Shown: one piece after another, positions 1 through 29,139 of the stretch
Position numbering within the stretch: position 1 is the first letter of the stretch
How the letters are laid out: every line of letters starts with the position of its first letter
IMG/VR virus record: IMGVR_UViG_3300029266_001283
Coordinates: 1-29,139 of that record
Strand: one strand, 5' to 3'
DNA from: a virus
Length of the DNA: 29,139 nt
Program-made: the position numbers and the translations under genes
Notes under the pieces: generated by a model
Seen by the model: only the letters and a program-made list of their open reading frames with translations
Database searches by the model: none
Told to the model about the DNA's origin: nothing

Positions 1-468
1 CTTTTCCATTCCAGTTAAAGTTAATGTATAACCACTAAGGTCATTCATTGCTTGTCCTGTTACGATAGTACCAGCGGTTACTTGACAACCATTTTCAAAT
101 CCAGCTAAAAAGAAGTTTCCATTTTGGTCTTCAATAATAACTCTTGGTCTACCATAAGAAATTAATTTTAATTCCTTATTGTCTGTAATAGTTAACTTTT
201 TTAATGTTAATTCTATTACCTGCTCAAAAGCAGTAGTTCCTGTATCAGCACTAGTCTGAATATTTTGCGTGAAAGAAGAAGCATCTCTTACTTCATACTT
301 GAAAGCATTTGGTGTTCCTGTTACAGACTCAATAGCGTCTGTATTAATAGAATCAAATTCGTAACTAGCAGGAGTAGTATCTGCAAAATTCGAAAAGTAG
401 ATGGCTTTTATACCTCCAACCGAATCCTTACATACTTCTTTTCTTCCTAATGTTAAATCACAAGCCAT
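1..468 (-). CDS. tail-tube-like virion protein, 3' end cut by window edge
   Basis: The reading frame is open from an ATG at 468 to the window edge (156 codons). The protein begins MACDLTLGRKEVCKDSVGG. It is rich in Thr, Gly and alternating hydrophobic residues, with a stretch GRPRVIIEDQNGNFFLAG and a Gly/Thr-rich C-terminal part (GYTLTLTG). This looks like an all-beta tube-forming protein. It follows the capsid gene by 68 nt in the same direction. Assignment as major tail tube is inference from composition and position. A head-completion protein or other abundant structural protein is possible. The C-terminus lies outside the window. Confidence 0.6.
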   Translation of the reverse strand, partial: MACDLTLGRKEVCKDSVGGIKAIYFSNFADTTPASYEFDSINTDAIESVTGTPNAFKYEVRDASSFTQNIQTSADTGTTAFEQVIELTLKKLTITDNKELKLISYGRPRVIIEDQNGNFFLAGFENGCQVTAGTIVTGQAMNDLSGYTLTLTGMEK

Positions 469-491
469 TTTTATATTGGGTTTTAAATATT

Positions 492-513
492 CCCTCCTCA
501 ATTAAGAAGAGGG
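492..513 (-). terminator. stem-loop between capsid and next virion gene
   Basis: Arms CCCTCCTC (492-499) and GAAGAGGG (506-513) pair over 8 positions with one mismatch around a 6-nt AT loop. On the minus strand it is followed by AATATTTAAAA rather than a clean T-tract. It could be a weak terminator that lowers expression downstream of the capsid gene, or an mRNA-stabilising stem. It is an unusual GC cluster in AT-rich DNA. Confidence 0.45.
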
Positions 514-536
514 ATTATTATTAATAATTAATTTAA

Positions 537-1484
537 TTATGCAACTGGAGTGTAAAGAACGATATCTGAACCAAATCCATGTTGTACACCAGCTGTAAAT
601 CTCATTACGAAACGTACATTCTGACTTCCGTCTAAGTCGCTCATATCTAATACTTTAACTTCATTATAGTCTGATAAAAGTCCAGTTCCAAAGAAAATGT
701 TAGATGTTTCAGCTAAATACATATAGTTAGGGTCTAATCCTTGAGCTAAGAAAATCTGAACTCCATCAAACATCAATCCAGAGATGCTTTGATTGTTTCC
801 TTTACCTTCGTAACCATTAGCACCAAGTCCAGCAGCACCAAATCCACCTAAAGCTCTTACATAAGCTTTATACACATTCTGTGCAACGTATAATTTTACA
901 TCTGGCTTTCCATATAATGCATCAGGCATAGCGTCTGTTACTTTACCTAATTCAGCTATTACGTTAGCAGAAGTTACACCACCAGCACCAGTAGAGACTC
1001 CTGCTACATCAATAACAGTTGCATCAGCAGTAGCTAAAGCGACTAATCCATCAAATTGTCCAGCAACTGCCGTAGCACCCATCCAGATATTGCTATCATT
1101 CTTCTCAGCTATCTTAGCGATAATCTCAGCGATTAAAAACTCTTGGAAAGATGGAGGTAGATTGTCAAATGCAGAATATCCCATAGATATTGCATCCCAA
1201 TCGTCTCTAAAGTCAGTCTTACACAAGTTTAAGTTAACTTGGAATTCTTCTGGTTGTAAAATTTTCTCGTCTAAAGTAACAGTATCAGTTGCAGCGAAAT
1301 CACAACTTCCATCAGCGATTAAGTCTGTGGTAGAAAGTCTTTTGATTACTTGCTTGAACTTTACATTAGGTTTAACAGTAATACCACCGTTCTCGATAGT
1401 ATTTGCAGATAATAATGCTGCTGAGATATACCCTGCTGCTTTTTCTCCTGCATAAGTTGTTGTAATTGAAGTTGTTGTTGCCAT
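537..1484 (-). CDS. major capsid protein
   Basis: A 315-aa protein starting MATTTSITTTYAGEKAAGYI. It has a Thr/Ala-rich N-terminus, an acidic mid region (FRDDWDAISMGYSAFDNLPP) and a C-terminus rich in aromatic and beta segments (VRFVMRFTAGVQHGFGSDIV). Size and composition fit an HK97-fold capsid protein. No motif proves it. The main evidence is position: XkdF-like protease (2144-2851), acidic scaffold-like protein (1488-1940), then this gene, which is the classical protease-scaffold-capsid order. The start ATG has an A/T-rich leader (taataaataaaaa). It lies 3 nt after the scaffold stop and is probably the most highly expressed gene here. Confidence 0.78.
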   Translation of the reverse strand: MATTTSITTTYAGEKAAGYISAALLSANTIENGGITVKPNVKFKQVIKRLSTTDLIADGSCDFAATDTVTLDEKILQPEEFQVNLNLCKTDFRDDWDAISMGYSAFDNLPPSFQEFLIAEIIAKIAEKNDSNIWMGATAVAGQFDGLVALATADATVIDVAGVSTGAGGVTSANVIAELGKVTDAMPDALYGKPDVKLYVAQNVYKAYVRALGGFGAAGLGANGYEGKGNNQSISGLMFDGVQIFLAQGLDPNYMYLAETSNIFFGTGLLSDYNEVKVLDMSDLDGSQNVRFVMRFTAGVQHGFGSDIVLYTPVA

Positions 1485-1487
1485 TTT

Positions 1488-1940
1488 TTATTTATTAAAT
1501 AATTTGTTATAAATTGAGTGTTTTACGGTTTTTGGTCTACTCTGTGAATAAAGGTGTTGTTTCTTTTGCTCTACTTGAGCTTCTGGGGAATGTACTATTT
1601 CTTCTGACTCAACAGATAGTTCAGTTACTTCCTCAACTAATACTTCTTGCTTTGATAATTCAGCAGGAACGTCTTTTTCTTCTGTAGGAGATACGATTTC
1701 CATCATCTGCTTAACAGAAGCTCTTAATGAAGTTAACTCTTCGTATAAAGATTCGTACTTCTTGTTTAATGATTCAATGTTTGAATCTTCAGAAATAACT
1801 TCTTCTTCAACTACAGGAGCTTCTTCAATAACTTCTTCTTCAGCTAACTCAACAACCTCTTCTACAGGCTGTTTAATTATTTCTTCAGAAGAAAGTAAAA
1901 TGCTTTTAAAGGCATCTACAATTTCTTTTGGACTTTTCAT
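1488..1940 (-). CDS. acidic scaffold-like protein
   Basis: A 150-aa protein with very high Glu content. Residues ~20-55 are runs such as EEVVELAEEEVIEEAP, followed by a predicted helical, coiled-coil-like segment around residues 55-85 (IESLNKKYESLYEELTSLRA). The C-terminus is basic (RPKTVKHSIYNKLFNK). An acidic, coiled-coil protein with a basic C-terminal tail placed directly before the capsid gene and after a protease is the usual signature of a procapsid scaffold, where the basic tail binds the capsid shell. Function is inferred from this architecture, not from a recognised domain. Confidence 0.65.
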   Translation of the reverse strand: MKSPKEIVDAFKSILLSSEEIIKQPVEEVVELAEEEVIEEAPVVEEEVISEDSNIESLNKKYESLYEELTSLRASVKQMMEIVSPTEEKDVPAELSKQEVLVEEVTELSVESEEIVHSPEAQVEQKKQHLYSQSRPKTVKHSIYNKLFNK

Positions 1941-2010
1941 AAATTAAGTTTAATTATTATTAACTCTATAACACTAATAACTAGTAAAGTAAATATTGTT
2001 GTATTTTTGA

Positions 2011-2151
2011 TTAAATATTACCTATACCTTGATTAATCATCTTACCATTACAACACTCTCTACTGTATCTATTTCCGTCCTTGCATAGACAGCCTCTTCT
2101 TTTATTCTTTGGAGAAGTTCTACTCCATTCTTCTTTTTCTCTTCTATTCAT
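2011..2151 (-). CDS. small Cys-rich basic protein (46 aa)
   Basis: The ATG at 2149-2151 lies inside the end of the protease gene (8-nt overlap) and the frame runs to TAA at 2011-2013. The N-terminus is strongly basic (MNRREKEEW, then SPKNKRRG). It is followed by a cysteine cluster, GCLCKDGNRYSRECCNG, with four Cys as CxC...CC, and ends QGIGNI. I recall similar short proteins in flavobacterial phage structural operons, but no function. The overlap and position suggest translation is coupled to the protease. A small metal-binding or virion-associated protein is possible. Confidence 0.65.
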   Translation of the reverse strand: MNRREKEEWSRTSPKNKRRGCLCKDGNRYSRECCNGKMINQGIGNI

Positions 2152-2851
2152 CTTTTAGTTTGTTTAGTAATTTATTTAACGTATCTAAAGCCTCTTCGTT
2201 TTCGTCAGACAGGGATACACTACTATGTACCCAACCTTTCTTAGTGTATTCCTCATGTTCTTCTTTAGTTGTTATTTCAATGCTTTCACCAGTCTTAGGG
2301 TCATACATTGTGTGAGGATACTCCATTAATTTCTCCTCCTTTTTACTAAAGAAACCCTCAATACTAAATCCTAGATATTTACCTAGCTTTACATCTTCCC
2401 ATATCTCATCATTATCAATCTTCATAACTACCGCCCAAGCACCCTCTGGAGCATCTAGGTTGTATAAATTGCTTTTATCCATGTTAGGGTCTTCTACTAT
2501 CCAAGACTCTATTAGAGACACTCCTTTTACACTTAATTCGTGTTCTAGAGTTGCGTTGTTGTTTTTTAGTCTTTTAAGGTAAAGCTCTGATGCTTTTTTA
2601 ACAGTCTCTTTAGAGAACATTATCTTATAAGAGTAATCTCCACTTTTTCTAAATATCTCTCTATCTGGAACTAAAGCTAATCCAACTACTATTCTTTTGT
2701 CCTCATCTACAGACTTGAACTCTACTTTATGCTGACTTAATGCTACGAAATTCTCTTCGATAGCAGGACTCTCTACTAGCGATATAGCCTCTATGCCATC
2801 CTCTAAGTTGTTTTCGTCTATTATTAATTCTATAATATCTAATTCTTCCAT
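2144..2851 (-). CDS. XkdF-like prohead serine protease
   Basis: A 235-aa protein. The N-terminal AISLVESPAIEENFVAL (residues ~22-38) is typical of phage maturation proteases of the XkdF type. The core has LEHELSVKGVSLIESWIVED (102-121), a Gly-Trp segment PEGAWAVVMKIDNDEIW (135-151) and GFSIEGFF (161-168). His104 and a Ser in the ESW or GFS region are candidate catalytic residues. The C-terminus (residues ~185-235) is charged and may bind scaffold. It should cleave scaffold and capsid during head maturation. It sits directly after the tape measure gene (10-nt gap) and before the scaffold-like and capsid genes, which supports the call. Confidence 0.82.
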   Translation of the reverse strand: MEELDIIELIIDENNLEDGIEAISLVESPAIEENFVALSQHKVEFKSVDEDKRIVVGLALVPDREIFRKSGDYSYKIMFSKETVKKASELYLKRLKNNNATLEHELSVKGVSLIESWIVEDPNMDKSNLYNLDAPEGAWAVVMKIDNDEIWEDVKLGKYLGFSIEGFFSKKEEKLMEYPHTMYDPKTGESIEITTKEEHEEYTKKGWVHSSVSLSDENEEALDTLNKLLNKLKDE

Positions 2852-2861
2852 AATTTTTATT

Positions 2862-5090
2862 TTAACCTATTGTTGCTGTGTTAGAAATGTTTAAGTCTAA
2901 TTGTTGTTGGCTCGTTATGTCAGAAGAAACAACATACGCTTGTATTGGTTGGTTTAACTGACTAGCTATTGATTGTGTTAATTGATTTGACTGTGTGCTT
3001 CCTGCTAGATTGAAGTTAAATTCTCTACCTTCTCCACCACTACCTGCTCCACCTGCACCTGCTCCTATAGAACCTCCACTACCTGCTGAAGATTGAAACT
3101 TTTGTCTAGCTATAGCTGCTACTTGCATTAAACCACTAGCTATAGTTGCTGCCATAACGAAAGGTTTTGCTACATCTGGTATTGTTTTAGAAGATAATAC
3201 TTGAGTAGCACCTAAATATGTATTTATAGTTGCATTAGCTATATTGGCTGCTTTATTTAACTTAAACCTTTTCTTCTCTATAGCCTCTTGTGTTTTCCTT
3301 AATTTTTCATCATTCCTACCTATTTGTAACTGTATTCTTTCTCTTTCATCTTTAGATAAGTTTTCATTCAACAATCTTTCGTTAAGCTCGTTATTTAAAG
3401 CATTTGTTTTGTTTTGCTCTATCGTTAGTTGTCTGTCGTATTCGCCACTTAAAAAGCTAGTCATAGAGGACTGAAGTTCCATATACTTCCTAAGTCCATC
3501 TTCTAAAGTAAACTCAGCCTCAATTTCATCTTTTAAAGGCTTCATTGTCCCTATTTCGCTAATCTTAGCTGCCTCTGCTTTCTTAGTGTAGTAATTCTGC
3601 CATCTTATTAGAAGTGTTGGAAAATTCTCATCCATCGTATCTAATTGCTTGGATATGTTAATGTTAAAATCCGATAATTCTTGATTAGCCTGTCCTTGGC
3701 TCATTTTTCCAGTCTTGACTTGATAGTCTAAAAACAATTTAAGTTTAGCCTTGTATGCTTCGGATTCTTGAGTAAACTCCTCCTTGTCTTCTTCATGCTT
3801 TATTTTTAGGTTCTGAATATGATGTTTTCTCTCTATCTCTATCTTTTCTACTTGAGTTTTTGCATTTAACAATTCTGTTTTTTTAGCTAAACTTCTTATT
3901 TGTTCTAAGTAGTCTTCAGCATCCTCATCAAAGTCTTTAAGGTTTTTAAATGGGGATAATTTTTTACCACTACCTTTAGCCTTCTTACCCTCAATCGCTT
4001 CTATCTTTTTCTGATACTCGTCTATTACTATTGTAAGTTTCTTATATTCCTGTGAAGTCTTAGACAGTAATTCTCTTTCTGCTTCCTTTTCTTTCTTGGA
4101 GTTTTTAAGTCCTTTAAGGGAATCTTCGTCAGCAGCATTAAATAATTTCTTAGATTTGTTGTATTCTTTTTGTATTTCTAAAGAACCTTTTGTTATATCT
4201 CTTTTTTCCTTTTCTAGCTCCGACTCTTCTTTTATATTTTTCTTTAATTGTTTAAATCTTTTATCAAAATTTACAGATAATGTTTCTCTTCTGTGAGCTG
4301 CTTTTTCCTCGTCACTTAAAGCTTCATACTCTGCTACTGTCATATCTAACAATAACTTCTTCTGCTTTTTAGCATTATCCTCCCTTAAACTGATAAGTTC
4401 TTCTTCTATTTCTAAAAGCCTTTCAGTAGACTCTTCTTGAGACTTGTCTAATTTCTTTTTAAGGTCTTGTAATATTATGTAATCTTCTATCTTTTGGTTT
4501 ATATCTTCTTGAGATACCCCTAAGTCATCCAGCGCTCTCCTTAAGCTAGTTAGTGATGATTCAAAGTCAGAAGCACTAGATTCAGCCTTCGTAGCTGCTC
4601 CGAAAAAGAAATCCAAAGCTGCTGTAATTCCTTGAAAAGCAACTAATATACCAGCTGGACCAAGAAGGGATTTTCCAAGAGTACCTATAGCTCCTCCAAA
4701 ACCTAAAGTTTTTCCTGTTGCATTATCAACACCCTTAGACATAAAGAATAGGTTAGATGCTAGTTGTTGTAAGTTGTTGGCAACACCTCTTATTCCGTAA
4801 GGAGCATCAGATAATACCCTACCAAATTCTAAAGTAGCAGATGTCGCAGCTCCTGTTTGTTTATTAGCATTACCTAATTCATTAGCATAGTTTGATATAG
4901 ATTTAGAATTTCTCTTCCTTAAATCAGCTAATTTAGTTCTCTCTAGTTGAAGTTTCTTTAAGGTTAATGTATATTCCTTAGTCCTACCATCTAGTTTATT
5001 TAAACTAGCCTCTAATTTTTTTACATTAGCATTAGCTTGTGCTTGTGCGACTTCTATTTTAAGCAATATTACTTTATCGGAATCAGCCAT
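2862..5090 (-). CDS. tail tape measure protein
   Basis: A 742-aa protein. Residues ~1-75 are coiled coil (VAQAQANANVKKLEASLNKL). A hydrophobic, Gly-rich membrane-active segment follows at ~95-165 (PYGIRGVANNLQQLASNLFF and LGPAGILVAFQGITAALDFF). A very long charged coiled-coil middle spans ~170-620. The C-terminal part is Gly/Ala-rich and low complexity, ending with Gln/Asn-rich sequence. This is the layout of a siphovirus tape measure, which sets tail length and is ejected with DNA. The usual rule of about 1.5 angstrom per residue would give a tail near 110 nm (inference). It lies 1 nt downstream of a 46-aa ORF and follows the tail-tip genes, the reverse of the common tape-measure-first order. 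Confidence 0.88.
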   Translation of the reverse strand: MADSDKVILLKIEVAQAQANANVKKLEASLNKLDGRTKEYTLTLKKLQLERTKLADLRKRNSKSISNYANELGNANKQTGAATSATLEFGRVLSDAPYGIRGVANNLQQLASNLFFMSKGVDNATGKTLGFGGAIGTLGKSLLGPAGILVAFQGITAALDFFFGAATKAESSASDFESSLTSLRRALDDLGVSQEDINQKIEDYIILQDLKKKLDKSQEESTERLLEIEEELISLREDNAKKQKKLLLDMTVAEYEALSDEEKAAHRRETLSVNFDKRFKQLKKNIKEESELEKEKRDITKGSLEIQKEYNKSKKLFNAADEDSLKGLKNSKKEKEAERELLSKTSQEYKKLTIVIDEYQKKIEAIEGKKAKGSGKKLSPFKNLKDFDEDAEDYLEQIRSLAKKTELLNAKTQVEKIEIERKHHIQNLKIKHEEDKEEFTQESEAYKAKLKLFLDYQVKTGKMSQGQANQELSDFNINISKQLDTMDENFPTLLIRWQNYYTKKAEAAKISEIGTMKPLKDEIEAEFTLEDGLRKYMELQSSMTSFLSGEYDRQLTIEQNKTNALNNELNERLLNENLSKDERERIQLQIGRNDEKLRKTQEAIEKKRFKLNKAANIANATINTYLGATQVLSSKTIPDVAKPFVMAATIASGLMQVAAIARQKFQSSAGSGGSIGAGAGGAGSGGEGREFNFNLAGSTQSNQLTQSIASQLNQPIQAYVVSSDITSQQQLDLNISNTATIG

Positions 5091-5091
5091 T

Positions 5092-5232
5092 TTATAATCT
5101 TCTTTGTTTTAGGTTGTACTTAAATTCTTTCCAGTTTGTAGTGGATTGATATTTACCTTTAGCTATTAATACATCCTCGTCAGATATTAGCCAATCATCT
5201 TCATTCAATAAATCTATTATATCTTTTAACAT
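5092..5232 (-). CDS. small conserved-looking tail operon protein (46 aa)
   Basis: The ATG at 5230-5232 is 1 nt beyond the stop of the 1005-aa tail gene, and the TAA is at 5092-5094, 1 nt before the tape measure ATG. The protein begins MLKDIIDLLNEDDWLI and ends NLKQRRL. It has an acidic helical N-terminus and a basic C-terminus. The frame fills the gap exactly and keeps the operon spacing, so it is probably translated. Function unknown. A small chaperone or tape-measure accessory is conceivable. Confidence 0.65.
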   Translation of the reverse strand: MLKDIIDLLNEDDWLISDEDVLIAKGKYQSTTNWKEFKYNLKQRRL

Positions 5233-5233
5233 A

Positions 5234-8200
5234 TTAATTTGTTGTTTCTTTAAGGGTTACACTTAATGCACTTTCATTATCATTAGCATCATATGCTAGT
5301 ACATTTAAGTTGTATGAAGTAGCACTTGATAACCCTGTAACGCTGTAACTTGTATTTGTTGTTGATGCTAAATATGCACCATCCACATAAACTTTATATC
5401 CTGCAACACCAATATTGTCTGTAGAAGCTGACCATCCAAATAAGATACTACTACTTGTTTTAGATATGGTTTCTAAGTCTTGAGGTATTGATGGCGGCTC
5501 TAAGTCTAAAGCATTATTAGTAACAACAGTTAGCGTATTGCTAAATCCAGAATCTGAAGGTGCTGCTGAATCAAACGCTTTTACTTTTATATCATGAGAA
5601 GTACTACTCGATAGTCCTGTAATACTATGACTATTTGTTGTTACATTAGTTAAAAAGACACCGTCTAAATAAATAGAGTAACCATTATTACCTGTAGGTG
5701 TTCCGAATACTGAAGCAGTCCATGAAACATTTATAGATGTAGATGTTTTAGATACTAATATTAGGTTCGTAGGGTCTGAAGGAGTACTTCCATTTAGTGT
5801 TGTTGATGTTACTAATGGTGCTGATTTATAAGATTCAACCCCATCTTGAGACAAAGAAGTTACCTCTACGGTGTACGACTGACCATCTACTAAATTTCTA
5901 AGGGTAGCAGTAGGTGTATCTGGATTACCTCCTGTATAAGTTATACTTCCGTAATTAGCTTCTGTTCCATCAATATAAACCCTATAGTTGGTGGCTATCA
6001 CCCCTCCAGCAGGTATAGTCCACGTTATATCTATAGTTGTAGATGTAGTTCCTGTAGACGTTACATCTGTAGGTGGACTTGGTCTAGTAGAGTCTGCAAA
6101 ATTACCATTAATAAGCTCTAATACAGACTTACCTGTTAGCAAGTTCGTTTGAATCTTATTTATATTATAGTCTAGACTGTTTACCCTAAACACATCGTTC
6201 AACTCATAGTTTAATAGTATATTTAAAGGTAATTTAGCTTCTAACTTTACAAGTCTAGAAAACTTACTAAATGCTTTTTGTATGTACGTTGAGTAAAATA
6301 CTTGATACAGACTATTTTTATTTTCTAAACCTGTAAACTCATCATTTTCTTCATTAAAGTTTATGGTTTGTAGACCATCTTCACTAACATTGCTAGGTCT
6401 AAAGTAAGTCGTTATATTTGATTGTCCGCTTCCTGTAAATGCAAATGGAAATGCAGAATCATCTACTGTTGTAGGCACAGCATAATGTATTATAGGTTTG
6501 GTTTTTACAGGCTTTTCATTATCATCAACTAACCACCCTGTTTGTATTGGAGTTCTTATTGTTAAGTTATTTTCATCTGAGAATCTCTCAAAAAGCATAT
6601 GTTCAAAGCCTAACTTTATATCATATTTTCCTCCATCGTTAAAGAAAACAGATAAATCTCTATTATTTCTAGTTAAATCTCCAAATTCATCATTTAATAA
6701 TGTATTTTGATTAATAATACCAAAGGTACTAGGCTTACTATACTTAAAGTTTATTTCTGAATATGTTGGAGGTCTAGATATTGTTCCACTAGATATATTT
6801 ATGTATTTAGAAACATCTATAGTTTTTCCTGTACTATAATACTCATTTAACGACTTTACTATTATTTTAGTGTCTTGTGGCAAAGAAGTGTCTCTTTCAA
6901 AGTAAGCTGTTAGGTTAAACATCTTAAATATAGATTGTAGGAAATCTATAACCTTCATCTTAGGTATTTGATTTGCTAAAATAACCTTAGAAGCCATAGT
7001 CTCTGGTGAGTTAGGACTTGAATATTGAGTAGAGTCGCTTGGATAATTAGTGAAAGTTGAGCTTAAAACAATATTACCAGATAATTGCCTTTCTCTTTTA
7101 ATTATACTCAAATTAGCATTGTATGTGGCTAATGTACTTCCATCTTGAGTTGTTATAAAAAAGTTTAAATTCCAATTTCTCAATTCCACAGAAGATAGAA
7201 CATCAAAACCAACTATTACCTCCCCATTACCATCCAATCCATTAGCAGACTCTAATATATTTCCAGATAAAGTATCTACTATTCTAATGTCGTATGGTCC
7301 AGTACCTGTAATTGGAGTTATTATGAACTTGACAACATAACTAGTTTCTATTGAATTAATAGGCTCTAGACCTGTGGTAATTTGACTTATATCTAAATTT
7401 ACACCAAAGTCTTCTTGAGTAAATACAGACTCAGCAGCTATGGAATCAGTTATAGCACCCTTATCTCTATGCAGAAGCATATAAAGTTCATTAAAAGGAG
7501 CTGAATCAAAGTAAGTCTTATCAAAAAACAATCCATTGTATTTAGCCTCTATTGCATTTATTATGTGCCTTATTTTTATAGATGGTTTTAAATCCGTATG
7601 TTCTATTCCGTTAGTAGTTGAACTACCTTGTCTATGTAAATTTCTGCTAGGAGGGTCAAAAGTACTATTTCCGTTATCACTAGCATTTGAACTATAATAA
7701 TACTGAGAATAGCAGGATATAAATGGATATAAAATATCAGCGTTACTTCCAGTAATCATAGACTCAGTTGTATCGTCATACTCTAAACCTGTTATAAGTC
7801 CATTCTTTACTGTGTTTTGGTTGTAATCGTGATTAAATCTATTTAAGTAATCCAAGTCTGATAATTCATCCTTTCCTAGTATATCTGTAAGAGCTACAGA
7901 AGAACCGAAAAAAACTATTTTATAAGAAAATGGCTGGTTTATCCTCATATCAACATCATCAAGCCTTATTTTACCAAACCTAAAGTCAGCTCCTGCTATT
8001 TTTATAACAGCATCTCTTTTCATTCTACCATCATAACCATCTTGTATGTTAAAGTTGTAATAATGCTGAAATATTCTGTTATTATTTGCAGAAGCAGGAA
8101 CTTTGAATGATTGAGAATAGTCGGTAAATATCTTTCCAATATCCTTGACATCCTTTATCACTTGACTAAGATTTACAGCCTCAAAGTCAAATAAATCAAC

Positions 8201-8251
8201 TCTTTCATCTACTCCACTATCATTCTTTATGTAAAGCTCTAAATTCTTCAT
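5234..8251 (-). CDS. large tail-tip/baseplate protein with three fibronectin type III domains
   Basis: A 1005-aa protein. Residues 1-~720 form a tail-hub-like region beginning MKNLELYIKNDSGVDERVDL. The segment GKIFTDYSQSFKVPASANNN (~41-60) resembles N-termini of structural proteins I associate with Bacteroidota phages. The C-terminal ~285 residues are three tandem FN3 modules: ~722-822 (PPTDVTSTGT..TIDITW), ~823-917 (PTNLILVSKTSTSINVSW) and ~918-1005 (PQDLETISKTSSSILFGW). Each has the Trp of strand C and a YKVYVDG-type strand. FN3 domains on phage tails are thought to aid weak surface or polysaccharide binding. It directly follows the 469-aa tail protein without a gap. Exact tail-tip role is inferred. 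Confidence 0.75.
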   Translation of the reverse strand: MKNLELYIKNDSGVDERVDLFDFEAVNLSQVIKDVKDIGKIFTDYSQSFKVPASANNNRIFQHYYNFNIQDGYDGRMKRDAVIKIAGADFRFGKIRLDDVDMRINQPFSYKIVFFGSSVALTDILGKDELSDLDYLNRFNHDYNQNTVKNGLITGLEYDDTTESMITGSNADILYPFISCYSQYYYSSNASDNGNSTFDPPSRNLHRQGSSTTNGIEHTDLKPSIKIRHIINAIEAKYNGLFFDKTYFDSAPFNELYMLLHRDKGAITDSIAAESVFTQEDFGVNLDISQITTGLEPINSIETSYVVKFIITPITGTGPYDIRIVDTLSGNILESANGLDGNGEVIVGFDVLSSVELRNWNLNFFITTQDGSTLATYNANLSIIKRERQLSGNIVLSSTFTNYPSDSTQYSSPNSPETMASKVILANQIPKMKVIDFLQSIFKMFNLTAYFERDTSLPQDTKIIVKSLNEYYSTGKTIDVSKYINISSGTISRPPTYSEINFKYSKPSTFGIINQNTLLNDEFGDLTRNNRDLSVFFNDGGKYDIKLGFEHMLFERFSDENNLTIRTPIQTGWLVDDNEKPVKTKPIIHYAVPTTVDDSAFPFAFTGSGQSNITTYFRPSNVSEDGLQTINFNEENDEFTGLENKNSLYQVFYSTYIQKAFSKFSRLVKLEAKLPLNILLNYELNDVFRVNSLDYNINKIQTNLLTGKSVLELINGNFADSTRPSPPTDVTSTGTTSTTIDITWTIPAGGVIATNYRVYIDGTEANYGSITYTGGNPDTPTATLRNLVDGQSYTVEVTSLSQDGVESYKSAPLVTSTTLNGSTPSDPTNLILVSKTSTSINVSWTASVFGTPTGNNGYSIYLDGVFLTNVTTNSHSITGLSSSTSHDIKVKAFDSAAPSDSGFSNTLTVVTNNALDLEPPSIPQDLETISKTSSSILFGWSASTDNIGVAGYKVYVDGAYLASTTNTSYSVTGLSSATSYNLNVLAYDANDNESALSVTLKETTN

Positions 8252-9661
8252 CTACCTAATATTGTTTATTTTATTGAAAGAAAACTCTATATCTATCGTG
8301 TAATTTATTAGCTTATTATTTAGACTAGTCTTATAATCTATCGTGTTGTTTGAGATGTTTATTGGTAGTATCTTGCTATTGTAGTCTATCCACACCTGCT
8401 CACTTAACATTAATTGTCTAAATATTTCGTTAAATTCCTCTGGAACAAAACCACTATTTATAGTCATAGTTTCTTTAGCTGATGTATAGAAAGTACGGTT
8501 ACCATGAGAAGATATTATGTTATTCCTGTAGTCCGATATTGTATTTGACTTATATTCATCTCTTTCTATTTCCATAGACAATCTAGACGATTTGAAGAAC
8601 CATAAGTCTTGCTTTGCCCCATTTTTGTTTCTAAATATAATCTTGTAAGGCGTGTATTTACACTCCTCTATATCCTCAACCTTTATAATTCTGCTTGGGA
8701 CTGTTTTAGCTACAACTACATTATCTAGAGTAAAACCTAAAGGGTCTGCTAAATCATTAGCTTGTGCTTGAAATTGTATTCTATTTTCTTCAGTCGCAAC
8801 CCCATTAGCCGTATAAGTTCCGTTACCTGTAATAGCCACAGAGAAAGGGTATCTCATACTCGCAGTGCCTGTGCCGGTAAAGTTTGTTATATCAAAACTA
8901 ACAGCAAGACTATCTCCTATTACTGTTTTTAATTGATATAATCTATCTATAGCCAAATCGCTAGAACCTAAGAAACTTGCCCCACTATTAATAGTCCAAT
9001 CAGATGTTTCTTTTACCCACCCAGTATCTGTTGTGAAGTTAGGATTCGTAGTTATGTTAACATCATTATGTGAAGAAACTCTAACCTCTGTAACATTACT
9101 TAAACCTGCCCCTAAAGAAGATACTATACTAGCACTCTCAACATTTGATGCAGGAGTTGAGTTCAACACATTAAGTAATGTTGTAGCTCCACTAAGAAAT
9201 GTAACTTCACTAAAACGCCTATAATCTAAAGGAATAAGAACCTCACTACCATTAAGATTGTATATTAAATTATTGTCTATAAGGCATCCATCTACAGGAT
9301 AGTAATTATATCCATCTTCGTAATAAGAATAGCCATAGACAGCATAATATCCTGTTTGTATAGTTCCTACGTATATTGTAGACGTGGTTACTTTTGTTAT
9401 CTTATAATCAACCCATACAACACCATTATCGCTAGATGTTCCTGTGTATTTAGTGTCAATAAAGTCTTTTACTAAATCAGAAATATCCCAATAAACATTA
9501 TTAGGAGTATCTGTTACACTAGATTGAATGGTGTAATTTGAAGCAGCAGGTCTATCTGTTACTGCAGTTCCTTGATAAATCCATAGCTCTATAGAAGCAG
9601 ATATTAAGTTTGTTTCTGTTGCGTTTATCCAAAAAGGACTTCTAGCTAATATTTTGCTCAT
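8252..9661 (-). CDS. virion tail protein with possible carbohydrate-binding-like insert
   Basis: A 469-aa protein starting MSKILARSPFWINATETNLI. The N-terminal ~100 residues look beta-rich, with FN3-like strands (SASIELWIYQGTAVTDRPAA). The middle (~200-320) has a jelly-roll-like pattern, NPNFTTDTGWVKETSDWTI through FTLDNVVVAKTV, reminiscent of carbohydrate-binding modules. The C-terminus (KLINYTIDIEFSFNKINNIR) resembles a distal tail subunit edge strand. It overlaps the gp10-like gene by 20 nt and abuts the 1005-aa gene, so it is co-transcribed with tail genes. It is too beta-rich and in the wrong place to be a portal. Distal-tail or receptor-binding function is inference. Confidence 0.6.
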   Translation of the reverse strand: MSKILARSPFWINATETNLISASIELWIYQGTAVTDRPAASNYTIQSSVTDTPNNVYWDISDLVKDFIDTKYTGTSSDNGVVWVDYKITKVTTSTIYVGTIQTGYYAVYGYSYYEDGYNYYPVDGCLIDNNLIYNLNGSEVLIPLDYRRFSEVTFLSGATTLLNVLNSTPASNVESASIVSSLGAGLSNVTEVRVSSHNDVNITTNPNFTTDTGWVKETSDWTINSGASFLGSSDLAIDRLYQLKTVIGDSLAVSFDITNFTGTGTASMRYPFSVAITGNGTYTANGVATEENRIQFQAQANDLADPLGFTLDNVVVAKTVPSRIIKVEDIEECKYTPYKIIFRNKNGAKQDLWFFKSSRLSMEIERDEYKSNTISDYRNNIISSHGNRTFYTSAKETMTINSGFVPEEFNEIFRQLMLSEQVWIDYNSKILPINISNNTIDYKTSLNNKLINYTIDIEFSFNKINNIR

Positions 9662-10187
9662 TGTTTATATTTATTATTTTTCTTAATTCAGTTCTTATGT
9701 CTTCAGCGTATGCTTCCGTTATGTCTACCCCTATTTTAGTTTCAATCTCCTTGTAAACTCTCTCAAAAAGATTACTACCCTTATATCCAAATCTTTTTAT
9801 AGTACCTCTTTGAGAAGTACTTTGCATTATAGCGAAAACAGCACTTTTGTAAGCACTATTTTTTAGTGTTGATGTCTTTGCAAACTTATAACCACTCTTT
9901 AGCTTTCTGTAAGGTCTAATACCTTTAGCTTTTATCCAAGACTCTATGCTTCTTTTCTTAGCTTCCCACCCAACACTACTTTTTGCTGGAGACGCCCCAT
10001 CTACTACTGCACCTGCGTAGCCTACATTAGATGTTATCTCTATAGAATTATTATCTACTTTAACGTTAAAAGAATTAGCAAACTTACCTGTAGCAAGGGT
10101 TTTGTCAATCCTAGCAGTCCTCTGAAGCCTTACCTTAAACTCTTCAGATATCTTATTTAACTTATCTACAAGATTACTTTTTTCCAT
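9642..10187 (-). CDS. HK97 gp10-like head-tail/tail completion protein
   Basis: A 181-aa protein. I start it at the ATG at 10185-10187, which overlaps the TAA of the preceding gene by 1 nt (TAATG), rather than at a TTG two codons upstream. It shows NSFNVKVDNNSIEITSNVGYAGAVVDG, a beta pattern with a Gly/Ala-rich turn typical of gp10-like proteins, then a basic middle (KAKGIRPYRKLKSGYKFAKT) and an acidic helical C-terminus. gp10-family proteins complete the tail tube or head-tail joint. Family placement is by pattern memory, not search. Confidence 0.6.
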   Translation of the reverse strand: MEKSNLVDKLNKISEEFKVRLQRTARIDKTLATGKFANSFNVKVDNNSIEITSNVGYAGAVVDGASPAKSSVGWEAKKRSIESWIKAKGIRPYRKLKSGYKFAKTSTLKNSAYKSAVFAIMQSTSQRGTIKRFGYKGSNLFERVYKEIETKIGVDITEAYAEDIRTELRKIININNEQNIS

Positions 10188-10648
10188 TAACAAATAGATA
10201 TTTCATTAGGCATTTCTATCTGTATAGAGCCTTCCCAACCTGCTAACATATTCTCGTATTTTTCCATAAAAGGAGAAGCATCTATACTATCTCCTGTTGT
10301 TAGCCTTATGTCCCATAAATCACCTCTTTTTAATTGCATAAAAAGGTTGTTTAAGACATTTAATTGGCTATTTAAGACATCTTGAGAGTTGTCGTTACCA
10401 TAGAAGTTATTAGCAGCTTTATCCTTACTTATATCAACTATATCCATACAAATAACATTTAAACTCATTGTTATTGTTCTTTGACCTATGGTTGTTCTAT
10501 CTACAACAAGGTGTGTTAAGGGAAATATAGTTGTTTTTGATAAGTCAACGTCAGATAAATTACCTGTAGTAACAGTATTACATTGCGGGTGTTGTAATGC
10601 TTGTAATTTTAGCTTGTCTAATACGTTGTAAACTTGATTCTGTGCCAT
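10187..10648 (-). CDS. tail terminator-like protein
   Basis: A 153-aa protein starting MAQNQVYNVLDKLKLQALQH. It contains HLVVDRTTIGQRTITMSLNV and a C-terminal GWEGSIQIEMPNEISIC. Alternating beta strands with an N-terminal helix and a size of ~150 aa fit the tail-terminator or tail-completion class. Its ATG shares one base with the stop of the -1 frameshift product upstream (TAATG at 10646-10650), a sign of translational coupling. The functional call is inference from size, strand pattern and position beside the tail assembly chaperone and gp10-like genes. Confidence 0.5.
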   Translation of the reverse strand: MAQNQVYNVLDKLKLQALQHPQCNTVTTGNLSDVDLSKTTIFPLTHLVVDRTTIGQRTITMSLNVICMDIVDISKDKAANNFYGNDNSQDVLNSQLNVLNNLFMQLKRGDLWDIRLTTGDSIDASPFMEKYENMLAGWEGSIQIEMPNEISIC

Positions 10649-11444
10649 TATCTATTGTTATTTTGTATATCTTTTAATAATCTAGCTTCTAATTTAGATT
10701 TGTCTTGTACATATTCTAAATACATCATACATTGGTGTAGTGGAAGCTTTGAGACTTCATCAAGTCTTCGTACATCGTCTTGTGCGAGGCATAAAAACGA
10801 TTGATAATCTCCCCATTTTCTTCCAAAAGCTGCTTTCCTTCCTTGTTGGTCGTTAGCTTCGCCTGCTCCACTAAAGAGTCCATTGTATATTTCGACAATT
10901 TTGTCCCTAAACGATAAAAAAAAACCTGCATTCCTAATGCTACATTAACAGGTGCGTCTTTCATAACCTCTGAGAAATCATCACTACCCTTGTATTCGGC
11001 AATTCTGTAATGGTATTTGTTGCTTATGTCTTTTATCACAGGTCTATAGAGTACCGCCATTAACTTATGAAGGTCTTTTGCATCTCTAATGTAAGTTTCT
11101 GCATCCTTAAACGCTCCGTAGCTTATCTTATCTAATGATGGCTCAAAACCGAACTCAACAGTTACTCCATCCTTATCAGTCATATCAAATCTCTTGATAA
11201 GTGGTTTTTCCTCTTCAAAGCACTCGTTTATGTGTTTTAATATGTTGTCAAAAGTGTTTATAGGTATGTTGTATGACTCATGTAAGTCTAGTCCACAGAA
11301 TATCTCCAAAGTCTTTTTGTTTATAAACTCATAATCATCTACATCTTTGTTATCCTGCCATAACTGAACGTATTTCTGGTACTGACTTACGCTTATGCCA
11401 CTTAATTCGTTGGGTATGTTAATGTCAATCTCTATTTTACTCAT
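10648..11444 (-). CDS. tail assembly chaperone, long form made by -1 ribosomal frameshift
   Basis: The frame from the ATG at 11444 reads 176 codons to a run of nine T (minus strand; 10916-10924), then can slip -1 and stay open for 89 codons to TAA at 10648-10650. The product is 265 aa. The slip site reads g-gtt-ttt-ttt-tat, containing T_TTT_TTT. The -1 part begins LSFRDKIVEIYNGLFS and includes GRKWGDYQSFLCLAQDDVR and LPLHQCMMYLEYVQDKSKLE, which looks like conserved protein. Its stop shares a base with the next gene's ATG. This parallels lambda G/GT, where a fusion protein loads on the tape measure during tail assembly. An accidental open frame of this length with such an ending is unlikely. 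Confidence 0.8.
10725..11444 (-). CDS. tail assembly chaperone, short (zero-frame) form
   Basis: A 239-aa zero-frame product starting MSKIEIDINIPNELSGISVS. Residues 1-175 are shared with the long form. Residues after ~177 (YRLGTKLSKYTMDSLVEQ to FHYTNV) are encoded in the same DNA as the -1 frame. The region includes GMQVFFYRLG at the slip site and INRFYASHKTMYEDLMKS near the C-terminus, a pattern I associate with short-form chaperones of flavobacterial phages. It opens the virion operon, 5 bases downstream of a candidate late promoter. It probably binds the tape measure and is made in large excess over the frameshifted form, as with lambda gpG. Confidence 0.72.
   Translation of the reverse strand: MSKIEIDINIPNELSGISVSQYQKYVQLWQDNKDVDDYEFINKKTLEIFCGLDLHESYNIPINTFDNILKHINECFEEEKPLIKRFDMTDKDGVTVEFGFEPSLDKISYGAFKDAETYIRDAKDLHKLMAVLYRPVIKDISNKYHYRIAEYKGSDDFSEVMKDAPVNVALGMQVFFYRLGTKLSKYTMDSLVEQAKLTTNKEGKQLLEENGEIINRFYASHKTMYEDLMKSQSFHYTNV
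10916..10924 (-). other. -1 frameshift slippery site (nine T on minus strand)
   Basis: A run of nine A on the plus strand reads as T9 on the coding strand and contains the heptamer T_TTT_TTT in the right phase. Both frames stay open downstream, 65 zero-frame and 89 minus-one codons. I did not identify a convincing stimulatory pseudoknot. An alternative is a homopolymer sequencing error, but that would not explain why the zero frame also continues with protein-like sequence. Confidence 0.75.
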
Positions 11445-11448
11445 AATC

Positions 11449-11473
11449 TTATAACGTATTTTATATTTTTTGT
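11449..11473 (-). promoter_or_regulatory. candidate late promoter of the virion operon
   Basis: On the minus strand this reads ACAAAAA, 8 nt, TACGTTATAA, ending 4 nt before the first ATG of the virion operon. The same two boxes (9-nt spacing) occur upstream of the small terminase gene (20343-20368). A very short or leaderless 5' UTR would follow if TACGTTATAA is the -10-like box. Recognition by the phage sigma-like protein (23404-23994) is a guess. Confidence 0.45.
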
Positions 11474-11503
11474 CTTTTATTAGTGTAATTGATAAAATAA
11501 AAC

Positions 11504-11511
11504 TATATTTG
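11504..11511 (+). promoter_or_regulatory. TAnnTTTG -7 element before plus-strand small genes
   Basis: TATATTTG matches the Bacteroidota -7 consensus, 45 nt before the first plus-strand gene at 11557. No good TTG or TTTG lies at the expected ~20 nt upstream, so strength is uncertain. It lies in the 112-nt divergent gap shared with the virion operon. Confidence 0.35.
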
Positions 11512-11556
11512 CTTTAAATAAAGTGAATTAAGTATTAATTATTAACAATAAATATT

Positions 11557-11775
11557 ATGAATACAAGAGAAAAGATAGCAGAAATGCAAGAACAAGAGGA
11601 TAGTATAGTTAAATCAGTAATACAATCCTATAAGAAGCGTTCAGATGTTGGTATAAAGAAATACAACAAAACAATGGACAGAGATGATTTAAGCACCCTA
11701 GATTGGCTACAGCATCTACAAGAAGAGTTAATGGATGCTACATTATATTTAGAGAAGTTAAAACAAAAACTATAA
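11557..11775 (+). CDS. small MazG-like/helical phage protein (72 aa)
   Basis: Starts MNTREKIAEMQEQEDSIVKS. The C-terminal half, LSTLDWLQHLQEELMDATLYLEKLKQ, is a predicted helix hairpin containing EELxDA. This resembles the helix that carries metal-binding EExxD residues in all-alpha NTP pyrophosphatases (MazG/dUTPase-like). A full MazG domain needs a second acidic motif, which is not clear in 72 aa, so this may be a minimal relative or a structural mimic. First gene of the plus-strand cluster, with an A/T-rich leader ending ataaatatt. Function uncertain. Confidence 0.65.
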   Translation: MNTREKIAEMQEQEDSIVKSVIQSYKKRSDVGIKKYNKTMDRDDLSTLDWLQHLQEELMDATLYLEKLKQKL

Positions 11776-11778
11776 ATT

Positions 11779-11904
11779 ATGAAAAAACTACTATTACTAA
11801 CAGCGATACTATTATCATACTCATGTGTTCCAGAAGACTGTGATGCTTGGGTTGTATTTGACCTAGAAACTAAAGAATATTATGAATATTACGAATGTGA
11901 ATAA
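11779..11904 (+). CDS. small lipoprotein (41 aa)
   Basis: ATG at 11779, TAA at 11902-11904. The protein begins MKKLLLLTAILLSYSC, a lysine-headed hydrophobic signal peptide with a lipobox-like LSYSC and Cys at residue 16. It continues with a short acidic, Tyr-rich tail (CDAWVVFDLETKEYYEYYEC) holding two more Cys. A mature peptide of ~26 residues anchored to a membrane by lipid is expected. It lies 3 nt after the previous gene. In phages such lipoproteins can be outer-membrane spanins, superinfection-exclusion factors or envelope morons. The sequence does not choose between them. Confidence 0.65.
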   Translation: MKKLLLLTAILLSYSCVPEDCDAWVVFDLETKEYYEYYECE

Positions 11905-11914
11905 ATTATAAGAT

Positions 11915-12073
11915 ATGTACAAAAAGAAACTAATACAAAAGATTCAGCAGCTTATAGACAAACTACCAGTAAGCAACAGAAGGGAACAAGCTAAGCAAGA
12001 CTTGCTAAAGCTTAAATTAACTGACAATGATAAATTCTACATATTATTAAAACACAAATATCAAAATGATTAG
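11915..12073 (+). CDS. small basic helical protein (52 aa)
   Basis: ATG at 11915-11917, TAG at 12071-12073. It begins MYKKKLIQKIQQLIDKLPVS and ends HKYQND, rich in Lys and Gln with helical periodicity. It overlaps the next small gene by 8 nt. No family recognised. Part of the tiny-gene run, so likely a host-takeover or accessory protein. Confidence 0.55.
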   Translation: MYKKKLIQKIQQLIDKLPVSNRREQAKQDLLKLKLTDNDKFYILLKHKYQND

Positions 12074-12182
12074 ATTTATAAAGCAATGCTTAGGATTATT
12101 ATTTATAATACTTATGATATTGTCTGCAATATACCTAACCTTATTCTTTTCTTCAATGGTATTAACGTTATTTAACCCTTAA
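12066..12182 (+). CDS. single-span membrane peptide (38 aa)
   Basis: ATG at 12066-12068 (8-nt overlap with the preceding gene) to TAA at 12180-12182. After a short basic start (MIRFIKQ), almost the whole chain is hydrophobic (LGLLFIILMILSAIYLTLFF), giving one transmembrane helix. Close to the lipoprotein at 11779, so the two may act together at the envelope. A lysis or exclusion role is only inference. Confidence 0.5.
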   Translation: MIRFIKQCLGLLFIILMILSAIYLTLFFSSMVLTLFNP

Positions 12183-12202
12183 ACTAAAAAAACAAATATA
12201 AA

Positions 12203-12234
12203 TTTGGTAGTGTAAAAAATAATCAATAGATTTG
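12203..12234 (+). promoter_or_regulatory. Bacteroidota-type promoter for the ParB-like gene
   Basis: TTTG at 12203-12206, a 20-nt spacer, then TAGATTTG at 12227-12234, a good match to the -33 TTTG / -7 TAnnTTTG consensus. Transcription would start near 12241, about 30 nt before the ATG at 12272. A second -7-like TAAATTTG lies at 12199-12206. The 89-nt gap here is otherwise featureless. Confidence 0.55.
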
Positions 12235-12271
12235 AAGAGTAAATAAATTATTAATATAAACAACAAACAAA

Positions 12272-13123
12272 ATGAAATTAATTACAAACAAAATGGATGT
12301 CAAAGTAGTATCAATGAATGCTCAATTAGCTGAAAGCATTCTCGTGTTAAATGTGAAGAATAGAAAATTAGGGAATGAAAACATATCATCTCTAGTGCAT
12401 AAAATGAAAACAAATAAGTGGCATGAAAACGGAGAGTCTATAATAATAGGTTCTGACGGTGTGCTTAAAGATGGTCAGAATAGACTTGTAGCAACTATTA
12501 AAGCAAATCATAATTGGAAAGCTGTTTTAGTTACAGGTGTAGATTCTAATGTTATGAGTTCAATAGATACGGGTAAGAATAGGTCTGCTGCTGATGTACT
12601 AACCTTAAATGGCTATACTTATGGTGGATTAAAGTCATCAATATCTAAGTTAATCATCATGGGTAGATACTCTAGGGATGGTGCTAAAAGAAGTAACGTA
12701 TGCAATCAAACTGTGCTTGATTATGTTTCTAAGAATAATGAAATGTTAGACACATTAATATCTGTAACTCAGCCTCTTTATAAGAAGCAATCTGTAAGGG
12801 CATTTTCATCAAGCTTCCTAGCTTTTATAATAACTAAAATAGCTGGAAATAATATACATAATATTAATGATGATTTTTATAAAGACATTTATTCTGGATT
12901 CATTAAGTTATTATGTGGTGTTGTAGTTAACGAAAATTCAGCAGCTTGTTGGGTTAGAAATACAATTATAACTAACAATAATAAAGGAAATACCTTGCAA
13001 CAGAGATGGGTCTATAACGCAGTTATTAAATCTTGGAATTTATATCAAGACGGAGATATTCCTGTAAGGTCTCTTAGAGTTGCTGTAGACAAATTAGAAC
13101 AAGTAAAGCAATTAACATTTTAA
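12272..13123 (+). CDS. ParB/sulfiredoxin-like domain protein
   Basis: A 283-aa protein. The N-terminal ~100 residues carry a ParB-N-like fold signature: NKWHENGESIIIGSDGVLKD leading into DGQNRLVA (67-74), then VLVTGVDSNVMSSIDTGKNR. The DGQxRL box is the hallmark. The rest (100-283) is helical and unassigned, ending VRSLRVAVDKLEQVKQLTF. Proteins with DGQ(H/N)RL occur in phages and mobile elements as putative DNA-binding or nucleotide-using regulators, and some ParB-like folds are CTPases or ATPases. No partner ParA is seen. It has its own promoter-like sequence and is the largest gene of the plus-strand cluster. Confidence 0.7.
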   Translation: MKLITNKMDVKVVSMNAQLAESILVLNVKNRKLGNENISSLVHKMKTNKWHENGESIIIGSDGVLKDGQNRLVATIKANHNWKAVLVTGVDSNVMSSIDTGKNRSAADVLTLNGYTYGGLKSSISKLIIMGRYSRDGAKRSNVCNQTVLDYVSKNNEMLDTLISVTQPLYKKQSVRAFSSSFLAFIITKIAGNNIHNINDDFYKDIYSGFIKLLCGVVVNENSAACWVRNTIITNNNKGNTLQQRWVYNAVIKSWNLYQDGDIPVRSLRVAVDKLEQVKQLTF

Positions 13124-13132
13124 AATATAACT

Positions 13133-13426
13133 ATGAAATTAATTGAAAAAATAAGGAACATATCTTTAGAGTTCTTTAACTCAGAGCAATTCATAAATCC
13201 CTTGCCAAATGAGGTGAGGGTTTACCAAGACAACGATAGTCATCTAATAGATGTGTCGTTTAAAAACGGAACATTGACCACCGTATTATGGGATGGAGAA
13301 AAGAAATATAATCCAACAGAACAAGAGGTTGATTACATGATTGATTATCTTCAACACCTACTTATTGAAGAGGTGGAAAAGACAAAGAAATATTATAACG
13401 AAAATCAATATAATTATAAATGGTAG
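13133..13426 (+). CDS. hypothetical protein (97 aa)
   Basis: Begins MKLIEKIRNISLEFFNSEQF and ends YYNENQYNYKW. It has a beta-rich middle (HLIDVSFKNGTLTTVLWDG) and an acidic helix (QEVDYMIDYLQHLLIEEVEK). No family recognised. It follows the ParB-like gene by 9 nt and is likely in the same transcript. Confidence 0.6.
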   Translation: MKLIEKIRNISLEFFNSEQFINPLPNEVRVYQDNDSHLIDVSFKNGTLTTVLWDGEKKYNPTEQEVDYMIDYLQHLLIEEVEKTKKYYNENQYNYKW

Positions 13427-13432
13427 AAGCAT

Positions 13433-13603
13433 ATGGAAGATGAATATGATTATGACTTTATTTTCAATAAAAACAATCAATTGAGGTTTTATAGGTTCTG
13501 CACATCTGTAGAGATGTACCTATTTAAACTAAAAATAAAATCCAATACAGAACATCCAGAAGAAATGATGGAAGAATTTCTAAACTTTAACGAAGAAATA
13601 TAA
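13433..13603 (+). CDS. small acidic hypothetical protein (56 aa)
   Basis: ATG at 13433-13435, TAA at 13601-13603. It begins MEDEYDYDFIFNKNNQLRFY and ends with an acidic helix (HPEEMMEEFLNFNEEI). It sits 6 nt after the previous gene and 2 nt before the next, consistent with operon spacing. Acidic small phage proteins often mimic DNA or bind host enzymes, but nothing specific is visible here. Confidence 0.58.
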   Translation: MEDEYDYDFIFNKNNQLRFYRFCTSVEMYLFKLKIKSNTEHPEEMMEEFLNFNEEI

Positions 13604-13605
13604 TT

Positions 13606-13818
13606 ATGACACCAAAAGAACAAGCAGAGGAATTGTATAACATATTTGATATGATAATATACACAGACCAAGATGAACACGACCAATGTAAAAGATGCGC
13701 TATAAGATGTGTAGAACAAATACTACAACAAGCTCAAATGATTGAAACAGAGTATAATGGATATGATAACCCTTATCAATACTTTTTACAAGTAAAACAA
13801 GAAATAAATAAATTATGA
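13606..13818 (+). CDS. small paralogous protein A (70 aa)
   Basis: Begins MTPKEQAEELYNIFDMIIY and ends VKQEINKL. A central helix has CKRCAIRCVEQIL with three Cys. The next gene has the same frame of features (MTPxxxAEEL, a Cys-containing helix with CVxxI, and a C-terminal VK(Q/R)EINKL), so the two arose by tandem duplication. The stop overlaps the next ATG by 4 nt (ATGA). I recall similar short proteins (KAEELVxxF...QCALIAVDEI...WxEVKxEIxKL) in flavobacterial phages and prophages. Function unknown. Confidence 0.7.
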   Translation: MTPKEQAEELYNIFDMIIYTDQDEHDQCKRCAIRCVEQILQQAQMIETEYNGYDNPYQYFLQVKQEINKL

Positions 13819-14048
13819 CACCAGAAAAAAAAGCAGAAGAATTAGTGATAGAGTATCAGTATAACGGAATTTTTATTACTGATATTAGGATGGAGAAAAA
13901 GGAAGCAATAGGATGTGCATTGATTTGTGTAGATAAATTAATATATTGCTTACCTTCAGTAAAAGGGAGAAGACCCAGTCGTCAGACTATAGACAAATAT
14001 ACAAGTGAGTATTGGAAAGAAGTAAAGCGAGAAATAAATAAGTTATAA
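13815..14048 (+). CDS. small paralogous protein B (77 aa)
   Basis: Begins MTPEKKAEELVIEYQYNGIF, with central EAIGCALICVDKLIYCL and C-terminal EYWKEVKREINKL. Paralogue of the gene just upstream, with a 7-residue longer loop. Translationally coupled through a 4-nt ATGA overlap. The divergence between copies while both ends are conserved suggests both are used. Function unknown. Confidence 0.7.
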   Translation: MTPEKKAEELVIEYQYNGIFITDIRMEKKEAIGCALICVDKLIYCLPSVKGRRPSRQTIDKYTSEYWKEVKREINKL

Positions 14049-14050
14049 TT

Positions 14051-14203
14051 ATGAGCATAAAGAAGAAGCACACAACGCAAGAAAGATTTAAGATTATAGA
14101 GAGTGCTATAACAGCAATGTATGTAGCTACAAGTAAGCTTAACCGAAAAGTAGAAGAACTAGAAAAACAATTAGAAACCTTAATACCAAAAGAAGATGAA
14201 TAA
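14051..14203 (+). CDS. small coiled-coil protein (50 aa)
   Basis: ATG at 14051, TAA at 14201-14203. Begins MSIKKKHTTQERFKIIESAI and ends with a heptad-like LNRKVEELEKQLETLIPKED, a short coiled coil. It overlaps the next gene by 8 nt. No family recognised. Confidence 0.55.
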   Translation: MSIKKKHTTQERFKIIESAITAMYVATSKLNRKVEELEKQLETLIPKEDE

Positions 14204-14342
14204 AATAGTAGTAATGGAAACAGAAAAGAAAGACCACTACATAATGCTTTTCAATGGAGTAAATGTATTAGGAGAACAAGAAAAAAGCACCTATAGACAC
14301 ATGATAGAAGTTCTAGATAAAAAAATAGATACAGGACTATAA
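14196..14342 (+). CDS. small hypothetical protein (48 aa)
   Basis: ATG at 14196-14198 (8-nt overlap with the preceding gene) to TAA at 14340-14342. Begins MNKIVVMETEKKDHYIMLFN, a beta pattern, then a helix (STYRHMIEVLDKKIDT). Its TAA shares one base with the next ATG (TAATG). Probably translated as part of the coupled run. Function unknown. Confidence 0.52.
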   Translation: MNKIVVMETEKKDHYIMLFNGVNVLGEQEKSTYRHMIEVLDKKIDTGL

Positions 14343-14488
14343 TGTCTGATAAGTATAGACTTAAATTAATCCACATAATAGGATGTGTGAAGAAAAATTA
14401 TATCTCCGAGATAGAAGGATACAATTCCATTCTTAAACTCATAAGAGACTCGGAGAATGATGCAGAAACAATAACTATAGATGTCTAA
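14342..14488 (+). CDS. small hypothetical protein (48 aa)
   Basis: ATG at 14342 overlapping the previous stop by 1 nt. The TAA at 14486-14488 overlaps the next gene by 8 nt. Begins MSDKYRLKLIHIIGCVKKNY and ends AETITIDV. Mostly helical with a single Cys. No family recognised. Coupling on both sides argues that it is real. Confidence 0.52.
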   Translation: MSDKYRLKLIHIIGCVKKNYISEIEGYNSILKLIRDSENDAETITIDV

Positions 14489-14888
14489 AACAAGTTGGAG
14501 TACAGAACACCTTAAACAAATAAAAGAAATAACTAACCATAAAGTAATATACGATGGTTATGAGTTTGTATGGATGTCTAAATTAAATAATAATTGGACT
14601 AGACACTACACATCTAACTTTAAAGAATATAATAAACCAATGTCATGGATACATTTCCATACATACAGATGGAATAAGGAGTATAAAGCAAGACATAAAA
14701 AGTATCTAAAAGATATGAGAATAAGTCTGGAGATAGATATTCGTATAAAAGAAATAAGTAGAGTAGCTAATATAAAGACTAAACAAAAGATATTAGAAAT
14801 ACTAAACCTAAAGCCAGATATAAATAATAAAGATATATCAGACATACTAGGAGTAACAATAAGAACAATAGAAAGACATAGAAAATAA
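14481..14888 (+). CDS. DNA-binding protein with C-terminal helix-turn-helix
   Basis: A 135-aa protein. The N-terminal part is rich in Trp, Tyr and Lys (WMSKLNNNWTRHY, WIHFHTYRWNKEYK). Residues ~100-135, KTKQKILEILNLKPDINNKD through ISDILGVTIRTIERHRK, form a clear winged-HTH-type helix-turn-helix. The recognition helix is probably VTIRTIERHRK. It is the last gene of the plus-strand cluster, just before a terminator-like hairpin. It could regulate this cluster or the neighbouring divergent operons. The target is not visible. Confidence 0.65.
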   Translation: MSKTSWSTEHLKQIKEITNHKVIYDGYEFVWMSKLNNNWTRHYTSNFKEYNKPMSWIHFHTYRWNKEYKARHKKYLKDMRISLEIDIRIKEISRVANIKTKQKILEILNLKPDINNKDISDILGVTIRTIERHRK

Positions 14889-14897
14889 GCTAATAAT

Positions 14898-14937
14898 AAA
14901 AAGTGTCGTATGTTTTCAAAAAGGTGCGACAACTTTT
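14898..14937 (+). terminator. terminator-like hairpin after plus-strand cluster
   Basis: AAAAAGTGTCG (898-908) pairs with CGACAACTTTT (927-937), with a one-base bulge and an 18-nt loop, followed by ATTT. It lies 9 nt after the stop at 14888. The stem is AT-rich with a GTCG/CGAC core, so it is probably a terminator of moderate strength. Confidence 0.5.
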
Positions 14938-15242
14938 ATTTGACAAGTATTGCAAACCAGTACTTTACAAAAAGCTAAAACAAGCCTATAAGAACTACTT
15001 TTTTCTATTTTTTCAGATTTGAATATCCAGTTTTTATTGAAATGATATTTCGTTGAATTCATTAGAATGGGTATCTTACTTCCCATATAAGCAGATTTAC
15101 GTTACTTTTAAGCTACTCTAATAAATCTCCAGTATGTTAGTATTATTTGTGTTTAATTGTTGCTTAGATAGCTTAATTTGAGTGTTTTACCATACATTAC
15201 CCTACTACATTTGAACTTCAGTACATTATAAAATTATTGCAT
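14938..15242. other. gene-free stretch between convergent clusters
   Basis: No frame longer than a few codons and no convincing promoter or repeat was seen. The stretch separates two converging transcription units and is bounded by a terminator-like hairpin on each side. Confidence 0.6.
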
Positions 15243-15268
15243 AAAAAAAGCTACTTAAAAAAGTAACT
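15243..15268 (-). terminator. intrinsic terminator of the minus-strand tiny-gene cluster
   Basis: On the minus strand AGTTACTT, loop TTTT, AAGTAGCT (8 bp with one G-T wobble) is followed by TTTTTT. It lies about 30 nt after the last small gene (stop at 15300) and converges with the plus-strand cluster. Confidence 0.75.
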
Positions 15269-15299
15269 TAATTTGTGTTAATATGTTGTTATTTATTTA

Positions 15300-15440
15300 T
15301 TAAAATTCTATGTATGGCAGTCCGATATCGTTTATGTTTATAGTTATATCCATAGGTATACCACAACCCACATTCTCACAAATAAAATTATCTACAGGGT
15401 TATTATATCCGCAATTTTGGCAAATGTTCTTGTTACTCAT
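15300..15440 (-). CDS. small zinc-ribbon protein (46 aa)
   Basis: ATG at 15438-15440, TAA at 15300-15302. It begins MSNKNICQNCGYNNPVDNF and contains CQNCGYNN (first CxxC knuckle) and, after nine intervening residues, CENVGCG (CxxxxC), so four Cys can bind one zinc. A hydrophobic tail follows (DITININDIGLPYIEF). Last gene of the minus-strand tiny-gene cluster. Such miniature zinc ribbons usually bind nucleic acid or protein. The exact role is unknown. Confidence 0.62.
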   Translation of the reverse strand: MSNKNICQNCGYNNPVDNFICENVGCGIPMDITININDIGLPYIEF

Positions 15441-15448
15441 ATTCTTAT

Positions 15449-15589
15449 TTATTTAATTGTTAATTGTTTTATTTTTGTTTCAGAAAGGTATATTGTATCC
15501 CCCGTATTTTTTATAGTGTAAGAATATAATCCACTTAGTGTGTATCCGTTATATTCTATTTTTAAACCCTCGTATATTAGCTCATTCAT
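15449..15589 (-). CDS. small hypothetical protein (46 aa)
   Basis: ATG at 15587-15589, TAA at 15449-15451. Begins MNELIYEGLKIEYNGYTLSG and ends TKIKQLTIK. It looks like a small beta-sheet protein with Tyr/Thr-rich alternating strands. The spacing of 3 nt to the gene upstream and 8 nt to the one downstream fits the cluster. No family recognised. Confidence 0.55.
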   Translation of the reverse strand: MNELIYEGLKIEYNGYTLSGLYSYTIKNTGDTIYLSETKIKQLTIK

Positions 15590-15592
15590 ATC

Positions 15593-15793
15593 TTATTTAT
15601 TTAATTGTTTTATATGTTTAATTGCTTCTTTTTTCATATGGTCAATATCTAGCCATTCTAGTAGCTCTATGGTTGTGAATACTAGTGTAACCTCTTCACC
15701 ATCTGAGTTAATACCTCCGATATATGTTTCATTTCTATATGTTTGATAGCTATCTATACTATGGAATCCTATAAATTTTGTTTCAATGCTCAT
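15593..15793 (-). CDS. hypothetical protein (66 aa)
   Basis: Begins MSIETKFIGFHSIDSYQTYR. The middle GGINSDGEEVTLVFTTIELL is beta-rich, and the C-terminal helix DHMKKEAIKHIKQLNK is basic. No family recognised. A coupled member of the AT-rich cluster, 4 nt from its upstream neighbour. Confidence 0.58.
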   Translation of the reverse strand: MSIETKFIGFHSIDSYQTYRNETYIGGINSDGEEVTLVFTTIELLEWLDIDHMKKEAIKHIKQLNK

Positions 15794-15797
15794 TGTT

Positions 15798-16004
15798 TTA
15801 TATTTCTATTGTTAATTTATTTATTTGAGGTTTTATAATTTCTATCAGTTTAAACGTTTGATATTTTAAACGATAACGTGTTAAATCATTTGTCAAAATG
15901 TATTCCTTAATAGTGTTGTTTTCTATATTAAAAAGTATGAATGCTTTCTTTGTATTGCTTAATTTAAGTAATAGTGTTAAATTAATTTTATAGGTATTTA
16001 TCAT
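15798..16004 (-). CDS. hypothetical protein (68 aa)
   Basis: Begins MINTYKINLTLLLKLSNTKK. Isoleucine- and lysine-rich, with beta-like segments (AFILFNIENNTIKEYILTND) and no Cys or obvious motif. 4 nt gap to the gp88-like gene upstream. Function unknown. Confidence 0.52.
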   Translation of the reverse strand: MINTYKINLTLLLKLSNTKKAFILFNIENNTIKEYILTNDLTRYRLKYQTFKLIEIIKPQINKLTIEI

Positions 16005-16008
16005 GATA

Positions 16009-16722
16009 TTAAATTGTATTTATTACAAAACCGCTTTTGTCTGTTCTAGCTTTACCTTTGGCTTTTAAGCCTAAAATAAAACCTTTGTACTTTAGCATTT
16101 CGTTATCCGTTTTGTCTCCGTCCATTACTGGAATACCTTTGTATGTTTGTGGTAATTCACCATTAAAAACTGCAGATACATTTGCACCATATTGCACCGC
16201 CTTAAAAATATCTTCTTCGTTATCTTCAGCACGTGAGAATGTTAATGTATAGTTTTTGTCATTGCTATATTTTTTTACTTTACCTAGTATTTTTGTATAG
16301 TCGTAAAAGTGTAAATTATTATAATTAGATATATCAAAACCAGCGTACTTTTTTAATAAGAATATGAAATCAAGGTCACTTGTGCCATTCAGACGTATTA
16401 AAGTTTGGTTAGTATTTTTACTTGCTTTTTTATCTATTTTAATTAGCTCACTAGCTAGTTGATTAATAAAAGCTTTTTTATCGTTTAAATAGTATTCAGT
16501 TTTGTTTTGTCTGGCTTTTATTACATTTGAGAATGCACCTCTACCAGCACTAAACAAACAAGCTGCAGCACATCCTTTACTTGCTTTTGGACAAATATTG
16601 ATTCCTTTGCTGTTTTGTTTGTATGGTGCAAGATATAAGATGTATGTATCTTGGTCATTTTTACTTGTTTTAGCATTAGTTGTTCCTTTACTTAAGAGGT
16701 TTTTCGGTATTTTATAATTCAT
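16009..16722 (-). CDS. gp88/DUF7227-like Cys-cluster protein
   Basis: A 237-aa protein, the only long gene in the tiny-gene cluster. Residues 27-33 (YILYLAP) lead into NICPKASKGCAAACLFSAG (42-60), with Cys at 44, 51 and 55 (C-x6-C-x3-C). Next come GRGAFSNVIKARQNKTEYY and LIRLNGTSDLDF. I associate CPxAxxGCAAACLxxAGRG plus RLNGTSD with a widespread phage family of unknown function (annotated as gp88-like or DUF7227). The three Cys suggest an Fe-S cluster or zinc site. Some have proposed a radical-SAM-like fold, but the canonical CxxxCxxC is not present here. The enzyme activity is unknown. Confidence 0.65.
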   Translation of the reverse strand: MNYKIPKNLLSKGTTNAKTSKNDQDTYILYLAPYKQNSKGINICPKASKGCAAACLFSAGRGAFSNVIKARQNKTEYYLNDKKAFINQLASELIKIDKKASKNTNQTLIRLNGTSDLDFIFLLKKYAGFDISNYNNLHFYDYTKILGKVKKYSNDKNYTLTFSRAEDNEEDIFKAVQYGANVSAVFNGELPQTYKGIPVMDGDKTDNEMLKYKGFILGLKAKGKARTDKSGFVINTI

Positions 16723-16724
16723 AG

Positions 16725-16982
16725 TTATGCACGTTTAAAGGTTAAAATTTGTTTTTCAATATAAAACTCGGTTAAACTTATATTATAAAGTTCGTCTATC
16801 ATGGTTAAATCTAACATGTCATAAAAATAAACCCTGTCTAAACTTACATTGTTTTCGTTTATTAATATTTTAGTAATATTATCTTTACTTTTATTAGCTT
16901 TTGTTTTACTGGTAAAAAAACGCTTTTCTTCTACTACTTTGTTTTTTATATCGTATACGGTTAACATTTGTATTTTATTCAT
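16725..16982 (-). CDS. hypothetical protein (85 aa)
   Basis: Begins MNKIQMLTVYDIKNKVVEEK. Lys/Ile-rich alternating strand and helix pattern (RVYFYDMLDLTMIDELYNIS) ending with a beta strand QILTFKRA. It sits 2 nt before the gp88-like gene, so is probably translated from the same mRNA. No family recognised. Confidence 0.55.
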   Translation of the reverse strand: MNKIQMLTVYDIKNKVVEEKRFFTSKTKANKSKDNITKILINENNVSLDRVYFYDMLDLTMIDELYNISLTEFYIEKQILTFKRA

Positions 16983-17013
16983 TTTTATAAGTTTTATTAA
17001 TTAGTATTTTAAG

Positions 17014-17265
17014 TTATTTTCTTATTCTAGTAAATTCCTTAGCCTTTCTATCTAGTATTAATTGAAAAGATTCGTTTAAATCATTTGTATCGTCATAACC
17101 TGAAGGGTTTACAAAACCCAAATCTATTTCTAAATATTTTAAATATCCAAATTTGAAGTCGTTCATGTCTAAAGTTACATTTGTATTGTGTACGTTAGTT
17201 CTAACCCTAACTTGTTCAATAAATTCACTGATTGATATTTTTTGTGTGTTCGTCATTTTATTCAT
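17014..17265 (-). CDS. hypothetical protein (83 aa)
   Basis: Begins MNKMTNTQKISISEFIEQVR. A second ATG three codons in (17254-17256) could be the true start. The middle KYLEIDLGFVNPSGYDDTND has a Gly/Asp-rich loop, and the end FQLILDRKAKEFTRIRK is a basic helix. No family recognised. Operon neighbour of the gp88-like gene. Confidence 0.55.
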   Translation of the reverse strand: MNKMTNTQKISISEFIEQVRVRTNVHNTNVTLDMNDFKFGYLKYLEIDLGFVNPSGYDDTNDLNESFQLILDRKAKEFTRIRK

Positions 17266-17267
17266 AG

Positions 17268-17474
17268 TTATATTATTTTAAAGGTTTCTAATTTGTTTAA
17301 ATTACTATTATAATACTTTTTTAATCTTATTATAATTAGCTTGTTTATTTGTATTCTATCTTGATGGTACACGTCAACTTTGTTACTATTCTGTAAATTA
17401 TAATTTTGTAACATGTTTATAAGCTCTAAAATTCTGGTTAACTTTTCAAAGGTTTTTATCTTGTATTTATACAT
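17268..17474 (-). CDS. hypothetical basic helical protein (68 aa)
   Basis: Begins MYKYKIKTFEKLTRILELIN, with helix-rich, Asn/Lys/Leu-heavy sequence (LIIIRLKKYYNSNLNKLETF) and no Cys. It lies 2 nt before the downstream gene. No family recognised. High A+T forces Lys, Asn and Ile, so composition alone is not informative. Confidence 0.5.
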   Translation of the reverse strand: MYKYKIKTFEKLTRILELINMLQNYNLQNSNKVDVYHQDRIQINKLIIIRLKKYYNSNLNKLETFKII

Positions 17475-17485
17475 TGTTATAGATT

Positions 17486-17740
17486 TTAATTATTAATTAG
17501 ATTAGATATTAAAAAATAAGCTTTATCCTGAAAAAAGCCAGCTCCAGAAATTAAAATTTGTACTGATGAATAACCATCATAAGACAAATCCTTTATTGTA
17601 TCTAAAAAGTTATTATTTATAGTGTAATTAATACTTATTTCTTCGCCTTTATTGTTTAATGCTGTAGATATACCATAAACAACCATGTCTGGATAAAACT
17701 CTTTTATTGCTTGGTAATTGTTTGTGTTTTCTATCTTCAT
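17486..17740 (-). CDS. hypothetical protein (84 aa)
   Basis: Begins MKIENTNNYQAIKEFYPDMV. The sequence VYGISTALNNKGEEISINY and SSVQILISGAGFFQDKAYFL suggests a compact beta-alpha fold with a conserved-looking Gly-Ala-Gly turn. No family recognised. Co-directional, 5 nt after the gene upstream. Confidence 0.55.
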   Translation of the reverse strand: MKIENTNNYQAIKEFYPDMVVYGISTALNNKGEEISINYTINNNFLDTIKDLSYDGYSSVQILISGAGFFQDKAYFLISNLINN

Positions 17741-17745
17741 TTTGT

Positions 17746-17979
17746 TTATTTATTTAATATATAATTAATTAATGTTTCTTTATTGTCATTATCTAAAGCC
17801 GTGTATAAATACATAAAAGCTGTTTGGCTATTCCCAAACCTATTGCAATAAGCTGAAAATTTATTTCTTAAATGTTGAGCTAAATAGTCATCGAAAATAT
17901 TCTCAATAAATTTATGTTCGTAATTAAACGAGTACATTATTACTTTGTCAACGGCATTAAAATTTGTTTTGTTTTGCAT
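17746..17979 (-). CDS. hypothetical helical protein (77 aa), first of the cluster
   Basis: Begins MQNKTNFNAVDKVIMYSFNY. The segment DDYLAQHLRNKFSAYCNRFG followed by QTAFMYLYTALDNDNKETLI is helical and resembles short conserved phage proteins of Bacteroidota (HLRxKFxxYCxRxG pattern), by memory. It is the promoter-proximal gene of the minus-strand cluster. Its leader lies in the repeat-rich control region (17980-18750), though I could not place a clear TAnnTTTG box. Function unknown. Confidence 0.58.
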   Translation of the reverse strand: MQNKTNFNAVDKVIMYSFNYEHKFIENIFDDYLAQHLRNKFSAYCNRFGNSQTAFMYLYTALDNDNKETLINYILNK

Positions 17980-18175
17980 TTTATAAGATTTTTAATAATT
18001 AATAATATTTAAACCTACAAAAAAACATTGATTTTTGTTCTTTTTTGTAAAAAATAATGTGTTAAAGTTTGAATTTTTATCATATTAACAACAAACAAGT
18101 AATTTTATTAATTATAATATAATAAAAAGCACCAAAAACTAAGAATAATTCATTGCGAATAATGCAAAAAACCTG

Positions 18176-18208
18176 TTAAAATGTGTTAAAGTTTTACGAA
18201 TAGTGTAA
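18176..18208 (+). repeat. 33-bp iteron-like repeat, copy 1
   Basis: TTAAAATGTGTTAAAGTTTT then ACGAATAGTGTAA. Copy 2 (18321-18351) differs by a 2-nt deletion and a few substitutions. A shorter relative of the tail (GCGAATAATGCAA) is at 18155-18167, and AATGTGTTAAAGTTT also occurs at 18056-18070. Confidence 0.6.
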
Positions 18209-18320
18209 TTTGTCTATTTTTACTGCATTTTATAGCTAAAAAAAACCTATTTTTTTACAAAAATCAATCAAAAACAATACTAATTTTGTCACTTTTTTAT
18301 GAATTTATGTCACTTTTACC

Positions 18321-18351
18321 TTAAAATGTTAACGTTTTACGAATAATGCAA
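18321..18351 (+). repeat. 31-bp iteron-like repeat, copy 2
   Basis: TTAAAATGTTAACGTTTTAC then GAATAATGCAA. Direct repeat of 18176-18208, 145 nt downstream. The central GTTAAC is a palindrome. The pair suggests a protein-binding iteron, possibly the origin or regulator of the minus-strand cluster. Confidence 0.6.
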
Positions 18352-18420
18352 CAAAACAAAAAAAGTACAAAACATCACAAAACCAGCTTTTAAAATGTAA
18401 TAAAGGTATTTTCTAAAATA

Positions 18421-18428
18421 TAACTTTG
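18421..18428 (+). promoter_or_regulatory. TAnnTTTG -7 element before a possible small ORF
   Basis: TAACTTTG matches the Bacteroidota -7 consensus, 25 nt before the ATG at 18453. No TTG at the expected upstream distance was seen. Confidence 0.3.
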
Positions 18429-18452
18429 TGATATAAAAATTAACAAATCTAC

Positions 18453-18623
18453 ATGAATGCGAATACAAAAAGTTTTTTAAACAGCAATAAAAAAACTTAC
18501 TTATTTTTAATATTTATATTGATTATAAATTTAGTGTTAAAATTGTTAAAATATTTTTTTATATCAATTATTTGGTTATTCGCGTGCGTGCGTGCGTGCG
18601 TGCGCGCGACCCCATCATATTAA
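18453..18623 (+). CDS. possible 56-aa membrane peptide spanning the GCGT tract
   Basis: ATG at 18453-18455, TAA at 18621-18623. It reads MNANTKSFLNSNKKTYLFLI, then a hydrophobic stretch (FILIINLVLKLLKYFFISII), then ACVRACVRA encoded by the GCGT repeat. A TAACTTTG -7 element is nearby. A hydrophobic frame is expected by chance in AT-rich DNA, and the ACVR tail is a microsatellite by-product, so this may not be a gene. Confidence 0.25.
   Translation: MNANTKSFLNSNKKTYLFLIFILIINLVLKLLKYFFISIIWLFACVRACVRATPSY
18581..18608 (+). repeat. 28-bp strictly alternating pyrimidine-purine GCGT tract
   Basis: CG, five tandem GCGT units, then GCGCGCG. Every step alternates pyrimidine and purine, the composition most prone to Z-DNA under negative supercoiling, and it stands out as the densest GC block in an AT-rich window. 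It directly abuts the first 19-bp repeat (18609). Confidence 0.75.
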
Positions 18624-18749
18624 ACATACCCCTCCATATTAAACATAGTGAGTCACCCCATCATAACAAAGACGGAATAAAAATAAGAAAGGAGCAACAA
18701 AATTAATTGTTACCCCTTCATAATAAACGCACCCCTTTATATTAAACGC
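18609..18749 (+). repeat. five-copy 19-bp repeat family (iterons)
   Basis: Copies start at 18609, 18628, 18655, 18712 and 18731. The first two read ACCCCATCATATTAAACAT and ACCCCTCCATATTAAACAT. Copies 1-2 and 4-5 are exact head-to-tail tandems. Copy 3 (ACCCCATCATAACAAAGAC) is more divergent, and copies 4-5 are ACCCCTTCATAATAAACGC and ACCCCTTTATATTAAACGC. The distance from copy 3 to copy 4 is 57 bp (3 x 19). Copy 5 ends 1 nt before the large terminase stop. All are in one orientation, typical of initiator, terminase or operator binding. Confidence 0.78.
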
Positions 18750-18750
18750 T

Positions 18751-19965
18751 CTATCTTATTGTGTAAATTCCTTTGTTCTTACTTGTAGCTAATCTCATTA
18801 AAGCATATCTAATAGAATCACAAAAATGATTAAACTTATCGATTGGTCTCACACCCTTCTCATGCCATACATAGTTATTAAACTCCTTTATAACACCATT
18901 ACTTCTTGGGTCTACTATTATCTCATAATCCTGCATAAGTGCTATACCAGATAAGATACTACCACTCTTCTTTACAGCAGGTTGTATGTTTAATCCTTTA
19001 GCCTTCAATTCTTTTATAAGTCTAGGCTCTGCTGAATCACAAACTATCAAATCTAAGCCACACTCAGCTCTATTCATATTAGCTATATCTGAGGTAGAAA
19101 GTCCTGTTTTACCATAAATCTCCTTTACATAGACTCTATTGTTAAAATCATCTATAGATATCTTTACGAGTGTTGTAGGGTCTTCAGAGAACCCAAAATC
19201 TTGACCATAAATAGTTTTTTCTGTCTGTATGTAGTCTCCAACTTTCCAATTTCTTATAATCGTTCCTTCTGCTTTAGCTAACCACCCTCCTAATATCTGG
19301 TGTTGATATTTATCTGGTCTTCTAGCTTTCATCTCTAATATCCTAGCAAGAAATGATTCCGACAGATTATCTTTGTTGTCTTTATACGTTGTATGGATAT
19401 AAGTTGTATCTCCTTTAGTACCATTAAATCCATCATCAACAATATTACCTAAAAAGAATCGTTGGTATATCCAATGCTCTTTTGTTGTAGGGTTTAATAT
19501 TAAAATAACCCTGTTTTGCTTCTTTAAAGACCTTATAGAGAAGTCAATCTTATCAAAGGTAGCTTCATCATCTAGTTCCTCTGCTTCATCCACTACAAAG
19601 GTTGTAATTCCATTTAAAGACTTTAATGCTGCTGTCTGATTACCACTAGAAGTCCTTATTCCTTTAAATATGATAGAAGAACCTGTTTGAAGGTTTGTTA
19701 TCTCATCCTTAGTTATCCTAAAGTGAGAATTTACTCCCATCATATCAATTTTCTCTACAAATTCTGGTATAATAGATGTATTGGCTGATGACATTGTATA
19801 ACGAGTAAACAGTATCTTATGTCCACTTTCGTATGTAAGGTTCAGTAGAAATACGTTTATACCAAAAGACTTACCACTACCCCTACCTCCTGTAATAACA
19901 TTGTACCTTGTCTTGCTTTGGAATAAAGGGATGTACTTATCATGCAGGTTTATACTATTCTTCAT
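18751..19965 (-). CDS. terL: terminase large subunit (DNA packaging ATPase-nuclease)
   Basis: A 404-aa protein. Walker A is GGRGSGKS (26-33), Walker B FVVDEAEEL (123-131), with a C-terminal coupling motif region at LILNPTTKEHW. The C-terminal RNase-H-like nuclease has the metal-ligand acids Asp256 in YGQDFGFSEDP, Asp310 in LIVCDSAEP, and Asp383 in FNHFCDSIRYAL. Length and motifs fit a PBSX/Terminase_6-type packaging motor that cuts concatemers and drives DNA into heads. It overlaps the small terminase gene by 11 nt. Unusually, no portal gene follows. Instead the 19-bp repeats and a control region start at its stop codon. Confidence 0.93.
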   Translation of the reverse strand: MKNSINLHDKYIPLFQSKTRYNVITGGRGSGKSFGINVFLLNLTYESGHKILFTRYTMSSANTSIIPEFVEKIDMMGVNSHFRITKDEITNLQTGSSIIFKGIRTSSGNQTAALKSLNGITTFVVDEAEELDDEATFDKIDFSIRSLKKQNRVILILNPTTKEHWIYQRFFLGNIVDDGFNGTKGDTTYIHTTYKDNKDNLSESFLARILEMKARRPDKYQHQILGGWLAKAEGTIIRNWKVGDYIQTEKTIYGQDFGFSEDPTTLVKISIDDFNNRVYVKEIYGKTGLSTSDIANMNRAECGLDLIVCDSAEPRLIKELKAKGLNIQPAVKKSGSILSGIALMQDYEIIVDPRSNGVIKEFNNYVWHEKGVRPIDKFNHFCDSIRYALMRLATSKNKGIYTIR

Positions 19966-20326
19966 CTTCTGGTGTTACGTCTATAATATCTTCTTTTGCA
20001 GGAGGCTGATGTCCATAGAAATTTATAACAGGAGTTGCTGACTTCTGTGTTGAATTACCAAACCCATCTTTAGGCTTACCATAAACATATTCTAACAAAA
20101 GTTTTCTATCGTTATGGTTTTTCTGAGCCTCTTCAGCTAAGTTCATCCAAAAGTCTTGTTCAGAACCAAATACCTTTTTAATGGCTTTGACTCCGAACTC
20201 CTTCATCCTTTCTCTCTTAGCTTTATTTATAGCTGCTGTAGTAGGTTTTACAACATCCAGCTGACCTTTCTTTCTTTTATTATAATGCCTACCATCAGTA
20301 GGTTTTATTTCATTTGATTTAGCCAT
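19955..20326 (-). CDS. terS: terminase small subunit
   Basis: A 123-aa protein starting MAKSNEIKPTDGRHYNKRKK, with a basic N-terminus, a helical middle (KAIKKVFGSEQDFWMNLAEE) and an acidic C-terminus (DIIDVTPEDEE). Small size, basic N-terminus for DNA binding, and an 11-nt overlap with the large subunit gene identify it. It should recognise the packaging site. Preceded by the same two-part motif as the virion operon (20343-20368), which suggests a late promoter. The acidic tail probably contacts the large subunit or portal. Confidence 0.82.
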   Translation of the reverse strand: MAKSNEIKPTDGRHYNKRKKGQLDVVKPTTAAINKAKRERMKEFGVKAIKKVFGSEQDFWMNLAEEAQKNHNDRKLLLEYVYGKPKDGFGNSTQKSATPVINFYGHQPPAKEDIIDVTPEDEE

Positions 20327-20342
20327 AAGTTTACTATTAAAT

Positions 20343-20368
20343 TTATAACGTAATATAGAAGTTTTTGT
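20343..20368 (-). promoter_or_regulatory. candidate late promoter of the terminase operon
   Basis: Minus strand: ACAAAAA, 9 nt, TACGTTATAA, then 16 nt to the small terminase ATG. It shares the exact 10-mer TACGTTATAA and the upstream box with the virion operon promoter candidate (11449-11473). Just upstream is an imperfect inverted repeat with GGCAC/GTGCT arms (~20380-20402). Confidence 0.45.
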
Positions 20369-20427
20369 TTACAACTAAGCACAAAGCACATTAAAACGTG
20401 CCTTGTACAATCTGTTGTAGATAATAG

Positions 20428-20661
20428 CTACAAATCAAAGCTTACCTTTTGCAAATTATCGCTATCTCTTTTAAGTGCTTCGTATTCTTGCTTAATAATC
20501 GTTACGCTACTATCAACAACAACGGGTATAGTTAATTTTTTAACTACATCGTCTTTTAAATAAATAATTTCCCTTAACCATTCATCTCTACTATCTATTT
20601 CTTCATTATAATGAGCTTCTATAAGCCTATCAAATTCTTTTACTAAATCTTCTTTTGTCAT
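20428..20661 (-). CDS. hypothetical acidic protein (77 aa)
   Basis: Begins MTKEDLVKEFDRLIEAHYNE. Helical and charged, with a Val/Ile-rich strand (KLTIPVVVDSSVTIIKQEYE) near the middle. No family recognised. It lies between the replication genes and terminase, with a 100-nt gap before the small terminase gene that holds the late-promoter candidate. Confidence 0.55.
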   Translation of the reverse strand: MTKEDLVKEFDRLIEAHYNEEIDSRDEWLREIIYLKDDVVKKLTIPVVVDSSVTIIKQEYEALKRDSDNLQKVSFDL

Positions 20662-20714
20662 AATTTCTTTTTATTTAATCCGTTAAAAATCTAACCATAC
20701 CCAAACCGTTGTAT

Positions 20715-21269
20715 TTACCAATGCATACCCTCCATTGAGGTACTAGACTCTATTATCTGGCATTTATCTTTGGTTTTCCACTCCCAAGACTTTATCCTTA
20801 GATTAATCATCTCATACATCTCTTTTCTTTTATCCTTTGGAATAGTATCTATTAAATCATGCAGTTCATTCCTTTCTCCAAAAGCCTTGTTCTTTTCTAT
20901 TCGTTCATTTATAATTTTAATTCTCTCAGACTTCCTAGCATCTATAACTTCCCTACTTTTTCTCTTATCATCAAAAAATACATCATAAACATTTCTAAAC
21001 TTAATAAAGTTATTGTAATAAATATCTATCTTCTTTAGTGCATGAAATATAGATGACCTGTTCTTTACAATACCCATATCAGCAAACCATTCGGATATCA
21101 TCCTGTCATTCATGCCATTTATATCTTTTAATATAACATACAGCAACGCTCTAAAGTAAGCCTTTTCTTCGTGTCTAGAAGAGTCATTTAAGTCTATACC
21201 TGTAATATCTACAAATCTATCAGCAAGCTCTTTGGCTGAGTGTTCGTTATAACCTTTAATTTTTATCAT
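20715..21269 (-). CDS. DnaA domain IV-like DNA-binding protein
   Basis: A 184-aa protein. The N-terminal ~100 residues have a helical arrangement with ISEWFADMGIVKNRSSIFHA followed by LKKIDIY, close to the DnaA-type helix-turn-helix in which a RxxxTVxHAxxKI segment reads the DnaA box. RSSIFHALKKI is the matching element. The C-terminal half is basic and coiled-coil-like (KSREVIDARKSERIKIINER). No ATPase part is present, so this is a domain IV relative that may bind an origin or regulate replication. It overlaps the upstream gene by 14 nt. Confidence 0.55.
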   Translation of the reverse strand: MIKIKGYNEHSAKELADRFVDITGIDLNDSSRHEEKAYFRALLYVILKDINGMNDRMISEWFADMGIVKNRSSIFHALKKIDIYYNNFIKFRNVYDVFFDDKRKSREVIDARKSERIKIINERIEKNKAFGERNELHDLIDTIPKDKRKEMYEMINLRIKSWEWKTKDKCQIIESSTSMEGMHW

Positions 21270-21507
21270 TTTTATCTCTGTTTTGTATTTTTTTATATTC
21301 TTTCCATATCATAATATAAGATTCTGTAAGGGATAGTATATCTGGATATGTGTGCTTCCTATGCCCTAGCTCTATAGATACCCTCCACTGTCCTTTAAAA
21401 GCTTTAAGATTAACTGCTTCTGGATATATTAAATACCCTTTATTAAAGCAATAACTCTGAGCCTCGTTGTCAGTATAGTAGTAATCAAATATCTTCTTCT
21501 TCGCCAT
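21256..21507 (-). CDS. hypothetical protein (83 aa)
   Basis: Begins MAKKKIFDYYYTDNEAQSYC. The middle VNLKAFKGQWRVSIELGHRK (~33-52) and TYPDILSLTESYIMIWKEYK suggest a small alpha-beta fold. The C-terminus is basic (KIQNRDKNDKN). No family recognised. It overlaps both neighbours, so it is likely translated in a coupled chain. Confidence 0.58.
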   Translation of the reverse strand: MAKKKIFDYYYTDNEAQSYCFNKGYLIYPEAVNLKAFKGQWRVSIELGHRKHTYPDILSLTESYIMIWKEYKKIQNRDKNDKN

Positions 21508-21682
21508 AATCTATATTATCAGAATAATTTAAAGCTTTTTGTAATCCATCACACTCTTCAAAAGAATCTTTTTGTTCAGCTTCTCTTATCCAAATCTCTA
21601 TGTCTTCTCTAGTGTAGCCTAAAAATAATAAGTCTAATCCAAGCTCATAGTAGTGGTCTGAAATATCTTTGTTGAATGGCAT
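21485..21682 (-). CDS. hypothetical acidic protein (65 aa)
   Basis: The start is the ATG at 21680-21682, 1 nt past the stop of the exonuclease-like gene. An in-frame GTG 15 codons upstream is less likely. It begins MPFNKDISDHYYELGLDLLF and has an acidic C-terminus (SDNIDYGEEEDI). Helical, with a charged pattern. No family recognised. Confidence 0.58.
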   Translation of the reverse strand: MPFNKDISDHYYELGLDLLFLGYTREDIEIWIREAEQKDSFEECDGLQKALNYSDNIDYGEEEDI

Positions 21683-21683
21683 A

Positions 21684-22457
21684 CTATAAGTCTCCGTAAA
21701 ATGTATATTGTTGTAAATCGTAATCACTCATAATATAATTCTTATAAGCATCTGTAGCTTCTTGTAACTTCTTTAAGCCACTATCTATAAATGATGTTGT
21801 AATATTATAAACACCAATATCTAATGTTCTCTTATCTACTACTAAGAATATAAAGTCATCTGCATCAAACAGGTCTAGATACAAAGCAGCCTGTAAGTCA
21901 TAACTATATTTCTTAGCTGAGTACTCAAAGTCTTGTATGTTGGCTGTAGTCTTTAAATCTATAATAGTCCTACCTTTCTTTGCATCTGCCTTACCTCTAA
22001 ATGGTAACCCCATAAAATCTCCTATTGCAGGTATTTCAAACTCACATCCTTGTAATAATGATGATGCCTCTGTATTAGCCATAACAGCTTTAGCTATCTT
22101 CTGTGCTTTATTATACTCTAGGTTAGTGTAAACTAAATCCTTGCCTAACTCTTCGGCTGCTAACTTAAAGTTTTTACTAGCCTTAGTACCTTCTATGAAA
22201 GTAAACTCCTCAAGCCTATGTGGCTCTAACACAAATAAGTGAGTAAGCCTACCATCTCTCAATGGCTGACTGTCTGGAGACCCTTCTGTAAGTGAAGCTG
22301 AATAGCTCTTAGGTGATTCAATAAGTTTCTTGCAAGCTGAAGATGATAATGCTTGCTGACCTAGATAACCATAGTAAAAACTATCATCATACATTTTAGG
22401 TATAATCTCAGGAACATTATGCACGTCTCCGTTAAGTAATTTTATTTGTTTGCTCAT
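21684..22457 (-). CDS. PD-(D/E)XK exonuclease-like protein (DUF3799/RecE-type)
   Basis: A 257-aa protein, starting at the ATG at 22455-22457 rather than an upstream TTG. The N-terminal YLGQQALSSSACKKLIESPK followed by an RxGRLTHLFVLEP-type segment (DGRLTHLFVLEPHR, 68-81) is characteristic of the DUF3799 family. The nuclease core has Glu141 in CEFEIPAIG, Asp158 in GKADAKKG, and IIDLKTT (165-171) with Asp167 and Lys169. A motif-IV-like YDLQAALYLD follows at 186-195. RecE-type enzymes resect double-stranded DNA 5' to 3'. Pairing with the ERF annealase and SSB-like protein supports a phage recombination module. Confidence 0.82.
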   Translation of the reverse strand: MSKQIKLLNGDVHNVPEIIPKMYDDSFYYGYLGQQALSSSACKKLIESPKSYSASLTEGSPDSQPLRDGRLTHLFVLEPHRLEEFTFIEGTKASKNFKLAAEELGKDLVYTNLEYNKAQKIAKAVMANTEASSLLQGCEFEIPAIGDFMGLPFRGKADAKKGRTIIDLKTTANIQDFEYSAKKYSYDLQAALYLDLFDADDFIFLVVDKRTLDIGVYNITTSFIDSGLKKLQEATDAYKNYIMSDYDLQQYTFYGDL

Positions 22458-22507
22458 AATATTTGATTTAATAATGAGCTGCAATATAGTTATTTATTTT
22501 TAAACCA

Positions 22508-22978
22508 TCAAATAAATAATACTTTTTTAAGTATTAAATGCTCTAGGGAGTTTAATGAAGGAATCCAACCCTTTGCATTATTATCCCCACCAAAACTATT
22601 TCCTTTTACTTTTACATCTGCATTTTTCAAGTATTTCAATAGTTCTATTCTATTAAATACATAAGCAGTTTCAGTATTGTCCATGCTTTTTAGGATGTAG
22701 ACATAGTATGTTGCTTTTGAAGCAATTATTCCACTATCTTCTCCTTTCTTTGTATTAAGGAATTCAATATAGATGTTTACTGGTCTGTTATATCTATCAG
22801 CATAGTAGTAACCCTTGGAGTCATACTTAACTTCGTAGGTAACTTCTTCCCCCTTATATTTAGCTTTCACATCCCAATCGTAAAACCTTTTATTAGGTGC
22901 TTTCTCAATGTCTGTATGTGTTTTAGATATTTCTGACAACCATAGACTTTCACCTATATTTCCTTTTAAAAAACTCAT
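22508..22978 (-). CDS. PD-(D/E)XK nuclease-like protein
   Basis: A 156-aa protein starting MSFLKGNIGESLWLSEISKT. It shows the spaced acids of a restriction or resolvase-like fold: Glu10 in GNIGESLW, Asp36 in YDWDVKA, Glu49-Val-Lys51 in TYEVKYD, then Glu72 in IYIEFLNTK. The motif order E-D-ExK fits. The C-terminus has GGDNNAKGWIPS. Similar small enzymes in phages act as endonucleases or Holliday junction resolvases. Substrate cannot be read from sequence. It is in the replication/recombination operon, 1 nt from the upstream gene. Confidence 0.65.
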   Translation of the reverse strand: MSFLKGNIGESLWLSEISKTHTDIEKAPNKRFYDWDVKAKYKGEEVTYEVKYDSKGYYYADRYNRPVNIYIEFLNTKKGEDSGIIASKATYYVYILKSMDNTETAYVFNRIELLKYLKNADVKVKGNSFGGDNNAKGWIPSLNSLEHLILKKVLFI

Positions 22979-22979
22979 G

Positions 22980-23402
22980 CTATTTGTAAGTTGAATATAC
23001 TGAGATTAATGGATTTAATACTTTACTCTTAAATGCACATGAAGTACACCCTGTTATCTTTATGCTAAATATTCTTTGAGCTATAGGTAAAAGCTCTTTC
23101 TGAGCATACTTGTCGTATATTACTCTATCTTCATTAAAGTACTTAGATAAAGTGTTGTATTCATCCTCAGTTAAACATTTAACATCCCTATACTTAAATG
23201 CTTTATTTAAAGCAATCTGTCTGTCATCGCATCCACAATCTTCTCCAGCAATAAATTCTACAACTTTCTTTATACCTATAGCTTTAGTTATCTTAGCTAT
23301 AGTATCTCCCAATCCTTTAGATTTATTAGAGTTTTCTAACTCAAATCTAGCCTTCCATTCTTTGTAGGCTTTGGTTCTTTTATCTCCTTTAAATTCTTCC
23401 AT
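22980..23402 (-). CDS. hypothetical Cys-rich phage protein (140 aa)
   Basis: Begins MEEFKGDKRTKAYKEWKARF. A central segment GLGDTIAKITKAIGIKKVVE is followed by GEDCGCDDRQIALNKAF, with CGC in an acidic loop. The C-terminal GCTSCAFKS holds CxxC. The two Cys clusters could bind one metal. I have seen this pattern (GLGDTIxxITxxxGIKxVV..CGCDxR) in flavobacterial phage genomes beside sigma-like and replication genes, with no assigned function. Neighbours on both sides are 1 nt away, indicating strong coupling. Confidence 0.62.
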   Translation of the reverse strand: MEEFKGDKRTKAYKEWKARFELENSNKSKGLGDTIAKITKAIGIKKVVEFIAGEDCGCDDRQIALNKAFKYRDVKCLTEDEYNTLSKYFNEDRVIYDKYAQKELLPIAQRIFSIKITGCTSCAFKSKVLNPLISVYSTYK

Positions 23403-23403
23403 A

Positions 23404-23994
23404 TTATTTTATATTATCGTAATCTCCGTTGTAGTAATCCTGCACGTCTTCATCAAACTTATCTTTTAATCTTCTTTTGCAGTTCTTAGAGGTATTGTAT
23501 AGTGAAGTTAGGCTGATGCCTTTATACCTTTTTCCGTTCTCATCAATAAAGTTGCTTTCTTTCTCCAAGCCTCTAAGTGAGATATCTGTTTTGTAGTAAA
23601 TGTCAGTAAACATTATGTCGTACCTGTGCCATTCCTTTATCTCTTTGTCAATGTTATTCATTAACCTTTCAAAAGCATGGTTCTCTTCAATGTCAAAAGT
23701 ATCTGTAATTTGGTAAGAGTAGACAACCTCGTCATATTCAACTAGAGGTTGCCTGCCCTTAACCCTCTTAAAATCAATACAAACACTAAACAAAGTACTA
23801 TAGAAATAACCGAGTCTTATTTCATTATTTTCATTTAAAATCTTACTAACATTTTTTAAAGACTTATGTATCTTTAAATATGCTTCTTGAACTAAATCTT
23901 CAGCAAAAACATTAGAGCCTACAATTTTAAAGGCTAGGCTAATCCATTTTTTGTGATTCTTGTAAAGCTCTATTAATAGCTCATCTTTAGTCAT
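23404..23994 (-). CDS. RNA polymerase sigma-70-like factor
   Basis: A 196-aa protein. The region-2-like N-terminal part has LYKNHKKWISLAFKIV then NVFAEDLVQEAYLKIHKSL (29-47), matching the sigma-70 region 2 pattern of AExLvQExylki. The C-terminal part contains SLRGLEKES and SLTSLYNTSKNCKRRLKD, which would be the region-4-like HTH. Size fits a short ECF-like sigma. It lies in the middle of the replication genes, so it would accumulate before late transcription. Candidate target: TACGTTATAA motifs before the terminase and virion operons. An alternative role is a helical regulator using the fold only. Confidence 0.72.
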   Translation of the reverse strand: MTKDELLIELYKNHKKWISLAFKIVGSNVFAEDLVQEAYLKIHKSLKNVSKILNENNEIRLGYFYSTLFSVCIDFKRVKGRQPLVEYDEVVYSYQITDTFDIEENHAFERLMNNIDKEIKEWHRYDIMFTDIYYKTDISLRGLEKESNFIDENGKRYKGISLTSLYNTSKNCKRRLKDKFDEDVQDYYNGDYDNIK

Positions 23995-24027
23995 ACATAA
24001 AAATACCTAATTATGCACAAAAAAAAT

Positions 24028-24429
24028 CTAAAAGTTACTAACAATTACAACCTCTATTCTACCATTACCTTTGTCGTATTCCGTAGGTAGTAATGTCTCT
24101 GTCTTAACGAACTCATCATTATCGTCTTCCCAGCAACCATAGTGTGTTATGGCATCTAACAGAAATTTAGATACAACAGCTATTGCATTCATCTTATCTC
24201 TTTTTCTTTTGTCTGGACTAAATAACTGATAAGTTATCTCTACAGGTGTGTCTATCTTAACTCCCTCTAACTGGTCTCTCATAACCTCAAAGAATACTTT
24301 TTTAGCATTTCCTTTAACAAGATAATGTAAGTGAATAAACTTATTCATATTAAGCCAAACATTAACATTCTTCTTTGTTTTTCTAGGTAGTTCTACATAC
24401 AAAGGTACTATTAACTTTAACTTTGACAT
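24028..24429 (-). CDS. RusA-like Holliday junction resolvase
   Basis: A 133-aa protein. The RusA signature appears in LFSPDKRKRDKMNAIAVVSKF (70-90), with Asp73 and Asp78 as candidate metal ligands, then LLDAITHYGCWEDDNDEFV with Asp92 and Asp102/103. This matches the RusA pattern PDxRRRDxDN...DAL...xDDxxV, although the usual Asp in KRDxDN is replaced by Met-Asn here (KRDKMN). RusA cuts four-way junctions before packaging. It overlaps the downstream gene by 1 nt. Residue changes may alter the active site. Confidence 0.7.
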   Translation of the reverse strand: MSKLKLIVPLYVELPRKTKKNVNVWLNMNKFIHLHYLVKGNAKKVFFEVMRDQLEGVKIDTPVEITYQLFSPDKRKRDKMNAIAVVSKFLLDAITHYGCWEDDNDEFVKTETLLPTEYDKGNGRIEVVIVSNF

Positions 24430-25274
24430 TACATTATATTGTCTAAGTAGGAAGTATCTACTACCTCTGGTAATCCTGCGTCGTTAACTTTAAAACTAAA
24501 ATCATCAAAAGAAAAGCTCCTACTTCTTTTACAGCTAACAGTAACCCACCCTTTATTTTGTGTATTCTTCTCTAAAGATATTTGAGTCTCTGTCTTCTTT
24601 TCAAGGAAAGAGCCTAAATGTCCAGTAGGCTTAGTAGACCCAAAATTACTATGTATAACTGTTATTATGTGGCAATTAAATTCAGCAGTCCATTTCATAA
24701 TCCTCTGCACTATCTCGGAAGATTCGGTTATATTGTTAACATCAGAAACCAAGTCTGCAATCCCATCTATAACTACTAGACCAATGTTTTTTGATTCTAA
24801 CTTATCTTGAAGTATGTATTCGATAAAATCTATTCTTTCTGTATAAGACATCTTTCTTAATGCGTAAGTGTAATAGTCATTATCAATATTTCCAGAATTC
24901 ATATCTACAGGTCTTCTAAATACCTTCTGTGCATGATACCTTCCTTGCTCAGTATCAAAATGTACAACTCTCCTCTTATCTCTATGACCCTTAACATGTC
25001 CACTAAACTTATTACTACCCTTCAAGTATGTGCTTACTAACAAACTAACAAAGTAAGTCTTCATAGACTTTGGTGGTGCTTGTATAAAGCTAAAGTTGCC
25101 ATAGGTAGCTAAAGGTATCGTGTAGGTTTTGTTGCCTTTTAATGTAGTTAAATTAGCTTCTCCACAAGAGATAGCTATTGGAGGCTCTTTTATTTCTTCT
25201 GATATATCTACATAAGCATCCTGCTCAAGGAGCTTCATAAACATTCTTTCTGCTTCTTCTTTATCTGTATTCAT
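24429..25274 (-). CDS. RecA/RepA-like AAA ATPase (replicative helicase-type)
   Basis: A 281-aa protein. Walker A APPKSMKT (66-73) is a variant of GxxxxGKT, in which the Gly before the lysine is Met as in AAA_25/RepA-like enzymes. HFDTEQ (105-110) is next, Walker B is LVVIDGIADLV (166-176) and IITVIHSN (203-210) is a sensor-like motif. The C-terminus is beta-rich (WVTVSCKRSRSFSFDDF). This fold is typical of phage RepA or DnaB-like helicases and loader ATPases. It lies after a terminator-like hairpin (25291-25330), so its expression may be lower than that of the SSB and ERF genes. Confidence 0.75.
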   Translation of the reverse strand: MNTDKEEAERMFMKLLEQDAYVDISEEIKEPPIAISCGEANLTTLKGNKTYTIPLATYGNFSFIQAPPKSMKTYFVSLLVSTYLKGSNKFSGHVKGHRDKRRVVHFDTEQGRYHAQKVFRRPVDMNSGNIDNDYYTYALRKMSYTERIDFIEYILQDKLESKNIGLVVIDGIADLVSDVNNITESSEIVQRIMKWTAEFNCHIITVIHSNFGSTKPTGHLGSFLEKKTETQISLEKNTQNKGWVTVSCKRSRSFSFDDFSFKVNDAGLPEVVDTSYLDNIM

Positions 25275-25290
25275 GTTTGTATTTTATTGT

Positions 25291-25330
25291 AAAAAATAAA
25301 AGGGTAGCTCCCCAAAACCACCCTTTTATT
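25291..25330 (-). terminator. strong intrinsic terminator between SSB-like and ATPase genes
   Basis: Perfect 11-bp stem AATAAAAGGGT (25295-25305) / ACCCTTTTATT (25320-25330) with a 14-nt loop, followed on the minus strand by a T-rich tail (ATTTTTTAC). It sits between the SSB-like stop at 25336 and the ATPase start at 25274. It may attenuate transcription so that ERF and SSB are made in excess. Confidence 0.8.
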
Positions 25331-25335
25331 AATTA

Positions 25336-25647
25336 TTAGAACGGCAAATCGTTAGATACCGTTGTTGTTTGAGCTGACTTAACTCCACTATCCTTAGTCT
25401 GAAAAACAGCTTTAGTACAGTTACCATCAGTCCAAACTACTTGACCATTTCCTAAATAGTCTTTGGATTTCTTAGCCTCTCTCTCTTCTTTTGTTTGAGA
25501 GTCAAACGCTGATACGTTCTGTCCATACTGATTGGTTTCGTCATTTACCGATAAAGTAAAGTTGTAAAAGTTACCAGTCTTCCCTTTTACGATTTTTTGT
25601 TTAGGCAACTTGTCTAAGTTGATACTAACATTAATTAATGCACTCAT
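25336..25647 (-). CDS. ssb: single-stranded DNA-binding-like protein
   Basis: A 103-aa protein, starting at the ATG at 25645-25647. An earlier alternative start at 25692 would add 15 residues. It has an OB-fold-like pattern: ALINVSINLDKLPKQKIVKG, then NFYNFTLSVNDETNQYGQNV, then VVWTDGNCTKAVFQTKDSG. It ends SNDLPF, reminiscent of the SSB C-terminal DDDIPF tip that recruits other replication proteins. It lies directly downstream of the ERF annealase gene and is co-transcribed with it. Role: protect single-stranded DNA during replication and recombination. Confidence 0.75.
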   Translation of the reverse strand: MSALINVSINLDKLPKQKIVKGKTGNFYNFTLSVNDETNQYGQNVSAFDSQTKEEREAKKSKDYLGNGQVVWTDGNCTKAVFQTKDSGVKSAQTTTVSNDLPF

Positions 25648-25700
25648 ATTATAATTGTTTAAATTTGTGCCTAAAAGAATCCGTAGGCACATCGGATATA

Positions 25701-26261
25701 TTACTGTACTAAAGCCTCTGCGACTTTCTTACTTATCTTATACTTAGTTCTAAGAACTTCTATATCTCCACCATCCTTCAACCACTTTTGTGCTTTAGGA
25801 AATTCTGGTGTACCTTCGTTTAACCATTTGGTTGGTTCTTCTGACTTAGCACCTTTGCCATGCGTATTTGTAGCGTCTGCATCCTTAGTATCATCTATTA
25901 AGAATAATCCATTTAAGGCGTACTTCCTTGCGTATGATGAACTACTACCAAACGACTGTGCGATGTCCATTCCCTTTCTATTAGGCTCTATACCTGCTTG
26001 TGCTTGTACACTAACCTTTGCATCCATATCTCCTAATGTAACTTTTGCTTCTGCAAACAATATACCTCCTAGTTCTTTTATCTCATCAGAGATAGTTAAT
26101 GCTAAAGCATACTTACTTAGTAGTGGCTTAACAGACTCTAGGATATCCTCACAGCTTCTGTAGTTGTACTTACCAAAATTATTCCTTTGGTTTTTTGGTG
26201 CTTTCAGTTCCTTCTGAATAGCAATTAACTTGTCGTTAAAATCTAATTCTTTTTTACTCAT
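25701..26261 (-). CDS. ERF-family single-strand annealing protein
   Basis: A 186-aa protein. The N-terminal core has KLIAIQKELKAPKNQRNNFG followed by KYNYRSCEDILESVKPLLSK, and SFGSSSSYARKYALNGLF (~103-120) carries the ERF signature. The C-terminal part (TKWLNEGTPEFPKAQKWLKD) is a small basic domain linked by a Thr/Gly-rich segment. ERF proteins anneal complementary single strands in phage recombination. With the RecE-like exonuclease (21684-22457) and the SSB-like protein it forms a recombination set. It is the first recognisable recombination gene in the early operon. Confidence 0.88.
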   Translation of the reverse strand: MSKKELDFNDKLIAIQKELKAPKNQRNNFGKYNYRSCEDILESVKPLLSKYALALTISDEIKELGGILFAEAKVTLGDMDAKVSVQAQAGIEPNRKGMDIAQSFGSSSSYARKYALNGLFLIDDTKDADATNTHGKGAKSEEPTKWLNEGTPEFPKAQKWLKDGGDIEVLRTKYKISKKVAEALVQ

Positions 26262-26265
26262 CTTA

Positions 26266-26442
26266 TTATTGTTTATTTATTATTGTTTTTAATATTACAT
26301 TCTTATAACCATCTGGCAATTCTTCATCTGAACACAACTCTCTAATAGTTTCTTGCAGTTGTTCTTTTTCAATAGACAACATAGTTACTAAGTCCTCTAA
26401 TGCGTTGATTCTATGTGTTTGATATTCTAGTGTGTCTTCCAT
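26266..26442 (-). CDS. small coiled-coil protein (58 aa)
   Basis: The start is the ATG at 26440-26442. A TTG seven codons upstream is less likely. It begins MEDTLEYQTHRINALEDLVT, with leucine heptads and EKEQLQETIREL, so it is a coiled coil. It ends ILKTIINKQ. 4 nt before the ERF ATG. No family recognised. Confidence 0.58.
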   Translation of the reverse strand: MEDTLEYQTHRINALEDLVTMLSIEKEQLQETIRELCSDEELPDGYKNVILKTIINKQ

Positions 26443-26478
26443 TATAATTGTTTTACGCTGCAATCTACAACATTTATT

Positions 26479-26778
26479 TTAATCCACCAAATTTATATTA
26501 ATACTTCTTCTATTCATATGAAGATAATCCTTTTCTTGTCTTATTTTAAACTCCACAGACACCCTAGTCAAACTACTATCTTCTTTTACCATATTCCACA
26601 TCGTATCATCTATAGACACCCATCCTACTTTAGGCTCTCTACTTATAGCTAAATCTAATCTTTCAAGCTCTCTATCTATATCCCTAAGATAATTACTTAC
26701 AGATTTGTTATCTGTAAACTCTAGTAGCAGTTCAACAGTCCTGTCTCTTAATGTATTTATTGATTTGGAATAATTCAT
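26479..26778 (-). CDS. hypothetical protein (99 aa)
   Basis: Begins MNYSKSINTLRDRTVELLLE. Helical N-terminus, then KVGWVSIDDTMWNMVKEDSS and a beta segment, TRVSVEFKIRQEKDYLHMN. The ATG overlaps the end of the upstream 48-aa gene by 4 nt. Early gene, function unknown. No family recognised. Confidence 0.6.
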   Translation of the reverse strand: MNYSKSINTLRDRTVELLLEFTDNKSVSNYLRDIDRELERLDLAISREPKVGWVSIDDTMWNMVKEDSSLTRVSVEFKIRQEKDYLHMNRRSININLVD

Positions 26779-26921
26779 TTTATCTTTGTTTTACGCACTC
26801 GTCTCTCTTCTCTCCATCCAGTTATAGGATTTACAGAATAATTCCAAAACTCGTAATCTCCATGCAAAAAGTGATTCTCACCTTCCCTTAGTTGTTCAAA
26901 TAATTCTTTAGTCTTCCCCAT
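26775..26921 (-). CDS. small hypothetical protein (48 aa)
   Basis: ATG at 26919-26921, TGA at 26775-26777, with the stop overlapping the next ATG by 4 nt (ATGA). It begins MGKTKELFEQLREGENHFLH, with an aromatic middle (DYEFWNYSVNPITGWREE) and a basic C-terminus (RRVRKTKIK). Overlap on both sides supports translation. Early gene of unknown role. Confidence 0.58.
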   Translation of the reverse strand: MGKTKELFEQLREGENHFLHGDYEFWNYSVNPITGWREERRVRKTKIK

Positions 26922-27111
26922 CTTGTATGTTTGTTAGTATTAATTTTCTTTTCATTGAATCTGGAATCTTCCTTAGATACATGTATTTATACCAATACTC
27001 TGCATCTTCCTTATTTGTGTAGAAGGAAGAGTAATCTTGAAGAATACCGTTATAATCTACGGTTTTATAAATCCAATTCTTTAGTTCTTTGAATCTTTCT
27101 GTTGATGCCAT
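26908..27111 (-). CDS. hypothetical protein (67 aa)
   Basis: I prefer the ATG at 27109-27111 (A-rich leader aaaacaaaatta). An upstream ATG at 27139 would add ten residues. Starts MASTERFKELKNWIYKTVDY, with aromatic-rich NKEDAEYWYKYMYLRKIPDS. Overlaps the next gene by 14 nt. Function unknown. Confidence 0.55.
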   Translation of the reverse strand: MASTERFKELKNWIYKTVDYNGILQDYSSFYTNKEDAEYWYKYMYLRKIPDSMKRKLILTNIQDGED

Positions 27112-27174
27112 TAATTTTGTTTTAGCAAAACTACTAAACATAAATCAATCTACCAAAAAATTTAAGTATTTATT

Positions 27175-27555
27175 TTACCAAATAGCAAAATAAGCAGGCT
27201 TTAGGCTATCTGTGTCAAAGTACAATACATCATCACTAACAGCTATTCTTTCTATACCACATTCAATAAGTCCTTTAATAATTCTCATTCTCTTCTTTGT
27301 GGATAGAACTCTAATCCTTACACCTAATCCAACCCTATGAGCATCTCTTGAGGAAAGAAACATATTGTCAGCCACATGCTTTGAAGTGTACCCTAATATA
27401 ATGTCTGGTCTTATTCTGTACATCTTACAAACGACATCTAAAATATACACAGGCTCTCTTTCCATAAATAAATATCCAGAACCTTCAGAATCTGGAGAAT
27501 CAAACATAGACCATCTTAAATGTGTTAAACCTTCTGTATCCTTCTGATTATCCAT
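27175..27555 (-). CDS. M15 peptidase-like protein with degenerate zinc site
   Basis: A 126-aa protein, first gene of the early operon. It follows the layout of peptidase M15A: FDSPDSEGSG (18-27), RPDIILGYTS (49-58), DAHRVGLGVRIRV (71-83) in place of SxHxxGxAxDI, MRIIKGLIECGIERIAVSDD (90-109), and LYFDTD (111-116) in place of IHVDxD. His73 is kept, but the Asp ligand is Arg80 and the second His is Tyr112. Two of the three usual zinc ligands are therefore missing, so cell-wall cleavage is unlikely. Function would have shifted, perhaps to ligand or protein binding. Length is close to a full M15 catalytic domain, so it is not a fragment. Confidence 0.65.
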   Translation of the reverse strand: MDNQKDTEGLTHLRWSMFDSPDSEGSGYLFMEREPVYILDVVCKMYRIRPDIILGYTSKHVADNMFLSSRDAHRVGLGVRIRVLSTKKRMRIIKGLIECGIERIAVSDDVLYFDTDSLKPAYFAIW

Positions 27556-27602
27556 AAGTTAAGTTTTATTTATATCAAATATAATGTAAATACTTTACTT
27601 TG

Positions 27603-27622
27603 TTGTTAATTAGTGTTAACAA
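27603..27622. promoter_or_regulatory. operator-like inverted repeat
   Basis: TTGTTAA and TTAACAA are perfect 7-bp arms with a 6-bp spacer. It lies beside the -7 element of the early operon, where a dimeric repressor could block the -33 region. No candidate repressor gene was identified here. Confidence 0.5.
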
Positions 27623-27693
27623 ATTTACTTGACTTTCTAATTTTTTTAGTATAACTTCGTCTTCATAAAATGAAATACTTCTCCTTTTAAACA

Positions 27694-27732
27694 TATCTTA
27701 TCGTAGCCTCCCAAAAGGCGAAGATAAAGATA
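27694..27732. other. long imperfect hairpin in divergent region
   Basis: Outer arms TATCTTATC and GATAAAGATA (one bulged A), a 3x3 internal loop, then inner arms GCCT and AGGC around CCCAAA. Not followed by a T-tract. It could be a structured leader RNA or a protein-binding site. Confidence 0.5.
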
Positions 27733-27879
27733 TTAAGATTTAATTATACAAAGAAAACATTATAGTTATAAAAATACAGGATAATTATGTTCTAATTTTA
27801 GAGAATAAATTTTTTTTAGACTTTTATTTGTTTATGTTATTTTAATTTTGTAGTTTTGATTAAATAAAAACTAAATAGA

Positions 27880-28056
27880 ATGAAAAAAGTAATAGTAAAA
27901 GATTTAGAGGGTTTAGATGAAGCAACAATATCTAAAATTGAAGTACCTATGATTTATCTAGGTGAGTATGAAGAATCTGGAGATGTGTTTGCAGATTTAA
28001 GAAATAGCAAAAACGAACCTATTAGAATATTTCACGAAAGATTAGAAGATGCTTGA
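27880..28056 (+). CDS. small acidic protein coupled to the Mom-like gene (58 aa)
   Basis: ATG at 27880-27882, TGA at 28054-28056. It begins MKKVIVKDLEGLDEATISKI, with acidic GEYEESGDVFADL, and ends FHERLEDA. It overlaps the Mom-like ATG by 8 nt, so the two are probably translationally coupled. In phage Mu the small Com protein is encoded in the same place and activates mom translation. This protein has no Cys, so it is not Com-like zinc-finger sequence. The parallel is in layout only. A TAATTTTG element is 30 nt upstream. Confidence 0.65.
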   Translation: MKKVIVKDLEGLDEATISKIEVPMIYLGEYEESGDVFADLRNSKNEPIRIFHERLEDA

Positions 28057-28726
28057 TTATAGAATTGAAATAATACCTAAAGAAAAGGGTAAGGAATGGA
28101 TAAAAGAAAAGCATTATGCAAAAAGACAACCTCCTATTAGCTATTTATTTGGTTTAATTATAAACTCTGAAATAGTTGGTATTTGTTCTTTTGGAACTCC
28201 AGCAAGTAATGCTCTTAGAAGCGTATATGATGATTATAAGGTTTTAGAATTAAATAGGCTTTGCGTTGATAACGGATTACCTAAAAATACATTGTCTTTT
28301 TTTGTGGGAAAGTGTTTAAAAATGATAGAAAAACCTTGCGTAGTTGTTAGTTATGCAGACACTTCTATGAATCATAACGGCTATATCTATCAAGCTACAA
28401 ATTGGGTTTATACTGGACTCAGTGCAAAGGTGAAAGATTACAAAGTTAAAGGTATGGAACATTTACACACATCTACGATTTTTGATATGAGCAGAGGTCA
28501 AAAAAATAGGGGTAAATGGTTAAAAGAAAAGTTTGGTGATGATTTGTATTTTGCTGATAGAGATAGAAAGCATAGATATTTTTACTTTATAGGCAACAAA
28601 ATAGAGAAAAAAGATATGTTAAAAAAACTTAGGTTTAAAGTAGAGGATTATCCAAAAGGAGAGAATAAAAGATACGATTCTTCTTATGAGGTAAAAGATA
28701 AGTTTATTAACCCTACTTTATTTTAG
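28049..28726 (+). CDS. Mom-like DNA adenine modification protein
   Basis: A 225-aa protein. Signature segments are KEKHYAKRQPPISYLFGLII (19-38), EIVGICSFGTPASNALRS (41-58), LELNRLCVDNGLPKNTLSFF (66-85) and SYADTSMNHNGYIYQATNW (101-119). This is the pattern of the phage Mu Mom family, a GNAT-like fold that converts adenine to N6-methylcarbamoyl adenine and protects phage DNA from many restriction enzymes. The C-terminal half is basic and ends FINPTLF. The length of 225 aa is close to the Mu protein. It overlaps its upstream partner by 8 nt. Catalytic details are from family knowledge. Confidence 0.75.
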   Translation: MLDYRIEIIPKEKGKEWIKEKHYAKRQPPISYLFGLIINSEIVGICSFGTPASNALRSVYDDYKVLELNRLCVDNGLPKNTLSFFVGKCLKMIEKPCVVVSYADTSMNHNGYIYQATNWVYTGLSAKVKDYKVKGMEHLHTSTIFDMSRGQKNRGKWLKEKFGDDLYFADRDRKHRYFYFIGNKIEKKDMLKKLRFKVEDYPKGENKRYDSSYEVKDKFINPTLF

Positions 28727-28735
28727 TATTATGCA

Positions 28736-28759
28736 CAACGTTTGGTGTATGCCACGTTG
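28736..28759. repeat. hairpin with CAACGT/ACGTTG arms downstream of Mom-like gene
   Basis: CAACGT, bulge TT, GG, loop TGTATG, CC, ACGTTG. Ends 41 nt before the next gene. It lacks a T-tract, so it is not a standard terminator. Together with 28999-29091 it may mark a cassette boundary. Confidence 0.5.
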
Positions 28760-28800
28760 CTCTCACAGAATTAATTTAACAATACAAAAACTTATAAATC

Positions 28801-29004
28801 ATGAATACAGAAAATAAAGAAACCGAAAAGCAATGTGATATACACGTTGTTAGCACACGTTCTTTCAACGAATTAGAAATGTTAGCAGAAGATTTAGAAT
28901 GTGTGAAAATGTGGTTAGATGATAAAAAAGCACCGAAAACAGATATTAATGGAAATGAATATAGTGTTGTTGGAAGAATACAATGTTTGTTGAATGTGTG
29001 CTAA
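28801..29004 (+). CDS. hypothetical cassette-like protein (67 aa)
   Basis: Begins MNTENKETEKQCDIHVVSTR. Acidic and helical in the middle (FNELEMLAEDLECVKMWLDD), ends GRIQCLLNVC. It is flanked by hairpins, and its stop lies within the left arm of the large attC-like inverted repeat (28999-29091). A single short gene followed at once by an attC-like element is the layout of an integron gene cassette. No family recognised. Confidence 0.58.
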   Translation: MNTENKETEKQCDIHVVSTRSFNELEMLAEDLECVKMWLDDKKAPKTDINGNEYSVVGRIQCLLNVC

Positions 29005-29091
29005 CTGAATACGGCTATGAGGTGTTGCCGATAAGAAATACACTTTGAATTAAACAACGGATTTAGCAATAACTTATAGCCGTTGTTAGCA
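28999..29091. repeat. 93-bp attC-like imperfect inverted repeat
   Basis: Left outer arm TGCTAAC (28999-29005) pairs with GTTAGCA (29085-29091). Inner arms ACGGCTATGAGGTGTTGC (29011-29028) and GCAATAACTTATAGCCGT (29066-29083) pair over most positions, with two wobbles and one mismatch. Unpaired bases on one side, a 37-nt central loop, and RYYYAAC/GTTRRRY-like ends resemble integron attC. The ends deviate at one position, so it may instead be a Bacteroidota interspersed palindrome. Confidence 0.6.
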
Positions 29092-29104
29092 ATCTTTTAA
29101 AATT

Positions 29105-29139
29105 ATGGAATGGATAAGCGTAAAGAATGAAACCCCTAA
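29105..29139 (+). CDS. DUF551-like protein, 5' end only
   Basis: ATG at 29105-29107, 14 nt after the attC-like repeat. The first 11 residues are MEWISVKNETP, matching the WISVKxxxP start of DUF551 proteins, which are common in phages and mobile elements. The gene continues past the window edge. A brief match of this kind is suggestive, not proof. Confidence 0.5.
   Translation, partial: MEWISVKNETP

Follow-up and report, generated by a model that had tools for sequence, protein, structure and literature searches.

A conserved repeat array at operon junctions of uncultured marine flavobacterial phages and its possible role in transcription control

What purpose is served by a tandem repeat array located at the stop codon of the terminase gene in an uncultured phage? 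The DNA analysed here, referred to as the window, is a stretch of 29,139 bases, a fragment from an uncultured virus record. A sequence-only reading had drawn attention to an alternating tract joined to five direct repeats at the end of terL, and had suggested that they might serve as an origin of replication, in packaging, or as an array of operators. The features considered in this work are listed in Table 1.

Table 1. Positions of the features discussed in the text, numbered along the window.
Feature	Position	Strand	Remark
Promoter-like element TTG-N19-TATTCGCATTCATGTAGATTTG, a weakened copy of the family TTTG-N19/20-TAnn-(alternating Y-R)	18444..18487	-	9 of 13 steps alternating
(GCGT)n alternating tract, CGCGTGCGTGCGTGCGTGCGTGCGCGCG; tetranucleotide expansion of variable length	18581..18608	.	
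Array of five 16-bp repeats, unit GTTTAATATGATGGGG	18609..18749	-	kept in 92 of 95 relatives
Intrinsic terminator of terL, GAAGGGGTAACAA-TTAATT-TTGTTGCTCCTTTC, followed by a T-rich stretch	18687..18719	-	13-bp stem, -16.2 kcal/mol
Terminase large subunit (terL), last gene of the upstream operon	18751..19965	-	
AT-rich non-coding leader between the array and the next operon, with further 25-bp repeats	17980..18580	-	
Downstream operon of small genes, one of them GP88 (PF17338)	15593..17979	-	likely target of the control module
Phage ECF-like sigma factor	23404..23994	-	candidate reader of the promoter-like element (inferred role)

By TerL, the nearest cultured relatives of the window were the Nonlabens phages P12024L and P12024S (52.6%); these two were also the only matches in the phage collection at the DNA level, by way of terL, and no cultured relative carrying the array was found in that collection. 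Relatives were gathered by a TerL search and a search for repeat pairs, which together yielded more than 100 related contigs. The survey of the module covered 95 distinct regions in which 600 bp or more follow terL, and 17 whole contigs were scanned for strand and pattern. In one of the contigs (G023, a contig of L086) terL was present as two overlapping pieces, 8199-8966 and 8953-9405, owing to a frameshift or a sequencing error. The ends of two whole contigs overlapped, by 114 bp in G007 and by 77 bp in G017, at different places of the map, which indicates that the maps are circular and about 34-35 kb long. The window and six relatives had no matches when searched for Rfam families and tRNAs.

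The five repeats were found where they had been described, with plus-strand starts at 18609, 18628, 18655, 18712 and 18731. These were the five sites with at most one mismatch, compared with 0.01 expected, and the rest of the window had none. With the last 19-mer ending at 18749 and the stop codon of terL at 18751-18753, the reported 1-nt gap was confirmed as well. The repeat length needed correction: 19 bp is the commonest spacing, whereas the conserved unit comprises 16 bp. Similarly, the 57-bp gap, which had been interpreted as a multiple of 19 (3 x 19), is a coincidence, the gaps in the relatives being mostly 43, 45, 25, 23 and 84, with each of the first four commoner than 57. Read on the strand of terL and the flanking genes, the repeats have the sequence GTTTAATATGATGGGG, the third copy (18655) being a variant, CTTTGTTATGATGGGG. 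Among the relatives the core TGTTTAAYAT is nearly invariant and is followed by two or three looser bases and then by GGGG or, less often, CCCC. The unit is asymmetric and the copies are arranged head-to-tail. A GGGG unit folds with a CCCC unit behind it into a hairpin, and several of these hairpins precede a T-run as in intrinsic terminators. The terL terminator of the window, which the sequence-only reading had overlooked, lies inside the array: the repeat copy at 18712 provides its 5' arm with its tail, the G-run. A hairpin occupies the same position in relatives of both identity groups.

When the repeat was looked for in related phages, as had been suggested, at least two copies were present in 92 of the 95 relatives, invariably in a single orientation, although the TerL proteins of these phages are only about 61-75% identical. 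This degree of conservation contradicts, for the repeats, the idea that a chance microsatellite has come to lie beside functionless chance repeats, which for the locus as a whole is hardly credible; the (GCGT)n tract taken alone does fit it. The perfect pyrimidine-purine alternation over 28 bp at 18581-18608 was borne out, and in dinucleotide shuffles the (GCGT)n core had 0 expected matches even with three mismatches allowed. Such tracts were found at the array edge in three genomes only, with lengths of 28 bp (the window), 36 bp (L234) and 44 bp (L026). The combination of a Z-prone tract with iterons therefore does not extend to the family, and the GCGT tract was dropped as a candidate for the family's Z element. 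In the window the tract behaves like a local microsatellite-type expansion at the edge of the array; alternating sequence of this kind would at most permit left-handed (Z) DNA. In the promoter-like element described below, the same three genomes have ATTG where the family form has TTTG, an agreement within one lineage that carries no statistical weight.

The location of the array was informative with respect to packaging. In 80 of the 95 relatives the array lies within 120 nt of the terL stop, and in most it begins a few bases after it, as might be expected of a pac site, a cos site or a terminal-repeat region recognised by the terminase. The linkage is not constant, however. In G020, which has an altered gene order, the array follows the operon of an AAA gene and precedes the g68 operon, the same early operon that follows the array in other relatives, whereas terL is located elsewhere; downstream of the array this contig has the Y-R element CTCGCATATGTATTC and the promoter TATATTTG. 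Five contigs (G017, G018, G019, G022 and G029) have further repeat copies at other operon junctions, while outside this group the copies are confined to one or two junctions. The gene order of G020 and the additional junction copies show that the array is tied to the junction and to the operon that follows it, and not to the terminase. Moreover, six relatives (L005, L107, L136, L144, L162 and L167) possess a second array 1.6-2.4 kb downstream of the first, each with its own, different Y-R element. Two modules in a single genome also argue against a packaging site, as does the fact that the two contigs with overlapping ends close at different places and that other contigs end elsewhere again. 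Taken together, a role in packaging is very improbable.

The second modules of L005, L107, L136, L144 and L167 were read, and each is preceded by a hairpin and T-run resembling a terminator; two of these hairpins were folded. The recurring order is terminator, repeat array, AT-rich stretch, TTTG-N19/20-TAnn with alternating Y-R, and an operon of small genes. Barring two chance partial matches, all copies of the array in the 17 whole contigs are on one strand, which is weaker evidence than it looks because nearly all genes are on one strand. At the level of sequence, the array belongs to a module that is conserved, has one orientation, lies at operon junctions and does not depend on terL.

The promoter-like element of this module was found in most relatives, mostly about 60-180 nt from the last repeat, in AT-rich DNA. 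Its family form consists of TTTG, 19 or 20 bases, TAnn, and then 12-16 (about 14) alternating pyrimidine-purine bases. For the statistics, flank, base composition and a TTGTA anchor served to locate the elements, and alternation was not used in finding them. Of 60 distinct elements, 52 had a distance of 19 or 20 between TTTG and TAnn. The same 60 elements had on average 10.73 alternating steps out of 13, compared with 6.06 in the flanks and with 6.79 (sd 0.22) when the bases were shuffled within each core; in a separate control, TTGTA sites taken genome-wide with the same GC filter had 6.2. Among 46 distinct cores 14 were perfect and 37 had at least 10 alternating steps; the alternation is retained even as the bases themselves vary. 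A strict pattern, TTTG-N19/20-TAnn-(YR)4, occurred in the 17 contigs ten times in sense and never in antisense orientation, each time 60-435 nt after an array, and G002, which has two arrays, has two matches. The Y-R test was failed by 22 of the 95 relatives, of which at least three (L115, L142 and L168) have the element and miss the TTTG filter only.

Differences between neighbouring elements were also counted. In the core there were 60 transitions and 69 transversions, compared with 32 and 110 upstream (odds ratio 3.0, p = 4e-5); the p-value is approximate since the pairs are not a phylogeny, and the enrichment is conservative since, with the greedy pairing used, misaligned pairs add transversions to the core. 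The transition excess in the core and the presence of two Y-R sequences in one genome favour a structural constraint over a letter-by-letter one, and two different Y-R sequences in the same genome also disfavour a strict sequence-specific operator. A tentative interpretation, to which we assign a low probability, is that these elements represent a promoter class whose start region is set by Y-R alternation and not by a fixed sequence, served by a phage sigma factor and governed by the upstream array. As part of the same doubtful interpretation, the alternation might be recognised by way of DNA shape, by how readily the DNA melts, or by a transition to the left-handed form.

Other sequences were noticed around the arrays. 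The AT-rich leader of the window contains, at 18153-18208 and 18327-18355, repeats of another family that are TTGCATTATTCGTAAAACGTTAACA-like when read on the minus strand, and L154 has a similar sequence. In eight relatives (L048, L050, L060, L066, L083, L096, L125 and L140) a block of some 100 nt (GGTAGGGCGGAGTCTACTCTTTCGAACCTCTCAG...) that follows the array is conserved and looks structured; Rfam and tRNA searches in six relatives gave no hit for it, and it displayed almost no covariation. Dyads like TTATTTAGACTCATTATAAATAA, which we take to resemble a Fur-type box, lie between the array and the promoter-like element in L041, L105, L144 and others. The window also encodes a DNA modification gene of the Mom family at 28049-28726 (Pfam PF25680, 4.8e-38).

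A candidate for the sigma factor is encoded in the window. In profile comparisons nearly the full length of the protein matched SigW and SigL, in keeping with the region 2 and region 4 that an ECF sigma requires. Pfam recognised region 2 in 17 of 18 homologues and no further region. In a comparison of the predicted structure, a modest model (pLDDT 77), ECF sigmas were the top matches, with weak scores (E about 1e-3 at best) and a poor superposition of the whole chain. A homologue was present in every array-bearing contig except G026, which is truncated.

These results suggest, with moderate confidence, that the array belongs to a module that controls transcription at operon junctions; of the functions proposed by the sequence-only reading, an operator or transcription-control array fits best, and packaging is disfavoured by G020 and by the double modules. 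Such a module could work as follows. The end of the upstream operon and the intrinsic terminator would close one group of genes. A protein would bind to the head-to-tail 16-bp sites and control or insulate the downstream promoter. The TTTG-N19/20-TAnn element would act as a real promoter with its -7 and start region in the Y-R stretch, the phage ECF-like sigma factor may take part, and the module as a whole would set when the next operon of small genes is turned on. The variable distance between array and element speaks against this reading, as an activator of fixed geometry would not tolerate such variation.

An unlikely but still serious alternative is that the repeats are iterons for a phage initiator at a replication origin, with the AT-rich stretch melting as in the lambda origin and the nearby promoter providing activation. 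Four to seven tandem sites, most commonly spaced by 19 bp, next to AT-rich DNA are in line with this, and so are the near-palindromic core TGTTTAAYA and the position of one of the AT-richest 400-bp windows, which in most contigs is just after the array. The window also encodes, at 20715-21269, a protein that had been labelled DnaA-domain-IV-like. DnaA domain IV was indeed its top structural match, but the match was weak (E 0.04), and the protein was not detected in five array-bearing contigs, G016, G017 (the one with overlapping ends), G018, G019 and G022. Given the five array-bearing contigs in which no copy was detected, the array probably does not depend on this protein, which is unlikely to bind arrays in general; an initiator other than the DnaA-like protein is possible. 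The origin is further disfavoured by the two modules per genome in several relatives and by the extra copies at other operon junctions, some of which form terminators. GC skew is uninformative in this respect because, with the genes on one strand, it is monotone. Locally, the skew of 20001-21500 is strong (-0.34 to -0.36), more so than that of most neighbouring genes.

It is also conceivable, with a similarly low probability, that the repeats have no regulatory role and serve as short homologies through which phage recombinases exchange cassettes of terminators, small genes and promoters. The hairpins, genes and promoters between repeats do differ, and in L003 (7360-7620), L035 (7356-7616) and L081 (7272-7532) an 86-aa gene on the opposite strand lies between repeats as a cassette that close relatives, L004 for instance, lack. 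There is an exonuclease-VIII-like gene, and 25701-26261 was assigned as ERF-like, by eye only. Passive homology, however, would require neither the very strict conservation of the core nor the joint recurrence, with few exceptions, of the array and the Y-R element.

The module, which probably controls transcription, is common to about a hundred uncultured marine flavobacterial phage contigs, where it marks the end of one gene programme and the start of the next. If the Y-R element is a promoter, what is conserved at its start site would be a property of the DNA and not a sequence, and the large set of natural variants makes this idea directly testable.

Several known systems share features with the module. 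Nonlabens phage P12024L (Inhavirus) resembles the phages studied here in TerL, in recombination genes and in a protein with sigma region 2, but lacks the repeats throughout its genome and is without a long gap downstream of terL. Lambda-type iteron origins likewise have tandem sites of about 19 bp beside AT-rich DNA; in contrast to them, the present array is not located in an initiator gene, may occur twice, and no constant initiator was found for it. The stoperators of cluster A mycobacteriophages, the sites of the L5 repressor, are short, asymmetric, intergenic, close to promoters and in one orientation relative to transcription (PMC9283540). The sites described here are also asymmetric and of a single orientation, a likeness weakened by the gene-strand bias. 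Stoperators are numerous and scattered over the genome; here, copies at further junctions occur in the group of G017, G018, G019, G022 and G029, whereas most genomes have tandem arrays of 4-7 sites at one or two junctions, and no cognate repressor was identified. The paired repeats were absent from the bacterial and archaeal genome collection, with no prophage or host copy and no sign of lysogeny.

The flavobacterial sigma-A promoter has TTG at -33, a spacer, and TAnnTTTG at -12 to -5 (PMC9723704). The phage element is similar in its TTG or TTTG, its 19-20 spacer and its TAnn, but where the -7 box has TTTG it has the alternating Y-R stretch, beginning with CG or TG. Because this half of the -7 box is absent, sigma-A may not use the element. 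Promoters of ECF sigmas carry CGT in the -10 region, as in the F. psychrophilum motif SM6 (PMC9723704). At the usual distance, inspection by eye recognised no ECF-type -35 (GAAC-like) sequence. The likeness to ECF promoters consists in the CG(T/C) that commonly follows TAnn, and in the fact that the phages encode an ECF-like sigma factor of their own.
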